A stretch of 64,000 nucleotides of DNA from an uncultured Bacteroidia bacterium. GTDB lineage: Bacteria; Bacteroidota; Bacteroidia; Bacteroidales; Prolixibacteraceae. The position numbers were made by a program, and so were the translations under genes. Positions 1 to 64,000 of the stretch are shown here, piece by piece. The stretch covers positions 1 through 64,000 of the forward strand of contig CAIUAN010000043.1 in the NCBI GenBank assembly GCA_903897145.1, in the 5' to 3' direction. The notes under the pieces were generated by a model. That model saw nothing but the letters and a program-made list of their open reading frames with translations, was not told where the DNA came from and made no database searches. Numbering within the stretch: position 1 is the first letter of the stretch; every line of letters begins with the position of its first letter.

Positions 1-1640
1 ATTCCTCGACAGCAAATGATTATTCTTCGGCAAGCTCTAAACAGAGAGTTCTTCGTGTGCTTGTACTTAGCGGTCAGAATAATCATGAATGGCATAAGAC
101 TACACCTGCAATTGTGCGCATTTTACAAGATTCAAAACTTGCAGAGGTCTCCTTAACCGAAAAGCCCGATACCCTTACTTATGTCTCTTTAAGTCGATAT
201 AATTTAGTCATTAGTAATTGGAATGCTTGGCCCGACACCAGCTCCCGACTCTCTTCTATATGGGAGAACGATCTGCTTCGTTATGTTAAGGAGGGAGGTG
301 GATTTATCGCTTTTCATGCAGGAGCATGCTCGTTTTATTCTTGGAATGACTATCACGATATAGGCATTGGCAGATGGGGCAAAACGACTAAACATGGTCC
401 ACGCACAAAAGGCTATGCTTTTAATCTAGATCAAAATCACCCGATTACGAAAGGATTAGCGAGCTTTTATTTGATGGATGAGATCTGGGAAAACACGGAT
501 GTCTCTTCTAAGGCGACAGTGTTAGGGATGGTCAAGGCGATAAGTGAGAAGGATGGACATCCAATTTTGGAGCCAGCTATTTTTGTTGGCCAAATGGGGA
601 AAGGGAGGTGTTTTTACACGGCATTTGGCCATGATGAGCGTGCGTTGCTAAACTCAGGATTGAAAACTTTATTGCTTCGGGCAGCCCAATGGTGTGCTGG
701 AAGAGATGTGACTGTTGAGGTCCCCTCCGATTTAAAGATAAAACAAGAAACAGCAGATTCAAAATTGAGGTGGACTAAGACAGATACCACCCTTGCTTTA
801 ATCGATCATTCGGAAATAGTTTGGCAATTTAATTTTAATAACCGCTTTGGAAAGCCCTATTTCCATCCTTTAATGGCCAATGAGACTACTCTTACCTGTG
901 TTTCTCCAGTTGATCATCCGTGGCATTTAGGACTCTGGTTTTCCTGGAAATATATTAATGGGGTTAATTATTGGGAATACGATAAGAAATTTAGCACTCC
1001 TAAAAATAGTTATCAAGCAGAGGGTTCAACGGTTATCACCCATATCAAGCAGAAATTAAATCGCGACTTTACGGCAGATATTCAACTTGAGATTCGTTAT
1101 CATCCGCATGATGGGAAAGATGTATTGACCGAAGATCGTCGGTTTTTCATCTCTAAGCCGATGTCAGACGGTCGATATTATATCGATGAAAGTCATGTCT
1201 TTACTGCGCTAGAGGATCATGTTTTGCTCGATAGAACTCCATTGCAAGGCGAACCTCACGGTCAATCATGGGGCGGATATGCAGGAGTATCGGCTCGGTT
1301 TAACCAGGATTTTACCACTCCTGAAATTTCTGCGTCATCAGATAGTCTGCATCTAAATAAAAGTAATTGGATGTATATGGGATTTAACAATGTTATTGGG
1401 AAAAAAGTTGGAATGTTAATTCTTACAGATCCCAAATTTTCCACTCCTTCAACAAGTTGGTATGTCATTCGCGATCCTCAGATCCCATTTTATTACTATA
1501 GTCCTGCGGCATTATTTGACCACTCTTTAGAATTGCAAAAGGGGGATAAGCTTAACCTTAATTATCGAATTTGGATTTTGCCTGGGCAAATTTCAAAAGA
1601 TGACTTTCAAGAAAAATATCTAAACTATATCCATCATTAA
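1..1640 (+). CDS. ThuA-like domain protein fused to DUF6807 (PmoA-type) domain; 5' truncated by window edge
   Basis: Listed ORF starts at a GTG (57), but the frame is open to position 1-3 (SSTANDYSSASSKQRVLRVLVLSGQNNHEW), so the CDS probably begins outside the window. N-terminal VLVLSGQNNHEWHKT and GGGFIAFHAG are ThuA-like; the C-terminal part (HPWHLGLWFSWKYINGVNYWE...) resembles DUF6807. Confidence 0.8.
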   Translation, partial: SSTANDYSSASSKQRVLRVLVLSGQNNHEWHKTTPAIVRILQDSKLAEVSLTEKPDTLTYVSLSRYNLVISNWNAWPDTSSRLSSIWENDLLRYVKEGGGFIAFHAGACSFYSWNDYHDIGIGRWGKTTKHGPRTKGYAFNLDQNHPITKGLASFYLMDEIWENTDVSSKATVLGMVKAISEKDGHPILEPAIFVGQMGKGRCFYTAFGHDERALLNSGLKTLLLRAAQWCAGRDVTVEVPSDLKIKQETADSKLRWTKTDTTLALIDHSEIVWQFNFNNRFGKPYFHPLMANETTLTCVSPVDHPWHLGLWFSWKYINGVNYWEYDKKFSTPKNSYQAEGSTVITHIKQKLNRDFTADIQLEIRYHPHDGKDVLTEDRRFFISKPMSDGRYYIDESHVFTALEDHVLLDRTPLQGEPHGQSWGGYAGVSARFNQDFTTPEISASSDSLHLNKSNWMYMGFNNVIGKKVGMLILTDPKFSTPSTSWYVIRDPQIPFYYYSPAALFDHSLELQKGDKLNLNYRIWILPGQISKDDFQEKYLNYIHH

Positions 1641-1651
1641 AACTAACCATT

Positions 1652-3028
1652 ATGGAGAACAAGAAGACGTTGCTTAAAGAGATTTCTCGTAGGGATTTTG
1701 TAATGCGTTCGGCAAAAGGGCTTTTAGGAGCCGCAGTCTTGCCAACAGTTTTAGGATCATGCTCGAATTGGAAAGGGGCAAATGATCGAGTTGTTGTCGG
1801 CCATATTGGTGTTGGTTCTCGAGGTTATGGCGAGCTTATGAGCTATTTCCTCCCTCTCAAAGAGGTTATGAATAGAGCAGTCTGCGATACATTTAAAGAT
1901 CGGCGAGAATTTGCAGCCCAGAAGATTAATCAATTTTATAAAGAGACGAACTTTACTTCTGATAAATGTATCTCTTTCTTGGATATGGATGAGTTGATTG
2001 CTCGCAAGGATATTGATGCAGTTCATATTGTTACGCCTGATCATTGGCATGTGCTAGCTGCGATTAAAGCGGCAAGAGCTGGTAAACATGTTATGCTTGC
2101 TAAACCACTTGGATTGAGCTATGCCCAAAATGTAGTTCTTGCCAAAGAGCTTAAAGAGAATAACGTGAAGTTTCATTATGGTACCCAACAACGCTCATTC
2201 GAACATATGCAACTTGGGTATGATCTAATTCGGAGTGGTGCCATTGGGGAGATCAGTCATGTTGATGTTTGGGCGCCAGGAAAGAATGATGTCCCCTCGC
2301 CAGTGTGCAATGAAGTTCCAGTTCCAGCAGATTTCGATTTTGATCGCTGGAGCGGTCCTGCCCCTTTGCATCCTTATTGCCCTGACCGGGTTACCAACAA
2401 TAGCTCATGGTTTACCAATGATTATAGCATTGGATTTTTGGCGGGCTGGGGGGCTCATCCTTTGGATATCTTGGTCTGGATCTTAAAAGAAAAAGTTAAC
2501 GGCACCTATTCATGCCAAGGAAATGGCGACTTTTGGCCTGCAGGTGGTTTGTATAACAATATCCTTTCTTGGGATGTAAATTGCAACTATGAAAATGGGT
2601 TGGAGGTTCATTTTGTAAGTAGCGATGTAGCGGCGAAGGATATGTTAAATCATCGTACGATTAAGGAATCAAACGGCACCACATTTTATGGAACCAAAGG
2701 GTGGATCTCGCTTAGTCGTTCTTCGGTTCAGTCGAATATTCCAGAGATTGACCATAAGCTTAACAACTTCGTTAGGAATAAAAATGGGACAATAAACAGC
2801 GAAAACAATATGATGGGTCGTCGATTTATATCCGTCATACAGGAGAAGGAACCGGAGTTATGTCCTCTTGATGAAGCTGTAATATCTGACACCATTAGTC
2901 ATATGGGCGATATCGCTATTCGCACTGGACGGAAAGTTACCTGGAATCCAAAATCTGGAGAGGTTGTTGGTGACTTAGAGGCGAATAAATTGTATCACCG
3001 GGAGATGAGGGCTCCTTTTACGACGTGA
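1652..3028 (+). CDS. Gfo/Idh/MocA family oxidoreductase with TAT-like signal
   Basis: N-term SRRDFVMRSAKGLLGAAVLPTVLGSC; VVVGHIGVGSRG nucleotide-binding motif; VTPDHWHVLAAIKAARAGKHVMLAKPL. Confidence 0.9.
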   Translation: MENKKTLLKEISRRDFVMRSAKGLLGAAVLPTVLGSCSNWKGANDRVVVGHIGVGSRGYGELMSYFLPLKEVMNRAVCDTFKDRREFAAQKINQFYKETNFTSDKCISFLDMDELIARKDIDAVHIVTPDHWHVLAAIKAARAGKHVMLAKPLGLSYAQNVVLAKELKENNVKFHYGTQQRSFEHMQLGYDLIRSGAIGEISHVDVWAPGKNDVPSPVCNEVPVPADFDFDRWSGPAPLHPYCPDRVTNNSSWFTNDYSIGFLAGWGAHPLDILVWILKEKVNGTYSCQGNGDFWPAGGLYNNILSWDVNCNYENGLEVHFVSSDVAAKDMLNHRTIKESNGTTFYGTKGWISLSRSSVQSNIPEIDHKLNNFVRNKNGTINSENNMMGRRFISVIQEKEPELCPLDEAVISDTISHMGDIAIRTGRKVTWNPKSGEVVGDLEANKLYHREMRAPFTT

Positions 3029-3030
3029 TC

Positions 3031-3798
3031 TTAACCTCTGGTAAATACGGGCTTCCCTTTTTGAGACAGATAGGGATTATAGCAATAACCAGCAAGGTCA
3101 AAGGTGTTGATCTCCTCTTCTTCCGTAATTTTATTTTGGAGAATATAACGGGTCATCAGTCCACGTGCTTTCTTTGCAAAGATGGTGACCATTTTATAGG
3201 TTCCATTTTTGCCTTCGCGGAATTCGGGAGTGATGACCTCTGCCTTTAGCTTTTTTTGGTCCAGGACCTTAAAATATTCGACTGAGGCTAGATTAACTAG
3301 CAAATTTGTATTTGTATGATCTAGATCTTCTCGGATTTGGGTGGTTATTTTTTGCTGCCAAAAAGGGTATAAATTTGGGTGGTTACCAACGTTGAAACTA
3401 GTACCCATCTCTAACCGATAAGGACGAATTAAATCAAGCGGTCGGATAACACCATAAAGGCCCGAAAGTATTCGAAGCTGATCATCAGCGGTTTTTAAAT
3501 CCTCGAGGGATAGCGTGTCTGCATCAATTCCGTTATACACCTCTCCTCGAAAAGCAAAGATAGCAGGGTGCGAATTTCCTATGGAGAATTCAGGTCGCCA
3601 CGTATAAAATCGCTCTTGATTAAGTTGAGCTAACTTCGGACTTACATCCATCAGCTCGATGAGCTGATCAACGGACAACTTTCGCAATAGCTTGATCAGC
3701 TTTTCTGCCTCTTTTGGGAATATTGGCTGTGCAAAATCTAGCGTTGGAACTGCCCCATTTAACTCAAGTGTTTTCGATGGTGAGATTACAATAAGCAT
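3031..3798 (-). CDS. yaaA: peroxide stress protein YaaA (UPF0246)
   Basis: MLIVISPSKTLEL start, LSGLYGVIRPLDLIRPYRLEMG and NLASVEYFKVLD motifs. Confidence 0.93.
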   Translation of the reverse strand: MLIVISPSKTLELNGAVPTLDFAQPIFPKEAEKLIKLLRKLSVDQLIELMDVSPKLAQLNQERFYTWRPEFSIGNSHPAIFAFRGEVYNGIDADTLSLEDLKTADDQLRILSGLYGVIRPLDLIRPYRLEMGTSFNVGNHPNLYPFWQQKITTQIREDLDHTNTNLLVNLASVEYFKVLDQKKLKAEVITPEFREGKNGTYKMVTIFAKKARGLMTRYILQNKITEEEEINTFDLAGYCYNPYLSQKGKPVFTRG

Positions 3799-3827
3799 AG
3801 TTTTGAAAACTTTATTCTAGCTTAAAA

Positions 3828-4733
3828 TTAGTAACCCCAGCCTTTCATCACATCGTAATCTTTCCGAACACTCTCCATGGCTGACATATTCTGATACGAT
3901 TCCTGTTCAACGATAAAGATGCTGGTATTTCCTTTTGCGCGACCAAGATCGATAATTTCTTTAACCGGAATAATTCCAGTTCCAAGAACCGCGCTCTCTA
4001 ATTTCTCTGGTGTATTAACGGCGATTTCATCTTTGACGTGCATCAGCTCGAATCGACCCGGGTACTGTGTTAGCACATCAATGGCCTTTGCCTCTGCGAT
4101 AAACATATTGCCAATATCCAATTGCATAGAAACCAATTTTTGATCTGTTCGTTCCATAAATAGGTCGAATACTTTCTTCCCATTAAGCTTTAGAATGAAT
4201 TCGAATGAGTGGTTATGGTACCCAAATTTCATACCAGATTTACGACAAAGTTCTCCAGATAGATTAAACAGATCTAAGAAATTGGCCATTGCATCGTAAC
4301 TCCCTCGAATAGTTTGGGGCATTGATGGACTGATCACATATTTTTGATTTAAGACTGCAGCATCCTCGATGGTATATTTCCATGCATCGGTGAAATCTTT
4401 TTTTACATAGTCGTAATGATCAACACTCATTGCGGTATGACCGGCGACCATCTTAAGACCTAAATCATCAAGTATTTTCTTAAATTCTTTGGCATGATAA
4501 CCATAGAATTTGCGATCGACGTAGTTGGCATGTTCAAGATGTTTATAGCCAATTTTTGCAAGTTGAGTGAGCGTTCCGATAGGATCAGCTCGCATATCAT
4601 CCCGAACCGAGTAAAGTTGGACGCCCAATATTTTATTCTTTGCAGAGGCTGCAAAAGCTCCCTTAGAGAGCATTGAAGTGCCAGCAAGTAGTAAGGCGCT
4701 ATTTTTCAAAAAGGTCCGTCGGGAAGTGGTCAT
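3828..4733 (-). CDS. sugar phosphate isomerase/epimerase (TIM barrel), TAT-type signal
   Basis: Start moved to the internal ATG at 4733 (MTTSRRTFLKNSALLLAG). GVQLYSVRDDM, YHNHSFEF, LDIGNM, MHVKDE motifs of the xylose isomerase-like TIM barrel family. Confidence 0.88.
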   Translation of the reverse strand: MTTSRRTFLKNSALLLAGTSMLSKGAFAASAKNKILGVQLYSVRDDMRADPIGTLTQLAKIGYKHLEHANYVDRKFYGYHAKEFKKILDDLGLKMVAGHTAMSVDHYDYVKKDFTDAWKYTIEDAAVLNQKYVISPSMPQTIRGSYDAMANFLDLFNLSGELCRKSGMKFGYHNHSFEFILKLNGKKVFDLFMERTDQKLVSMQLDIGNMFIAEAKAIDVLTQYPGRFELMHVKDEIAVNTPEKLESAVLGTGIIPVKEIIDLGRAKGNTSIFIVEQESYQNMSAMESVRKDYDVMKGWGY

Positions 4734-4831
4734 AAGTGCTAGTTTTAGAATAAACAAATATAACTTTTCCAGCCCAATCTCAAGGCGATAAAAAAGCATA
4801 TTTGTTTATTCTAAATTAATCTGACTTTCAA

Positions 4832-5299
4832 TTAAATAAGCGTTGCAATTTTAGCGTTGCAGGCCTTTATTAAATCTGAAGGTGACAGGCAAATTTGCAT
4901 CCCCCGCATTCCTGCGCTGATGTAGATTTTTCCCAAGGCAAGTGCAGAAATATCGATCAGGATTGGGAAAGATTTTTTCAATCCCAAGGGTGAGCAGCCT
5001 CCTCGAATATATCCTGTCAATGGTTCTAAGTCTTTCATCTTTAGCAGGGCAACTTTCTTATTCGTACTGGCGATTGCCGCTTTCTTCAGATCGATCTCTT
5101 CCGCGCCAGGCACAATACAAACCAGGTGCCCATGTTTATCACTTTCTAAAACCAATGTTTTATAGACTAATTCGATTGGTATTCCCGCGGTTTCAGCCAA
5201 ATGTATTGCGCTTAAATCTGATTCGTCAACCTGATATTCTAGCAGTGTATAACTGATCTTAAGTTGATCTAAAATTCGCACTGCATTGGTTTTTTTCAT
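4832..5299 (-). CDS. YbaK/aminoacyl-tRNA deacylase family, Cys-tRNA(Pro) deacylase-like
   Basis: MKKTNAVRILDQLKISYTLLEY..., YKTLVLE, VPGAEEIDLKKAA, GYIRGGCSPLGLKK. Confidence 0.9.
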   Translation of the reverse strand: MKKTNAVRILDQLKISYTLLEYQVDESDLSAIHLAETAGIPIELVYKTLVLESDKHGHLVCIVPGAEEIDLKKAAIASTNKKVALLKMKDLEPLTGYIRGGCSPLGLKKSFPILIDISALALGKIYISAGMRGMQICLSPSDLIKACNAKIATLI

Positions 5300-5323
5300 C
5301 GGTTAATCGAATTAGGGAAGGCA

Positions 5324-6235
5324 TTAAAAAGAATAGGTCAGGTGGGCCATTCCTCTCAGATTTATTTTTGTCTTTAGGTCAGAGATATTTTGGGTAATTG
5401 GAAGTTGAGCATTTATCCCAATGCTAAGATTATTAAATCTTGTCTCTACGCCAATAGCTCCAAGAAAGGCGTTTCCTCCCGTGCTCTCAATCTTTGATTT
5501 CCCCAATTCTGAGGCTTTTAAGTTTTCATATAAAAGTCCGATGGTTGGACTATAAGAATTTTGATTGTATTGAAAAGTACGAAACAAAAAAGCGGTTCCC
5601 GAGAAACGATTTCCAAAACGGAAGTCTGATGCCGACTGATTAATCTTGTAATTAAAATTGCTGGCTAGACCCCAATTATCTAGAGTAAGATTGTAAGAAG
5701 TCGATAAGATATAGTCTAAACTTCCCGTTCCTGGTTGGCTATTGGCTGACGAAACAATTTCAGCTGTATTTATTGAATATTTACCTGTCGGGATCTTTAG
5801 TCCGAAGCCGATATAAAGTTGTTGAGTTAGGCCCGCATTTTCTTTTGTTAAGGATATTTTATCCAAAATAGAGTAATTTCCTATTAACGTAACATCACCT
5901 AATCCTTCATTGAGTTTATCCCCATCGTCGGTTTTCGATTTATTTACGTTGTATGGAATAAAGATTAATCCTTGAAGTTTTTCACTGATCTTTATTCCTC
6001 CCCAAAGTTCCGTTGTTTGATAAAAGTCCTTGCTAAACTGGGTATTGTCGTTAGTTATTTTTGTATTAAAACTTCTAAAGGAATAACGTGTGCCTATAAA
6101 GTACTTGCTAAATTGTGGTGTTGGGCCTAGGAAGTAATTACCCGCACTGCAACCACAAAGATCACAGGCACGAATTGGTTGAATTGAAAGGGAGAGCGTT
6201 ATAAATAATGCTATTTTATATAATAGAGATTTCAT
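5324..6235 (-). CDS. putative outer-membrane beta-barrel/transporter-like protein with CDLCGCSAGNYF motif
   Basis: Signal peptide (start at internal ATG 6235, MKSLLYKIALFITLSLS) followed directly by RACDLCGCSAGNYFLGPTPQF; alternating beta-strand pattern, aromatic C-terminus (HLTYSF). Confidence 0.65.
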   Translation of the reverse strand: MKSLLYKIALFITLSLSIQPIRACDLCGCSAGNYFLGPTPQFSKYFIGTRYSFRSFNTKITNDNTQFSKDFYQTTELWGGIKISEKLQGLIFIPYNVNKSKTDDGDKLNEGLGDVTLIGNYSILDKISLTKENAGLTQQLYIGFGLKIPTGKYSINTAEIVSSANSQPGTGSLDYILSTSYNLTLDNWGLASNFNYKINQSASDFRFGNRFSGTAFLFRTFQYNQNSYSPTIGLLYENLKASELGKSKIESTGGNAFLGAIGVETRFNNLSIGINAQLPITQNISDLKTKINLRGMAHLTYSF

Positions 6236-6428
6236 TGTAATAGTTTTATAATTAGCTAATTGCATTAGCTAAGTCGATGATTTAATAGGTAGATTTTTGT
6301 CTTAATGATTGATCAGGAAGCGCTTAAAATAGTTTATTTCTTTGCTGATCAATAGGGCTAAAAAGAGTATTTCCCATTAACGAATTGCCTCAAATTAAGA
6401 TTTGACTATCGATAATGCACTTTTCAGA

Positions 6429-6821
6429 CTAAATGAGAATTTGCTCTTGAGGAGGGACAAAAAGGGATGGGAGAAATGGGGTTGTGGTCTTTTCTTCTGA
6501 TAAAACGAGTAAGACAATCTCGCATTCGGTGGCTTGTGGTACTGTAATATGAGTACCTATAAAATCTTTAACCTCTTTATTCTGAATTTTTTGATTTGTA
6601 GACTTGTCTGGTAATTCATCCGTCTCCACACTCTTCTTGACCTGTTTTTCTAAATAGCACTTCCCCTCACAGCTACTGTTTGGCTTGTCTCTATTAATAC
6701 AAAGATTCTTTACAATGTAGGCTTTCTGAACAGAATATTCGACATAAGGGATGATTGGTCTTAAGAGGTAAAAGACCAAGACAACGATTTGAATAATAGC
6801 GTAAGCTCTAGTTTTGGACAT
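6429..6821 (-). CDS. small membrane-anchored protein with CINRDKPNSSCEGKCYLEKQ cysteine motif
   Basis: One N-terminal hydrophobic segment, then C-x9-C-x3-C motif. Confidence 0.6.
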   Translation of the reverse strand: MSKTRAYAIIQIVVLVFYLLRPIIPYVEYSVQKAYIVKNLCINRDKPNSSCEGKCYLEKQVKKSVETDELPDKSTNQKIQNKEVKDFIGTHITVPQATECEIVLLVLSEEKTTTPFLPSLFVPPQEQILI

Positions 6822-6934
6822 GGCTTAATGTTGTCGAATAAAAATCAAAGTTATGTAAAAGGTTGACTACAAAAGTAGGAGAATTTAAGAGCATAACCTA
6901 TCAACTAAAAGAATTAAGATAAATTTAACACACT

Positions 6935-6962
6935 GGAAACGTTTTTTGTGTAAATTGTTTCC
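6935..6962. promoter_or_regulatory. inverted repeat GGAAAC-N16-GTTTCC, candidate TetR operator
   Basis: Perfect 6-bp arms immediately upstream of TAGTTTTG and the TetR gene. Confidence 0.35.
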
Positions 6963-6970
6963 TAGTTTTG
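6963..6970 (+). promoter_or_regulatory. Bacteroidota -7-like element TAGTTTTG upstream of the TetR/RND operon
   Basis: Matches TAnnTTTG 25 nt before the likely ATG (6995). Confidence 0.45.
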
Positions 6971-6994
6971 TAGCTCAAATAATTGAATTGCAAA

Positions 6995-7651
6995 ATGGAT
7001 GAAGAAACAGATCTATTGAACCAGAAGTTTGAGCCGATGCTCGAGCAGATCAAGGTATTGTTTTTTGAGTTCGGGATTAAGAATTTAAATATGGATGATA
7101 TTAGTCACAAGCTAGGTATCTCTAAGAAAACGCTCTATCGATTTGTGAAGAGCAAAGAGGATTTGATTGCACGGATTTTTGAATACGAACAAAAACGGTG
7201 GGTTGAAGTTGTTCGTTCTATTAGCGCTCAGGAGGTAAACGCCATCGAGAAACTTTTCAAGGTCAGCTTGATGGTTTACGAAGAGATGAAGCGATTTAAT
7301 CCCATTATTTTATTTGAACTGAGGAAATACTATGAGCCACTTTTTCTGGAATACCAGGAGAAGAAAATGGCTCATGTGGCCTTATCCATGCGTCTAAATC
7401 TTGATAATGGCACAAAAGAGGGACTTTATCGAAGCGACCTTAATGCAGATGCTATCATTGCTATTTACATGAATTATCTAGTTGAAATTCACAATTCGGA
7501 CTATTGCAAAGGGGCTGATTTATCTTTTGATGAGTTGTTTAAAATCATGTTTGAACAACATATCAGAGCAATATCTACCGCTGCAGGCGTTGCCTATTTT
7601 GAAGCTAGAAAAAATGAGATTACAGAATTACTAAATAAGAGTAGAAACTAA
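6995..7651 (+). CDS. TetR/AcrR family transcriptional regulator
   Basis: NMDDISHKLGISKKTLYRFVKSKEDLIARIF helix-turn-helix. ORF listed from TTG 6983; ATG at 6995 preferred. Confidence 0.9.
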   Translation: MDEETDLLNQKFEPMLEQIKVLFFEFGIKNLNMDDISHKLGISKKTLYRFVKSKEDLIARIFEYEQKRWVEVVRSISAQEVNAIEKLFKVSLMVYEEMKRFNPIILFELRKYYEPLFLEYQEKKMAHVALSMRLNLDNGTKEGLYRSDLNADAIIAIYMNYLVEIHNSDYCKGADLSFDELFKIMFEQHIRAISTAAGVAYFEARKNEITELLNKSRN

Positions 7652-7664
7652 AAATTGGACTAGG

Positions 7665-9005
7665 ATGTTATTGCAGAAAAAACCGATTATCCTCATCGTA
7701 CTTCTAATGTTGGGGGTACTGAATGGGGGGAAAGCACAAGACACACTTCGCTATTCATTAAGTGAAGCGATTAAAATTGCGCAGGAGAACAACCTCAACA
7801 TTAAAAATTCACAGCTTGATCTAAAGATGGCTCAAAAGAAAATTTGGGAAACCTTAGCTATCGGGATGCCTCATGTGGATGGAACAGCGAAATATAATTT
7901 TACCCCATCTGTTCCAACTTTGCCTGCCTCGAACTTCGATCCAAAGGCGGCACCTGATGCGGTACTTGAGTTAGGCGTTAAACAAAATATTGTATACGAT
8001 CTTACCGTATCGCAGCTGATCTTTAATGGCGCTTATCTGATTGGATTGAAAGCCTCGAAGGTCTATTACAATCTTTCGGAAGAGTCATTAGAAAAATCGA
8101 TACTTGACATTACCGAATCGGTCACTAACACCTATTTTATGGTCCTTGTTGGACAAGAGAGTCGGAAGGTGTTGAAGGCGAATCTTGAAAATGTAACCAA
8201 GACCCTATCCGATATTACAGAGATGCACAAGCAAGGTTTTGTGGAGAAGACTGATGTTGAACAGTTGGAATTAACAGCGAATACCATCGCGAATGCGATC
8301 TCCCAGATTGATAATAACCTAGAGATGGGCAAGCGTCTATTGAAGATTGAAATGGGGCTAGCTGAAAAGACCAATTTTGTTCTCTCGGATCCGTTGCGGA
8401 TGGAAGAACCTCAACTGGTAAAACTTAATGCCTTAGTTAAAGAGCCATTTATTGTGGAGAAGAGCGTTGATTATAAGTTGCTTTCTACCAATGAACTCCT
8501 AGCTCAATATGACTTAAAGAGAGAGATCTCTAATTATTTCCCAACGATTAATGCCTTTTACAACCACCAAGAAAAATGGAAGACTCCCATCTTTGATTTT
8601 GCTCCAAAGAACGTTGTTGGTGTTAATTTAAGTATCCCAATCTTTAGCAGTGGTCAGCGGATGGCTGCCGTTTACCAGAAACGTTTGACCTATGAAAAGG
8701 CGACTAACAATAAATTATACATCGGCAATACTTTGCTGATGCAGGCTGCTCAGTGCCAGAACGACCTTCGCACAAAACTGGAGAAATTTCAGATCCAGAA
8801 AAAAAGCAAGGAGCTATCCGATAATATTTACCTACGAACTCTGGAAAAATACAAACAAGGCGTCTCTTCAAGTATGGAGCTGATGACCATTCAAAATCAA
8901 TATTTAAATAGTTTAACCAATTACTACCAAGGAATATACGATGTGGTGGGTGCTAGAACTAAATTGGAAAAATTATACAATGTCAATTCAACGAAACTTA
9001 AATAA
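7665..9005 (+). CDS. TolC family outer membrane efflux protein
   Basis: Signal peptide, LSEAIKIAQENNLNIKNSQLDLKMAQKK, VNLSIPIFSSGQR. Confidence 0.92.
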   Translation: MLLQKKPIILIVLLMLGVLNGGKAQDTLRYSLSEAIKIAQENNLNIKNSQLDLKMAQKKIWETLAIGMPHVDGTAKYNFTPSVPTLPASNFDPKAAPDAVLELGVKQNIVYDLTVSQLIFNGAYLIGLKASKVYYNLSEESLEKSILDITESVTNTYFMVLVGQESRKVLKANLENVTKTLSDITEMHKQGFVEKTDVEQLELTANTIANAISQIDNNLEMGKRLLKIEMGLAEKTNFVLSDPLRMEEPQLVKLNALVKEPFIVEKSVDYKLLSTNELLAQYDLKREISNYFPTINAFYNHQEKWKTPIFDFAPKNVVGVNLSIPIFSSGQRMAAVYQKRLTYEKATNNKLYIGNTLLMQAAQCQNDLRTKLEKFQIQKKSKELSDNIYLRTLEKYKQGVSSSMELMTIQNQYLNSLTNYYQGIYDVVGARTKLEKLYNVNSTKLK

Positions 9006-9014
9006 ATCAATCAT

Positions 9015-10127
9015 ATGAAAAATAGTATCTACGTATTTGTTCTTGCTGCAGCCTTAGTTGCTTGCAGTCAACCAACCGATCCCAAAGGAAATTTAGAGCA
9101 GCTAAAAGCTCAGCGTGATGCCTTAAACAAGCAGATTGCAAAAATTGAGGCAGAAGTGAATCCCGCTTCAGCTGAAGTTAAATCATTTCCAGTAAAAGTG
9201 CTTTCTGTATCGGAAAGTGTATTTAGTCATTATGTTGAAGTTCAGGGTGTCGTTGACGGGGATCAGAATGTTGCTGTTAGCCCTCAAGTGCCTGGTATTG
9301 TAACCGCTGTGTATGTCACTGAAGGAACCAATGTGAAAAAAGGACAAGTTTTGGCCGAGTTGGATGCGGCCGTGCTCAAACAAACGCTTGATGAGATTAA
9401 GACTCAATATGATTTAGTTAGCAATCTTTTTTTGAAGCAAAAAGCGTTATGGGAAAAGAATATCGGCAGTGAGATACAGTTTTTGCAAGCCAAGACAAAT
9501 AAAGAGGCACTTGAAAATAGACTGAAGACGCTTCAAGGTCAGATTGACATGGCGAGAGTTATTTCTCCAATCGCTGGAACGGTAGAGAGTAATCCATTAA
9601 AAGTGGGTCAGATGGCTAGTCCGGGCTTGCCGACCTCTGCTATTCGGGTTATCAACATGAATGTTGCAAAGGTAAAAGCAGAGGTCTCGGAGAACTATGC
9701 TTCAAGAATTCAGAATGGAAATAAGGCAATCGTTCGTTTTCCAGATTTAGGATCAGAGATTGAGACGAAGCTATTTTTTGCAAGTAATTTTATTGATCCT
9801 ACTAACCGTACTTTTCAAATTGAGTGCAAGATTCAATCTCGGGAGGTTAAATTGAGAGCCAATATGATTGCGTATGTCAAGATTAACGATTACACCAATG
9901 AAAAGGCTATTTGTGTTCCAGTTAACTTTGTTCAGAACAATAAAGATGGCAAATATATTTACATCGTAACCCAAAAGAATAATCAGAGCATTGCAACACG
10001 ACGCCCAGTAAAACTTGGGATGGACTACAATGGAACTACTGAAATCCTTGAAGGAATATCTGCTGGCGATAAGATCATCACAGCCGGATTTCAAAGCTTA
10101 AACGAAGGATCCCTAATTTCCTTTTAA
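9015..10127 (+). CDS. RND efflux periplasmic adaptor (membrane fusion) lipoprotein
   Basis: Lipobox ALVACSQ; VQGVVDGDQNVAVSPQVPGIVTAVYVTEGTNVKKGQVLAELD. Confidence 0.93.
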   Translation: MKNSIYVFVLAAALVACSQPTDPKGNLEQLKAQRDALNKQIAKIEAEVNPASAEVKSFPVKVLSVSESVFSHYVEVQGVVDGDQNVAVSPQVPGIVTAVYVTEGTNVKKGQVLAELDAAVLKQTLDEIKTQYDLVSNLFLKQKALWEKNIGSEIQFLQAKTNKEALENRLKTLQGQIDMARVISPIAGTVESNPLKVGQMASPGLPTSAIRVINMNVAKVKAEVSENYASRIQNGNKAIVRFPDLGSEIETKLFFASNFIDPTNRTFQIECKIQSREVKLRANMIAYVKINDYTNEKAICVPVNFVQNNKDGKYIYIVTQKNNQSIATRRPVKLGMDYNGTTEILEGISAGDKIITAGFQSLNEGSLISF

Positions 10128-10146
10128 CCATCATCAACATTAAGAT

Positions 10147-13100
10147 ATGTCAATAGATAAACATAAAATCAAAGAATTTCTTCCAACCAGTTGGGCGATC
10201 GATAACAAGACGAGTATTTACGTCCTTGCTTTTCTGATCTCACTTCTGGGTTTGATGAATTACTTGTTAATTCCAAAGGAGCAATTTCCTCAAGTAATTA
10301 TCCCTTATATCGTGGTGAACACGCCTTATCCAGGCACTTCACCTGAGGATATGGAGAACTTAGTCTCTCGTCCGATTGAAAAGCAGTTGAAGTCAATTGC
10401 GGATGTGAAGAAGGTGACGAGTAATTCGGTTCCCGATTTCTCCTCCATCATTGTTGAGTTTGATCCTAATGTCTCGATCACTGATGCGAAGCAGCGTGTG
10501 CGTGATGCGGTAGATAAATCAAAGCCCGATCTACCGAATGATCTACCGGATCAGCCTCAGGTTATGGATATTGACTTATCCGAGTTTCCTGTGATGTACA
10601 TCAATATTGCAGGCAACTATAGCCTCGATAAGCTTAAGAAATATGCCGATGTAGCTCAGGATAAATTTGAAGGAATTAAAGAGATTACTCGTGTCGATAT
10701 CGTTGGCGCTTTAGAGCGCGAGATTCAGATTGAGGCCGATATCTTTAAGATGCAGGCTGCAGAAGTTACTTTTAGCGATATTGAAAGAGCCGTAGCAGGG
10801 GAAAATATTACCATTTCTGGTGGTATAATCAACACCAATGGGACCAAAAATACGGTTCGCTTAAAAGGGCAATTTCAAACGGTACAAGCCCTTAGAGATA
10901 TAATTATCCATTCGTCAAGTGGAGCATTTATCCGATTAAGCGACTTAGCTGATATCAAGGATGATTTCAAAGAGCAAGAGAGTTTTGCTCGTTTAGATGG
11001 TCGGAATGTGATTACGTTAAACATCATAAAAAAGAGCGGAGCAAACCTTTTAGATGCTTCAGACCATATTAAAGATGTAATCGATAATGAGCTTAAGGGA
11101 AAAGTTTTCCCTTCGGATCTTACCCTTTCTGTTACGGGGGACCAGAGTTTGTTGACACGCAATACACTTGAAGAGCTGAATAATACCATCATCATTGGAT
11201 TTATTCTAGTAGCGATTGTATTGATGTTCTTTATGGGCTTCACCAACTCATTCTTTGTGGGTCTTTCGGTTCCGTTATCGATGGCAGTGGCTTATTTAGT
11301 CCTTCCAGGTATCGGATTTACCATGAACATGATTGTGATGTTCGGGTTTATTTTTGCTCTTGGGATTGTGGTAGATGACGCAATTGTGGTCATAGAAAAT
11401 ACCCATCGATTGCATCGGAATAATCCAGATATTAAAGTGGCTGCTAAGATGGCTGCTGGAGAGGTCTTTCTTCCGATCCTATCGGGTACTTTAACAACCT
11501 TGGCACCGTTCTTTCCACTTGCATTCTGGCCAGGCATTGTTGGGCAGTTTATGCATTACTTACCTGTAACTTTAATCATTACCCTATTTGCCTCCTTGTT
11601 TGTGGCTTATATCTTTAATCCAGTTTTTGCGGTCTCTTTTATGCAGCACGAATATGATGCCGAGGTCGATAATAAAAAGTCATGGCGTAAGATGAGGAAG
11701 TATTTGATAGGTGCCTTTTGTGTTGCATTGATCTGTTATGCTTCGAAATCATATGGTCTTGCTAACTTCATCGTTATCGCGATCCTTCTTATCGTGGCCT
11801 ACAACTACGCGATTCGTTATTGGATCTTAGGATTCCAGGAGAGATTATGGCCTTCTTTAATGGATGCTTATGAAAGAACTATCCGGAAGGTCTTAAAAGG
11901 GAACTGGGCTGTGTGGATGCTTGCCTCTATGGTGGCATTGTTCTTCTTTACCCTATTTCTTCTTGGCATTGTCAAGCCTAAAGTTTTATTTTTCCCGGAG
12001 AATGATCCGAATAACGTGTATGTCTATATTAAGATGCCAGGAGGAACCGATCAAGTTGTAACTGATAGTGTTACAAAAATTGCGGAGACGCGGGTCTATA
12101 AGGTTTTAGGAAGAAACAATGCGGATGTCGAGTCGATCATTTCTAATGTTACCATTGGTGCCGAAGAGCAAGGATTTGCTTCGACAGGTAAAGCGTTTAA
12201 CAAAGGAAAAGTTTCGGTTAATTTCATTGAGAACAAAAGACGTACAACAGGAATCTCTACCACTAAATATATGAATATGATCCGAGATGGGGTTGGTCAT
12301 ATTCCTGGAGCTGAGATTACTGTGAACAAGAATAGCAATGGTCCTCCGACAGGCAAGCCAATCAACATTGAGGTTACTAGTCAGAATTTAGAGAATTTAG
12401 TGTCGGATGCTTTTGCGTTTAAAGTGTATCTCGACTCCTTACGTATTCCAGGTATTGAGGAGTTAAAGGCTGATTTTGAGATGAACTCCCCAGAAATCAT
12501 TATTGATATTGATCGTGATCGGGCTATGCGTCAAGGGATCTCAACTGGACAAATTGGAATGGAAATACGGACAGCGCTATTTGGCAAGGAAGTCTCTAAA
12601 TTTAAGCAAGACGAAGATGAATATCCAATAACCTTGCGCTATCATAAGGTTACTCGTGATAATATTAATGCACTAATTAATTTGCAGATTACCTATCGGG
12701 ATATGAATTCAGGATTACTGAAAAGCGTTCCGCTTTCAACAGTAGCAAAGATAAAATATGACACTTCATACGCTGGCATTAAACGACTCAATCAGAAAAG
12801 AGTTATTACGGTTTATTCGAACGTTCTTTCAGGTTATGCTGCAAATGATATTGTCCCTTTGATTAAAAAGGAGGCGTTGAAATTTAATAAGCATGAAGGG
12901 ACTGAATTTAAGTTAACCGGAGAGCAGGAGGACCAGCAGGAGACCTCTATGTTCTTATTGAAAGCCATGATTATTGCACTCGGCATCATCTTCTTTATCC
13001 TGATCACCCAGTTTGGATCAATCAGCAAGACAATTATTATCCTCAGCGAAGTGTTGTTTAGTATCATTGGGGTATTGCTTGGAGTGATGCTGTTTAAAAT

Positions 13101-13548
13101 GGATCTCGTTATCATGATGACTGGTTTAGGGATTGTCGCTTTAGGAGGTATTGTGGTTCGGAATGGGATTCTGATCGTTGAATTCTGTGATGTGATGAAG
13201 CAGCGAGGATTAAAAACCCGCGATGCCATTATTCAGGCTGGAAGAACACGTATCACGCCAGTTGTCTTGACTGCAACTGCCACCATGCTAGGACTAGTTC
13301 CTTTAGCTGTTGGGATGAACATTAATTTTGTCACGCTGTTCACGGAGCTTAATCCTCACATCTATTTTGGAGGTGACAATGTGGCTTTCTGGGGACCTTT
13401 GGCTTGGACCATTATCTTTGGTCTTAGCTTTGCCACATTCTTGACCTTGATTCTTGTGCCAGCATTGTACTATCTTGATTATATCATCCGCTTGAAGTTC
13501 AAACGGAGAAGGAATTTGAGAAGAATCAAGATGATGAACGAAAATTAA
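10147..13548 (+). CDS. efflux RND transporter permease subunit
   Basis: 1133 aa; YPGTSPEDMENLVSRPIEKQLK, GIVVDDAIVVIENTHR, GIVVRNGILIVEF. Confidence 0.96.
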   Translation: MSIDKHKIKEFLPTSWAIDNKTSIYVLAFLISLLGLMNYLLIPKEQFPQVIIPYIVVNTPYPGTSPEDMENLVSRPIEKQLKSIADVKKVTSNSVPDFSSIIVEFDPNVSITDAKQRVRDAVDKSKPDLPNDLPDQPQVMDIDLSEFPVMYINIAGNYSLDKLKKYADVAQDKFEGIKEITRVDIVGALEREIQIEADIFKMQAAEVTFSDIERAVAGENITISGGIINTNGTKNTVRLKGQFQTVQALRDIIIHSSSGAFIRLSDLADIKDDFKEQESFARLDGRNVITLNIIKKSGANLLDASDHIKDVIDNELKGKVFPSDLTLSVTGDQSLLTRNTLEELNNTIIIGFILVAIVLMFFMGFTNSFFVGLSVPLSMAVAYLVLPGIGFTMNMIVMFGFIFALGIVVDDAIVVIENTHRLHRNNPDIKVAAKMAAGEVFLPILSGTLTTLAPFFPLAFWPGIVGQFMHYLPVTLIITLFASLFVAYIFNPVFAVSFMQHEYDAEVDNKKSWRKMRKYLIGAFCVALICYASKSYGLANFIVIAILLIVAYNYAIRYWILGFQERLWPSLMDAYERTIRKVLKGNWAVWMLASMVALFFFTLFLLGIVKPKVLFFPENDPNNVYVYIKMPGGTDQVVTDSVTKIAETRVYKVLGRNNADVESIISNVTIGAEEQGFASTGKAFNKGKVSVNFIENKRRTTGISTTKYMNMIRDGVGHIPGAEITVNKNSNGPPTGKPINIEVTSQNLENLVSDAFAFKVYLDSLRIPGIEELKADFEMNSPEIIIDIDRDRAMRQGISTGQIGMEIRTALFGKEVSKFKQDEDEYPITLRYHKVTRDNINALINLQITYRDMNSGLLKSVPLSTVAKIKYDTSYAGIKRLNQKRVITVYSNVLSGYAANDIVPLIKKEALKFNKHEGTEFKLTGEQEDQQETSMFLLKAMIIALGIIFFILITQFGSISKTIIILSEVLFSIIGVLLGVMLFKMDLVIMMTGLGIVALGGIVVRNGILIVEFCDVMKQRGLKTRDAIIQAGRTRITPVVLTATATMLGLVPLAVGMNINFVTLFTELNPHIYFGGDNVAFWGPLAWTIIFGLSFATFLTLILVPALYYLDYIIRLKFKRRRNLRRIKMMNEN

Positions 13549-13588
13549 ATTGATTGTTAAATAAGTTGTTTTTTAACAACTAAATTTG

Positions 13589-13645
13589 GAGCCATGATTA
13601 CGATATTCTCATTTTGAATGGTGATATTTTAATCATGGCTCTTTT
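13589..13645 (+). terminator. long-loop terminator-like hairpin after RND operon
   Basis: Perfect 12-bp arms GAGCCATGATTA (13589-13600) / TAATCATGGCTC (13630-13641), then TTTT. A second stem AGTTGTT/AACAACT lies at 13564-13581. Confidence 0.5.
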
Positions 13646-13673
13646 GTAACCTATTAAACCTAAATACCCACCT

Positions 13674-15845
13674 ATGATCAACCCTATTAAATGGATTAGA
13701 TTACGTCGTCTTGTAATTTTAATCTTGTTAGTATCTCCTTTCATTCAGACTTATGCGCAAGATGTTCCGCTGCATTGGACAAAAAAATCAGCCGGTGTTT
13801 GGGCGGCAGAAGCTGGGCAGCCTGAAAAGGTAAATCTCACATCGGTTTCTCAAGTAACGCCAAAAACTGAAGCTTTAACGGCGATGGGTGACCTCTCTTT
13901 TCCGTTATCAGAGAATGAGATTAAAGCGACCATATTTGATGGAAAGACCTATCTCCAGCTTCCGCTAGAAGTAGGAGAGCAAATATTTGGCCTTGGTCTA
14001 AACTTCAAAACAGTTGAGCAACGCGGAAAGATTCTTCGTCTTCATATGGATCATTATGGTGGCACTGATAACGGACGTAGCCATGCACCGGTCCCATTTT
14101 ATGTCTCATCAAAAGGGTACGGAGTCTTTATTAACTCGGCACGGTATATCGATATTTGGGTGGGTACCGCAGTAAGTGCCACGAGTAAAGTGCCGATGGA
14201 TGCTCGTGATCGGAATACCGATAAATCATGGAGTGCACAGCCTTATTCCGACAATATCTCGGTCTTGATACCTGCACAAGGAGTCGAGATTTTAGTTTTT
14301 GGAGGACCTACACCACTAGATGCAGTCAGTCGATTCAACCTCTTCAATGGAGGTGGAACCTTGCCACCTAAATGGGGGTTAGGATTTTGGCACCGCACAC
14401 CCACGCTTTATTCCGATAGTCTAGTTTTAAATGAGGTAAAAGAGTTTAAGCAACATCAATTCCCCTTGTCCGTTATTGGACTTGAGCCAGGCTGGCAAAG
14501 CAAATCATATCCATGCACCTACGAATGGGACAAAGGGCGATTCCCTAATCCTGCAAAATTTATGGCTCAGCTGAAAGATCAAGGTGTCCAAACGAATCTT
14601 TGGATGAACCCGTATATCTCTCCCGAATCAGAGCTTATTAAGAAGTTAAAGCCATTCACCGCCTCTCATACCGTTTGGAATGGATTTATCCCTGATTATG
14701 GGCTGCCTCAGACAAATAAAATCATTGGAGATCATCTAAAGCAGCACGAACTTGATCTTGGCGTTAGTGGATTTAAAATGGATGAGAACGATGGTTTCGA
14801 CAATTGGCTTTGGTCTGATGTGACCAGATTTCCATCTGGCATCCCAGCCGAGCAGATGCGTCAGCTTTATGGGGTGATGATGCAGAAGATGACGACTCAG
14901 CTTTATCGGGAACAAAATAGAAGAACCTATGGATTGGTACGAGCTTCGAATGCCGGTGGATCTTCGTATCCATATGTGATTTATAACGATTATTACAGTC
15001 ATCGTGATTTTATCACTGCGTTGATTAACAGCTCATTTATAGGGGTGTTATGGACTCCCGAAGTACGGAGCTCTCCAACAGCTGAAGAGTGGCTTCGTCG
15101 AATGCAGACAGTCTGCTTCTCCCCCTTGGCGATGCTTAATGCTTGGTCTGATGGGACCAAGCCTTGGTCGTTTCCAGAAGTTGAGAAACAGGTTGCCGAT
15201 GTGGCTAAACTAAGAATGCAATTGATACCGTATATTTATACATGCTTTGCAGAGTATTCCTTTTATGGAAGACCCCCTATGCGGGCCATGAACCTTCTTC
15301 CTGGTTTTTATTCGGCACCTGAAATAGTCGCAGGGAAGTTAAGTTCAACAGATAATCCTTATGCTAAAGCAACACGAAAAGAGATCAAAGATCAGTTTAT
15401 GGTTGGAGATAATTTATTGATCGCCCCTCTTTTTGCCGGAGAGACAGAGCGAAAGGTAGTCTTGCCAAAAGGTCGATGGTACGATTTTTATACGGGTCAA
15501 CTGGCAGGTGAGGGAGAAGTCATAAAAGTGGCCCCTGGACTAGATAAGATCCCAGTTTATGTTAGAGATGGCGGAATTATTCCGATGTATGAAACGCCAC
15601 AGCTTTCGCTAAAATCGCAAGAGAAAAGGGACCTGATCATCCGGTTTTATGGCAAAAAAGAGGCTGTTTATAAACTTTACGATGATGACGGAGAGACTTT
15701 TGATTATGAGAAGGGCGCCTACTCTTGGCGAGAGATTCGTGTCGCTTCTGCCAAGGATGGCAAGTTAAAAGGTTCGATCTCGAAGGCGGAAAAGACGAAG
15801 CCTGATAATTTTGCTTCTGTGAAATTCCAATTTATGAGTGAATAA
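13674..15845 (+). CDS. glycoside hydrolase family 31 protein (alpha-glucosidase/alpha-xylosidase-like), secreted
   Basis: Signal peptide; KWGLGFWHR, GFKMDENDGFDNWLW, RASNAGGSSYPYVIYNDY, GRWYDFYTG. Confidence 0.88.
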   Translation: MINPIKWIRLRRLVILILLVSPFIQTYAQDVPLHWTKKSAGVWAAEAGQPEKVNLTSVSQVTPKTEALTAMGDLSFPLSENEIKATIFDGKTYLQLPLEVGEQIFGLGLNFKTVEQRGKILRLHMDHYGGTDNGRSHAPVPFYVSSKGYGVFINSARYIDIWVGTAVSATSKVPMDARDRNTDKSWSAQPYSDNISVLIPAQGVEILVFGGPTPLDAVSRFNLFNGGGTLPPKWGLGFWHRTPTLYSDSLVLNEVKEFKQHQFPLSVIGLEPGWQSKSYPCTYEWDKGRFPNPAKFMAQLKDQGVQTNLWMNPYISPESELIKKLKPFTASHTVWNGFIPDYGLPQTNKIIGDHLKQHELDLGVSGFKMDENDGFDNWLWSDVTRFPSGIPAEQMRQLYGVMMQKMTTQLYREQNRRTYGLVRASNAGGSSYPYVIYNDYYSHRDFITALINSSFIGVLWTPEVRSSPTAEEWLRRMQTVCFSPLAMLNAWSDGTKPWSFPEVEKQVADVAKLRMQLIPYIYTCFAEYSFYGRPPMRAMNLLPGFYSAPEIVAGKLSSTDNPYAKATRKEIKDQFMVGDNLLIAPLFAGETERKVVLPKGRWYDFYTGQLAGEGEVIKVAPGLDKIPVYVRDGGIIPMYETPQLSLKSQEKRDLIIRFYGKKEAVYKLYDDDGETFDYEKGAYSWREIRVASAKDGKLKGSISKAEKTKPDNFASVKFQFMSE

Positions 15846-15923
15846 TTATACATGCTCTAATTTATATTACTTCCTGCTATTGTTTCATTAACTTTATGGT
15901 TTAATAATTTAAATGCCTCACCT

Positions 15924-17558
15924 ATGAAAAAGCTATCCGTTCTGTTCGTCATGTTTATTGCGGCTATTTTTATTCTTTATACTGGAATGCCAGTTCTTGC
16001 GTATGGATTCTGGGGTGTCCCTGTGGCTTTAGCCGCTTTAACCGGGATCTGGATTGCCTTTAACATGACCTTGATTCCGCAGATGAAAGGTGGAGTGCAG
16101 ACTTTTCAGGTGCAGCCAAATAGCAAAGCGCCAGTTGTCATCTTATTCGTTCTATTCCTATATGCAGCAGTATTGCCTATTGTAACATCCTCACCATTTT
16201 TGCGCACGTCAGAATATCGCAATTTAATTGGGGAAGTCGAAATTGGCGAGAGCCTGTCAAACCATATGCCTCCAATCTCTTTATCGCAAATTCGTGTGGT
16301 GGATCAGTCCTTGGCAAATATCTTAGGCGACAAGGTGCTTGGAGCACAACCGGCCTTAGGGAGTCAAGTTCGCTTGGGAACTTTTCATATTCAAAAAGTA
16401 AAAAATGAGCTTTACTGGGTCGCTCCATTACTTCATTCGGGCTTTTTCATGTGGTATCAGAATGAATTAGGGACCAATGGTTATGTGATGGTTAACGCTT
16501 CAAATGAGCGCGATGTGAAGCTTGTTCAAGAGTCAGGAGGGAAAAAAATTAGGATTAAATATCAGCCAGAAGGCTACTTCAGCGATTTTTTGGAGCGGCA
16601 TCTATATTTAAATGGGTATTATAATGTTGGTCTGACAGATTATAGCTTTGAGATCAACGATGATGGAGCACCTTATTGGGTGGTTACAAAGTATAAAAAG
16701 AAAATTGGCTTCTATGGCGAAGATGCAGTAGGAATTGTGCTTGTTAATACCGAAACGGGTAAGTGTGAAGAATATGGAATAGCCAATGTGCCAAATTGGG
16801 TTGATCGTATTCAGCCTGAGGCACTAATTGAAAAACAGTTGAATGATTGGGGCCGTTTTGTCAAAGGGTATTGGAACTTCTCAAACGAGAGTAAATTACA
16901 AACCACGCAAGATTTAACCTTGGTATATGGGGAAGATAATAAGTCGTATTGGTATACGGGACTTACTTCAGTGGGCGCTGATGAGGCTACTGTGGGGTTT
17001 GTCTTAGTAGATACCCGAACAAAAAAATCGGTTTGGTATAAGCAAAGTGGTGCTACAGAGTTGGCAGCTCAGAAATCAGCAAGAGGGAAAGTTCAAGAAA
17101 AAAGATTCTCCGCCTCACAGCCTGTGCCGTATAACATTAACAATATCCCAACCTATGTGATGACCTTAAAAGATGACGGTGGTTTGGTTAAGATGTTTGC
17201 GATGGTCGCGATCGAAGACTATACCATTGTGGGTGTTGGAAATACACTTTCAGAGACTTTAATGGCCTACAAGAATGCCTTTAATATGGCAGGTAATAAG
17301 ATTAATGTAAAGGGTAATTCACGAAAGTTGATTCTTAACTCCATTGTGAATCGGATCAATTCGGATATCAAGAATGGGAATAGTTTTTACTACTTCACCG
17401 TTGCGGGCCGTGAAAATATTTTCATCGGGTCATCACAGATCTCTAATGAGCTCCCAGTAACCTTAAAAGGTGATAGCATTTCGATTAGTTTTGATGACGA
17501 TACGCAAGGATTGATCGACATCTCAAGCTTTAAAAATAAGAGTCTCGAGAAGCGATAG
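15924..17558 (+). CDS. membrane-anchored protein of unknown function with repeated YWV...GIVLVNTETG units
   Basis: N-terminal TM segments; extracytoplasmic part with about three similar repeats. Confidence 0.6.
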   Translation: MKKLSVLFVMFIAAIFILYTGMPVLAYGFWGVPVALAALTGIWIAFNMTLIPQMKGGVQTFQVQPNSKAPVVILFVLFLYAAVLPIVTSSPFLRTSEYRNLIGEVEIGESLSNHMPPISLSQIRVVDQSLANILGDKVLGAQPALGSQVRLGTFHIQKVKNELYWVAPLLHSGFFMWYQNELGTNGYVMVNASNERDVKLVQESGGKKIRIKYQPEGYFSDFLERHLYLNGYYNVGLTDYSFEINDDGAPYWVVTKYKKKIGFYGEDAVGIVLVNTETGKCEEYGIANVPNWVDRIQPEALIEKQLNDWGRFVKGYWNFSNESKLQTTQDLTLVYGEDNKSYWYTGLTSVGADEATVGFVLVDTRTKKSVWYKQSGATELAAQKSARGKVQEKRFSASQPVPYNINNIPTYVMTLKDDGGLVKMFAMVAIEDYTIVGVGNTLSETLMAYKNAFNMAGNKINVKGNSRKLILNSIVNRINSDIKNGNSFYYFTVAGRENIFIGSSQISNELPVTLKGDSISISFDDDTQGLIDISSFKNKSLEKR

Positions 17559-17589
17559 TTTTATTTATTGGAGATTGTCAGTTTGCGTA

Positions 17590-18624
17590 TTATTGTTTTG
17601 TGGCACTAAGTTCCTTTGTCGACAGCAATCCACATGCGGCATAAATATCCTGCCCACGCGAAGCTCGGATCGTGGTGGTGATATCTTTTGCGTTCAGGAG
17701 ATCTTTAAACATGGTGATAGTCTCCTCGTCGGGGCTCTCAAGTGGTGTTCCTGGGACAGGATGGAACCGAATAAGATTGATTCTGCACTTAATGCCGGCG
17801 AGTAGTTTAGAGAGCTCACGAACATGATATGCGGTGTCATTTAGACCTTTAAACAGGATGTATTCGAATGACACGCGACGCTGACGGCCAAAATCCCATC
17901 CTTTAATCTCATTCACAACTTCAGCAATTGGATAGGCAATCTGAACTGGCATTAGCTTACGTCGCTCCTCATCAAAAGGGGTATGCAGACTGATAGCCAG
18001 ATGAGCATCGCTTTCGTTTAAGAACCGAATCATGGCAGGAATTATCCCAATTGACGAGACGGTAATTCTTCGTGGACTCATGGCATAGCCCCAATCGGAA
18101 GTAAGAATTTTTAAACTTTTAAGGACGGCTTCAAGGTTATCAAATGGCTCGCCCATCCCCATATAGACGATGTTTGAAACCTCCCCATTTTCGTCAATAC
18201 TTCGGATCTGATTAACGATCTCACCCGCAGTTAATTGTCCTTGAAATCCTTGTTTGCCTGTCATGCAGAATAGACACCCCATCTTACACCCTACCTGAGT
18301 GGAAACACAAACAGTTTTGCGATCCTCGTCGGGAATCATAGCTGTTTCAATAAACTTATTAAGCGCTGTTGGGAAGAGGTATTTCTTGGTCCCGTCTATG
18401 CTAGTCTGAATTTTTGATGGTGCTGAGAGTCCAAATTCGTACTTTTCATTGAGTAGATCACGGGCATTTTTTGAAAGATTACTCATCTCATCAATGGAGT
18501 GAATATTTTTCTTGTATAGCCAATCGGCTAGTTGTTTGCCTGTAAATTTTGGCAATCCTAGGGATAAGCTAACCTGTTGGAGTTCTTCTAAGTCTTTGCC
18601 GAAAAGTTGATCTTTCAGTACCAT
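17590..18624 (-). CDS. rlmN: 23S rRNA (adenine2503-C2)/tRNA A37 methyltransferase RlmN, radical SAM
   Basis: CVSTQVGCKMGCLFCMTGKQGFQGQLTAGEIVNQI, YMGMGEPFDN, GLNDT, ACGLL. Confidence 0.97.
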   Translation of the reverse strand: MVLKDQLFGKDLEELQQVSLSLGLPKFTGKQLADWLYKKNIHSIDEMSNLSKNARDLLNEKYEFGLSAPSKIQTSIDGTKKYLFPTALNKFIETAMIPDEDRKTVCVSTQVGCKMGCLFCMTGKQGFQGQLTAGEIVNQIRSIDENGEVSNIVYMGMGEPFDNLEAVLKSLKILTSDWGYAMSPRRITVSSIGIIPAMIRFLNESDAHLAISLHTPFDEERRKLMPVQIAYPIAEVVNEIKGWDFGRQRRVSFEYILFKGLNDTAYHVRELSKLLAGIKCRINLIRFHPVPGTPLESPDEETITMFKDLLNAKDITTTIRASRGQDIYAACGLLSTKELSATKQ

Positions 18625-18659
18625 ACGCGAATAAAATAGAGCTTCTTGAGTTGTTTTGC

Positions 18660-19340
18660 TTAGAAATAGATCTCTGCAAAAATCTGAGCATACGGTATTC
18701 CTTTGTCTATCAGAATATCACGTACCTCAACCACCATCAAGGATTTACCACAAAGGTAGTATTTATAATCCTTAGGGAGGCTATCTAAGGATAAAAGATA
18801 CTCTGTAACTCTGCCTGCAAAGGTCGACTCATCCTGATCTTTGGAGCAGCATTTTATGTATTTCTGTCCTAATGCCCAGGATAGTTCCTCTTCAAAATAG
18901 AATTGGTTAAGTTGACTAACACCATGGATTAGCGTTTTCTGGTCAGACAATCCAGATTGAAACATACTATAGAAGGGCGATATTCCGGTTCCTGTGGCAA
19001 TCCAATAGGCCGGATCATGGTCTCCATGAAAACTTCCATAAGGTAAGGAGACGAAAAGGTTATCCCCAGCTACAGCTTTTGCCAATTTGGGAGTTAGATA
19101 ACCCTCCTCTTTAATGTTGTAAAGGATACTTACTAGTTCGGTATTGTCGCCACTGCAAACACTATAAATTCGAGGAGGCTGAAGCTTATCAAGGGCTACT
19201 TTGATTACTTGACCGGGGATAAAATCAACTTTTTGTCGATATGAAAGGACAAATACACCAGGCGAAATCTCGAGATTTTCGATTATTTCTACTGCAAAGA
19301 GTGGAATCTCGGCTCTTGAATATTCTGCTGGTCTAGCCAT
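18660..19340 (-). CDS. ferredoxin/flavodoxin-NADP reductase-like FAD/NAD-binding oxidoreductase (FNR1)
   Basis: RIYSVCSG FAD motif, GTGISPFYSMFQSG, YYLCGKSLMVVEVRDIL, C-terminal EIYF. Confidence 0.88.
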   Translation of the reverse strand: MARPAEYSRAEIPLFAVEIIENLEISPGVFVLSYRQKVDFIPGQVIKVALDKLQPPRIYSVCSGDNTELVSILYNIKEEGYLTPKLAKAVAGDNLFVSLPYGSFHGDHDPAYWIATGTGISPFYSMFQSGLSDQKTLIHGVSQLNQFYFEEELSWALGQKYIKCCSKDQDESTFAGRVTEYLLSLDSLPKDYKYYLCGKSLMVVEVRDILIDKGIPYAQIFAEIYF

Positions 19341-19365
19341 TATTATTTTTTAATTATCAAACATA

Positions 19366-19373
19366 CAAACTTA
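19366..19373 (-). promoter_or_regulatory. -7-like element TAAGTTTG (minus strand) upstream of FNR1
   Basis: Matches TAnnTTTG 26 nt upstream of the FNR1 start (19340). Confidence 0.4.
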
Positions 19374-19402
19374 CTCAAGGTTCTGACAATTGTAAAGAGT
19401 TT

Positions 19403-19415
19403 GACAAATTTTGTC
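19403..19415. promoter_or_regulatory. palindrome GACAAA-T-TTTGTC in the FNR1/FNR2 divergent region
   Basis: Perfect 6-bp arms with a 1-nt centre. A second palindrome ACAATTGT at 19386-19393 sits in a TGACAATTGT context. Confidence 0.3.
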
Positions 19416-19522
19416 TTTTTGAAGAGAAAAGTAAAACAAAACAATTTCTTTTAGGTTTATAAGGTATCTCATCTATCTTTTAAGGAATGACGAGAAGGTG
19501 ATCAGCAAAAGAAATAAATAGT

Positions 19523-19530
19523 TAATTTTG
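19523..19530 (+). promoter_or_regulatory. -7-like element TAATTTTG upstream of FNR2
   Basis: Matches TAnnTTTG 20 nt before ATG at 19550. Confidence 0.45.
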
Positions 19531-19549
19531 CTTTCCAAAATTTAAGCAT

Positions 19550-20230
19550 ATGATGACTTTGATGAGGCACGATCATGAAACGGACGAAAGCTTCTACAAA
19601 ATATTAGATATTAGACATTTAACAGGTAATGCTTTTTCAATAAAATTACCTAAAGCTCGCTTTGCCTTTAAGGCTGGTCAGCATATCTCACTTGGCATTG
19701 TTGGTGGAAACCAGAGTCGTGAATACTCTATTTACAGCGGTGAGAATGAAGAAACCCTAGAAGTCTTAATCAAAGAGGTGCAGAATGGATATTTTACGCC
19801 TCAGTTACGCCGATTAAAAATTGGACGAATGCTTGAAATACATGGTCCATTTGGTAAATTTGGCATGGAGAAAGAAAAAGCAGAGAAGGGGAAATTTGTT
19901 TTTATTGCTAGTGGAACGGGTATTGCACCCTTTCGAAGCATAATTCGAACCTATCCGAATATTGACTATAAATTAATTCATGGTGTAAAAACTCTTGAAG
20001 AGGCTTATGATAGCCATGAATATGAAAAAGGTCGCTATGTTCTTTGCACTAGTCGCGAGAAAACGGGTGATTATCATGGCCGATTAACTGGTTATTTAAA
20101 GACCTGTACATTTGCTCCTGATACACAATTTGATTTGTGCGGCAATAGTGAGATGATCTTTGATGCCCTTGAAATATTAAAAGGCAAAGGATTTAGTCGC
20201 GATCAGATTCATTGTGAAGTTTATTTTTAA
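19550..20230 (+). CDS. ferredoxin/flavodoxin-NADP reductase-like FAD-binding oxidoreductase (FNR2), paralog of FNR1
   Basis: REYSIYSG, ASGTGIAPFRSIIRTY, FDLCGNSEMIFDALEILKGKG, C-terminal CEVYF; 226 aa, same length as FNR1. Confidence 0.88.
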   Translation: MMTLMRHDHETDESFYKILDIRHLTGNAFSIKLPKARFAFKAGQHISLGIVGGNQSREYSIYSGENEETLEVLIKEVQNGYFTPQLRRLKIGRMLEIHGPFGKFGMEKEKAEKGKFVFIASGTGIAPFRSIIRTYPNIDYKLIHGVKTLEEAYDSHEYEKGRYVLCTSREKTGDYHGRLTGYLKTCTFAPDTQFDLCGNSEMIFDALEILKGKGFSRDQIHCEVYF

Positions 20231-20285
20231 TGGAGTTGCCTATTTTAACCATTCATCATTTGAACCATAACTTATCTTTATTCGT

Positions 20286-21620
20286 GTGAAGTACCACTTA
20301 ATTACATTGGGTTGCCAAATGAACCTCGCAGATAGCGAAAGGGTTAGTGCTGTTCTTGAGGGGATGGGGTATCATAAAACCGATAACGAAGAAGAGGCAA
20401 GTTTACTGGGCATCCTCGCCTGCTCTGTGCGTCAAAAGCCAATCGATAAAGTATACAATAAGATTGCACAATGGAACAGATGGAAGGACAAACGGAATCT
20501 GATAACCTTTGTCTCTGGATGTTTATTGCCTGCCGATAAGGATAAGTTCCTAAAGACTTTTGATCTCATTTTTCAGATGAGCGAGCTGGGGCAACTTCCT
20601 GATATGATTCGAGAATATGGCGTAGTAACACCAGCCGGATTGAAGATGCGTCAGCCGATTATGCCAAAGAATGAGCATATCGCTGCGATGTGGAATATCA
20701 AGCCGAAATATCAATCGACCTACGAAGCCTATGTCCCGATACAAAATGGATGCGATAAATTCTGTACGTTTTGTGCCGTTCCTTACACCCGTGGCCGGGA
20801 AGTCTCACGACCTTCAGTAGAAATTGTTGAGGAGGTTCGTCACTTGGTAAACCAAGGATATAAGTCGATTACGCTTTTGGGCCAGAATGTTAACTCATAT
20901 GGCTTAGATAAAAATGGCGAAGAGATAACATTTGCTGAGTTATTGCGACAGATTGGTGAATACGGAAATACATCGAACCAAGAGTTTTGGGTCTATTTCA
21001 CCTCTCCGCATCCACAAGATATGAACCGTGAGGTTATTGAGGTGATTGCAAATTATGCTTGTCTTGCCAAGCAGATACATCTGCCGATGCAGAGTGGTGA
21101 TGAGCGCGTATTGTTGAAGATGAATCGTCGTCATTCGATGGAGAAATACCGGAGTATCGTTGATGATATTCGTGAATTAATACCTCAAGCAACCCTTTTT
21201 ACCGATATTATTGTGGGCTTTACAGGAGAAGGAGAAGCCGAGTTTCAAAATACCACCGCTGCATTTGAAGAATTCAAATTTAACATGGCTTATATCGCCA
21301 TGTATTCGCCAAGACCTGGTGCCGCAAGCTTTCGCTGGGAAGACGAGGTGTCATCAGACGATAAGAAAGATCGTTTGCACCGATTGTCTCAAACCTTGAA
21401 GGCCTGTTCGCTCGAATACAATAAAACACTGGAGGGGAAAACGATGCGTGTTCTGATCAATGGGACCGATCGAAAGACTGGTTTCATGACCGGTATCAAT
21501 GAAGGGCGAATCATTGTTAGATTAGATCATCACGACAACTCTCTGATGGGTAAGATTATCAGTGTTAAAATTACTGACGCGGCTTTCTTATCTTTGAGCG
21601 GCGAAGTTGTACCAGCATAA
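20286..21620 (+). CDS. miaB: tRNA-2-methylthio-N6-dimethylallyladenosine synthase MiaB (GTG start)
   Basis: LITLGCQMNLADSERV, ACSVRQKP, SGC, NGCDKFCTFCAVPYTRGREVSRP, LPMQSGDERVLLKMNRRH. Confidence 0.92.
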   Translation: MKYHLITLGCQMNLADSERVSAVLEGMGYHKTDNEEEASLLGILACSVRQKPIDKVYNKIAQWNRWKDKRNLITFVSGCLLPADKDKFLKTFDLIFQMSELGQLPDMIREYGVVTPAGLKMRQPIMPKNEHIAAMWNIKPKYQSTYEAYVPIQNGCDKFCTFCAVPYTRGREVSRPSVEIVEEVRHLVNQGYKSITLLGQNVNSYGLDKNGEEITFAELLRQIGEYGNTSNQEFWVYFTSPHPQDMNREVIEVIANYACLAKQIHLPMQSGDERVLLKMNRRHSMEKYRSIVDDIRELIPQATLFTDIIVGFTGEGEAEFQNTTAAFEEFKFNMAYIAMYSPRPGAASFRWEDEVSSDDKKDRLHRLSQTLKACSLEYNKTLEGKTMRVLINGTDRKTGFMTGINEGRIIVRLDHHDNSLMGKIISVKITDAAFLSLSGEVVPA

Positions 21621-21653
21621 CGATCGACATAAATTTTAAATTAGACCAACCGC

Positions 21654-22955
21654 GTGATCCTAAACGAAAAAAAGAGAGTAGCCTTCAAAACTTTGGGCTG
21701 CCGTCTTAATCAATACGAAACAGATGCCTTAGTCACAGATTTTAGTCAGGCCGGCTATGAGCTTGTCGACTACAATGAATCACCTGATGTGGTGATTGTG
21801 AACACCTGTACCGTCACAAACCAAAGTGATCATAAGTCTAGGTCTGTGATTAGTCAGGCTGCGCGTACTGCTAAGAATGCCGTCGTTGTCGTTACGGGCT
21901 GTATGGCAAATAATTTCAAGGAGAAACTGGAAAGTCAGGAGAATATCACTTTCGTAGTAGAAAACAGTCGTAAGAGCTCTATTTTGACTCTCGTTGATGC
22001 CCATTTCTCTGGTGAGATTGCGCACCCTGATCAGCTACCACAAGATGTTTTTAGGTATGAGCCCGTCAAGAAAAGTCTGCATACTCGAAGTGCCGTTAAG
22101 ATTCAAGATGGGTGTGATAATTTTTGCACATTTTGTATCATTCCCATGGTTCGCGGGAATGCTGTTTCGCGACCAGTGGCCGATGTTCTTGAGAGCATTC
22201 GGAAGACAGTCGATAATGGCTTTAAAGAGATTGTTATCACCGGTGTTAACATTGGACGATATAGCGATGGTGAGACTCGATTTGAAGATTTGTTAGCTCA
22301 GATCTTAGAAGTCCCTGGTGATTTTAGGGTTCGAATATCATCATTAGAGCCTGATGGCTTTGGTCCTGATTTTGTGAAACTCTTTGCCCATCCTAAGTTA
22401 ATGCCTCATCTTCATCTTTGTCTACAAAGTGGTTCCGACAAAACATTGCTTCGGATGCGCCGCATGTATGACGTTGAACAGTTTCGCAAGACCGTAACTC
22501 AGTTTCGAGCTATTTATGCTGATTTCAATTTCACAACAGATATTATCGTTGGCTTTCCTGGCGAGACGGAAGAGGAATTTGGACAAACATTAGAGGCCAT
22601 TAAGGAGTTTAATTTTAGCCATATCCATACGTTTAAATATTCGGTTCGAAAGGGAACACGAGCTGAGCGCCTTGAGAATCATCTCCCCGAGAAAGTGAAA
22701 ACCGAAAGATCACTTCAGATAAGAGATCTCTCGGTTGAGAATAAGATTGATTATTTTAATTCCTTTATCGGGAAGACTCAAGATGTCCTTGTGGAGAAAG
22801 TGGCACATGGAGTAGCAAGTGGTTATGGAGAACATTATATCCCTGTTCGATTCAAACTTGCAGGGGCGCAGAAAAATGCGATCCATAAAGTTCGACTTCT
22901 TGAACGCAAAGGAGACGATGAAAATAGCTACTTGTTTGGAGAAGCCGTTCTTTAG
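21654..22955 (+). CDS. mtaB: tRNA (t6A37) methylthiotransferase MtaB (GTG start)
   Basis: AFKTLGCRLNQYETDAL, NTCTVTNQSDHKSR, GCDNFCTFCIIPMVRG, LCLQSGSDKTLLRMRRMY. Confidence 0.94.
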   Translation: MILNEKKRVAFKTLGCRLNQYETDALVTDFSQAGYELVDYNESPDVVIVNTCTVTNQSDHKSRSVISQAARTAKNAVVVVTGCMANNFKEKLESQENITFVVENSRKSSILTLVDAHFSGEIAHPDQLPQDVFRYEPVKKSLHTRSAVKIQDGCDNFCTFCIIPMVRGNAVSRPVADVLESIRKTVDNGFKEIVITGVNIGRYSDGETRFEDLLAQILEVPGDFRVRISSLEPDGFGPDFVKLFAHPKLMPHLHLCLQSGSDKTLLRMRRMYDVEQFRKTVTQFRAIYADFNFTTDIIVGFPGETEEEFGQTLEAIKEFNFSHIHTFKYSVRKGTRAERLENHLPEKVKTERSLQIRDLSVENKIDYFNSFIGKTQDVLVEKVAHGVASGYGEHYIPVRFKLAGAQKNAIHKVRLLERKGDDENSYLFGEAVL

Positions 22956-23950
22956 CTCCCAGCAAGGATTATTAATCCTAAGCCAGCCACGAAAAGCACA
23001 AACATCAAAGCAAGCAAAACGTTGACTTTCCTAGATGAATTTTTAAATTCTTTCCAGATAAATACACCCCAAAGAGCCGCAATCAAGGTGGCACCTTGTC
23101 CCAGACCATAGGATATTGCAAATCCGGCTTTCCCAGCTGCAAGAATGCTAAGCGACATCCCTACGCACCAGATCGTTCCTCCAGCGATACCCGTTATATG
23201 CTCCTTAATTCCCCCTTTAAAATATTGAGCATACGTTACAGGCTCTCCTTCAATTGGTTTTTTCATCAAGATGGTATTGAAAAGAAAGTTGCTAACTAAG
23301 ATTCCCAAGGCAAAAATAAATACAGCTGAATAAGGGGTCAGAAGTCCGGCCTCAGGTGTTATCAGATTTTTAGCCATTGACTCGGCAACAAAACGATAAA
23401 ATACGGCCATTAATATACCGCCAATAGCCGCAATGATGATCCCTTTGGCAGGGACGGTTTGTGATTGCGCCGCTTTTTCTCTATAGGCAAATGCATCAAG
23501 CACAATGGCAATTCCAACAAGTGTAACCCCGCTAAAAAGAAGTATCGCATCCCCTTGTGGGTTCCCAATATAATTCACAATTACTCCTAATACTAGCGCT
23601 ATCCCAACGCCAACAGGAAATGCGACAGCCATTCCTGCAATTGCGATAGCGGCCACCACTAGAATATTTGAAAGGTTAAAGATGACTCCTCCAGCTAAGG
23701 CTTTCCCAATGCTAGACCATTCGGCCTGACGTAAGTTGTCAATAAATCCCATCCCTTGAGCTCCAGAACTTCCAAGTGTTAGGCCCATGAGCAATGAAAA
23801 TAGAAGTATGCCCAATACATAATCCCAATAAAATAGTTCAAAACGCCACGTTTTTGCTGCTAGTTTTTGGGTGTTTGCCCAAGATCCCCAGCATAACATG
23901 GTTATCAGAGTGAGAATGACGGCAACGGAATAATTTTCTACGATGTACAT
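22952..23950 (-). CDS. GRP-type (glucose/ribose porter-like) sugar transporter, multi-TM
   Basis: About 10 TM segments; TMLCWGSWANTQKLAAKTWRFELFYWDYVLG, GGVIFNLSNILVVAAIAIAGMAVAFPVGVG. Confidence 0.85.
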   Translation of the reverse strand: MYIVENYSVAVILTLITMLCWGSWANTQKLAAKTWRFELFYWDYVLGILLFSLLMGLTLGSSGAQGMGFIDNLRQAEWSSIGKALAGGVIFNLSNILVVAAIAIAGMAVAFPVGVGIALVLGVIVNYIGNPQGDAILLFSGVTLVGIAIVLDAFAYREKAAQSQTVPAKGIIIAAIGGILMAVFYRFVAESMAKNLITPEAGLLTPYSAVFIFALGILVSNFLFNTILMKKPIEGEPVTYAQYFKGGIKEHITGIAGGTIWCVGMSLSILAAGKAGFAISYGLGQGATLIAALWGVFIWKEFKNSSRKVNVLLALMFVLFVAGLGLIILAGS

Positions 23951-24050
23951 GATAGTTCGTTGTTAGGTGATATTTATTAGTTCGTTTAGTTTGATAAAGA
24001 ATATTTGAGCTTAAGAGGTCAGCTAGCCCCAACTTCAATTCTTCAGGATT

Positions 24051-25688
24051 TTATTTTTGAAATGAGAACTTAAAATTCTCATTCGTTTTATCCTGATTTT
24101 TAAAGATTATCGCCTTGGAAATATAGATAGTAGCAGCTGATGCTTCAGCACGTTTTTCTCCTCTAACGACAACTTTTACCGTATGTTTTCCTTTTTTTAG
24201 GTTTGTAATATGATAAAGATCCATGTCGTTTTGCACCTGATTAGCAAACCAAAAATATTCGTCAATTGTCCGCTTTAATTCTCCGTCAATATAAATATCT
24301 GCTTTACCGCATTCTTTATGCCAGTTCCCGCAGATTGATATGCCTGTCCCCTCAAAATCTAGTGTGGCCTCATCGCCCCGCTTGCTGCTAAATTTTGCCT
24401 CTTGGTAGAGAACATTATTCGCATCTTCATTATTCGCATTAAATGTGTCCCATACCCCTTTAAAACGCCATCCATTTTTGTCGAATACCGAAACTTTGTG
24501 ATCGAAAACTAGTTTTGGAAAGGCGATCTCAAGCGGATAGTTTTGATATGGTTGTACTTTTATTGTTAACTCACCATCTGTGGCCTTGCCTCCATTTTGT
24601 ATCGCTAATTGTTTCGCATATTTAAATGTTTGTGCGACTGCTTTATTAAATGAGTAGTTCGTGTGAATAAATAGGGTATCTCCTATATTTTCAACTGCGT
24701 CACGATATACTTTGGGCAGTCCACTAAGTCCCTTCATGACTCCAAGGACAGCCAAAGCATTGGAAGGATTACAATCGGCATCCTGTCCACATCTTGTAGT
24801 AACCTCCATGGTTTTAAGCGGGTCTCCTTCACCATATAAAAGCCCCATCGTAATATAGGCTCCATTCATCTTGGCATCAATATTAAAAGCTGCACCAGCT
24901 TCGCAAATATGTGTATTCCCCCATTTTGTTTCGAGCTCTTTCCAAGACGCGCGCCAATCCTTAGGATAATGGTTGTGCAGCAGAATTACATCATTAATAA
25001 TCTTAGCATAATCGCTCTGAGCCGGGATGGAAAGTAAGGCTTTTTCAATAACTTTTGTGATGCTGGTTTCAAAATATGCCTGAGAATAGAGTGCTCCAAT
25101 GAATATCCCACCATAAACACCATCCCCATAGTTCATGATATGCCCAACTTTATCTGCCAGTTTTTTAGCGGCCTGGGGCATTCCCGGACACATAAATCCG
25201 ATGTAGTCGGCTTCTATTTGAAAGTCTATGTCGTCGGCATGGATCGAATAATCTGGATGTCCCGATTGAGGTGGGAAAATGCTGTCGAAATAGTTCTTTC
25301 GTGCTTGAACATTGGCATGCCATAATTCGTAGCCTGCCTTTGCAAATTGTTCTTGGAATTTCTTTGCCGGGGCATCAATACCATATTGATCCATGGTCAT
25401 TAGAAAGGTGAGCTGCACATAAAGATCATCTTGCCATTTCGATCCAATGACATCCTTTGGAACCCATGTTATGGGTGCTTCAAAAGTTTTACAAAGTGCT
25501 TTAAATTCAACTGGAGCACCATATGTAACTCCTAACATTTTGCCGGCCCATCCTCCAGCAATTTTATCGCGTAATTGTTCCATTTTTATCGTGTGTGAAT
25601 CAGATTTTTCAGATTCAACTTTCCCTCTGCACGATATAGCTGGAAGAATAATCGTTAGGATTAAAATTCTGAATAGGGATTTTACCAT
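24051..25688 (-). CDS. ADP-ribosylglycohydrolase family lipoprotein with C-terminal beta-sandwich-like module
   Basis: Lipobox PAISC; DKIAGGWAGKMLGVTYGAPVEF, DDLYVQLTFL, GQDADCNPSNALAVLGVMKG; C-term ISICGNWHKECGKADIYIDGELKRTI...KKGKHTVKVVVRG. Confidence 0.88.
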   Translation of the reverse strand: MVKSLFRILILTIILPAISCRGKVESEKSDSHTIKMEQLRDKIAGGWAGKMLGVTYGAPVEFKALCKTFEAPITWVPKDVIGSKWQDDLYVQLTFLMTMDQYGIDAPAKKFQEQFAKAGYELWHANVQARKNYFDSIFPPQSGHPDYSIHADDIDFQIEADYIGFMCPGMPQAAKKLADKVGHIMNYGDGVYGGIFIGALYSQAYFETSITKVIEKALLSIPAQSDYAKIINDVILLHNHYPKDWRASWKELETKWGNTHICEAGAAFNIDAKMNGAYITMGLLYGEGDPLKTMEVTTRCGQDADCNPSNALAVLGVMKGLSGLPKVYRDAVENIGDTLFIHTNYSFNKAVAQTFKYAKQLAIQNGGKATDGELTIKVQPYQNYPLEIAFPKLVFDHKVSVFDKNGWRFKGVWDTFNANNEDANNVLYQEAKFSSKRGDEATLDFEGTGISICGNWHKECGKADIYIDGELKRTIDEYFWFANQVQNDMDLYHITNLKKGKHTVKVVVRGEKRAEASAATIYISKAIIFKNQDKTNENFKFSFQK

Positions 25689-25711
25689 CGGGCTAGTAAG
25701 CTTGGGGATAA

Positions 25712-26617
25712 TTAACTAATTTCTGATCGGCTAGGTGCTGATGCTTGCGCTCCCATTCGTGTTACTGAGATAGAGGCGGCTTTGCAGGCAAATTCCACCG
25801 CTTCTTTAAGATCCAGACCTTCTGAGATGGCCACTGCTAGGGCTCCATTAAATACATCTCCAGCAGCCGTTGTGTCGACAGCCTCTACTTTTGGAGCACT
25901 TACGATAATCGCTTTATTGTCATTAAATACCAAGGCTCCTTTGCTACCCATCGTGATAACAATAACGCGGATACCTTTGTTGGCCAGATAACGTGCTGCC
26001 GTTTCAGCAGAAGTAAAATCGGTTACAGGAATGCCAGAAATTAGCTCTGCCTCAGTTTCATTTGGCGTGATCATATATAGTTTTGACAACAACGAATCTG
26101 ATAATTTCGTTGCTGGAGCTGGATTAAGGATAACCTTAATAGCTGCTTTGGAGGCTATTTCTGTAGCATATTCCACCGTCTCTAACGGAATTTCCAGTTG
26201 CATTAAAATCAAGTTTGACTGCAGAATATCTTCTTTTGCATCATCTATCTCCTTCGTAGTAAGAGAGCCATTTGCCCCAGATGCTACGACGATGCAGTTC
26301 TCCCCATGTTGATCGACTGTAATTAATGCAATGCCTGAAGGATGCGTAGGATCGATCGTCAGATGCTTTGTGTTAATATTGTCAGCTTCAAATAGCGCCT
26401 TGGCTTGTTGCCCAAAAATATCATTGCCAACTTTTGCCACTAGGCTTACGTTTCCGCCCAGACGAGCTGCAGCAACAGCTTGATTGGCCCCTTTCCCTCC
26501 AGGATTCATGAAGAAATCGCCCCCGAGAATAGTCTCGCCAGGAGCAGGTAACTTAGAGGCCTTAATGACCATATCGGTATTACTACTTCCGATAACAGTT
26601 ATCTTATTTGCCCTCAT
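25712..26617 (-). CDS. rbsK: ribokinase
   Basis: VIGSSNTDMVIKASKLPAPGETILGGDFFMNPGGKGANQAVAAARLGG; DTTAAGDVFNGALAVA. Confidence 0.93.
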   Translation of the reverse strand: MRANKITVIGSSNTDMVIKASKLPAPGETILGGDFFMNPGGKGANQAVAAARLGGNVSLVAKVGNDIFGQQAKALFEADNINTKHLTIDPTHPSGIALITVDQHGENCIVVASGANGSLTTKEIDDAKEDILQSNLILMQLEIPLETVEYATEIASKAAIKVILNPAPATKLSDSLLSKLYMITPNETEAELISGIPVTDFTSAETAARYLANKGIRVIVITMGSKGALVFNDNKAIIVSAPKVEAVDTTAAGDVFNGALAVAISEGLDLKEAVEFACKAASISVTRMGAQASAPSRSEIS

Positions 26618-28017
26618 TTTTTTGGAGCGGCTTTCTTGCTTTTCACAGCTTTTGGTTTTACTGTATCAGCAGGTTTTGCTGGAGCCTTTTTTGCTTTTGT
26701 CTCTTTAGTCTCCTTCAAAGTGACCTCCTTTTGGATTTTTTTTAATTCTTGCTCTGCTAGTTCTAGCTTTTTTGAATTAGCTTGAAACAATTCCCGTAGA
26801 CTTTCTAGTTCTTGATGTTTCTCATCTTCAGGAATAATAGCGTTGAGCCGAATCTTAAAATCACTTAGGATGTTCATGTAATTTATAAAGGCCTCATACG
26901 GTGTTCCGTATGGGTTAAAATATTTATGCACTTCTCCATCTGAGAAAAATTTAGTGCACATGTAATAGAAATGATCAATTGTCTGGAGATAGTTCCAATC
27001 TTTTAATAAGGCAGCGTCCTGGCATTGAGCCATCCGATCTTTTAAAAGATAGAGTTTTTCAAAGGCTTCTTTTTGAAGTTCATTCCCTAGCCAAGCTGAG
27101 AGGTCTCGTTCTTCGTCTGCCCAAGAGATCGGATACAGCACATGAACGGAGGATATGGGTTGGAGTGAGGCAACTACTTCTGAAGGTGTGGAAAACTTTA
27201 ATTCTCCGGTTTTTAATACGGCCTCAGGGAGATGCTTGAGGAAATCAAAAATGCCAGATTTCTTAGTATGCAACTGTCCAAAAGTTTCATAGTTAATGAA
27301 TATGGTAACCACCTCTTCTTCTTTCGGTAAGGCAACCATCCATCCGGCATACTTTTCGGCTGTCAGTGGATATTCATTCCATCCTTTATTCGAAAATTTA
27401 AAGGAGAGGTCATCACTAAACCTAAAATTACGCATCAGAACTTTAAGTCTTGGATTGATCGTATTGCAATATAAATAGTTTGGACTCTTCCAGCCCAGAA
27501 CATGTTTTGCACCTTCCGTGATCATGGCCTCAAAGCCCATTTTTTGCACGCGGTCACCAATTTCATCCGAATAGATGAGCTCTGTATTGCGGAAAACTTT
27601 CGGCTTATAGCCAAAGAGTTCTTCGATCAAATCGTCGTGCGCTTTAACTTGAGATTCAAAAAGATCACCGTCTTTTAATGAGGCCATTGAATTGGCATAG
27701 GTCTCAGACAGAAATTCAACACATCCCGTAGAGGCTAAATGAGCGAACGAATCAATAACTTCAGGTGCATAAAGTTTAAACTGATCGATCACAGTTCCAG
27801 ATAAGGAGAAAGTGACTTTAAAGGCTCCCTTATGTTTGATAATTAAATCATGGATAAGCTTATTAGCAGGCAAATAAACATGATCAGCCACTTTGCGCAT
27901 AAAGGTCTCATTGGCAAAATCGTCGTAATAATAGGCATCATTACCAATGTCGAAAAATCGATATTTGCGGTATCTAAATGGCTGATGTATCTGAAAGTTA
28001 AGACAAACTGATTTCAT
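26614..28017 (-). CDS. glycoside hydrolase family 57 (alpha-amylase type) with lysine-rich C-terminal tail
   Basis: Start moved to ATG 28017 (MKSVCLNFQIHQPFRYRKYRFFDIG); FLSETYANSMASL, FRNTELIYSDEIGD, FINYETFGQ; tail KAKKAPAKPADTVKPKAVKSKKAAPKK. Confidence 0.9.
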   Translation of the reverse strand: MKSVCLNFQIHQPFRYRKYRFFDIGNDAYYYDDFANETFMRKVADHVYLPANKLIHDLIIKHKGAFKVTFSLSGTVIDQFKLYAPEVIDSFAHLASTGCVEFLSETYANSMASLKDGDLFESQVKAHDDLIEELFGYKPKVFRNTELIYSDEIGDRVQKMGFEAMITEGAKHVLGWKSPNYLYCNTINPRLKVLMRNFRFSDDLSFKFSNKGWNEYPLTAEKYAGWMVALPKEEEVVTIFINYETFGQLHTKKSGIFDFLKHLPEAVLKTGELKFSTPSEVVASLQPISSVHVLYPISWADEERDLSAWLGNELQKEAFEKLYLLKDRMAQCQDAALLKDWNYLQTIDHFYYMCTKFFSDGEVHKYFNPYGTPYEAFINYMNILSDFKIRLNAIIPEDEKHQELESLRELFQANSKKLELAEQELKKIQKEVTLKETKETKAKKAPAKPADTVKPKAVKSKKAAPKK

Positions 28018-28022
28018 ATCAT

Positions 28023-29324
28023 TTAATTTTTGACTGTTTTTAATGCCGATAAATAGACTTTGTGAACATGTTCTGCCGAATGTTTCCATTGGAGACTGTC
28101 AACTTCTTCTTTCCCATGTTTTTTAAACATGGCTGATAAGGCTGGGTATTTGAGTATCCCATAGATAGCATCTGCCATTGCATTGATATCCCAGAAATCA
28201 ACTTTAATGGCATGTGTAAGAATCTCCGCAACACCCGACTGTTTTGAAATAATGGTTGGAACATCTGACATCATGGCTTCTAAGGGTGAGATGCCAAAAG
28301 GCTCAGAAACAGATGGCATCACATAGACATCGCTCATCCGAAACATATCAAACACGTCGTCGCCATGCAGGAAGCCAGTGAAATGAAAGCGATCTGCAAT
28401 GCCAAGTCGGGCAGCACGACGGATCATTTTCTCCATCATATCGCCATTTCCTGCCATAACAAAATGGACATTGTCTGTTCGTTTTAGTACTTGATAGGCC
28501 GCTTCCACAAAATATTCAGGTCCTTTTTGCATCGTAATACGACCTAAAAAGGTGACAATTTTCTTTTTTATTCCTCGTCCAGAATCTTGATTTTCCGGTT
28601 TTTCTACTGGCTCGACAGCATTGTAGACCGTTGTAATCTTTGATGGATCAATTCCGTATTTCTCAATGACGATGTTGCGGGTTAGGTTACTGACGGTAAT
28701 AATCTGATCGGCGATCTCCATCCCTTCTCGTTCTAGGGCATAAACCTTTGGATTGACACTTCCGCCACTACGATCGAAGTCCGTGGCATGAACATGAATG
28801 ACCAGAGGCTTGCCGCTTACTCGCTTAGCAGCAATGCCTGCAGGATATGCAAGCCAGTCGTGGGCATGGATAACATCAAAGTCATATTCTTGTCCGATTT
28901 GTTCAGCAACAATGGCATAATTGGCAATCTCGTCGAGTAGTCCGTTTCCGTATTTCCCGGTAAAGGGGAGCTTTCCTTCTGAATCGGTCTCAATAAATCG
29001 GGTGTGTGAAGAGAAACGTTGTTCGGTAAGTTTCCAAAATTCTTCGGGGGAAGAATAGGGGACTAGATTAGACTCAACTTCTAACGTTGTTACTTTATGA
29101 TTTTTTGTGGCGAGATGTATTCGTTTTTGAGAGATGGATATTTCGTTCGCACCGATGATCTTTTTAACAGCTGAATTGTCTTCGTCTCCATAAGCTTTAG
29201 GCACAACAAAAAGAACCTCAACATCGGCAATTTGTGCCAATCCTTTAGTTAGACCGTAACTTGCTGTGCCGAGCCCTCCACTAATGTGCGGCGGAAACTC
29301 CCATCCAAACATTAAAACTTTCAT
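28023..29324 (-). CDS. glycosyltransferase family 4 (glycogen synthase-like)
   Basis: MKVLMFGWEFPPHISGGLGTASYGLTKGL, VIHAHDWLAYPAGIAAK, FLGRITMQKGPEYFVEAA, PEPFGISPLEAM-type motif (SEPFGISPLEAMMSDVP). Confidence 0.93.
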   Translation of the reverse strand: MKVLMFGWEFPPHISGGLGTASYGLTKGLAQIADVEVLFVVPKAYGDEDNSAVKKIIGANEISISQKRIHLATKNHKVTTLEVESNLVPYSSPEEFWKLTEQRFSSHTRFIETDSEGKLPFTGKYGNGLLDEIANYAIVAEQIGQEYDFDVIHAHDWLAYPAGIAAKRVSGKPLVIHVHATDFDRSGGSVNPKVYALEREGMEIADQIITVSNLTRNIVIEKYGIDPSKITTVYNAVEPVEKPENQDSGRGIKKKIVTFLGRITMQKGPEYFVEAAYQVLKRTDNVHFVMAGNGDMMEKMIRRAARLGIADRFHFTGFLHGDDVFDMFRMSDVYVMPSVSEPFGISPLEAMMSDVPTIISKQSGVAEILTHAIKVDFWDINAMADAIYGILKYPALSAMFKKHGKEEVDSLQWKHSAEHVHKVYLSALKTVKN

Positions 29325-29378
29325 CTTATAATCGCTGAGTTGTGAAACATTTTTTATATCAATCGACAGCTACTTATT

Positions 29379-31319
29379 CTAAATTTTATAGTTCTCAAGC
29401 GCCGAAATAGCACTCAATACTCCACCTACATTCCAGGCTTGCGAAATTGCTCCTCTAGCCGTGTAAGGTGGATTTCCCTCATATACCTCAGAAAGTGTTC
29501 CTAAACAGTGTTCTGACATCTCTTCCTCGAATACCGCCATTATCTGCTTTAATAGGGATAACCCACCTGCTTTATGCACTTCAAGATAGGTTTTCACAAA
29601 AGGATAGATTAAGAAAGGAAAAACACTACCCATATGCAGTGTCGCAGATCGTTGATCAACATTCCCTTCGCAAGTTCCTTTGTAGTGCAAGTCGTTTGGA
29701 GCTAAAGTTCGAAGTCCTCGCGGCGTAAGCAGCTCGTTTCGAACCTTACTTAAAATCATCTTTTTCTGTTCTCTACTTAAAGGCGAATAGGCGCAGGCAG
29801 CGGCAAGCAACATATTTGGACGAACAGCCCAATCGGTATAATTGCCATCAACAAAGTCAGCCAGATATTCGTGGGTGTCATCCCAGAAAGTATCCAGAAA
29901 TGATTGGGCTATTGTTGAGGGCAGTTCTGACCATTCACCAATGAACTTTTTATCTTTAGCTGCTTCTGCAAGATCTAGTGCAAAGCAGACCGCATTATAC
30001 CATAAGGCATTAATTTCAACCGCTAGACCACCTCGTTGTGTTACTGGACTTCCATCGATATAAGCATCCATCCAGGTGAGTGCAACCCCATCTTTCTTCG
30101 CATAAATAAGTCCGTTAGGCTCCATATGAATATAAAAATGGGTCCCATTTTTATAGCTTGATAAGATCTCTTTTAGAGCAGAGCCATAATTTTTCCATAA
30201 CGTCTTTTTATCGCTAAATGGAACGAGCTCTTGAATAGCGCTGAAGGCCATTAGGGGTGCATCCGCAGCATCGTAATCGCTTGGAATTCCAACATATTTA
30301 GGCAGTAACCCGTCTTTTAAGCGGCTTAGATTTGTGGCTAAAATTGCTTCGTAACTTGACACCTCTTTTTTGGTAAGCAGGATGCCTGGCAAAGCGAAAA
30401 AGGTCTGCCTAGGGATCGATTCATACCAAGGAAATCCAGCGATTAAATCCTGTCCGTCCTTCCGATCTGATCGAAACTGCTGGGCGGAGTTAAGCAGACA
30501 ATTAACGAAACTATCTCGTGGGAGTCGACTCTCTTTTTCAGTCTCGTAATGCTTGTAAAGATTCTTAGGATCACAAAGTTCTGTTGAGGCGGAGAAGAAT
30601 ATCGATTCCCCCTTTTTTATGTCTAGTTCAAAATAACCTGGAACTAAAAGGTCTTCTTGATATTCATAACCTCTTGAACGCTCTTTTATGTACTCAATAT
30701 TTAGTGACCAATCTGGAACAGGAACAAAGTCAGGCTCTTTTGAAAATTGCATATAGAGGTTTGGAAAGCCATCATAAAGTTTCATCATGATCCCATTTTT
30801 CACTTTGGCATATTTGCTATTCGCAACCATATTAGCCTTGGTAAGTTGGTGTACATTTCGAAAGGCAAGAAAGGGTTTAAAACGCAAGGTGGTTGGACTA
30901 TTGGCTTCCTCTAAGGTGTACTTTACAATCACTTGGTTGGAATTTTCCACAAGCATTCGAGTCTTGGTAAGTATTACACCACCAACACGATAAGTTACTT
31001 TTGGAATCGTCTCAATCTCAAAGTTGCGAATGTATTTATGCCCTTTAGGCTCGTAAAATTCACCAGGATACTTATGAATTCCTAAATTAAATTGGGTGTC
31101 ATGTTGTATAATTGATTCATCAATAGAGGAGAGTAAGACATACTTTCCACCGTCGAGTTCGTCAAGTTGAACAATAAGCATTCCATGATATTTTCGGGTA
31201 TTGCAACCGGAAATAGTTGAGGAAGAGTAGGCGCCTAAACGGTTAGTTCGCAGAAATTCGCGCTGTAGAGAGTATTCCAGGTTTACCAGTTCCTCCTTAT
31301 CGAATTTTAGGTAACTCAT
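29379..31319 (-). CDS. glycogen debranching enzyme (amylo-alpha-1,6-glucosidase family)
   Basis: EFLRTNRLGAYSSSTISGCNTRKYHGMLI, AGFPWYESIPRQTFFALPGIL, LTWMDAYIDGSPVTQRGGLAVEINALWYNA. Confidence 0.94.
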   Translation of the reverse strand: MSYLKFDKEELVNLEYSLQREFLRTNRLGAYSSSTISGCNTRKYHGMLIVQLDELDGGKYVLLSSIDESIIQHDTQFNLGIHKYPGEFYEPKGHKYIRNFEIETIPKVTYRVGGVILTKTRMLVENSNQVIVKYTLEEANSPTTLRFKPFLAFRNVHQLTKANMVANSKYAKVKNGIMMKLYDGFPNLYMQFSKEPDFVPVPDWSLNIEYIKERSRGYEYQEDLLVPGYFELDIKKGESIFFSASTELCDPKNLYKHYETEKESRLPRDSFVNCLLNSAQQFRSDRKDGQDLIAGFPWYESIPRQTFFALPGILLTKKEVSSYEAILATNLSRLKDGLLPKYVGIPSDYDAADAPLMAFSAIQELVPFSDKKTLWKNYGSALKEILSSYKNGTHFYIHMEPNGLIYAKKDGVALTWMDAYIDGSPVTQRGGLAVEINALWYNAVCFALDLAEAAKDKKFIGEWSELPSTIAQSFLDTFWDDTHEYLADFVDGNYTDWAVRPNMLLAAACAYSPLSREQKKMILSKVRNELLTPRGLRTLAPNDLHYKGTCEGNVDQRSATLHMGSVFPFLIYPFVKTYLEVHKAGGLSLLKQIMAVFEEEMSEHCLGTLSEVYEGNPPYTARGAISQAWNVGGVLSAISALENYKI

Positions 31320-31417
31320 ACTTCATGTTTTAAATTACATTCTTTTAATTGTCTGCAATGGTCTTTAGTCGCTGCAGTCAACGATAAAAATAGATAAAGG
31401 TATTGTCAACTAAAAAT

Positions 31418-32413
31418 TTAAATTCCTATTTTTTCCTGAAACAGTTTTTCAACCGAACCAAGTTCAAGATGAGGATATTGTATTTTTAACTGATTAATTT
31501 TTTCAAGTTGCAAGGTGATAAAATCTCGATAGACTTTTTCGCTTGCATTAAACGGTCTGTGTTTAGCTGCTTGAAGTAATTTTTCAATGGCCTCTTTGAC
31601 TTGTTGGCTATCTTTTTCAAGGAAGACCGCACTAAATTTTTCTCTAAAATACTCAAGAGCCAGCTCGCTTGGATGAACCATGTCGTTCGCATAAAAGCGA
31701 TAATCCCGAAGCTCATCCAGCTGCAATTCATAGGCAGGAAAGTATGAAATTAGCTCATTTCCAAAATGTTTGATTAGCTCGTCTATCGCAAGAAGGAGAG
31801 ATGATTTGCTCAGTTGATTCTCATGCGCCCCATCTTGAAGATGACGAATTGGACTAACGGTAAAAACAAGGTGCAGATTCGGATTAAAGGCTTTTAATTG
31901 GTCAATTATTTCGATCCACTCTGCTTTTATTTGGTTAACCGATAATCGGTAATGGTCGAACTCCGACGCTGGTAACTTGTGACAATTGGAGACAACTGCA
32001 CCCAATTTTTTGAATTCAAAAACCCAGGCTGTTCCGAAGGTTATAAAAAGATGCGAGGCTTGCTTTAGTCTATTATAAGCCTCGAGCGATTGATTGTTGA
32101 TTTGATCAAGAACAGTTTGAGGGTTGGAATTTGAGAAGCTACTATGGTGTGAAAAGCTATGAAATAAGCCTTCTCTCTCGAATAAATCTTGATCTGTAAA
32201 TTTTTTTTGTGTGATAATATGTTTTAGACAATTAGCTATCGATGACGGGTTGTATAAAATTCCAAAGGGATTAACCGTAATAGGCATGCAGCACTCCTGA
32301 AGATTGCGTCCAATGTTTTCTGAGAAACATGAACCAATCATCATCGATTGGGTATGGTAACTTATTTTAGTCCCCGACTCATTTAGTGCTACTGGGGTAT
32401 TGAATTTAACCAT
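31418..32413 (-). CDS. GSCFA domain-containing protein
   Basis: MMIGSCFSENIGRNL, NPFGILYNP, TFGTAWVFE, VFTVSPIRHLQDGAHENQLSKS. Confidence 0.93.
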   Translation of the reverse strand: MVKFNTPVALNESGTKISYHTQSMMIGSCFSENIGRNLQECCMPITVNPFGILYNPSSIANCLKHIITQKKFTDQDLFEREGLFHSFSHHSSFSNSNPQTVLDQINNQSLEAYNRLKQASHLFITFGTAWVFEFKKLGAVVSNCHKLPASEFDHYRLSVNQIKAEWIEIIDQLKAFNPNLHLVFTVSPIRHLQDGAHENQLSKSSLLLAIDELIKHFGNELISYFPAYELQLDELRDYRFYANDMVHPSELALEYFREKFSAVFLEKDSQQVKEAIEKLLQAAKHRPFNASEKVYRDFITLQLEKINQLKIQYPHLELGSVEKLFQEKIGI

Positions 32414-32465
32414 TTATCCTTTGAAATAGATGTCAATTATTCTATCTCCTAAAGATACAATTAAA

Positions 32466-33398
32466 TTATTTAGTTAGGTAGTCGATGTTGCGCTTTAAAC
32501 GTGTATATCCTGCTCTCTCAAAGGCCGTTTTCTTAAATCTCACATGATAATCTTCAGGGCTTAGTTCAGACCATTCTACTTTAGTCATCTCTAAAAGTCC
32601 AGGAATTGGCTTGAAATCATCGCTTTTATTGGGGGTAATGACTTTATTCCATGGACACACATCCTGACAGATATCACAGCCAAAGATTCGATTTTCTAAA
32701 TTTGCTTGAATGTCGGTAGGTGCCTCTTCTTTGTTTTCAATGGTGTGGTAAGAGATGCATTTTGTGGCATCTATAACCCGATCGGCAACGATTGCCTTTG
32801 TTGGACAGGCATCGATACATTTAGTACAAGTTCCACAATGATCGCTCGTAAATGGGGTGTCATAAGCTAGCTCAAGGTCTATAATTAGCTCAGCAATAAA
32901 GACATATGAGCCATGATATTTGTTGATTAATAGGGAATGCTTTCCAATCCAACCTAAGCCAGCTGCTTTAGCAAGTGCGCGTTCTAGAACCGGTGCTGAA
33001 TCGACAAATCCTCTCCCTTGGCACGGTGAAACCTCTGATTGGATGTATGTTAAAAGTTCATTAAGTTTTTCCCTGACCACAAAATGATAATCTCTTCCGT
33101 AGGCATATTTTGAGATAATGGGTGCGGAAGGATCAGCTTGTTGCTGGGTTGGAAAATAATTGATAAGCAAAGAGACCACGGACTTTGACCCCTCTTCTAG
33201 TTTCCCTGGATCGAGCCGTTTTTCGAGGTTGTTTGCCATATAGGCCATATTCCCATGCATCTGGTTTATCAACCATTTTTGCAAGGGTTCACGCTCTTCT
33301 TCTAGCGCTCGGACTTGTGATATACCACACTCTGCAAAGCCAAGTTCTAAAGCCTTTTGTTTAATTAGCTGGCTATATGTTTGGCGAGAGTGATCCAT
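32466..33398 (-). CDS. queG: epoxyqueuosine reductase QueG
   Basis: DSAPVLERALAKAAGLGWIGKHSLLI; CGTCTKCIDACPTKAI and CDICQDVCPWN 4Fe-4S motifs. Confidence 0.96.
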   Translation of the reverse strand: MDHSRQTYSQLIKQKALELGFAECGISQVRALEEEREPLQKWLINQMHGNMAYMANNLEKRLDPGKLEEGSKSVVSLLINYFPTQQQADPSAPIISKYAYGRDYHFVVREKLNELLTYIQSEVSPCQGRGFVDSAPVLERALAKAAGLGWIGKHSLLINKYHGSYVFIAELIIDLELAYDTPFTSDHCGTCTKCIDACPTKAIVADRVIDATKCISYHTIENKEEAPTDIQANLENRIFGCDICQDVCPWNKVITPNKSDDFKPIPGLLEMTKVEWSELSPEDYHVRFKKTAFERAGYTRLKRNIDYLTK

Positions 33399-33413
33399 AA
33401 GGGGACATAAATG

Positions 33414-33716
33414 CTACATAAATCCTAATTCCAGTCGGGCCTCTTCCGACATCATCGATTTCTCCCAGGCGGGTTCAAATGTTAGTTCAATTTTGCAGGT
33501 CTCAACCCCTTCGACCTTGTTTGTCATATACTCGACATCAGCCAAAATCATGTCAGCAGCAGGACAGTTTGGCGCAGTTAAGGTCATCAGGATTTGAGCC
33601 TCATTTTCAGCTACATCGACACTGTAGACCAGCCCTAGATCATAAATATTAACTGGAATCTCTGGGTCAAATACCTCTTTAAGGTTTTCAATAATTAAAT
33701 CTATTCTTGGATCCAT
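33414..33716 (-). CDS. DUF59/MIP18-type Fe-S assembly protein (SufT-like)
   Basis: ENLKEVFDPEIPVNIYDLGLVYSVDV, MTLTAPNCPAADMI; linked to suf genes. Confidence 0.92.
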   Translation of the reverse strand: MDPRIDLIIENLKEVFDPEIPVNIYDLGLVYSVDVAENEAQILMTLTAPNCPAADMILADVEYMTNKVEGVETCKIELTFEPAWEKSMMSEEARLELGFM

Positions 33717-33718
33717 TT

Positions 33719-34150
33719 TTAATTGTTTTTAGTTGAAATTTTCTCGTAAGCCAAGGCGTAAAGTTTCATTTGTTTAACCATGGCCAAGAGTCCATTAGAG
33801 CGTGTGGGTGAGAGATGTTGACGTAATCCAATCTCGTCGATAAAACGAGGTTCAGAAGCTAAAATCTCGTGTGGAGTTCTACCTGAATAGATTTTCAGTA
33901 GAAGTGCCACCAATCCTTTTACGATTAATGCATCACTTTCCGCTTCAAAGGTGATAGTCCCGTCTAGATATTCTTGATGAAGCCAGACTCTCGACTGACA
34001 TCCACGAATTAGGTTTTCATCGACTTTGTATTGGACATCTATAGGGGCCATTTCGTTTCCTAATTCAATGAGTAGGCTATACTTATCCATCCAGTCTTCA
34101 AATCCTGCAAAGTCGTCGATTATCTCTTGTTGTATTTCATCTATAGTCAT
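33719..34150 (-). CDS. sufE: SufE family protein
   Basis: NLIRGCQSRVWLHQEYLDGTITFEAESDALIVKGLVALLLKIYSG. Confidence 0.94.
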   Translation of the reverse strand: MTIDEIQQEIIDDFAGFEDWMDKYSLLIELGNEMAPIDVQYKVDENLIRGCQSRVWLHQEYLDGTITFEAESDALIVKGLVALLLKIYSGRTPHEILASEPRFIDEIGLRQHLSPTRSNGLLAMVKQMKLYALAYEKISTKNN

Positions 34151-34181
34151 TCGATAGGTCTATTGAAAGTTATTATGCCAA

Positions 34182-35399
34182 TTAAAACATGGCTTTAAGC
34201 CTTATTAAGGCTTGATAAAACACCTCAACTTCTTCCATGGTATTATAAAAAGCAAACGAGGAACGGACCATATTTTCGACTTCAAAGTGGTCCATAATTG
34301 GATCGGCACAAAGTCTTCCCGTACGGACAGCAATGCCCAATTGATCGAGTAATGTTCCTAAGTCAAAAGGGTGAATCCCTTCTATGTTAAAGCTCAGCAC
34401 ACCCGCTTTTTCGTTTGCCTCACCGTAGATCGTTAAGCCATTTATCGTTTTAAGTTTTTCGGATGCAAACTGGAGTAGATTCTGTTCGTGTTTCAGCACT
34501 AAGGTATGATCAAGGCTCTCTAGATAGCTTATGGCAGCAGCTAGTCCAATAGCGCCAACATAATTTGGTGTTCCAGCTTCAAATTTATAAGGGATCTCAT
34601 TGAAGGTTGTTTTACCGAAAGTTACTCTATCGATCATCTCCCCTCCACCAAGAAATGGTGGCATCTGATCTAACCATTTGCGTTTGCCGTAAAGGACTCC
34701 GCTGCCTGTTGGTCCATACAACTTATGTCCAGAAAAGGCATAAAAATCGCAGTCGAGTGTTTGAACATCGATCTGGAAATGGGGAGCCCCTTGAGCCCCA
34801 TCAATCAACACAGGTATATTTTTAAGATGTGCCTTTTCAATGATCGTGGCAACAGGGTTTACAGTGCCAAGAACATTCGAGACATGCGTCACCGCTATGA
34901 TCTTTGTTTTACCGGTGATTAGGCTGTCGAGTGTATCAATAGAAAGTTCCCCTTTTTCATTAAAAGGTATAACCTTGAGTTTGGCTCCTTTCCGTTCGCA
35001 CATCATTTGCCAAGGGACGATATTTGCATGATGCTCCATCTCTGTAACGATCACTTCATCACCTTCATGGATAAAGGCATCTCCAAAGGAGTGGGCAACT
35101 AAATTTATCGATTCAGTTGTTCCAGATGTAAAAATTACTTCGGCCGATTCTGTTGCATTTAAATAGCTTCGGATAATTTCGCGGGCCTGTTCAAATGCTT
35201 CTGTCGTTTTGTTTGCAAAGGTATGGGTGGCTCGATGGATGTTGCCATTGGTAATAAGAGAGAATTCGTTCATCCGTTCGACAACCTGCACTGGACGTTG
35301 ACTCGTGGCCGCATTATCCAGATATACCAATGATTTCCCATTGACTTTTTGGTCAAGAATGGGGAAATCTTTTCGTATTTTCAGGGGATCAAAGCTCAC
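34182..35399 (-). CDS. sufS: cysteine desulfurase SufS
   Basis: VYLDNAATSQRP, TEMEHHANIVPWQ, FSGHKLYGPTGSGVLYGK, RTGRLCADPIM. Confidence 0.96.
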   Translation of the reverse strand: MSFDPLKIRKDFPILDQKVNGKSLVYLDNAATSQRPVQVVERMNEFSLITNGNIHRATHTFANKTTEAFEQAREIIRSYLNATESAEVIFTSGTTESINLVAHSFGDAFIHEGDEVIVTEMEHHANIVPWQMMCERKGAKLKVIPFNEKGELSIDTLDSLITGKTKIIAVTHVSNVLGTVNPVATIIEKAHLKNIPVLIDGAQGAPHFQIDVQTLDCDFYAFSGHKLYGPTGSGVLYGKRKWLDQMPPFLGGGEMIDRVTFGKTTFNEIPYKFEAGTPNYVGAIGLAAAISYLESLDHTLVLKHEQNLLQFASEKLKTINGLTIYGEANEKAGVLSFNIEGIHPFDLGTLLDQLGIAVRTGRLCADPIMDHFEVENMVRSSFAFYNTMEEVEVFYQALIRLKAMF

Positions 35400-35428
35400 G
35401 ATTTAGCGAATGAATAAATATAAATTTC

Positions 35429-36802
35429 TTATCGAATACAGTCTAAGGCACAAGAATGACATAGCGAAACTTCGCCGCGCAGACGTTTATTTACCAATTC
35501 ATCAATTACATCGCGCAGTTTATCAATCTTAACTTCTGCCAATACTTCGTGAGCAAAGGCAAACATAAGCATTAGTCGAGCCTCTTTTTCATTAATCCCA
35601 CGAGCTTGAAGGTAGAATAACGCCTCATCATTTATGCGACCAACTGTTGCGCCGTGTGAACATTTTACATCATCATTATCAATAACTAGCTGAGGCTTGG
35701 TGTTCATTTTTGCCGCATCCGTTAGCAATACGTTGTTGTTACGCTGATAAGCTGCGGTTTTAGTCGCATATGGAGATACATGAATCCGACCCGTAAAGGC
35801 TCCTGTTGAACTATCGTCAAGAATATTCTTATACAGTTGATTACTGACGCAATTTGGCTTAAGATGCTCGATACTTGTATAATTATCGACGTGTTGATTT
35901 TTATCTGTCAAGGCTAATCCACTGATGCTTGCAGAGGCATGCTCGCCGTCAAGACTAATCTTAAGGTTATTGCGGATTATGCCACCATGGAGTGTCATTG
36001 CATTGGTGGATAAGGTTGATCCCTTATCTTGGCTGACATATATTCCAGAAAAACTGGCTGTCTTATTATGCTGATTTTGAATGCTATAAATGTCGACTAC
36101 GGCATCTTCCCCAATTTTTACCTCAGTGATATTCGAGTTAATAAATTGCTGTGATGTTAGAGTATGATCGCAAAGCATAATTTTAGCTTGACTATTTTTA
36201 CCTGCAATAATCATGTTTCGCTGGGTAACGAATAGGTCATCTTCGCTCCGTAGGATATTAATTATCTGCAGGGGCTTGGTGATCTGTACATTATCAGGAA
36301 TATAGATAAATACCCCGTCTTGAGCAAAAATGGTATTAATTGCCGTTAACGGATCTTCATTTGATTTAGCGAGTTTACCATAATAAGCCTCCACCAAATC
36401 GGCATTTTCCAACATGGCCTTACGCAAACTTTTGATGATTACCCCTTTTGGGAAGAGTTCGCTATTGGTGCTTTTTTCGTCGTACCATCCGTTTGCAACA
36501 AGAATTAGATGGGTATCGAATTCTGGCACGTCACAGCTAAATACTTCTGCAAGATCGACATCAAATAGATCAGGCTTAAAGGATCTGCGAAAATTCTCAT
36601 TTTCGAATAATCGGGTGAGGTCGCTATATTTATAGTTTTCGGTTCTAAAACTTGGGATTCCCATTTTTTGGAAGGCCTGGAGCGCAGGTGTTCGTGCTTG
36701 GTTGACCCAAGCAGGCAATCCTTCTCCAACCATAGTTTGATTCGCATCAAAGATGTTGCTAATCCTATCGACGGCTGATATTTTTTCTAATAATTCTGCC
36801 AT
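35429..36802 (-). CDS. sufD: Fe-S cluster assembly protein SufD
   Basis: DDVKCSHGATVGRINDEALFYLQARGINEKEARLMLMFAFAHEV. Confidence 0.95.
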   Translation of the reverse strand: MAELLEKISAVDRISNIFDANQTMVGEGLPAWVNQARTPALQAFQKMGIPSFRTENYKYSDLTRLFENENFRRSFKPDLFDVDLAEVFSCDVPEFDTHLILVANGWYDEKSTNSELFPKGVIIKSLRKAMLENADLVEAYYGKLAKSNEDPLTAINTIFAQDGVFIYIPDNVQITKPLQIINILRSEDDLFVTQRNMIIAGKNSQAKIMLCDHTLTSQQFINSNITEVKIGEDAVVDIYSIQNQHNKTASFSGIYVSQDKGSTLSTNAMTLHGGIIRNNLKISLDGEHASASISGLALTDKNQHVDNYTSIEHLKPNCVSNQLYKNILDDSSTGAFTGRIHVSPYATKTAAYQRNNNVLLTDAAKMNTKPQLVIDNDDVKCSHGATVGRINDEALFYLQARGINEKEARLMLMFAFAHEVLAEVKIDKLRDVIDELVNKRLRGEVSLCHSCALDCIR

Positions 36803-36804
36803 AA

Positions 36805-37557
36805 CTATCCTTCTACCTCTTTTTTGATCCAGTCGTAACCTTTTTCTTCAAGCTCAATAGCAAGTTCTTTGCCAGCTGATTTTACGATTCGTCCTTCATA
36901 AAGAACATGAACGAAGTCAGGAACGATATAGTCTAGTAAACGTTGATAATGCGTCACTAAGATGGTCGCATTATTCTTATTTTTAAGCATATTAACCCCG
37001 TTTGAAACGATCCGAAGTGCATCAATATCTAATCCACTATCTGTCTCATCGAGTATAGCTAATGTTGGCTCAAGCATGGCCATTTGAAAGATCTCATTTT
37101 TCTTCTTCTCTCCGCCCGAGAACCCTTCATTAACTGATCTATTGGTCAATTGAGAATCGATCTGAACCATCTCTTTTTTCTCTCGCATAAGCTTTAGAAA
37201 ATCTCCGGCTGAGAGCTCTTTCTGATTGCGGTATTTGCGATGCTCGTTAACCGCAGTTTTAAGAAAGTTAACCATGCTTACCCCTGGTATTTCTACCGGA
37301 TATTGAAAGCTAAGGAATAGTCCCTCTTTAGCTCTTACATCGGCTGACATCTCAAAGATATCTTTACCATTAAAGGTTGCAGTTCCGTGAGTAACCTCGA
37401 AGTTCGTATGCCCAGCCAAAACGTTGGCAAGCGTACTTTTCCCAGAACCATTAGGTCCCATTATTGCATGAACCTCACCCGCATTCACGGTAAGGTTGAT
37501 CCCTTTTAGGATATCTTTCCCCTCAACCTTTGCATATAAATCTTTTATAACTAACAT
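36805..37557 (-). CDS. sufC: Fe-S cluster assembly ATPase SufC
   Basis: GPNGSGKSTLANVLAGH, NEGFSGGEKKKNEIFQMAMLEPTLAILDETDSGLDIDAL. Confidence 0.97.
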   Translation of the reverse strand: MLVIKDLYAKVEGKDILKGINLTVNAGEVHAIMGPNGSGKSTLANVLAGHTNFEVTHGTATFNGKDIFEMSADVRAKEGLFLSFQYPVEIPGVSMVNFLKTAVNEHRKYRNQKELSAGDFLKLMREKKEMVQIDSQLTNRSVNEGFSGGEKKKNEIFQMAMLEPTLAILDETDSGLDIDALRIVSNGVNMLKNKNNATILVTHYQRLLDYIVPDFVHVLYEGRIVKSAGKELAIELEEKGYDWIKKEVEG

Positions 37558-37596
37558 ATTCGATGTGTTGTAATTCGTAAAATTTTATTTTTTGTC

Positions 37597-39042
37597 TTAT
37601 CCTACACTGCCTTCTAGGCTTATGGATAATAGTTTTTGGGCCTCAACGGCAAATTCCATTGGGAGCTTATTAATCACTTCGCGAGCATAGCCATTCACAA
37701 TCATCCCTATCGCATCTTCTGAAGAGATCCCTCGTTGGTTGCAATAGAAGATCTGATCTTCTCCAATTTTTGATGTCGTTGCTTCATGTTCAATGATCGA
37801 ACTGCTGTTCCCCACCTCAATGTAGGGGAAGGTATGGGCACCACATGTATCGCCTAATAGGAGCGAATCGCATTGTGAATAATTTCGAGCATTGATGGCC
37901 TTTGGTGCTACTCGTACTAATCCACGGTATGAATTTGAGCTGTGTCCTGCAGATATTCCTTTCGACACAATTGTACTTTTTGTGTTTTTCCCGATATGAA
38001 TCATTTTTGTTCCCGTATCGGCTTGTTGGAAGTTGTTGGTCAAGGCAACGGAGTTGAATTCGGCAATCGAATTATCGCCCATTAAAATGCAGCTTGGGTA
38101 CTTCCAAGTGATAGCTGAGCCTGTCTCTACCTGATTCCAAAGTATCTTAGATGATTCTCCCTTGCAGATTCCACGTTTAGTCACGAAATTAAATATCCCG
38201 CCTTTCCCATTTTTATCTCCTGGGTACCAGTTCTGAACTGTAGAATATTTTACTTCAGCCCTGTCGAGTGCAATAATCTCAACGATGGCAGCATGAAGTT
38301 GATTTTCATCACGCATTGGCGCCGTACATCCCTCTAAATAAGAGACATAGCTGTCATCGTCAGCAATGATAAGCGTGCGCTCAAACTGTCCAGTATTCTT
38401 TGCGTTGATACGGAAATAGGTTGAAAGTTCCATTGGACAGCGAGTCCCTTTTGGGATATAGACAAACGACCCGTCCGAAAAGACTGCCGAGTTAAGAGCT
38501 GCAAAATAGTTGTCGTTATAGGGCACAGCCATTCCGAGGTATTTCTGAATTAGGTCGGGATGGTGCTTAACGGCATCGCTAAAAGAGCAAAAAATAATGC
38601 CACGTTCTGCAAGTGTCTCTTTAAAGGTTGTCTTAACCGAAACACTATCAATCACTGCATCTACTGCAACTCCGGATAACATTTTCTGCTCTTCAAGAGG
38701 TATTCCAAGCTTTTCGAACGTACGAAGCAATTCAGGATCTACTTCATTTAAACTTTCATATTTCGCCTGCTGTGTTGGAGCGGCATAAAAAATAATATCC
38801 TGATAGTCAATAACAGGTATTTTTAATTGAGCCCATTCAGGCATCTTCATTGTCAACCAGCGACGGTAAGCTTTAAGTCGGAATTCAAGCATAAATTCAG
38901 GCTCTTCCTTTTTGGCAGAGATAATCCGAATTACGTCTTCATTAAGCCCTTTGACGATTGTATCAGTTTCAATATCTGATACAAAGCCAAATCTATAGTC
39001 GCGCTTGGTGACCTCTTTTAATAATTTATTTTGGTCTTCCAT
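37597..39042 (-). CDS. sufB: Fe-S cluster assembly protein SufB
   Basis: Start trimmed to ATG 39042 ([16 protein letters not shown]) because the ORF extension runs through the likely promoter at 39130-39137. [45 protein letters not shown]. Confidence 0.95.
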
Positions 39043-39129
39043 GATAATTTCACATTTCAATATATAAACCAGTAACAAATGAAAAGTAGAAATTCCTACT
39101 CTTTCCTTAATTAGACCGGTATTAAATTG

Positions 39130-39137
39130 CAAAGATA
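39130..39137 (-). promoter_or_regulatory. -7-like element TATCTTTG (minus strand) upstream of sufB
   Basis: Reverse complement of CAAAGATA; TAnnTTTG match in the sufB/thiL divergent region. Confidence 0.5.
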
Positions 39138-39189
39138 CAAAATGAACACTACTTTTGAGCCTTGAAAATTTAAATAAATTATTTCCTCG

Positions 39190-40236
39190 ATGACAAATGC
39201 AACGCAAAGTAAGACAGAGCTTTCCGAACTTGGTGAGTTTGGATTAATCCGTCGTCTGACCGAAAATATTCAACTAAAAAATGAAAGCACCATAAGAGGT
39301 GTTGGAGATGACTGCGCTGTACTTGACTTTAAGCAGAAGAAAGTTGTTGTAACAACGGATTTATTAACCGAAGGGGTTCATTTTAATTTGATGTATGTGC
39401 CACTACTGCATCTTGGATATAAAGCAGTGACTGTAAATCTTAGCGATGTATATGCGATGAACGCAATACCAAAGCAGATTACAGTTTCTATTGCGGTCTC
39501 CTCGAAAATGTCGATTGAGGCATTAGACGAACTTTACAGTGGAATTTATTTGGCATGCGAGCGATATGGCGTTGACCTTGTGGGTGGTGATACCACCTCC
39601 TCGCTAACAGGGCTGTTAATTTCAGTCACGGCTATTGGTGAGGCCGAAGAGGAAGATTTGGTCTACAGGAACGGGGCTAAGGATACCGATTTATTGTGTG
39701 TCACGGGTGATTTAGGTGGTGCCTATTTAGGATTGCAATTGCTTGAGCGTGAGAATGAAGTTTTTAAGGTGAACCCAAAAATGGTCCCTCAGCTCGAAGG
39801 CTATGATTATATTTTAGAACGACAACTTAAGCCCGAAGCGAGGAAGGATATCCCTGTTTTATTTAAAGAATTAGGGATTAAGCCGACTTCAATGATTGAT
39901 ATCTCTGATGGCCTCTCCTCCGAAATTTTGCATCTATGTACTCAGAGTGATGTTGGGTGCCGACTCTATGAAGATCGATTATTATACGATAATCAAACGA
40001 AAAAGATGGCAGCCGAATTAAATATAAACCCTTTAGTTGCTGCGTTAAATGGCGGAGAAGATTATGAATTGCTTTTCACGCTTCCCGTTACTAATCTTGA
40101 TGCGATACGGAATAATCCAGACATCTCTGTAATTGGTTATATAACGAATAAAAGTGAAGGTGTTAATTTGATTACAGCGGGTATCGGGCAAGAAATTCCT
40201 TTGCAAGCCCAAGGTTGGAATCCAATAAAAGGGTAG
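39190..40236 (+). CDS. thiL: thiamine-phosphate kinase
   Basis: [58 protein letters not shown]. Confidence 0.96.
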
Positions 40237-40238
40237 CT

Positions 40239-40270
40239 TAAACAAAACTTTATTGGCTAAGTTTTGTTTA
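40239..40270 (+). terminator. AT-rich terminator-like hairpin after thiL
   Basis: Perfect 12-bp arms TAAACAAAACTT / AAGTTTTGTTTA separated by 8 nt. Confidence 0.5.
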
Positions 40271-40402
40271 ATTAATATCTATTTTCGTAACTTTAAGAAT
40301 ATCCTAAACCTGCCTAACAAGTTAATCGAAATTAGGGCCTATTGCCATGTAACTTTTGACCTAAAAAAGCGTCTAATGTTTCATAGGCCTTTCAGTGCCA
40401 AT

Positions 40403-40410
40403 TAAATTTG
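40403..40410 (+). promoter_or_regulatory. -7-like element TAAATTTG upstream of ABC efflux operon
   Basis: TAnnTTTG match 17 nt before ATG 40427. Confidence 0.4.
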
Positions 40411-40426
40411 ATAATTCCACATTAAA

Positions 40427-41140
40427 ATGATACAGATTCGGGATCTGCATAAGTCATACGAGATGGGGCATAACAGCCTTCACGTATTAAAAGGGTTACA
40501 TCTTGATATTGAAGAGGGTGAGTTTGTCTCTATTATGGGCTCTTCCGGCTCGGGGAAATCGACCTTGTTGAATATCTTAGGGATCCTTGATGACTACGAT
40601 CGAGGGACCTATTACTTAGGAGGTAAGTTAATTCAGGGGCTGAATGAAACGAAGGCGGCTTTGACGCGCAATGAGATGATTGGATTTATTTTTCAGTCTT
40701 TTAACCTTATTTCGTTCAAGAATGCCATGGAGAATGTGGCACTTCCACTTTATTATCAGAAGATTAGTCGTAAAAAAAGAAATCAGATAGCTTTAGAATA
40801 TCTCGACCGACTAGGGTTAAAAGAGTGGGCCCACCATCTACCTAGCGAGCTCTCGGGTGGACAAAAACAACGTGTCGCTATTGCTCGAGCATTAATCTCA
40901 CAACCGCGTATTATTTTAGCCGATGAGCCAACTGGAGCTCTTGATTCGGCAACATCTCTGGAAGTAATGGAGATTTTAAAGGAGATTAATGATCAAGGAA
41001 AAACGGTGATTCTCGTTACCCACGAGCACGACATCGCGGCTATGACCAAAAAAATCATCAAATTAAAAGATGGAGTTATTGAGGAGGTAATAAAAAATGG
41101 CGAGTTGCTGGCCTTTAAAAATCGCGTTAGCACAGAGTAA
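40427..41140 (+). CDS. ABC transporter ATP-binding protein (MacB/LolD type)
   Basis: [50 protein letters not shown]. Confidence 0.95.
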
Positions 41141-41150
41141 TTAAAGGATT

Positions 41151-42413
41151 ATGTTTGACATTGATGTTTGGCAAGAAATTTTTGCCACGATAAGGAAAAA
41201 TAAGCTTCGCACCTTTCTCACCGGCTTTTCAGTCGCGTGGGGAATCTTTATGCTCATGATTTTGCTTGGCTCTGGGAATGGTCTTCAGAACGGAGTGAGA
41301 ACACAGTTTGCCAGCAATTCCGTTAACATGATGTGGCTTTGGGCAGGTGAGACATCGATGCCATATCAGGGACTAAAAGAGGGACGAAGTGTAAAATTTA
41401 ATAATGCTGATTACACCTTCCTAAAAGGGATGAACCAAGATTTAGAGCAGGTCTCGTCCCGTTTTTACCTGCCGGGAAATATTGTCTATACGTACAAGAA
41501 TGAATACGGCACCTTTGAGACTTCATCCTGTCATCCATCGCTTAAGCTAATGGGCAATATGAAGGTCACATCGGGTCGCTTTATCAATGATTTAGATATT
41601 AATGATTATCGAAAAGTTATTGTCATTGGCGATAATGTTCGTCTAGCTTTATTTAAAGATGTTGATCCGCTAGGTGAGTACATCAACTTGAATAATGTTC
41701 CCTTCAAGGTTGTAGGTGTCATCCACGATAAGGGACGACGCAATGATGATGAGCGGACCTCGTATATCCCTATTTCAACAGCTCAGCGCATCTTTAATGG
41801 CGCGGACCGTGTGCATACTTTTGCCGTTACCACAAAAATGGTGACAACTGTCGAAGAGGCAGATTCTATTACGGCTGATGTTCGAAAAGCGATGGCGCTT
41901 CGGCATAATTTCGATCCTAAAGATAAGCGTGCAATGGGCTCATTTAATCTCCTTGCCATGTATATTAGAACCATGAAAATTTTTCAAGCAATAAAAATTT
42001 TCGTTTGGATTATTGGTATTGGAACTTTAATAGCCGGTATTGTCGGAGTTAGTAATATCATGCTAATCCTTGTTAAAGAGCGAACACGTGAGATCGGCAT
42101 CCGGAAGGCTATTGGCGCAACACCTGGATCTGTTATTGGGTTAGTCCTATTGGAGTCAATTTTAATTACAACTGTTGCTGGATACATCGGACTATTATTT
42201 GGAATTGGCCTCATGGAAGCGGTCAATTATGGACTAGAACAGGCCATTGGATCAGGCGAGGGTGAGCGCATATTTTTCCGCAATCCTACGGTTGATTTTA
42301 CAACCGCAATAACTGCGATGGTTATATTAATTGTCTCAGGTGCTTTGGCTGGATATCTGCCAGCACGAAAAGCCGCAAATGTTAAACCAATTGAGGCATT
42401 ACGGAATGATTAA
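41151..42413 (+). CDS. ABC transporter permease (MacB-type), copy 1
   Basis: MFDIDVWQEIFATIRKNKLRTFLTGFSVAWGIFML, VSNIMLILVKERTREIGIRKAIGATPGSV. Confidence 0.94.
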   Translation: MFDIDVWQEIFATIRKNKLRTFLTGFSVAWGIFMLMILLGSGNGLQNGVRTQFASNSVNMMWLWAGETSMPYQGLKEGRSVKFNNADYTFLKGMNQDLEQVSSRFYLPGNIVYTYKNEYGTFETSSCHPSLKLMGNMKVTSGRFINDLDINDYRKVIVIGDNVRLALFKDVDPLGEYINLNNVPFKVVGVIHDKGRRNDDERTSYIPISTAQRIFNGADRVHTFAVTTKMVTTVEEADSITADVRKAMALRHNFDPKDKRAMGSFNLLAMYIRTMKIFQAIKIFVWIIGIGTLIAGIVGVSNIMLILVKERTREIGIRKAIGATPGSVIGLVLLESILITTVAGYIGLLFGIGLMEAVNYGLEQAIGSGEGERIFFRNPTVDFTTAITAMVILIVSGALAGYLPARKAANVKPIEALRND

Positions 42414-42451
42414 TTCATGCAATAAAGCTCGGAAGGGTAAAATAAATCGAG

Positions 42452-43723
42452 ATGTTTGATTTAGACCGTTGGAATGAGATTTGGAATGCTTTGGCTAAAA
42501 ACAAAGTAAGAAGCTTGTTGACTGCTTTTGGAGTCTTTTGGGGTATTTTCATGCTTATTGTGATGGCTGGAGCAGGCAAAGGTCTTCAAAATGGGGTTAC
42601 TCAGGGCACGGCTAAATTTGCTGCTAATTCTGCATTTTTCTGGAGTGAGCAGACAGGAGAACCCTATAAGGGATTTAAGAGAGGTCGTTATTGGCATATG
42701 GATTCTGAGGATATTCAGTTTCTTAAAGATAATATTCCTGAGATAGAATATATTACTCCGAGGAACTTTACAGGTCGCTGGGGCGGTGGCTCCAATGTGA
42801 TTCGGGGAAAGAAAAATGGATCATTTAACGTTAAAGGGGATTATCCTGATTATATCAAAATAGATCCTGCAACGATTCTAAATGGTCGTTGGATCAACGA
42901 ACTTGATATCCGGGATAAACGTAAAGTATGTGTTATCGGCGAGAAGGTTTTTGAGTCGATGTTCGATCCTAAAGAGAATCCAATTGGTGAATATTTGAAA
43001 ATTTCAGGCGTCTATTATCAAGTTATTGGGGTTGTCAGAGCAGAAACCACTATCAATATAAATGGACGGACCGAAGAGTCAATTTGTTTGCCTTTTACGA
43101 CCATGCTTCAGACTTACAATATGGGTAATACCGTAAATTTTATGGCGATTACCGCAAAGAGAGGAGTGCCTGTCAGCATTGTTGAGGAGCGTGTTAAAGA
43201 GTTAATTAAAAAGAAACATGTGATCGCTCCTGAGGATCTCCAAGCCTTAAACAGCGTGAATATCGAAAAGGAATTTGAACAAATGAATGGTCTATTTCTA
43301 GGAATTCAGATTTTAACCTGGATAGTTGGAATAGGAACGTTATTGGCTGGTGTCATTGGAGTAAGTAATATTATGTTGGTAATCATTAAAGAGCGGACTA
43401 AGGAGATAGGTGTTCAGCGTGCTATCGGGGCAACACCGCGGATGATTATTTCTCAGATAATGCTTGAAAGCGTGGTGCTGACAACTGTTTCTGGTTACCT
43501 TGGCTTGTCCATTGGTGTTGGACTTTTAGAATTGGTTAATAAGGTGATGGAAAATTCGCCAACCCCAACGAATGATCGCGTATTTTTCACGAATCCTTCA
43601 GTGTCGCTTACGGTTGCACTATCATCGCTTTTTGTGCTCGTGCTAGCGGGGCTGCTTGCTGGACTGATCCCCGCATCTAGGGCCATGCAGATCAAGCCAA
43701 TTGATGCTTTAAGAGAGGAATAA
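42452..43723 (+). CDS. ABC transporter permease (MacB-type), copy 2
   Basis: MFDLDRWNEIWNALAKNKVRSLLTAFGVFWGIFML, VSNIMLVIIKERTKEIGVQRAIGATPRMI. Confidence 0.94.
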   Translation: MFDLDRWNEIWNALAKNKVRSLLTAFGVFWGIFMLIVMAGAGKGLQNGVTQGTAKFAANSAFFWSEQTGEPYKGFKRGRYWHMDSEDIQFLKDNIPEIEYITPRNFTGRWGGGSNVIRGKKNGSFNVKGDYPDYIKIDPATILNGRWINELDIRDKRKVCVIGEKVFESMFDPKENPIGEYLKISGVYYQVIGVVRAETTININGRTEESICLPFTTMLQTYNMGNTVNFMAITAKRGVPVSIVEERVKELIKKKHVIAPEDLQALNSVNIEKEFEQMNGLFLGIQILTWIVGIGTLLAGVIGVSNIMLVIIKERTKEIGVQRAIGATPRMIISQIMLESVVLTTVSGYLGLSIGVGLLELVNKVMENSPTPTNDRVFFTNPSVSLTVALSSLFVLVLAGLLAGLIPASRAMQIKPIDALREE

Positions 43724-43753
43724 AATTTAACAGAATATAAAAGTAAAAGTATT

Positions 43754-44890
43754 ATGAGTAACAACGGCGTGAGTATTTTTAAGAAAGTAGTTAAGATCAT
43801 AGGTTTAACCTTGCTTTTAGCTGTGTTTATTGGAACTTTGGTATTCTTGTATAAGAAATCGCAACCGAAGATCGAAATCTTTGAGATCCAAAATGTGCAG
43901 GTGCGCGATATTATCAAGAAGACGGTGGCCACCGGATCGGTTATTCCAAGAAAGGAGATTGAGATAAAACCTCAAGTTTCAGGTATCGTGGAGAAGATCT
44001 TTATTGTAGCTGGTCAAAAAATTAAAAATGGAGATGTTATTGCGCGAGTGAAAATTATCCCCGATATGGTTAATCTAAACAATGCGGAGTCACGCGTTAA
44101 CCGTGCGAAGCTTACCCTTGAAGATGCGCGGATAGATTTTGATCGTCAGACCACCTTATTTGGCAAACAAGTGACTTCAAAAGAGGAGTTTCAAAAAGCG
44201 AAGCTGACATTTAATTCAGCCAAAGAAGAGGCTGAGGCGGCAGAAAATAACCTGGAATTAATCAGAAAAGGGGTGACAAAAAACTCTGCCACGACGACTA
44301 ATACCTTAATTCGATCCACCATCGAAGGGATGGTTCTTGATGTCCCAGTGAAAGAAGGATTTTCGGTTATTCAGGCGAATACCTTTAATGCGGGAACTAC
44401 CATTGGAATTATTGCAGATATGAATGACATGATTTTCCAAGGGAAAGTAGACGAAACAGAAGTTGGAAAGATCAAAGAGGGGATGAATATAGAGTTGACT
44501 ATTGGTGCTATTGCAACTGAGAAGTTCAACGCCGTATTAAAATACATCGCCCCTAAAGGGTTGATCGATAATGGAGCAATTCAGTTTGATATTAAAGCGG
44601 ATGTGAAGCTGAATGAGAATCAGTTTATTCGCTCTGGGTATAGTGCAAATGCTAATATTGTTCTTGAAAAGCGCGATAGCGTTCTCTCTATTCCAGAGGG
44701 CTTGTTGAAATTTGAGAAGGATACGGCATATGTTGAAATTGAGACAACACCTCAGAAATTTGAAAAAAGACTTGTAAAAACAGGGATTTCAGATGGGATT
44801 AACATGGAGATCATCTCTGGACTCTCGAAGAGTGATCGTCTGAAGGGAGCCGTTGTTGATCAGAGTAAAAAACCGGCAGAAAAAAAGTAA
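43754..44890 (+). CDS. efflux periplasmic adaptor (MacA-like)
   Basis: VATGSVIPRKEIEIKPQVSGIVEKIFIVAGQKIKNGDVIARV. Confidence 0.93.
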   Translation: MSNNGVSIFKKVVKIIGLTLLLAVFIGTLVFLYKKSQPKIEIFEIQNVQVRDIIKKTVATGSVIPRKEIEIKPQVSGIVEKIFIVAGQKIKNGDVIARVKIIPDMVNLNNAESRVNRAKLTLEDARIDFDRQTTLFGKQVTSKEEFQKAKLTFNSAKEEAEAAENNLELIRKGVTKNSATTTNTLIRSTIEGMVLDVPVKEGFSVIQANTFNAGTTIGIIADMNDMIFQGKVDETEVGKIKEGMNIELTIGAIATEKFNAVLKYIAPKGLIDNGAIQFDIKADVKLNENQFIRSGYSANANIVLEKRDSVLSIPEGLLKFEKDTAYVEIETTPQKFEKRLVKTGISDGINMEIISGLSKSDRLKGAVVDQSKKPAEKK

Positions 44891-44959
44891 TAATTTCACA
44901 GCATCGCTGACCATAATATATCAATTAGACATCAATCTGATTTTTAATACCAAATATCT

Positions 44960-46297
44960 ATGAAACGAATACTCTTTGCGCTGACCATAACTCTAGTCGG
45001 ATTTAATCCTTCGCTGATTCAGGCCCAGCAAGTTTGGAGTTTGGAGAAATGCATCAATTATGCACTTGATAATAACATCAAGATAAAGCAGGGCGCTATA
45101 GCTACTGAATATCAAAAAAATCAACTGCAACAAACGAAATTTTCGCGATTGCCTAGTTTGAATGGGCAGACGTCTCAAAATATGAACTTTGGACGGTCGC
45201 TAACCTATGACAATACCTATAAAGACATTAACTCTTCAGAGACAGATTTTGGATTAGGCGTTTCATTGCCTGTCTTTCAGGGATTTCAGATTTCGAACAA
45301 TATCTCAGAATTGGAGTTAGACCTTCAAGCAAGTGTTGAAGATCTGTCGAAAGCCAAGAGTGATATCTCTGTAAATATTGCCTCTACTTATCTCGAAATT
45401 TTGTTTGCTAAAGATTTAGTGCTGGTCTCAACGAATCAACTGGAGATTACCCGTCTTCAGATTAAGCAAATTAATGAAAAGGTTGAGGCTGGAAGTTTGG
45501 CAAAAGGGAATTTGTTAGATATTGAAGCTCAAGCTGCTGGCGAAGAACTTAATCTAGTCAATGCAAAAAATCAGTTGCAACTTGCAAAACTTAAACTAGC
45601 ACAACTGCTAGAGCTATCTTTAAAAGAGAGTTTTGATATTGAAACACCTTCATTTCCGGAAATTTCTGCTCAGGCCTCTATCGTAGCAGCTAATGAGGTA
45701 TATAATGCAGCTTTGCTTACGCGACCAGAAATTAAGGGTGCTGATTTAAGATTCCAAAGTTCTAAGTTCCAGTTGAAAATGGCCCAAGGGTTACAATATC
45801 CAACCGTTAATCTTTATGCCAATGTTTATGATACGTATAACAATAAGTATACTGATCGAGATGGTAAGAACATTGCTTTTTCTGATCAGCTTAAAAACAA
45901 TCAGCGTAAAGGGGTTGGCTTGCAGATGAATATCCCTATCTTCAATAAATTTCAGACTAAATATCAAATCGACAATGCAAGACTTCAGGTTCTTAACACC
46001 GGTCTTGAGCTAGAAGGAGCAAAGAAACTCCTTAGATCCGATGTTGAAACGGCACAGACCAATGCCATAGCTGCCTTAAATCGTTTTACCTCAAATCAAA
46101 AGGCCGTATCTGCGATGCGTGAGGCTTTTCGCTATTCATCTGAGAAATTCGCGGTCGGATTAGTAAATACAGTAGAATATAATACGGCTAAAACAAAATT
46201 AGCAAAGGCTGAATCTGACCTGCTTCAAGCAAAGTACGAGTTTATTTTCCGTACGAAGATTCTTGATTTTTATCGCGGACTTCCGTTGGTTTTATAG
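44960..46297 (+). CDS. TolC family outer membrane protein
   Basis: Signal peptide; WSLEKCINYALDNNIKIKQGAIATEYQKNQLQQTK; FKVGLVNTVEYNTAKTKL-type C-term. Confidence 0.93.
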   Translation: MKRILFALTITLVGFNPSLIQAQQVWSLEKCINYALDNNIKIKQGAIATEYQKNQLQQTKFSRLPSLNGQTSQNMNFGRSLTYDNTYKDINSSETDFGLGVSLPVFQGFQISNNISELELDLQASVEDLSKAKSDISVNIASTYLEILFAKDLVLVSTNQLEITRLQIKQINEKVEAGSLAKGNLLDIEAQAAGEELNLVNAKNQLQLAKLKLAQLLELSLKESFDIETPSFPEISAQASIVAANEVYNAALLTRPEIKGADLRFQSSKFQLKMAQGLQYPTVNLYANVYDTYNNKYTDRDGKNIAFSDQLKNNQRKGVGLQMNIPIFNKFQTKYQIDNARLQVLNTGLELEGAKKLLRSDVETAQTNAIAALNRFTSNQKAVSAMREAFRYSSEKFAVGLVNTVEYNTAKTKLAKAESDLLQAKYEFIFRTKILDFYRGLPLVL

Positions 46298-46330
46298 AAT
46301 AACAAGTTTTTAATCTAATCAGAACATAAA

Positions 46331-46816
46331 ATGCCGAGTTTGTTTTACAATTTTAGCGCCGTTTCTATTAGCGGTGAATTAATTAATATGGCTGATCTTG
46401 AAGGTAAGGTTGTGCTAATTGTGAATACAGCAAGTAAGTGCGGGTTTACGCCTCAATATGCTGGACTACAAGAACTACATCAAAAATATAGCGATAAAGG
46501 ATTGGTTATCTGCGGATTCCCTTGCAACCAGTTTGGGAAACAGGAGCCAGGGGATTCCAAGCAGATTCAAGAAGGTTGTTTGATTAATTATGGTGTTAGC
46601 TTTCAAATGTTTGAAAAGATTAAGGTAAACGGGAAACAGGCGCACCCCTTATTTGCGTATCTTAAAAAGCAGCTCCCAGACTTTTTAGGTGGCCGAATAA
46701 AATGGAATTTCACCAAATTCCTCCTAGACAAAAATGGAACTCCGGTAAAGCGTTTTGCCCCTTGGACAGCACCTCAAAAAATGGAGTTGCAAATTTTAAA
46801 GCTTCTGTCGCTCTAA
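46331..46816 (+). CDS. glutathione peroxidase (Cys-type)
   Basis: VLIVNTASKCGFTPQYAGLQELHQKY, GFPCNQFGKQEPG, KWNFTKFLLDKNG. Confidence 0.96.
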   Translation: MPSLFYNFSAVSISGELINMADLEGKVVLIVNTASKCGFTPQYAGLQELHQKYSDKGLVICGFPCNQFGKQEPGDSKQIQEGCLINYGVSFQMFEKIKVNGKQAHPLFAYLKKQLPDFLGGRIKWNFTKFLLDKNGTPVKRFAPWTAPQKMELQILKLLSL

Positions 46817-47013
46817 GTTTCTCTTTTTAATTCTGCGGCTTGTCTCCTAGCTGATTACCCCCTTTTAGATCCGACATTTGCCAAAATGTTTTTAATTGCT
46901 TATACTTGAGTTCAATTTTGGAAAACTAACCCAATCTTGATCTCGTGGCGTATACGAATAGGTTTTAGATAATTCCATAATCGTATTCGCTGGACTTTCT
47001 AAATAAGCCAGTT

Positions 47014-49746
47014 ATGCATTTTCTGTCATCAAAAAAATTGTTCATTGGAGTCACTCTTTTATTGGGAGTAATTGCCTATGTGGTATTTCATAAGCCTCTT
47101 GAAAAAATAGATTATAGCTCTCAGGTAAAGCCTATTCTGAATAAAAATTGCATTGCATGTCATGGCGGCGTTAAGCAAAAAGGGGGTTTTAGTGTTCTCT
47201 TTCGTGAAGACGCCATGGCGAATACCAAATCGGGCAAGCCTGCAATTATTCCAGGTAGTCCTGAGACAAGCGAATTTATTAAACGAATCACCTCAAAGGA
47301 TCCTGAAGAGAGAATGCCATATAAGCATACTCCACTTTCAAAAGAGGATATTCAAATCTTAACTCAATGGATTAAAGAAGGAGCTCAGTGGGGTCAGCAT
47401 TGGGCTTATACTGAGATTAAATCTGAAAAAATTCCTGATTACTCTTCCAGTTGGATTAAAAATGAGGTAGATCAGTTTGTCTATCAGAAACTTAAACAGG
47501 AACATCTCTCCCCTTCTGATGAAGCTGATAAGTCCACGCTTATGCGCAGAGTCAGTCTCGATTTAACTGGGCTTCCCCCAACTCAATTAGTCGCAAAACG
47601 ATTTCTCGCAGATGATTCGCCAAAAGCATACGAGAATCTCGTTGATGATCTCCTGGCTTCGCCTAGCTATGGTGAGCGCTGGACCTCCTTGTGGCTTGAT
47701 CTGGCTCGTTATGCCGATACCAAAGGGTATGAAAAAGATGGAAGTCGGAATATCTGGAAATACCGCGATTGGTTGATCCGAGCTTTTAATGCCGACAAGC
47801 CATATAATGAGTTTATTAAGGAGCAGATTGCTGGCGATTTGATGCCTAATCCTGATGACGCTAAATATATTGCAACTTCTTTTAATCGCAATACCATGAC
47901 AAATGATGAAGGTGGAACTGACGACGAGGAGTTTCGCACGGCCGCCGTTATGGATCGGACGAATACGACTTGGAGTGCCTTAATGGGGACAACCTTTAAC
48001 TGTGTGCAATGCCATAGCCATCCTTATGATCCCTTTAAACATGATGAATACTATAAGTTTTTATCCTTCTTTAATAACTCAAGAGATGAAGACGTAGATA
48101 TAGAATATCCATTGCTACGTCAATATAACTCAACGGATAGCTTAAAATTAAACACCTTGGTTGATTGGATTAAAACCAATGCCTCTCCTGAAGAGGGGAA
48201 GAAATATTACACGTTCTTAAAAACGTGGCAGCCAACAATCAATTCGTTACAGGGTGATAAATATATCAATGGAGCACTTTTAGGCTGTACTGCAGGTCTT
48301 CGGAATTTAGGTTCTTTCCGGTTGAAGAATGTTGTTCTCGATCAAAAGGAACAACTTATGCTTCGCTATAATGCACGATTAAATACAGGTAATGTCTATA
48401 TCTACCTCGATAGTCTCAAGGGAAAGCTGATTAAAACAGTAGCACTTAAGTCGAATCAAACGCCTTTTTGGAAACTTCAAACCATCGACCTCCCTGCAAT
48501 CTCCGGAACGCATAACTTATTCTTTAAGTTTCATAATCCTGCCATTCAATCACTTGACGAGACTGGAGTTCGTTTTGACTGGTTTGCCTTTGGAACTAAA
48601 TTTCCTGGTAAGGGAAAACCTGGCTATGACGATGCGATGAAATCGTTCGCTGAGCTGATGGAAGCTCCTGTGGAAACTATCCCTGTCATGGTGGAAAATA
48701 ATAAAGATCAATTTCGTACTTCGCATGTTTTTGTTAGGGGTAATCGTCTTGTCGAAGGGGCCGTTGTGACTCCAGATGTGCCTCATATTCTAAATCCAAT
48801 GCCTGCTGATGCGCCAAAAAACAGATTGGGTATGGCGATGTGGCTGACCGATGAGAAAAATCCATTGGTTGCTCGTACCATGGTGAATCGTTTGTGGGAA
48901 CAATTATTTGGCTATGGAATTGCTGAAACATTAGAAGACCTTGGTTCACAAGGCATTCCACCTACCCATCGGGCGCTGCTTGATTATCTGTCGTGGAAAT
49001 TTATGCACGATTATCAGTGGAGTCTTAAAAAGGTGCTAAAAGAGATTGTTCTTTCTGCTACATATCGTCAAGAATCGAAGGTTACTGATGGCTTATTGAA
49101 GAAAGATCCAATGAATAAATTTTTTGCAAGAGGTCCGAGAGTTCGGTTATCTGCTGAGCAAATCAGAGACCAGAGTCTTGCGGTAAGTAATGTATTAAGC
49201 AGCAAGATGTATGGCAAAAGTGTCATGCCTTATCAGCCTGAAGGGATCTGGCGTTCACCATATAGTGGCGATGTATGGAAGAAAAGTCAAGGCGAGGATC
49301 AGTTTCGGCGGGCTGTATATACCTATTGGAAAAGAACTGCACCTTATCCGTCTATGATCACTTTTGATGGAGGGGCAAGAGAAGTATGCATCACAAGGCG
49401 GATTCGCACTGACACCCCATTACAGGCTCTTACAACGCTGAATGACTCAACCTATCTGGTCATGGCACGCTATTTTGCCTCTCGAATAAACGAAGTTGGC
49501 GGAGCAGAGGTGAATCAGCAAATTGCAAAAGGATACGAATTAATGATGTACAAACCGATATCGAAGGCTCGTCTGAATGCGTTAATGGAGTTATATAACA
49601 CCTCTTATACGAAATTTCGGAATGATGCTAAGGCAAGTGCGTTAATGGCAGGTCAGCTAGAAAAACCCGATAAGCCGAAAGCCGCATCCCTGGTTATGGT
49701 TGCCAGTGCTATGTTGAACCTTGACGAATGGCTGAATAAAAACTAG
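47014..49746 (+). CDS. DUF1549/DUF1553 protein with planctomycete-type cytochrome c domain; central CBM6-like insert
   Basis: CIACH (47149-47163) and CVQCH (48001-48015); LTGLPPT, RWTSLWLDLARYADTKGYEKD, NPLVARTMVNRLWEQLFGYGI, RRIRTDTPLQALTTLND. Confidence 0.93.
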   Translation: MHFLSSKKLFIGVTLLLGVIAYVVFHKPLEKIDYSSQVKPILNKNCIACHGGVKQKGGFSVLFREDAMANTKSGKPAIIPGSPETSEFIKRITSKDPEERMPYKHTPLSKEDIQILTQWIKEGAQWGQHWAYTEIKSEKIPDYSSSWIKNEVDQFVYQKLKQEHLSPSDEADKSTLMRRVSLDLTGLPPTQLVAKRFLADDSPKAYENLVDDLLASPSYGERWTSLWLDLARYADTKGYEKDGSRNIWKYRDWLIRAFNADKPYNEFIKEQIAGDLMPNPDDAKYIATSFNRNTMTNDEGGTDDEEFRTAAVMDRTNTTWSALMGTTFNCVQCHSHPYDPFKHDEYYKFLSFFNNSRDEDVDIEYPLLRQYNSTDSLKLNTLVDWIKTNASPEEGKKYYTFLKTWQPTINSLQGDKYINGALLGCTAGLRNLGSFRLKNVVLDQKEQLMLRYNARLNTGNVYIYLDSLKGKLIKTVALKSNQTPFWKLQTIDLPAISGTHNLFFKFHNPAIQSLDETGVRFDWFAFGTKFPGKGKPGYDDAMKSFAELMEAPVETIPVMVENNKDQFRTSHVFVRGNRLVEGAVVTPDVPHILNPMPADAPKNRLGMAMWLTDEKNPLVARTMVNRLWEQLFGYGIAETLEDLGSQGIPPTHRALLDYLSWKFMHDYQWSLKKVLKEIVLSATYRQESKVTDGLLKKDPMNKFFARGPRVRLSAEQIRDQSLAVSNVLSSKMYGKSVMPYQPEGIWRSPYSGDVWKKSQGEDQFRRAVYTYWKRTAPYPSMITFDGGAREVCITRRIRTDTPLQALTTLNDSTYLVMARYFASRINEVGGAEVNQQIAKGYELMMYKPISKARLNALMELYNTSYTKFRNDAKASALMAGQLEKPDKPKAASLVMVASAMLNLDEWLNKN

Positions 49747-49751
49747 AACCG

Positions 49752-51251
49752 ATGAGAGACGACAATCAAACTAGAAGACTTATTAAAGAAGCTGAGCAGG
49801 CGATGCTTCAGCAATATACCCGCAGGCATTTTCTTAAGGATGGCGCCATGGGATTTGGGGCGTTAGCGTTAGGCTCACTACTCGGCAATTGCTGGGGCAA
49901 TTCAGGGTCAAAGAAATTATTTGATGCGGCGAATCCTCTTGCCGCTCGACCTCCCATGTTCCCAGGGAAAGCGAAATCGGTCATCTATCTGCATATGGCT
50001 GGAGCCCCGTCACAACTAGAGCTCTTTAGCTACAAGCCTGAGCTGGCTAAATTGGATGGTCTTGATTGTCCGCCATCACTTTTAGAAGGAAAGAAATTTG
50101 CATTTATTCGCGGTGTCCCTAAGATGCTTGGGCCTCAAGCGGTCTTTAAGCAACGCGGGGAGAGTGGATTGTGGTTATCCGACAATCTGCCTCATTTGGC
50201 AACTGTTGCGGATGATATTGCGATGCTAAATGCGGTAACAACCGAACAGTTTAATCATGCTCCTGCTCAACTATTAATGCATACCGGATCGGCAAGACTT
50301 GGTCGTCCAAGTATAGGATCATGGGTTACTTATGGTATGGGAACCGAAAATAATAACCTTCCTGGGTTTGTTGTATTGACCTCTGGGGGGAATAACCCGG
50401 ATGCAGGCAAGAGCGTCTGGGGAAGTGGATTTTTGCCAAGTGTCTACCAAGGCGTTCAATGTCGTAGTGAAGGTGATCCAGTGCTATTTATTAAAGATCC
50501 GAAGGGGATGGATCGTGATTTACGGAAGGCCTCTATCGACGCCATTAATAAAGTCAATCAAGAGCAGTATTCAGAATATAACGATCCGGAGACACTATCG
50601 CGGATCGCACAATATGAGATGGCTTATAAGATGCAAATCTCTGTCCCCGATGTGATGAACATCAATGATGAGCCTCAGTATATTCATGAGATGTATGGGA
50701 CTCAACCGGGCAAAACAAGCTTTGCTAACAACGTGCTTTTAGCCCGTAAGTTGGTTGAGAAAGGGGTTCGATTTGTTCAGCTTTTCGACTGGGGCTGGGA
50801 TACGCATGGTGATTCTGCCGGGAATGCAGTTGATATTGGATTGATCAATAAATGCCGAAAGGTGGATCGACCCATCACAGCCTTGCTGCTTGATCTAAAA
50901 CAGCGAGGATTACTCGATGAAACTTTAGTCGTCTGGGGTACTGAATTTGGAAGAACACCTATGCAGGAAAATAGAGAAGGTAAAAAAATGCCTTTTAAAG
51001 GAAGAGATCACCATGCTGCTGCATTTAATATGTGGATGGCTGGCGGAGGAATAAAAGGGGGAACATCCTATGGTGTTACTGACGAAATAGGTTATAACAT
51101 TGTGAGCGGCAAGACAGAAGCTTACGATATTCAGGCGACAATACTTAATCAGCTTGGCTTCGATCATGAGAAGCTAACCTATGAGTCGCAAGGACGAAAC
51201 TTCCGCCTGACGGATCTAAGTGGTAAGGTAATCAAAGATATTCTTGCATAA
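49752..51251 (+). CDS. DUF1501 protein with TAT-like signal
   Basis: TRRHFLKDGAMGFGALALGSLLG, HMAGAPSQLELFSYKPEL, WGTEFGRTPMQ, GRDHHAAAFNMWMAGGGIKGG. Confidence 0.94.
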   Translation: MRDDNQTRRLIKEAEQAMLQQYTRRHFLKDGAMGFGALALGSLLGNCWGNSGSKKLFDAANPLAARPPMFPGKAKSVIYLHMAGAPSQLELFSYKPELAKLDGLDCPPSLLEGKKFAFIRGVPKMLGPQAVFKQRGESGLWLSDNLPHLATVADDIAMLNAVTTEQFNHAPAQLLMHTGSARLGRPSIGSWVTYGMGTENNNLPGFVVLTSGGNNPDAGKSVWGSGFLPSVYQGVQCRSEGDPVLFIKDPKGMDRDLRKASIDAINKVNQEQYSEYNDPETLSRIAQYEMAYKMQISVPDVMNINDEPQYIHEMYGTQPGKTSFANNVLLARKLVEKGVRFVQLFDWGWDTHGDSAGNAVDIGLINKCRKVDRPITALLLDLKQRGLLDETLVVWGTEFGRTPMQENREGKKMPFKGRDHHAAAFNMWMAGGGIKGGTSYGVTDEIGYNIVSGKTEAYDIQATILNQLGFDHEKLTYESQGRNFRLTDLSGKVIKDILA

Positions 51252-51296
51252 TGAAACATAGTAAAACTAACTTCCAATAAATAATCTAACCGAATT

Positions 51297-52709
51297 ATGG
51301 TCGTTTTAGCTTTAAATGCCACTGAATTTATTGGTCGTTTTCACCCGATCTTGGTCCATCTTCCAATTGGAATTTTGATCTTGGCGGTCTTATTTATTGC
51401 ATTGTCGCTGAAAGAGCAATTTAGCTACTTAAAAGATGCGATTGGAATAACCTTGTTCTTAGGGATGCTCAGTGCCATAGCTTCCTGCATAAGTGGATAT
51501 CTATTATCCCAATCGGAAAGCTATGATCCAGGTTTGATTTTCAAACACCAATGGTTTGCCATAGCGCTGGCGGCCTCTTCGATTGTGCTTTATGTACTCC
51601 ATCTGATGCAGAAACGTTTGACTTGGACTGCAGGTCTAATGGCGATATTACTTCTGATCACTGGTCATCTTGGAGGTTCCATTACCCATGGGTCCGATTT
51701 CTTATTCAAAGAATCTTCGGCAAAAAATAGTAAAGTTAAAAACGAAAATAAGCCGATTGCAAATATTCAAGATGGTGCTGCCTATGCAACCCTTATTCAG
51801 CCAATCTTTGAGTCAAAATGCATTGCTTGTCATGGTCTTGAGAAGCAAAAAGCAAAGCTTAGGCTAGATGGTCCTGCCTCAATTTTAAAGGGAGGCGAAG
51901 GGGGTGCCGCAATTGTTGCAGGACAAGCTGAGCAGAGTGCTTTGATGAAAAGAATTCTGTTGGCGAAGGATAATAAAGAACATATGCCGCCTGCAGAGAA
52001 GCCGCAGCTGACTAAGGAAGAGATCGATATAGTAGAATGGTGGATCAATGGGGGTGCCTCATTTGATCGAAAAGTTAGTGATATCCAACAGACGGATAAG
52101 ATTAAAAGAGTCTTTAAATCGTTGTCGACCGATCATTCGAATGATGAAGTATCACTTGTGGATGTTCCTGAAGCATCGGTAAGTAAAGCGTCTGAGTCGG
52201 CTATTCAAAAGTTAAGAGAACGAGGCATTACGGTAGTTCCAGTTGCTCAGAATAGCAATTATCTGTTGGTCAATTATGTCGCTATTGAAGCTTTTACCGC
52301 AAAAGATCTTAAGCTTTTACAGGCTATAAATGATCAACTTATTTGGTTAAAATTGCCGAATATTGCGCTAACTGATGAAAGTATAGACGAGTTAAATCAG
52401 TTAACAAATCTTACTCGACTGTATGTGCAAAAGACAAATCTTACAGATCAAGGTATAGCTAAACTTGCAAAACTATCGAACTTACAATATCTGAATCTCT
52501 CAGGTACAAAGGCCACAGCTAAAGGTGTAGCATCGATTAGCGGACTTAAGAATTTGCGTCATCTTTACCTCTACCAGACAGCCATTACAGACGATGAGCT
52601 TAAGAAAATTCGATTGGAACTTCCTAAGACCAATGTTGATGGAGGTGGATATCAAGTACCCAAAATTGAATGGGATACTGCCGTTTCACGTGCACCAATC
52701 ATAAAATAG
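51297..52709 (+). CDS. DUF2231-type membrane domain + cytochrome c domain + leucine-rich-repeat-like C-terminus
   Basis: FHPILVHLPIGILILAVLF; CIACH (51819-51833); LIWLKLPNIALTDESIDEL...LYLYQTAITDDELKKI. Confidence 0.88.
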   Translation: MVVLALNATEFIGRFHPILVHLPIGILILAVLFIALSLKEQFSYLKDAIGITLFLGMLSAIASCISGYLLSQSESYDPGLIFKHQWFAIALAASSIVLYVLHLMQKRLTWTAGLMAILLLITGHLGGSITHGSDFLFKESSAKNSKVKNENKPIANIQDGAAYATLIQPIFESKCIACHGLEKQKAKLRLDGPASILKGGEGGAAIVAGQAEQSALMKRILLAKDNKEHMPPAEKPQLTKEEIDIVEWWINGGASFDRKVSDIQQTDKIKRVFKSLSTDHSNDEVSLVDVPEASVSKASESAIQKLRERGITVVPVAQNSNYLLVNYVAIEAFTAKDLKLLQAINDQLIWLKLPNIALTDESIDELNQLTNLTRLYVQKTNLTDQGIAKLAKLSNLQYLNLSGTKATAKGVASISGLKNLRHLYLYQTAITDDELKKIRLELPKTNVDGGGYQVPKIEWDTAVSRAPIIK

Positions 52710-52715
52710 AGGCTA

Positions 52716-55700
52716 ATGGTATTTTTCAAGAAGAAGGCCTCCGTTTTTGCATTGCTTATTGCAGTTCTTGCTTTAGGTTCATGTGGCCCCAAGCTGCCAG
52801 CGGATATTGTAGCCTCATTAAAACTCCTTCCTGATAAGATCGACTATAACCAACATGTTAAACCGATCCTATCTGATAAATGTTTCTCCTGTCATGGCCC
52901 GGATAAAACAAAACAGAAGGCTGGACTTCGTTTAGATATTCAGTCTTTTGCTTATGCTCCCCTGCCTGAGACTCCAGGTAAAGTTGCGATAGATCCAGGA
53001 AGTTTGGAGGGTAGCGAATTGTATCATCGGATTATCTCTGAGGATCCAAGTTATATAATGCCTTCGAGCAAATCACACCTAGTGCTTAGCTCGAAAGAAA
53101 AGGCAATCCTAGTTAGATGGATTCAGCATGGGGCAAAATACAAGCCTCATTGGGCTTTTGTGAAACCGGAAAAGCCAAGTGTGCCCAGTGCCCATATATC
53201 TGGATGGATGGTTAATTCAATAGATCATTTTATTGCCCGTCGTCTCGAGTCGGAGCATATCCAACCCTCTAAAGAAGCGTCAAAGGAGTTGTTGTTACGA
53301 CGACTCTCTCTTGACCTCACCGGACTCCCTCCTACGCTGGAGGAGATTGATTTATTTCTTTCGGATCGCGCCGCCAATGCCTATGAGAAACAAGTTGAGC
53401 GATTGTTAAAGTCGCCCCATTTTGGTGAAAAAATGGCTGTCGACTGGCTTGATCTGGCTCGGTTTGCTGATTCTTATGGCTATACTGTTGATCGACTTCG
53501 CGATATGTCGCCTTACCGCGATTGGGTTATTCAAGCTTATAATCAGAATATGCCTTACAACCAGTTTATACAATGGCAGCTGGCTGGCGATCTAATGCCT
53601 TTCCCTACCAAGGATATGATTATCGCGACCGCTTTTAATAGACTCCATCAGCAGAATATGGAAGGTGGAATCATTGAGGAGGAGTTTCAAACGGAATATG
53701 TCATAGATCGCACCAATACCATGGGAACAGCTATCATGGGACTTCCGATTGGATGTGCGAGGTGTCACGATCATAAATTTGATCCCATTACCCAGAAAAA
53801 TTATTACGAGCTGACCAGTTTTTTTAATCGGGTAAAAGAGGCAGGTCAGATCTCTTGGGATGATGCAACCCCTACACCTACGCTGATGCTTCCTACGAAA
53901 GAGAAGGAGAAAAATGTAGCTGTTCTGAATCAGCAAATTGCGGATCAAGAGAAAGCTGTTGAACAAACAAAAGGAATTGCGATTCCTGGCTTTAAAGATT
54001 GGCTTAATATGAAAAAATATCAGCAGTTGGGTTCTGAAATAATTCCTCAGAATGGGTTGCTGGCATATTATAATTTCGATAATGGGACTCTAAAATCCAG
54101 CAGTAAGCCTCAGCAGACTGGAGCGATGAAACGTGGGCTTGGAAACTCAGATGGTGATGCTCCAGTATTTGAAAAAAATGAGTCTGGCAAAGACTTAGTT
54201 TTGAATGGAGATCAATGGATGGCTACAGGTCCAATAGGTGCATTTAGTCGTTCTGATCCATTTACCATTAATCTTCGTGTTTTAATTCCAAATGACTTTA
54301 AGGAAGGGGTGATTTTTCATAAATGTATAGCTGAACGACTTTATAACTATCGCGGCTATCATGTGTATCTAAAGGAGAATAAACTTTCTGTGAATATGTC
54401 GCATGCCGCTCCTTCCAATGCAATCTCTCGTGTGATGACAGAGCCAATTCCGCGCAATAAATGGATCATGCTATCGATGACTTACGATGGCTCCTCAAAG
54501 GCGAATGGGTTAAAGCTATTTCTTGATGGCAAAGAGCTAGCGCTTGAGACGACCATGGACCAATTGACGAAAGACATTGTACGAAATAGAAAAGATCAAC
54601 TTGGCTTACAGATTGGTGCCTGGGATCGTGGACTAGGATTTAAAGGGGGTAAAGTAGATGATCTTTCTGTTTATAATCGGGCCTTAACCGATTTTGAGTT
54701 GAAGATTATAGGAGACCATTCAGCTTGGAAGTCAATCTCAGCAAAGAATCCTGAGCTGCTAGCTTCCGCAGATTCATTAGCCTTAAAAAACTATTATTTA
54801 TCTGCTGTGGACCCCGGATTATTAGCTGAGCAGAAAAAACTGCAGCAGCTACGAACAAACTTGTCAGATACTGTATCCAATATTCAAGAGCTTAGCGTGA
54901 TGCAAGATATGCCCATTCCACGCAAGACTTATATCCTAAAAAGAGGCAATTATGATGCCTTTGGAGAAGAAGTTTTCCCGAATGCACCGCCTTCAATCTT
55001 CCCTTTCTCAAAGAAATTTCCTCAGAATCGCTATGGCTTAGCCATGTGGCTGACCGATGATGATCATCCATTGACAGCTAGAGTCGCTGTCAATCGGATC
55101 TGGCAAAATTTCTTTGGGACTGGATTAGTGAAGACCGCTGAAGATTTTGGTAACCAAGGGGAGCTTCCCAGTCATCCCGAACTTTTAGACTGGCTTGCCG
55201 TTTCTTTTACAGATTCAAAATGGGATTTTAAAAATTTATGTAAACAAATAGTGATGTCTGCAACCTATCGTCAAGATTCGAAGAGCACTTCTCAAAATCT
55301 GGCCTTAGATCCTGAAAATCGCCTCTTGTCCCATGGTCCGAGCATCCGATTGACAGCTGAAATGATTCGAGATAATGCGCTTGCGGCGAGCGGCCTACTG
55401 AATACAACTCTAGGAGGCAAGAGTATTAAGCCTTATCAGCCTGATGGGTTGTGGGAGATTAATAATAGCAGTTATAGGGCTGATACAGGCGCAAATGTTT
55501 ATCGAAGAGGAATCTATGTCTTAGTAAAACGCTCGGTGCCGAATCCAACTTTAGCAACCTTCGATGCGACATCGCGAAGCTATTGTGTTGTCCGTCGACA
55601 GAAAACAAATACCCCTCTTCAGGCTTTAGTGACACTGAATGACCCAACCTTTGTTGAGGCGGCTAAAGTTATGGGCGAACAGTTAACGATGGCTGCAGAG

Positions 55701-55952
55701 CCTGAGAAAGCGGTCATATCAATCTACCGGAAATTATCAGGTGTGACTCCATCTTCTATGGAACTCTCCTTATTAAAAAACTTGCAAGCATCAGAGCTCG
55801 TCAAGTTTAGGAGTTCCCCAGAGAAGACAAAAGGGTGGCTTTCGGCGGGTCAGTATAAGATTAACAAAATACTCGATCCAGCCCAGGTTGCAGCCAATGC
55901 CGTTGTGGCCAGTGTAATCTTAAATTCTGACGCTACATTAACGAAAAGATAA
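52716..55952 (+). CDS. DUF1549/DUF1553 cytochrome lipoprotein with central LamG-like insert
   Basis: Lipobox LGSCG; CFSCH (52881-52895) and CARCH (53754-53768); LTGLPPTLEEID, VDWLDLARFADSYGYTVD; LamG-like GLLAYYNFDNG...DDLSVYNRALTDFELKIIG. Confidence 0.94.
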   Translation: MVFFKKKASVFALLIAVLALGSCGPKLPADIVASLKLLPDKIDYNQHVKPILSDKCFSCHGPDKTKQKAGLRLDIQSFAYAPLPETPGKVAIDPGSLEGSELYHRIISEDPSYIMPSSKSHLVLSSKEKAILVRWIQHGAKYKPHWAFVKPEKPSVPSAHISGWMVNSIDHFIARRLESEHIQPSKEASKELLLRRLSLDLTGLPPTLEEIDLFLSDRAANAYEKQVERLLKSPHFGEKMAVDWLDLARFADSYGYTVDRLRDMSPYRDWVIQAYNQNMPYNQFIQWQLAGDLMPFPTKDMIIATAFNRLHQQNMEGGIIEEEFQTEYVIDRTNTMGTAIMGLPIGCARCHDHKFDPITQKNYYELTSFFNRVKEAGQISWDDATPTPTLMLPTKEKEKNVAVLNQQIADQEKAVEQTKGIAIPGFKDWLNMKKYQQLGSEIIPQNGLLAYYNFDNGTLKSSSKPQQTGAMKRGLGNSDGDAPVFEKNESGKDLVLNGDQWMATGPIGAFSRSDPFTINLRVLIPNDFKEGVIFHKCIAERLYNYRGYHVYLKENKLSVNMSHAAPSNAISRVMTEPIPRNKWIMLSMTYDGSSKANGLKLFLDGKELALETTMDQLTKDIVRNRKDQLGLQIGAWDRGLGFKGGKVDDLSVYNRALTDFELKIIGDHSAWKSISAKNPELLASADSLALKNYYLSAVDPGLLAEQKKLQQLRTNLSDTVSNIQELSVMQDMPIPRKTYILKRGNYDAFGEEVFPNAPPSIFPFSKKFPQNRYGLAMWLTDDDHPLTARVAVNRIWQNFFGTGLVKTAEDFGNQGELPSHPELLDWLAVSFTDSKWDFKNLCKQIVMSATYRQDSKSTSQNLALDPENRLLSHGPSIRLTAEMIRDNALAASGLLNTTLGGKSIKPYQPDGLWEINNSSYRADTGANVYRRGIYVLVKRSVPNPTLATFDATSRSYCVVRRQKTNTPLQALVTLNDPTFVEAAKVMGEQLTMAAEPEKAVISIYRKLSGVTPSSMELSLLKNLQASELVKFRSSPEKTKGWLSAGQYKINKILDPAQVAANAVVASVILNSDATLTKR

Positions 55953-55955
55953 GCT

Positions 55956-57470
55956 ATGAGCGATCATCATCACGATATTTTTAAATTGCATACGCCAGAA
56001 TTTAATCAATTAAATAATCGATTAGATCGTCGCAATTTCTTAACCAAAACCTCCTTAGGAATTGGGGCACTCGCGCTCGGTTCTTTATTAGGAAATGATT
56101 TACTTGGCAAAGGCGTTGGAGCTAAAGGTGATATCCCAGCTGCGACGCTTGAGGAGGAAATTTTGCGTGCAATTCCGCATATCGCACCACGAGCCAAGCG
56201 TGTGGTTTATCTTTTTATGAGTGGGGGACCTTCTCAGTTTGAGACGTTCGATTATAAGCCTAAGTTAGTGGAGATGTATGGGAAAGGGCTGCCTGACTCC
56301 GTGCGACAAGGACAGCGATTAACCAGCATGAGTGCCAATCAAAGTACTCTTCCGATCGTCCCTTCGGTGTATAAGTTTCGTCAATATGGTGAATCACAAA
56401 CCTGGCTAAGCGAACTTCTTCCCTATACTTCGGCTGTTGTTGATGATTTATGTATCATCAAATCAATCCATTCGGAAGCGATTAACCACGATCCTGCCAT
56501 AACCTTTTTTCAAACTGGAAATCAATTGCCTGGACGACCTTCTATCGGGTCGTGGGTTAGCTATGGATTAGGATCTGACAATAAAAATCTTCCTTCTTTT
56601 ATTGTCTTAGTTTCAAAGAATGCCGTTAAAGATCAACCGCTCTATGCCCGTCTTTGGGGCAATGGCTTTCTCCCTTCAGAACATCAGGGTGTTCAGTTTA
56701 GAGCTGGGAAGAATCCGGTTTTGTATTTAGACAATCCGGAAGGGTATGATGGAGCCGATCGGAAACAGATGCTTGAATACCTGTCTAAATTAAATATACT
56801 TCAAAATGAGCCTTATGGCGATCCTGAGGTGCAAGCTCGAATTGCGCAATATGAGATGGCTTACCGCATGCAAACATCGGTTCCTGAAGTGATGGATACT
56901 TCCGATGAACCGGATGAAGTTTTCAATCTCTATGGTCCTGACAGTCGCGATTCAGGAAGCTATGCCGCTAATTGCCTTTTAGCGCGCAAACTATTAGAGA
57001 AAGATGTGAAGTTTATTCAGCTTTACCATCAAGGGTGGGATCATCATGGTGGTCTTCCTGCTGGAATGGCCAAGCAATGTAAAGATACCGACCAGCCAAC
57101 GGCTGCCCTGCTAAAAGATTTGAAAAGAAGAGGCCTTCTTGAAGATACTTTAGTGATTTGGGGAGGTGAATTTGGACGGACTGTTTATTCTCAAGGCAAG
57201 CTTCAAGCGAATGACTATGGTCGCGATCACCATCCACGGTGTTTCACTATGTGGATGGCGGGTGCGGGAGTTAAACCTGGAATAAGTTATGGAGAGACAG
57301 ACGACTTTAGTTATAATGTTGTTAAAAATCCAGTCCATGTGCATGATTTCCAAGCCACTTTGTTAAATCTAATGGGCGTGGATCACGAAAGACTTACCTT
57401 TAAATTTCAAGGAAGACGCTTCCGATTAACCGATGTTGAGGGTAACGTAGTAAAAGATATTTTGACTTAA
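55956..57470 (+). CDS. DUF1501 protein with TAT-like signal, paralog of 49752..51251
   Basis: DRRNFLTKTSLGIGALALGSLLG, FMSGGPSQFETFDYKPKL, WGGEFGRTVYSQG, GRDHHPRCFTMWMAGAGVKPG. Confidence 0.94.
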   Translation: MSDHHHDIFKLHTPEFNQLNNRLDRRNFLTKTSLGIGALALGSLLGNDLLGKGVGAKGDIPAATLEEEILRAIPHIAPRAKRVVYLFMSGGPSQFETFDYKPKLVEMYGKGLPDSVRQGQRLTSMSANQSTLPIVPSVYKFRQYGESQTWLSELLPYTSAVVDDLCIIKSIHSEAINHDPAITFFQTGNQLPGRPSIGSWVSYGLGSDNKNLPSFIVLVSKNAVKDQPLYARLWGNGFLPSEHQGVQFRAGKNPVLYLDNPEGYDGADRKQMLEYLSKLNILQNEPYGDPEVQARIAQYEMAYRMQTSVPEVMDTSDEPDEVFNLYGPDSRDSGSYAANCLLARKLLEKDVKFIQLYHQGWDHHGGLPAGMAKQCKDTDQPTAALLKDLKRRGLLEDTLVIWGGEFGRTVYSQGKLQANDYGRDHHPRCFTMWMAGAGVKPGISYGETDDFSYNVVKNPVHVHDFQATLLNLMGVDHERLTFKFQGRRFRLTDVEGNVVKDILT

Positions 57471-57497
57471 AATGATAACGACTAACAATAGATATTT

Positions 57498-58607
57498 ATG
57501 ACTTCTAGAAGAACATTTTTAAAAAATTCAACCCTTATGACAACCGCTGCTGCAGTATTGCCTAGTTCTGGATTCTCTATTTCTCCCGGAAATCAACAAT
57601 TAAATGATCCTTTCATTGGACAGGGAGAATTTAAATATAAAGTTGATAAAAATTGGGCGAAGATAAGCGTCAATAGCAATCCACTTTTCAACTGTCATGA
57701 GATGGTTCAGGATAGTCAAGGTCGATTAATTATGTTAGGTGATAACATTCATAATAACATCCTGATCTTTGATAAATCGGGCAAGCTTTTGGATAGCTGG
57801 GGAAATTCGTGGCCAGGCGGTCATGGCTTAACACTTTCGAAAGAGGGTGGAGAAGAGTTTTTACTTATTGTTGACTGCGGATGGTTTCAGGATAAGACTG
57901 GTAAATGGACCAAGCAGGCCGGACAGGTTGTAAAAACAGATCTAACTGGACGGATAATATTTACCCTGGGGCATCCACGGACCATCGGAATTTATAAAGA
58001 CACAGAGTCTTTTATGCCTACCGAGACAGCCGTAGCGCCCAATGGAGATATCTATTTAGCCGATGGTTATGGCTCCGATTATATCATTCAATACAATAGT
58101 AATGGGGAATATATTCGCCATTTTGGGGGTCATAATAACACGAATCCTGACCACAATCTTCATTGTGCGCATGGTGTAACTGTTGATACTCGCGATAAAA
58201 ATAATCATAAGCTTATCTGCACTTCGCGTGAGGAAAATTGCTTCAAGGTGTTTACCCTTGATGGGAAGTTCCTATACCGTATTGATTTGCCAGGTATGTA
58301 TGTCTGCCGTCCCGTTCTAAAGGGCGATAACTTATATGCAGGTGTTTGTTGGTCAAAAGATGAGGCTGGAAAGATGATCGGTGGCAATAGTGGCTTCGTC
58401 ACCATTTTAGATCAAAATAATAAGGTTCTATCAAATCCTGGTGGGAATGCCCCTGTTTATAAGAGTGGAATTTTGCAGCCAACCTTGCAAGACATCAACC
58501 ATATTTTTCAACATTGTCATGATGTTTGTGTCGATGATGATCTAAACCTTTACATCTGTCAATGGAATGCAAATCAAACCCCACCTATCAAATTAACTAG
58601 GGTATAA
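57498..58607 (+). CDS. NHL/six-bladed beta-propeller protein with TAT-type signal
   Basis: MTSRRTFLKNSTLM; GKLLDSWGNSWPGGHGLTL, PNGDIYLADGYGSDYIIQYNSNGEYIRHFGG, HCAHGVTVDTRD. Confidence 0.82.
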   Translation: MTSRRTFLKNSTLMTTAAAVLPSSGFSISPGNQQLNDPFIGQGEFKYKVDKNWAKISVNSNPLFNCHEMVQDSQGRLIMLGDNIHNNILIFDKSGKLLDSWGNSWPGGHGLTLSKEGGEEFLLIVDCGWFQDKTGKWTKQAGQVVKTDLTGRIIFTLGHPRTIGIYKDTESFMPTETAVAPNGDIYLADGYGSDYIIQYNSNGEYIRHFGGHNNTNPDHNLHCAHGVTVDTRDKNNHKLICTSREENCFKVFTLDGKFLYRIDLPGMYVCRPVLKGDNLYAGVCWSKDEAGKMIGGNSGFVTILDQNNKVLSNPGGNAPVYKSGILQPTLQDINHIFQHCHDVCVDDDLNLYICQWNANQTPPIKLTRV

Positions 58608-58610
58608 AGT

Positions 58611-59540
58611 ATGACAATGGATCTATCCGCATTTTTAGGGCATCTTCATCCGTTAATTGTTCATCTGCCAATTGGGTTTTTAATCCTTGCGGTAGTTTTT
58701 GAATTTTTATCTTATGCAAGGCCTTATGAAGCCCTAAAACGTGCGGTTCCATTTGTTTTATTTTTAGGTTTTCTCTCGGCATCTATTGCCGCTCTTTTTG
58801 GCTATTTGTTAGCTCAAGGGAGTGGCTATGATTTAGAGACTCTTTCAGATCATCAGTTATATGGCATTTTGCTGGCTGTCGTCTCAGGTATCTTGTCTCT
58901 TTTTACATGCTCATCTATTGAGCTTGCTATGAGATTAAAGCGGAGGACCTTCTCTTCTTTAATGCTTATCATGTTTTTATTAGTTTGTTATACGGGTCAT
59001 CTTGGAGGCTCGTTGACACATGGGAAGGATTATATTTCGTTAGATATTTTTGGCAATAGCACGTCCGGTAAGATTCAAGGAGGGGAGAATGGTTTAACGA
59101 CGGTTCAGGCTAATGCTGATATCCCATTTTTAATAGACCTTAAGGCATTAGATAGTCTTAAAACAAAAGGTGTTATTGTTCGCATTATGTTGCATGCTCC
59201 TTTGCAGCTAGATGTTACCATTCCTGCGGGAAGTGGCATAAAGATGACCCAGATAGCTTCCCAATTGCGGAGCATCTCGAACCAGGTGATTTGGCTGAAT
59301 CTTTCAGGCAATGGGTTAACAGATCAGGATTTAGATTTTTTACCTTTGATGACAAATCTAGAGAAATTACGACTGGAGAAAAATCCGATCACAGATCATA
59401 TTGCTGGTCAATTAAAAGGGTTGGATAAACTGCAAGCCATCAATTTAAACGACACTAAAATAACGGCAGTCTGCTTGGATCAATTAAAGCAAATGCCGAA
59501 CCTTAAACGAGTATATAGCTGGCATACGGTGGAAAAATAA
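58611..59540 (+). CDS. DUF2231-type membrane domain + LRR-like C-terminus, no heme motif; paralog of 51297..52709
   Basis: LHPLIVHLPIGFLILAVVFEFL, YTGHLGGSLTHGKDY; NQVIWLNLSGNGLTDQDLDFLPLMTNLEKLRLEKNPITD; no CxxCH anywhere. Confidence 0.85.
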   Translation: MTMDLSAFLGHLHPLIVHLPIGFLILAVVFEFLSYARPYEALKRAVPFVLFLGFLSASIAALFGYLLAQGSGYDLETLSDHQLYGILLAVVSGILSLFTCSSIELAMRLKRRTFSSLMLIMFLLVCYTGHLGGSLTHGKDYISLDIFGNSTSGKIQGGENGLTTVQANADIPFLIDLKALDSLKTKGVIVRIMLHAPLQLDVTIPAGSGIKMTQIASQLRSISNQVIWLNLSGNGLTDQDLDFLPLMTNLEKLRLEKNPITDHIAGQLKGLDKLQAINLNDTKITAVCLDQLKQMPNLKRVYSWHTVEK

Positions 59541-59651
59541 GTTATTTTTGGCTTCACAATATGTTTGCATTTTAATAAAAAGAGAATTGGGAGCTCTTTG
59601 AACATTCGGAAACCCTTTACGCAATTTTCAACTGCATTAAAAGCTTTTAAA

Positions 59652-60827
59652 ATGGGTAAGAATCTGGTTGTTTTCGTGTTTGGTATTCTATTATTTAGCG
59701 CTTGTCATTCAAGTTCCGATACTAAGAAAATTGTTCGTCCGGCACCGGATGATATTTCTGTGTTAGGAGCGCTTCCTTTACTGGTAACTTATCCACTAAA
59801 TAACCCAAGTACTCCAGACAAAATTGAGCTTGGCAAACTTCTCTTTTTTGATCCTATCCTTTCGGGAAATAAAGATGTGGCTTGTGCCACCTGTCATCAT
59901 CCTGATTATGGGTTTGCCGAGAGTTTAGATCTCTCCATTGGCGTTCATGGAGCAGGTCTGGGCGGTAGCCGTAATTTCAAGCAGCCTAATGATATCCCTT
60001 TTGTGAAGCGAAATTCTCAGTCGATCATTAATACGGCGTTTAATGGCATCACCAACAATGGGATGATTGATCCTTTGCAGTCTCCTATGTTTTGGGATCT
60101 TCGAGTCAAAAGTCTCGAGAGTCAGGCCTTGGAGCCAATTAAGGCTTTTGAGGAGATGCGAGGTCATGCTTTTGTGGAAAATGATGCGCTGGCAAAAGTC
60201 GTATCCAGACTAAAGGAAATTGAAGATTATCGAAAATTGTTTAAAAATGCGTTTGGGGGTCAAGATGCGATCACAAAGGATAATCTGGGAAAGGCGATTG
60301 CCGCTTATGAGCGCACCCTTGTTGGGAACAATTCGCGATTCGACCAATATATGCGAGGAAATACTGCTGCGCTTACGCGGAATGAACTCGAAGGGTTGAA
60401 GTTATTTCTAAAAGATGGCTGTACTAAATGTCATCATGGACCTATGTTTTCAGATTATAAAACCCATGTCATGGGAGTCCCTGAACAGGAGAAATTAAAA
60501 TATTCAGACGCGGGATTTGAGAAGAGTTACGCCTTTAGAACACCTTCTCTAAGGAATCTTTTGCATACCTATCCATATATGCACAACGGAAAGCTTAAGA
60601 GTCTTGAAAATGTTTTAGAGTTTTATGAAGATCTTTCAGGGGGCAAACAGGCAAACTCAAGAATTCAGTTTAGTCAAATTGATCCTTTAGTTGCCAACCT
60701 AAATGTTGATTTTAAAGACATTGCTTTTATAGTTGAGTTTTTAGGTTCCTTGAATGATGAGCCCCAAAATAAATCAATTCCTCTAAGGGTTCCAAGTCAT
60801 TTGTTGGTTGGTGGAAATATCTACTAG
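59652..60827 (+). CDS. di-heme cytochrome c peroxidase/MauG family lipoprotein
   Basis: Start moved to ATG 59652 (MGKNLVVFVFGILLFSACHSS, lipobox). CATCH (59883-59897), CTKCH (60420-60434), LGKLLFFDPILSGNKDVACATCHHPDYGFAE, FRTPSLRNLLHTYPYMHNGKLKSLENVLEFY. Confidence 0.94.
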   Translation: MGKNLVVFVFGILLFSACHSSSDTKKIVRPAPDDISVLGALPLLVTYPLNNPSTPDKIELGKLLFFDPILSGNKDVACATCHHPDYGFAESLDLSIGVHGAGLGGSRNFKQPNDIPFVKRNSQSIINTAFNGITNNGMIDPLQSPMFWDLRVKSLESQALEPIKAFEEMRGHAFVENDALAKVVSRLKEIEDYRKLFKNAFGGQDAITKDNLGKAIAAYERTLVGNNSRFDQYMRGNTAALTRNELEGLKLFLKDGCTKCHHGPMFSDYKTHVMGVPEQEKLKYSDAGFEKSYAFRTPSLRNLLHTYPYMHNGKLKSLENVLEFYEDLSGGKQANSRIQFSQIDPLVANLNVDFKDIAFIVEFLGSLNDEPQNKSIPLRVPSHLLVGGNIY

Positions 60828-60927
60828 AGAACTAATTCACGCTAATTGAAAATGACATTAATTTATCAGTCTTATTTGCCTTTTCAAACGAAACAATAGA
60901 CATGCTAAAGATCATTCCTTTATTTTT

Positions 60928-60935
60928 TATCTTTG
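60928..60935 (+). promoter_or_regulatory. -7-like element TATCTTTG(C) upstream of DUF4271 gene
   Basis: TAnnTTTG match 22 nt before ATG 60958. Confidence 0.55.
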
Positions 60936-60957
60936 CATGGCTCCTAATGAATGATTT

Positions 60958-62235
60958 ATGTCTGTTGCTCTCGTGATCCTGAATGAAATATCAAATAGTT
61001 TTGCTGCTGAACTGCCGCCCCCAAAGGCTCAAGTAGTTAAAAAGAGCACTAAGACTGCGAAAGGCAAAACAGCTGTTTCTAAGTCAGCAAAGGTTTCTAA
61101 AAAGGGTGTTACAGCAAAAAAAACGATTGCAAAACCTACTCCCAAAGCGAAGAACCCATCCGCTAAAAAAGTTCTACCGGCCAAGAAAGAAGCGACTAAG
61201 AAAGTACTTGCGAAAAAAAATATTACAGCTAAGAAGGTTCTTCCCGCGAAGAAAGAGGTTGTTCAAAAAGTTGTACCTGCCAAAAAGAGCCTAGTTAAGC
61301 CGGCAGTTACTAAGTCTATAGTGGTCAAGAAGGCACTTGTCTCAAAAGCTATAGCCACAAAAAAACATCCGAAGAAAGAAGTTGTTCAACAGGTCAACTA
61401 CAGCGAGGAGAGTGTTGTGAAGGATTCTCGTTTAAATATCTACACCGGCAATCCTGGCTATTATGCCACATTAGGCGATACGGCCTATTTTGGCAATATT
61501 CCTACTCTATCGGACTCCGCATTTATACAGGCTCAACGGACGATAATACCTGTTTCAACAAAGCCTTATGGCAAAGTGGGTAAGGAGCGAATTGCACCAA
61601 GTCAAGATTGGGTGCTAGGACTTATTTTAGTCCTTTGGATTATTTTTGCTTCTGTCACCGCCAATTTCCCTAAATATCTAGATCAAATATTTTTAAGTCT
61701 CGTTAATTTTAAGGAAGCCACAAGGTTATTTCGTCAGCGTGGTTATAAAATGATGTTCGGTGCGGTCCGTTTAGACCTAATTTTTCATTTAGTTTTGCCG
61801 CTTTCGGTCTTTCAGATCGCACAATTCTTTAATGTGAGCATTGGTGGTTATCCAAGTATCGTTCTTTTTATTGGAATGGCCGCAGTTATCAATACCTATC
61901 TGTTTTTGAAAATCTTGCTCAATAAACTGGTTGGCTCTATCACCATGGTAAAAGAGCAAACCAAGGAGTCTTTGTTTAACATTAGTCTGCATTACAGAGC
62001 CTTAGGGTTTATCTTACTGCCGCTGGTTACTATTCACGCGATATTACCAATTACTAATTTTATTACCATCTGGATAATGGCGGTTTTATTGGTAATTCTC
62101 CATATTGCTGCCGTGATTCGAACAATTTATTTAGCTTATCAAAAAGAGATTTCAATTTTCTATTTGATTTTATACCTTTGTACCCTAGAAATTCTACCAT
62201 TGCTTTTGATTTTCAAGCTTATCGTGAAACAATAG
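60958..62235 (+). CDS. DUF4271 membrane protein with long Lys/Ala-rich N-terminal repeat region
   Basis: C-terminal multi-TM half; N-terminal low-complexity AKKVLPAKKE repeats; followed by hemD. Confidence 0.8.
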   Translation: MSVALVILNEISNSFAAELPPPKAQVVKKSTKTAKGKTAVSKSAKVSKKGVTAKKTIAKPTPKAKNPSAKKVLPAKKEATKKVLAKKNITAKKVLPAKKEVVQKVVPAKKSLVKPAVTKSIVVKKALVSKAIATKKHPKKEVVQQVNYSEESVVKDSRLNIYTGNPGYYATLGDTAYFGNIPTLSDSAFIQAQRTIIPVSTKPYGKVGKERIAPSQDWVLGLILVLWIIFASVTANFPKYLDQIFLSLVNFKEATRLFRQRGYKMMFGAVRLDLIFHLVLPLSVFQIAQFFNVSIGGYPSIVLFIGMAAVINTYLFLKILLNKLVGSITMVKEQTKESLFNISLHYRALGFILLPLVTIHAILPITNFITIWIMAVLLVILHIAAVIRTIYLAYQKEISIFYLILYLCTLEILPLLLIFKLIVKQ

Positions 62236-62274
62236 ATAAGGTTTGAAGAGTACCAATTTTTAAAAGTAAAGAAG

Positions 62275-63027
62275 TTGAGGATTAAAAAAATATTAGTTTC
62301 GCAACCTGAGCCAACTCCGGGTAACTCACCTTACCACGACTTGGCTGTTAAACACAATTTGAAGATTGATTTTCGTCAATTCATTCAAGTTGAGGGTGTT
62401 CCGTCAAAGGATTTTCGAAAAGATCGTATTCAGATCTTAGACCATACTGCGGTAATATTTACCAGCAGAACAGCTATTGATCACTTCTTTCGGATCTCTG
62501 GAGAGTTGCGTTTGACGATCCCTGATACCATGAAATATTTCTGTATTTCAGAGGCAACTGCATTTTATCTTCAGAAATATATTGTTTACCGTAAGCGGAA
62601 AATTTTCTATGCCAATGGTAAATTCCCTGATCTAGTAGATGTTTTAGCTAAGCATAAAGATGACAAGTTTCTAATCCCGTTATCAGATATGCACAAGGAA
62701 GAGATTCCAGTGCTTATGGAAAAGGCGAAATTAAATGTGACTGAAGCCATCATGTATCGCACAGTAAGCAGTAATCTTTCAGATCTTAAGGATGTTAATT
62801 ATGACATGCTTGTATTTTTTAGTCCAAGTGGGATAAAGTCTTTATTTGTGAACTTCCCTGACTTTGAACAGAAAGAGACTAAGATTGCTACATTTGGACC
62901 AGTAACAGCGAAGGCTGTTAGAGATGCTGGTCTACGTTTAGATGTTGAGGCTCCCATACCAGAAGCCCCATCCATGCCTGCTGCATTAGAGCGATTTATT
63001 TCCGAATTCAATAAAAATAATAAATAG
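62275..63027 (+). CDS. hemD: uroporphyrinogen-III synthase (TTG start)
   Basis: RIKKILVSQPEP, AVIFTSRTAIDHFF, VFFSPSGIKSLF, TFGPVTAKAVRDAGLRLDVEAPIPEAPSM. Confidence 0.9.
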   Translation: MRIKKILVSQPEPTPGNSPYHDLAVKHNLKIDFRQFIQVEGVPSKDFRKDRIQILDHTAVIFTSRTAIDHFFRISGELRLTIPDTMKYFCISEATAFYLQKYIVYRKRKIFYANGKFPDLVDVLAKHKDDKFLIPLSDMHKEEIPVLMEKAKLNVTEAIMYRTVSSNLSDLKDVNYDMLVFFSPSGIKSLFVNFPDFEQKETKIATFGPVTAKAVRDAGLRLDVEAPIPEAPSMPAALERFISEFNKNNK

Positions 63028-63047
63028 ATTTTTATTTATGTTATCTG

Positions 63048-63075
63048 AAGGGGGAAAGTGATTTTCCCCTTTTTT
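63048..63075 (+). terminator. rho-independent terminator after hemD
   Basis: AAGGGGGAAA-GTGAT-TTTCCCCTTTTTT hairpin with T-tract. Confidence 0.75.
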
Positions 63076-63087
63076 GTTTCTGCACTT

Positions 63088-63480
63088 ATGACAACTTTTA
63101 CCTTTAAGAAAGATGAGAAGCTATGTAGCCAAAAAATTATTGGCGACCTTTTTCTGAAAGGGAGTTCCTTTTTATGCTATCCCTTAAAAGTTGTTTGGAA
63201 GGCAGAGCCTTTGCCTTTCCCTGTTCCTCTTCAGGTGGTTTTTAGTGTACCCAAACGACTATTTAAAAGGGCTCACGATCGAAACCTATTAAAACGCCGA
63301 CTGCGTGAAGCTTATCGTTATCATAAACATGAGCTTAATGAGTTGCTCACGGCACATAAACAGCAGGTTGCACTTATGATCGTCTATATAGCAAAGGAAG
63401 AATTAACCTTTGCCCAGATCGATGAGGCAATGATAAAAATGATTGACAAGTTCAAGAAGAACGAAACGCTAACAAACTAA
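63088..63480 (+). CDS. rnpA: ribonuclease P protein component
   Basis: MTTFTFKKDEKLCSQKIIGDLFLKGSSF, FSVPKRLFKRAHDRNLLKRRLREAYR. Start at ATG 63088, not GTG 63058, which lies inside the terminator. Confidence 0.93.
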   Translation: MTTFTFKKDEKLCSQKIIGDLFLKGSSFLCYPLKVVWKAEPLPFPVPLQVVFSVPKRLFKRAHDRNLLKRRLREAYRYHKHELNELLTAHKQQVALMIVYIAKEELTFAQIDEAMIKMIDKFKKNETLTN

Positions 63481-63507
63481 AAAAGAGACTTATTAAGTCT
63501 CTTTTTT
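63479..63507. terminator. bidirectional terminator between convergent rnpA and DAHP synthase/chorismate mutase
   Basis: Perfect 14-bp arms AAAAAAGAGACTTA / TAAGTCTCTTTTTT. Confidence 0.85.
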
Positions 63508-63545
63508 AGTTGAAGAAATCAACTGTTTATTTTCTAATTGAAAGT

Positions 63546-64000
63546 CTACAAGTCGCGATCCATGATTTCAGTTTGCTGACGCACTGAATCCTCATGGATA
63601 AGTTGAAATAACAACTTGATTAGCGTCTCATCTAAATTAAGTTTTTGCGCAGTCTTAATGCGGTCTTCCATAATTTGAGTCCAACGGTTGATCTGTAACG
63701 CAGTTACTTTGTTCTCCTTCTTATAGTTTCCAATTTGCTTTATAATTTCCATCCTTGAAGCTAGAATTTCCATGATCTCATGGTCGATCCCATCTATTCT
63801 TGAACGAAGAGCATCAAGTTTATTTTCAAATTGAGGATCGTTCGAATTCTCATAACGAATGACCAACTTATCTAGGATCTTTGAAAGTTCAGCAGGTGTT
63901 ACCTGTTGGTCTTTGTCACTTAAAGCACAACTTGGATCGATATGTGATTCTAACATTAATCCATCTAATCCAAGATCGAATGCTTTTTGAGAGATCTCAA
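63546..64000 (-). CDS. 3-deoxy-7-phosphoheptulonate synthase / chorismate mutase (type II) bifunctional protein, 5' end outside window
   Basis: Frame stays open to the window end (EISQKAFDLGLDGLMLESHIDPSCALSDKDQQVTPAEL = DAHP synthase end), then chorismate mutase domain LRSRIDGIDHEIMEILASRMEIIKQIGNYKKENK. Confidence 0.88.
   Translation of the reverse strand, partial: EISQKAFDLGLDGLMLESHIDPSCALSDKDQQVTPAELSKILDKLVIRYENSNDPQFENKLDALRSRIDGIDHEIMEILASRMEIIKQIGNYKKENKVTALQINRWTQIMEDRIKTAQKLNLDETLIKLLFQLIHEDSVRQQTEIMDRDL

What the first reader, a model, noticed from the sequence alone, without database searches (positions are those of the whole stretch)
17590..22955. Mirror-image locus: each of two paralogous FNR-like reductases sits directly upstream of radical-SAM A37 modifiers
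Seen: FNR1 (18660-19340, -) is 35 nt upstream of rlmN (-). FNR2 (19550-20230, +) is 55 nt upstream of miaB (+), which is 33 nt upstream of mtaB (+). FNR1 and FNR2 are both 226 aa with matching RxYS, GTGIxPF and LCGxS...xYF motifs. Established: RlmN (23S A2503 and tRNA A37), MiaB (ms2i6A37) and MtaB (ms2t6A37) are [4Fe-4S] radical SAM enzymes that can modify tRNA A37 and need low-potential electrons; in E. coli flavodoxin plus flavodoxin/ferredoxin-NADP reductase can supply them. Inference: the two reductases may be dedicated or partner-specific electron donors for these RNA-modifying enzymes. I know of no described system of this form.
Basis: partly seen in the sequence, partly recalled or inferred. 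Interest (0 to 1): 0.75.

Follow-up and report, generated by a model that had tools for sequence, protein, structure and literature searches.

The report
Dedicated NADPH reductases for radical-SAM enzymes
Two small flavin reductase genes in this Bacteroidota genome belong to a family that, in two bacterial phyla, is kept beside specific radical-SAM enzymes (RlmN, MiaB/MtaB, LipA) even where the outer neighbours change, so they are probably the dedicated electron suppliers of these enzymes, whose natural reductants are mostly unknown.

Summary
The linkage is not chance. A third paralog in the same genome directly follows lipA. In 295 genomes of the order, 82 carry this family; 87 of 115 non-own copies lie within 600 bp of rlmN, miaB, mtaB or lipA (0.37 expected; 35 GTDB families; median same-strand gap 20 bp). 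In Spirochaetia 55 of 66 copies are linked the same way. Outer flanks are mostly scrambled. All but one of the rlmN-linked reductases, from two phyla and one Phycisphaerae genome, form one clade (support 100) that holds no miaB- or lipA-linked member. The proteins model as Fpr-like ferredoxin/flavodoxin-NADP reductases. Carriers co-occur with flavodoxin, and some loci read flavodoxin-FNR-miaB. Best explanation: NADPH -> FNR -> flavodoxin (or directly) -> [4Fe-4S] of the paired radical-SAM enzyme. Electron transfer is untested. I found no published description in the papers searched.

The parts
17590..18624 (-). rlmN, 23S rRNA A2503 / tRNA A37 radical-SAM methyltransferase
   Evidence: TIGR00048 358.6 bits, cut-off 290; PF04055 and PF21016
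18660..19340 (-). FNR1: stand-alone FAD/NADP reductase of the rlmN-linked clade
   Evidence: PF00175; AlphaFold model pLDDT 91.4, Foldseek top hits are bacterial ferredoxin-NADP reductases, TMq 0.78-0.83; inside the clade of 73 rlmN-linked FNRs, support 100
19341..19549 (.). divergent intergenic region, presumably both promoters
   Evidence: 209 bp between the two start codons; promoter scan not above shuffles; no Bacteroidota-type promoter match here
19550..20230 (+). FNR2: paralogous reductase of the miaB/lipA-linked group
   Evidence: PF00970 and PF00175; model pLDDT 91.8, Foldseek top hits are bacterial ferredoxin-NADP reductases; miaB directly downstream in many families
20286..21620 (+). 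miaB, ms2i6A37 methylthiotransferase
   Evidence: TIGR01574 379.2 bits, cut-off 355.3
21654..22955 (+). mtaB, ms2t6A37 methylthiotransferase
   Evidence: TIGR01579 441.1 bits, cut-off 357.05

Best explanation
FNR1, FNR2 and the third paralog beside lipA (G000:C30) are NADPH-oxidising FAD reductases that supply the low-potential electrons a radical-SAM enzyme needs to reduce its [4Fe-4S] cluster and cleave SAM. Each reductase line has settled on a partner: FNR1 on RlmN, the FNR2/FNR3 group on MiaB(/MtaB) or LipA. Most likely path: NADPH -> FAD of FNR -> flavodoxin (FldA-type, present in this genome) -> radical-SAM cluster, with the reductase co-expressed with its client. Shown: gene pairing, partner fidelity, scrambled outer flanks, replication in a second phylum, predicted Fpr-like fold, Arg positions matching E. 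coli Fpr, co-occurrence and occasional adjacency with flavodoxin. Inferred: catalysis, NADPH preference, the electron route and in vivo dependence.
For: (1) Own genome: the family has three members, all beside radical-SAM genes: rlmN, miaB, lipA. (2) Order survey: 82 of 295 genomes carry it; 87 of 115 non-own copies (in 35 families) lie within 600 bp of rlmN (55), miaB (25), lipA (5) or mtaB (2); expected 0.37; same-strand gap median 20 bp, 70 of 85 at most 100 bp. (3) Second phylum: 50 of 248 Spirochaetia genomes carry it; 55 of 66 copies linked, including rlmN. (4) Partner fidelity: 73 of 74 rlmN-linked FNRs (60 in the Bacteroidota-centred set, 12 Spirochaetia, 1 from a Phycisphaerae genome) form one clade, support 100, with no miaB/lipA-linked member; 13 partner changes on the tree against 84 in shuffles (first tree 6 against 62). 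(5) Outer flanks are scrambled: 39 clusters in 56 loci upstream of FNR1-type genes, 36 in 55 downstream of rlmN. (6) Both models match bacterial ferredoxin/flavodoxin-NADP reductases, E. coli Fpr included, and Arg positions line up with Fpr. (7) FldA-type flavodoxin in 72 of 82 carriers against 99 of 213 others; in Spirochaetia 19 of 50 against 18 of 198; a flavodoxin-domain gene next to FNR-miaB in L066-L071 and an FldA-type gene next to FNR-miaB in L278 and L296. (8) Precedent: T. maritima FNR plus ferredoxin activates MiaB (PMC10470005); apicoplast Fd/FNR is thought to serve LipA and MiaB (PMC8844926).
Against: No biochemistry. 28 of 115 order copies are not next to any of the four genes (a few sit beside other radical-SAM genes). 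Most genomes of the order have no such FNR, so it is not obligatory. The flavodoxin association is not corrected for phylogeny; 10 carriers in the order and 31 of 50 in Spirochaetia have no hit to the FldA query. This genome also has two proteins with the pyruvate:ferredoxin oxidoreductase N-terminal domain, a rival source of low-potential electrons. Partner specificity in evolution does not prove physical specificity.
Confidence: 0.75

Rival explanations
1. Direct reduction: each FNR docks on its own radical-SAM partner and passes electrons from FAD straight to the cluster, without ferredoxin or flavodoxin.
For: Strict partner clades; many carriers without a FldA-type hit, above all in Spirochaetia; PapB can be activated by NADPH and FMN alone (PMC10470005).
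Against: Carriers are enriched for flavodoxin in two phyla and some loci encode flavodoxin, FNR and MiaB together. FAD of Fpr-type enzymes is not low enough in potential to reduce such clusters easily (own knowledge).
Confidence: 0.25
2. Cluster or iron service: the FNR is a flavin/ferric reductase that helps rebuild the auxiliary [4Fe-4S] cluster consumed by MiaB, MtaB and LipA.
For: MiaB, MtaB and LipA insert sulfur with an auxiliary cluster (own knowledge), and one FNR often lies between lipA and miaB in Spirochaetia (16 loci).
Against: The largest partner group is rlmN, which inserts no sulfur; B12-binding radical-SAM genes are also partners. The common need is reduction.
Confidence: 0.08
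3. Conserved neighbours without functional link: inherited gene order or joint transfer.
For: Pairs are patchy across the order and could be inherited or transferred as a unit.
Against: Outer flanks differ while the pair stays; the same family joins several unrelated radical-SAM genes; two phyla; 0.37 linked copies expected against 87.
Confidence: 0.07

Closest known systems
E. coli flavodoxin reductase Fpr with flavodoxin FldA
   Same: Single-chain FAD/NADP reductase fold (1fdr: TMq 0.81-0.83); NADPH electrons to radical-SAM enzymes; the host has FldA-type flavodoxins
   Different: Fpr serves many clients and is one gene; here several paralogs each stand beside one client; far below the NCBIfam Fpr equivalog cut-off (47.0 and 25.6 bits against 390)
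Thermotoga maritima FNR plus ferredoxins activating MiaB (Arcinas 2019, cited in PMC10470005)
   Same: A ferredoxin-NADP oxidoreductase activates MiaB in vitro
   Different: Gene linkage or dedication is not described in the passages read; the original paper is not in the library
Apicoplast Fd/FNR supplying LipA, MiaB, IspG, IspH (PMC8844926)
   Same: FNR-driven electrons thought to reach MiaB and LipA
   Different: One shared organelle system, plant-type FNR, one Fd hub
F. nucleatum HmuF flavodoxin with HmuW (PMC10404700)
   Same: A flavoprotein encoded in the operon of a radical-SAM enzyme
   Different: HmuF is a flavodoxin that traffics heme and reduces anaerobilin, not an FNR
TYW1 (own knowledge)
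   Same: tRNA position-37 radical-SAM enzyme with its own flavin electron donor
   Different: Flavodoxin domain fused in one protein; here separate FNR genes

Membership tests
Bacterial ferredoxin/flavodoxin-NADP reductase (FNR superfamily) | FAD-binding and NAD-binding domains | tested here: met
   FNR2: PF00970 and PF00175 above cut-off. FNR1: PF00175 above cut-off, FAD domain not found by Pfam but aligned over its length and present in the model
Bacterial ferredoxin/flavodoxin-NADP reductase (FNR superfamily) | FNR fold | tested here: met
   Foldseek to solved FNRs, best E 3e-18 and 3e-19, TMq about 0.8, both models
Bacterial ferredoxin/flavodoxin-NADP reductase (FNR superfamily) | FAD motif RxYS and nucleotide motif GTGxxPF | tested here: met
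   R57, Y59, S60, G122, T123, G124, P127 kept in more than 93% of both partner groups, 198 members
Bacterial ferredoxin/flavodoxin-NADP reductase (FNR superfamily) | Arg residues that bind the 2'-phosphate of NADPH | tested here: inconclusive
   GR(V/L/I)T in 90% of both groups; HG.(R/K) in 71% and 89%; the third position is kept in only about half by the pattern used
E. coli Fpr equivalog (NF008178) | score above curated cut-off | tested here: not met
   47.0 bits (FNR2) and 25.6 bits (FNR1) against 390
BenC/PaaE-type reductases | fused [2Fe-2S] ferredoxin domain | tested here: not met
   226 aa, no Fer2 hit
RlmN | TIGR00048 above cut-off | tested here: met
   358.6 against 290
MiaB | TIGR01574 above cut-off | tested here: met
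   379.2 against 355.3
MtaB | TIGR01579 above cut-off | tested here: met
   441.1 against 357.05
Physiological donor system of a radical-SAM enzyme | NADPH-driven electron transfer to the partner cluster | not testable with these tools
   needs purified proteins or mutants

The most novel reading that the evidence does not exclude
A phylum-crossing family of cognate reductases in which each line recognises one radical-SAM enzyme (RlmN, MiaB/MtaB, LipA and, more rarely, B12-dependent radical-SAM enzymes) and reduces it directly, making these housekeeping enzymes two-component systems instead of clients of a common ferredoxin/flavodoxin pool.
Probability: 0.25. Interest if true: 0.88.

Novelty: new variant of a known kind. 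Interest (0 to 1): 0.74.

Why it matters
How radical-SAM enzymes are reduced in vivo is called a crucial gap (PMC10470005), and E. coli FldA/Fpr is used by default for enzymes from everywhere. If this is right, many anaerobes carry matched reductases beside RlmN, MiaB and LipA. This gives named gene pairs to test, a way to find the native donor of other radical-SAM enzymes by neighbourhood, and perhaps a fix for poor heterologous activity, since incompatible electron carriers can block Fe-S enzymes in a foreign host (shown for IspG, PMC8896826).

Tried and rejected
Chance linkage: rejected. Conserved long-range synteny: rejected for rlmN pairs and for the upstream side of miaB pairs. tRNA-A37 or RNA specificity: rejected by lipA linkage in the same genome and elsewhere. 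Fused ferredoxin domain: none. Promoter and terminator scans: uninformative. Phylum-wide sample: its hits outside the order score near 1e-30, mostly with open frames of about 360 aa, clearly weaker than family members; taken as other reductase families, not checked one by one. The class of the Phycisphaerae locus: 1 of 248 genomes. Literature searches for an FNR paired with RlmN or with radical-SAM gene neighbourhoods found nothing; most subscription papers are not held.

Full report
What is there. The three radical-SAM proteins pass the curated NCBIfam cut-offs for RlmN, MiaB and MtaB. The two reductases match only general FAD/NAD reductase domains and fall far below the equivalog cut-offs of Fpr and BenC. 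They are 30-35% identical to each other. No terminator-like site lies in the same-strand gaps.

A third paralog. The window's own genome has one more close member at G000:C30, which directly follows lipA, lipoyl synthase. Weaker hits are pyrK and a Rieske/reductase fusion. So all three members in this genome stand beside radical-SAM genes, and one of those genes does not act on RNA.

Survey in the order. A first sample of 80 genomes already showed miaB, rlmN or lipA beside most hits. A profile of 20 sequences (A1) was then run on 295 genomes: 82 carry the family, with nearly all copies at E 1e-61 or better. Of 115 copies outside the window's genome, 87 lie within 600 bp of rlmN (55), miaB (25), lipA (5) or mtaB (2), in 70 genomes and 35 families; 0.37 are expected if placed at random (a simple length calculation). 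Same-strand gaps have a median of 20 bp and 70 of 85 are 100 bp or less. In this sample rlmN and miaB are always downstream on the same strand; lipA is upstream, overlapping or divergent (one overlapping case is mislabelled 'down'). Among 80 named loci from GTDB genomes I count 57 linked to these four genes and 7 more beside another radical-SAM gene. These others are a B12-binding radical-SAM gene in Thiomargarita, Parabeggiatoa, SAR324 and two further records, a SPASM radical-SAM gene (L124), and a hydG/hydE-like pair (L107); Pfam confirms the radical-SAM domain in the ones checked.

A second phylum. In the class of the Spirochaetales locus L105, 50 of 248 genomes carry the family. Of 66 copies 55 are linked within 600 bp (one search prints 58 of 70, which includes four copies from three other genomes, three of them linked). 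In 16 loci the FNR stands between a divergent lipA and a downstream miaB.

Pair, not neighbourhood. For rlmN pairs the gene upstream of the FNR falls into 39 sequence clusters among 56 loci, and the gene downstream of rlmN into 36 among 55; for miaB pairs the upstream gene falls into 43 clusters among 59, while the largest downstream cluster (25 of 46) looks like mtaB. The pair is kept while the surroundings change.

Partner fidelity. On a FastTree tree of 254 reductases, 73 of 74 rlmN-linked members form one clade with support 100: 60 from the Bacteroidota-centred set, 12 from Spirochaetia and 1 from a Phycisphaerae genome. It also holds 7 unlinked members and no miaB- or lipA-linked one. The tree needs 13 partner changes against a mean of 84 when labels are shuffled. 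The one rlmN-labelled member outside is L269, which has lipA divergent and a converging rlmN. Within the other group miaB and lipA partners have switched several times.

The proteins. Both models are confident (mean pLDDT 91.4 and 91.8) and their best structural matches are bacterial ferredoxin/flavodoxin-NADP reductases, with E. coli Fpr at TM 0.81-0.83. In the alignment to Fpr, the HG.R, SR and GR positions meet Fpr residues that, from own knowledge, bind the NADPH phosphate. GR is kept in 90%, HG.(R/K) in 71-89%, the third less, so NADPH preference is likely but not settled. The C-terminal E..F is conserved.

Electron carrier. The genome has two FldA-type flavodoxins. In the order, 72 of 82 carriers have an FldA-type hit against 99 of 213 others (odds ratio 8.3); in Spirochaetia 19 of 50 against 18 of 198 (odds ratio 6.1). 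Neither test corrects for relatedness. In the window's relatives L066-L071 a flavodoxin-domain gene (PF12724 in the L072 copy, HemG-like) stands where the window has FNR1-rlmN, divergent from FNR2-miaB; the same gene stands beside FNR2-type copies that are not next to miaB (L072-L074, L079, L157, L160). In two Spirochaetia loci (L278, L296) an FldA-type gene is divergent from FNR-miaB. The HemG-like gene may be a protoporphyrinogen enzyme instead of a carrier. The genome also has two genes with the pyruvate:ferredoxin oxidoreductase N-terminal domain.

Mechanism. Most likely NADPH -> FNR -> flavodoxin -> radical-SAM cluster, with direct transfer as the main rival. RlmN inserts no sulfur and B12 radical-SAM genes are partners too, so a role only in rebuilding sacrificed clusters is unlikely. 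Literature agrees with the chemistry: FNR-driven activation of T. maritima MiaB and the statement that reductive activation in vivo is a crucial gap (PMC10470005), and Fd/FNR supply of LipA and MiaB in the apicoplast (PMC8844926). A flavoprotein encoded in a radical-SAM operon is known in another role (HmuF, PMC10404700). I found no description of FNRs paired with rlmN, miaB or lipA.

Limits. All evidence is genomic and structural prediction. Linkage counts are not independent between relatives; the family counts, the second phylum and the scrambled flanks address this only in part. The literature search covers open-licence papers only.

Noticed in passing
L064, L065 against L066-L071: Close relatives show two layouts in front of FNR2-miaB: rlmN-FNR1 (window, L064, L065) or a HemG-like flavodoxin-domain gene (L066-L071), so the mirror layout is probably recent.
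   Followed up: partly
L173 (G557): Two FNRs flank one lipA: one divergent from it, one overlapping its end.
   Followed up: no
L269 / L309 (G620, Spirochaetia): A lipA-linked FNR and a second FNR lie about 1 kb apart in converging order with an rlmN near, a second two-paralog locus.
   Followed up: no
L090, L115, L116, L121, L133: FNR upstream of a B12-binding radical-SAM protein of unknown function (MKIAISYPP...) in Thiomargarita, Parabeggiatoa, SAR324 and others; gaps 3-816 bp.
   Followed up: partly
L107, L202, L208: FNR clade converging with a hydG-like gene, hydE-like gene nearby in two of three.
   Followed up: partly
L086, L088, L175: FNR between a methyltransferase-like gene and an aconitase-family gene (Pfam, L086), no radical-SAM gene nearby.
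   Followed up: no
window 22952-22955: The end of mtaB overlaps by 4 bp the end of the converging gene 22952-23950 (-), a membrane transporter by its look.
   Followed up: no
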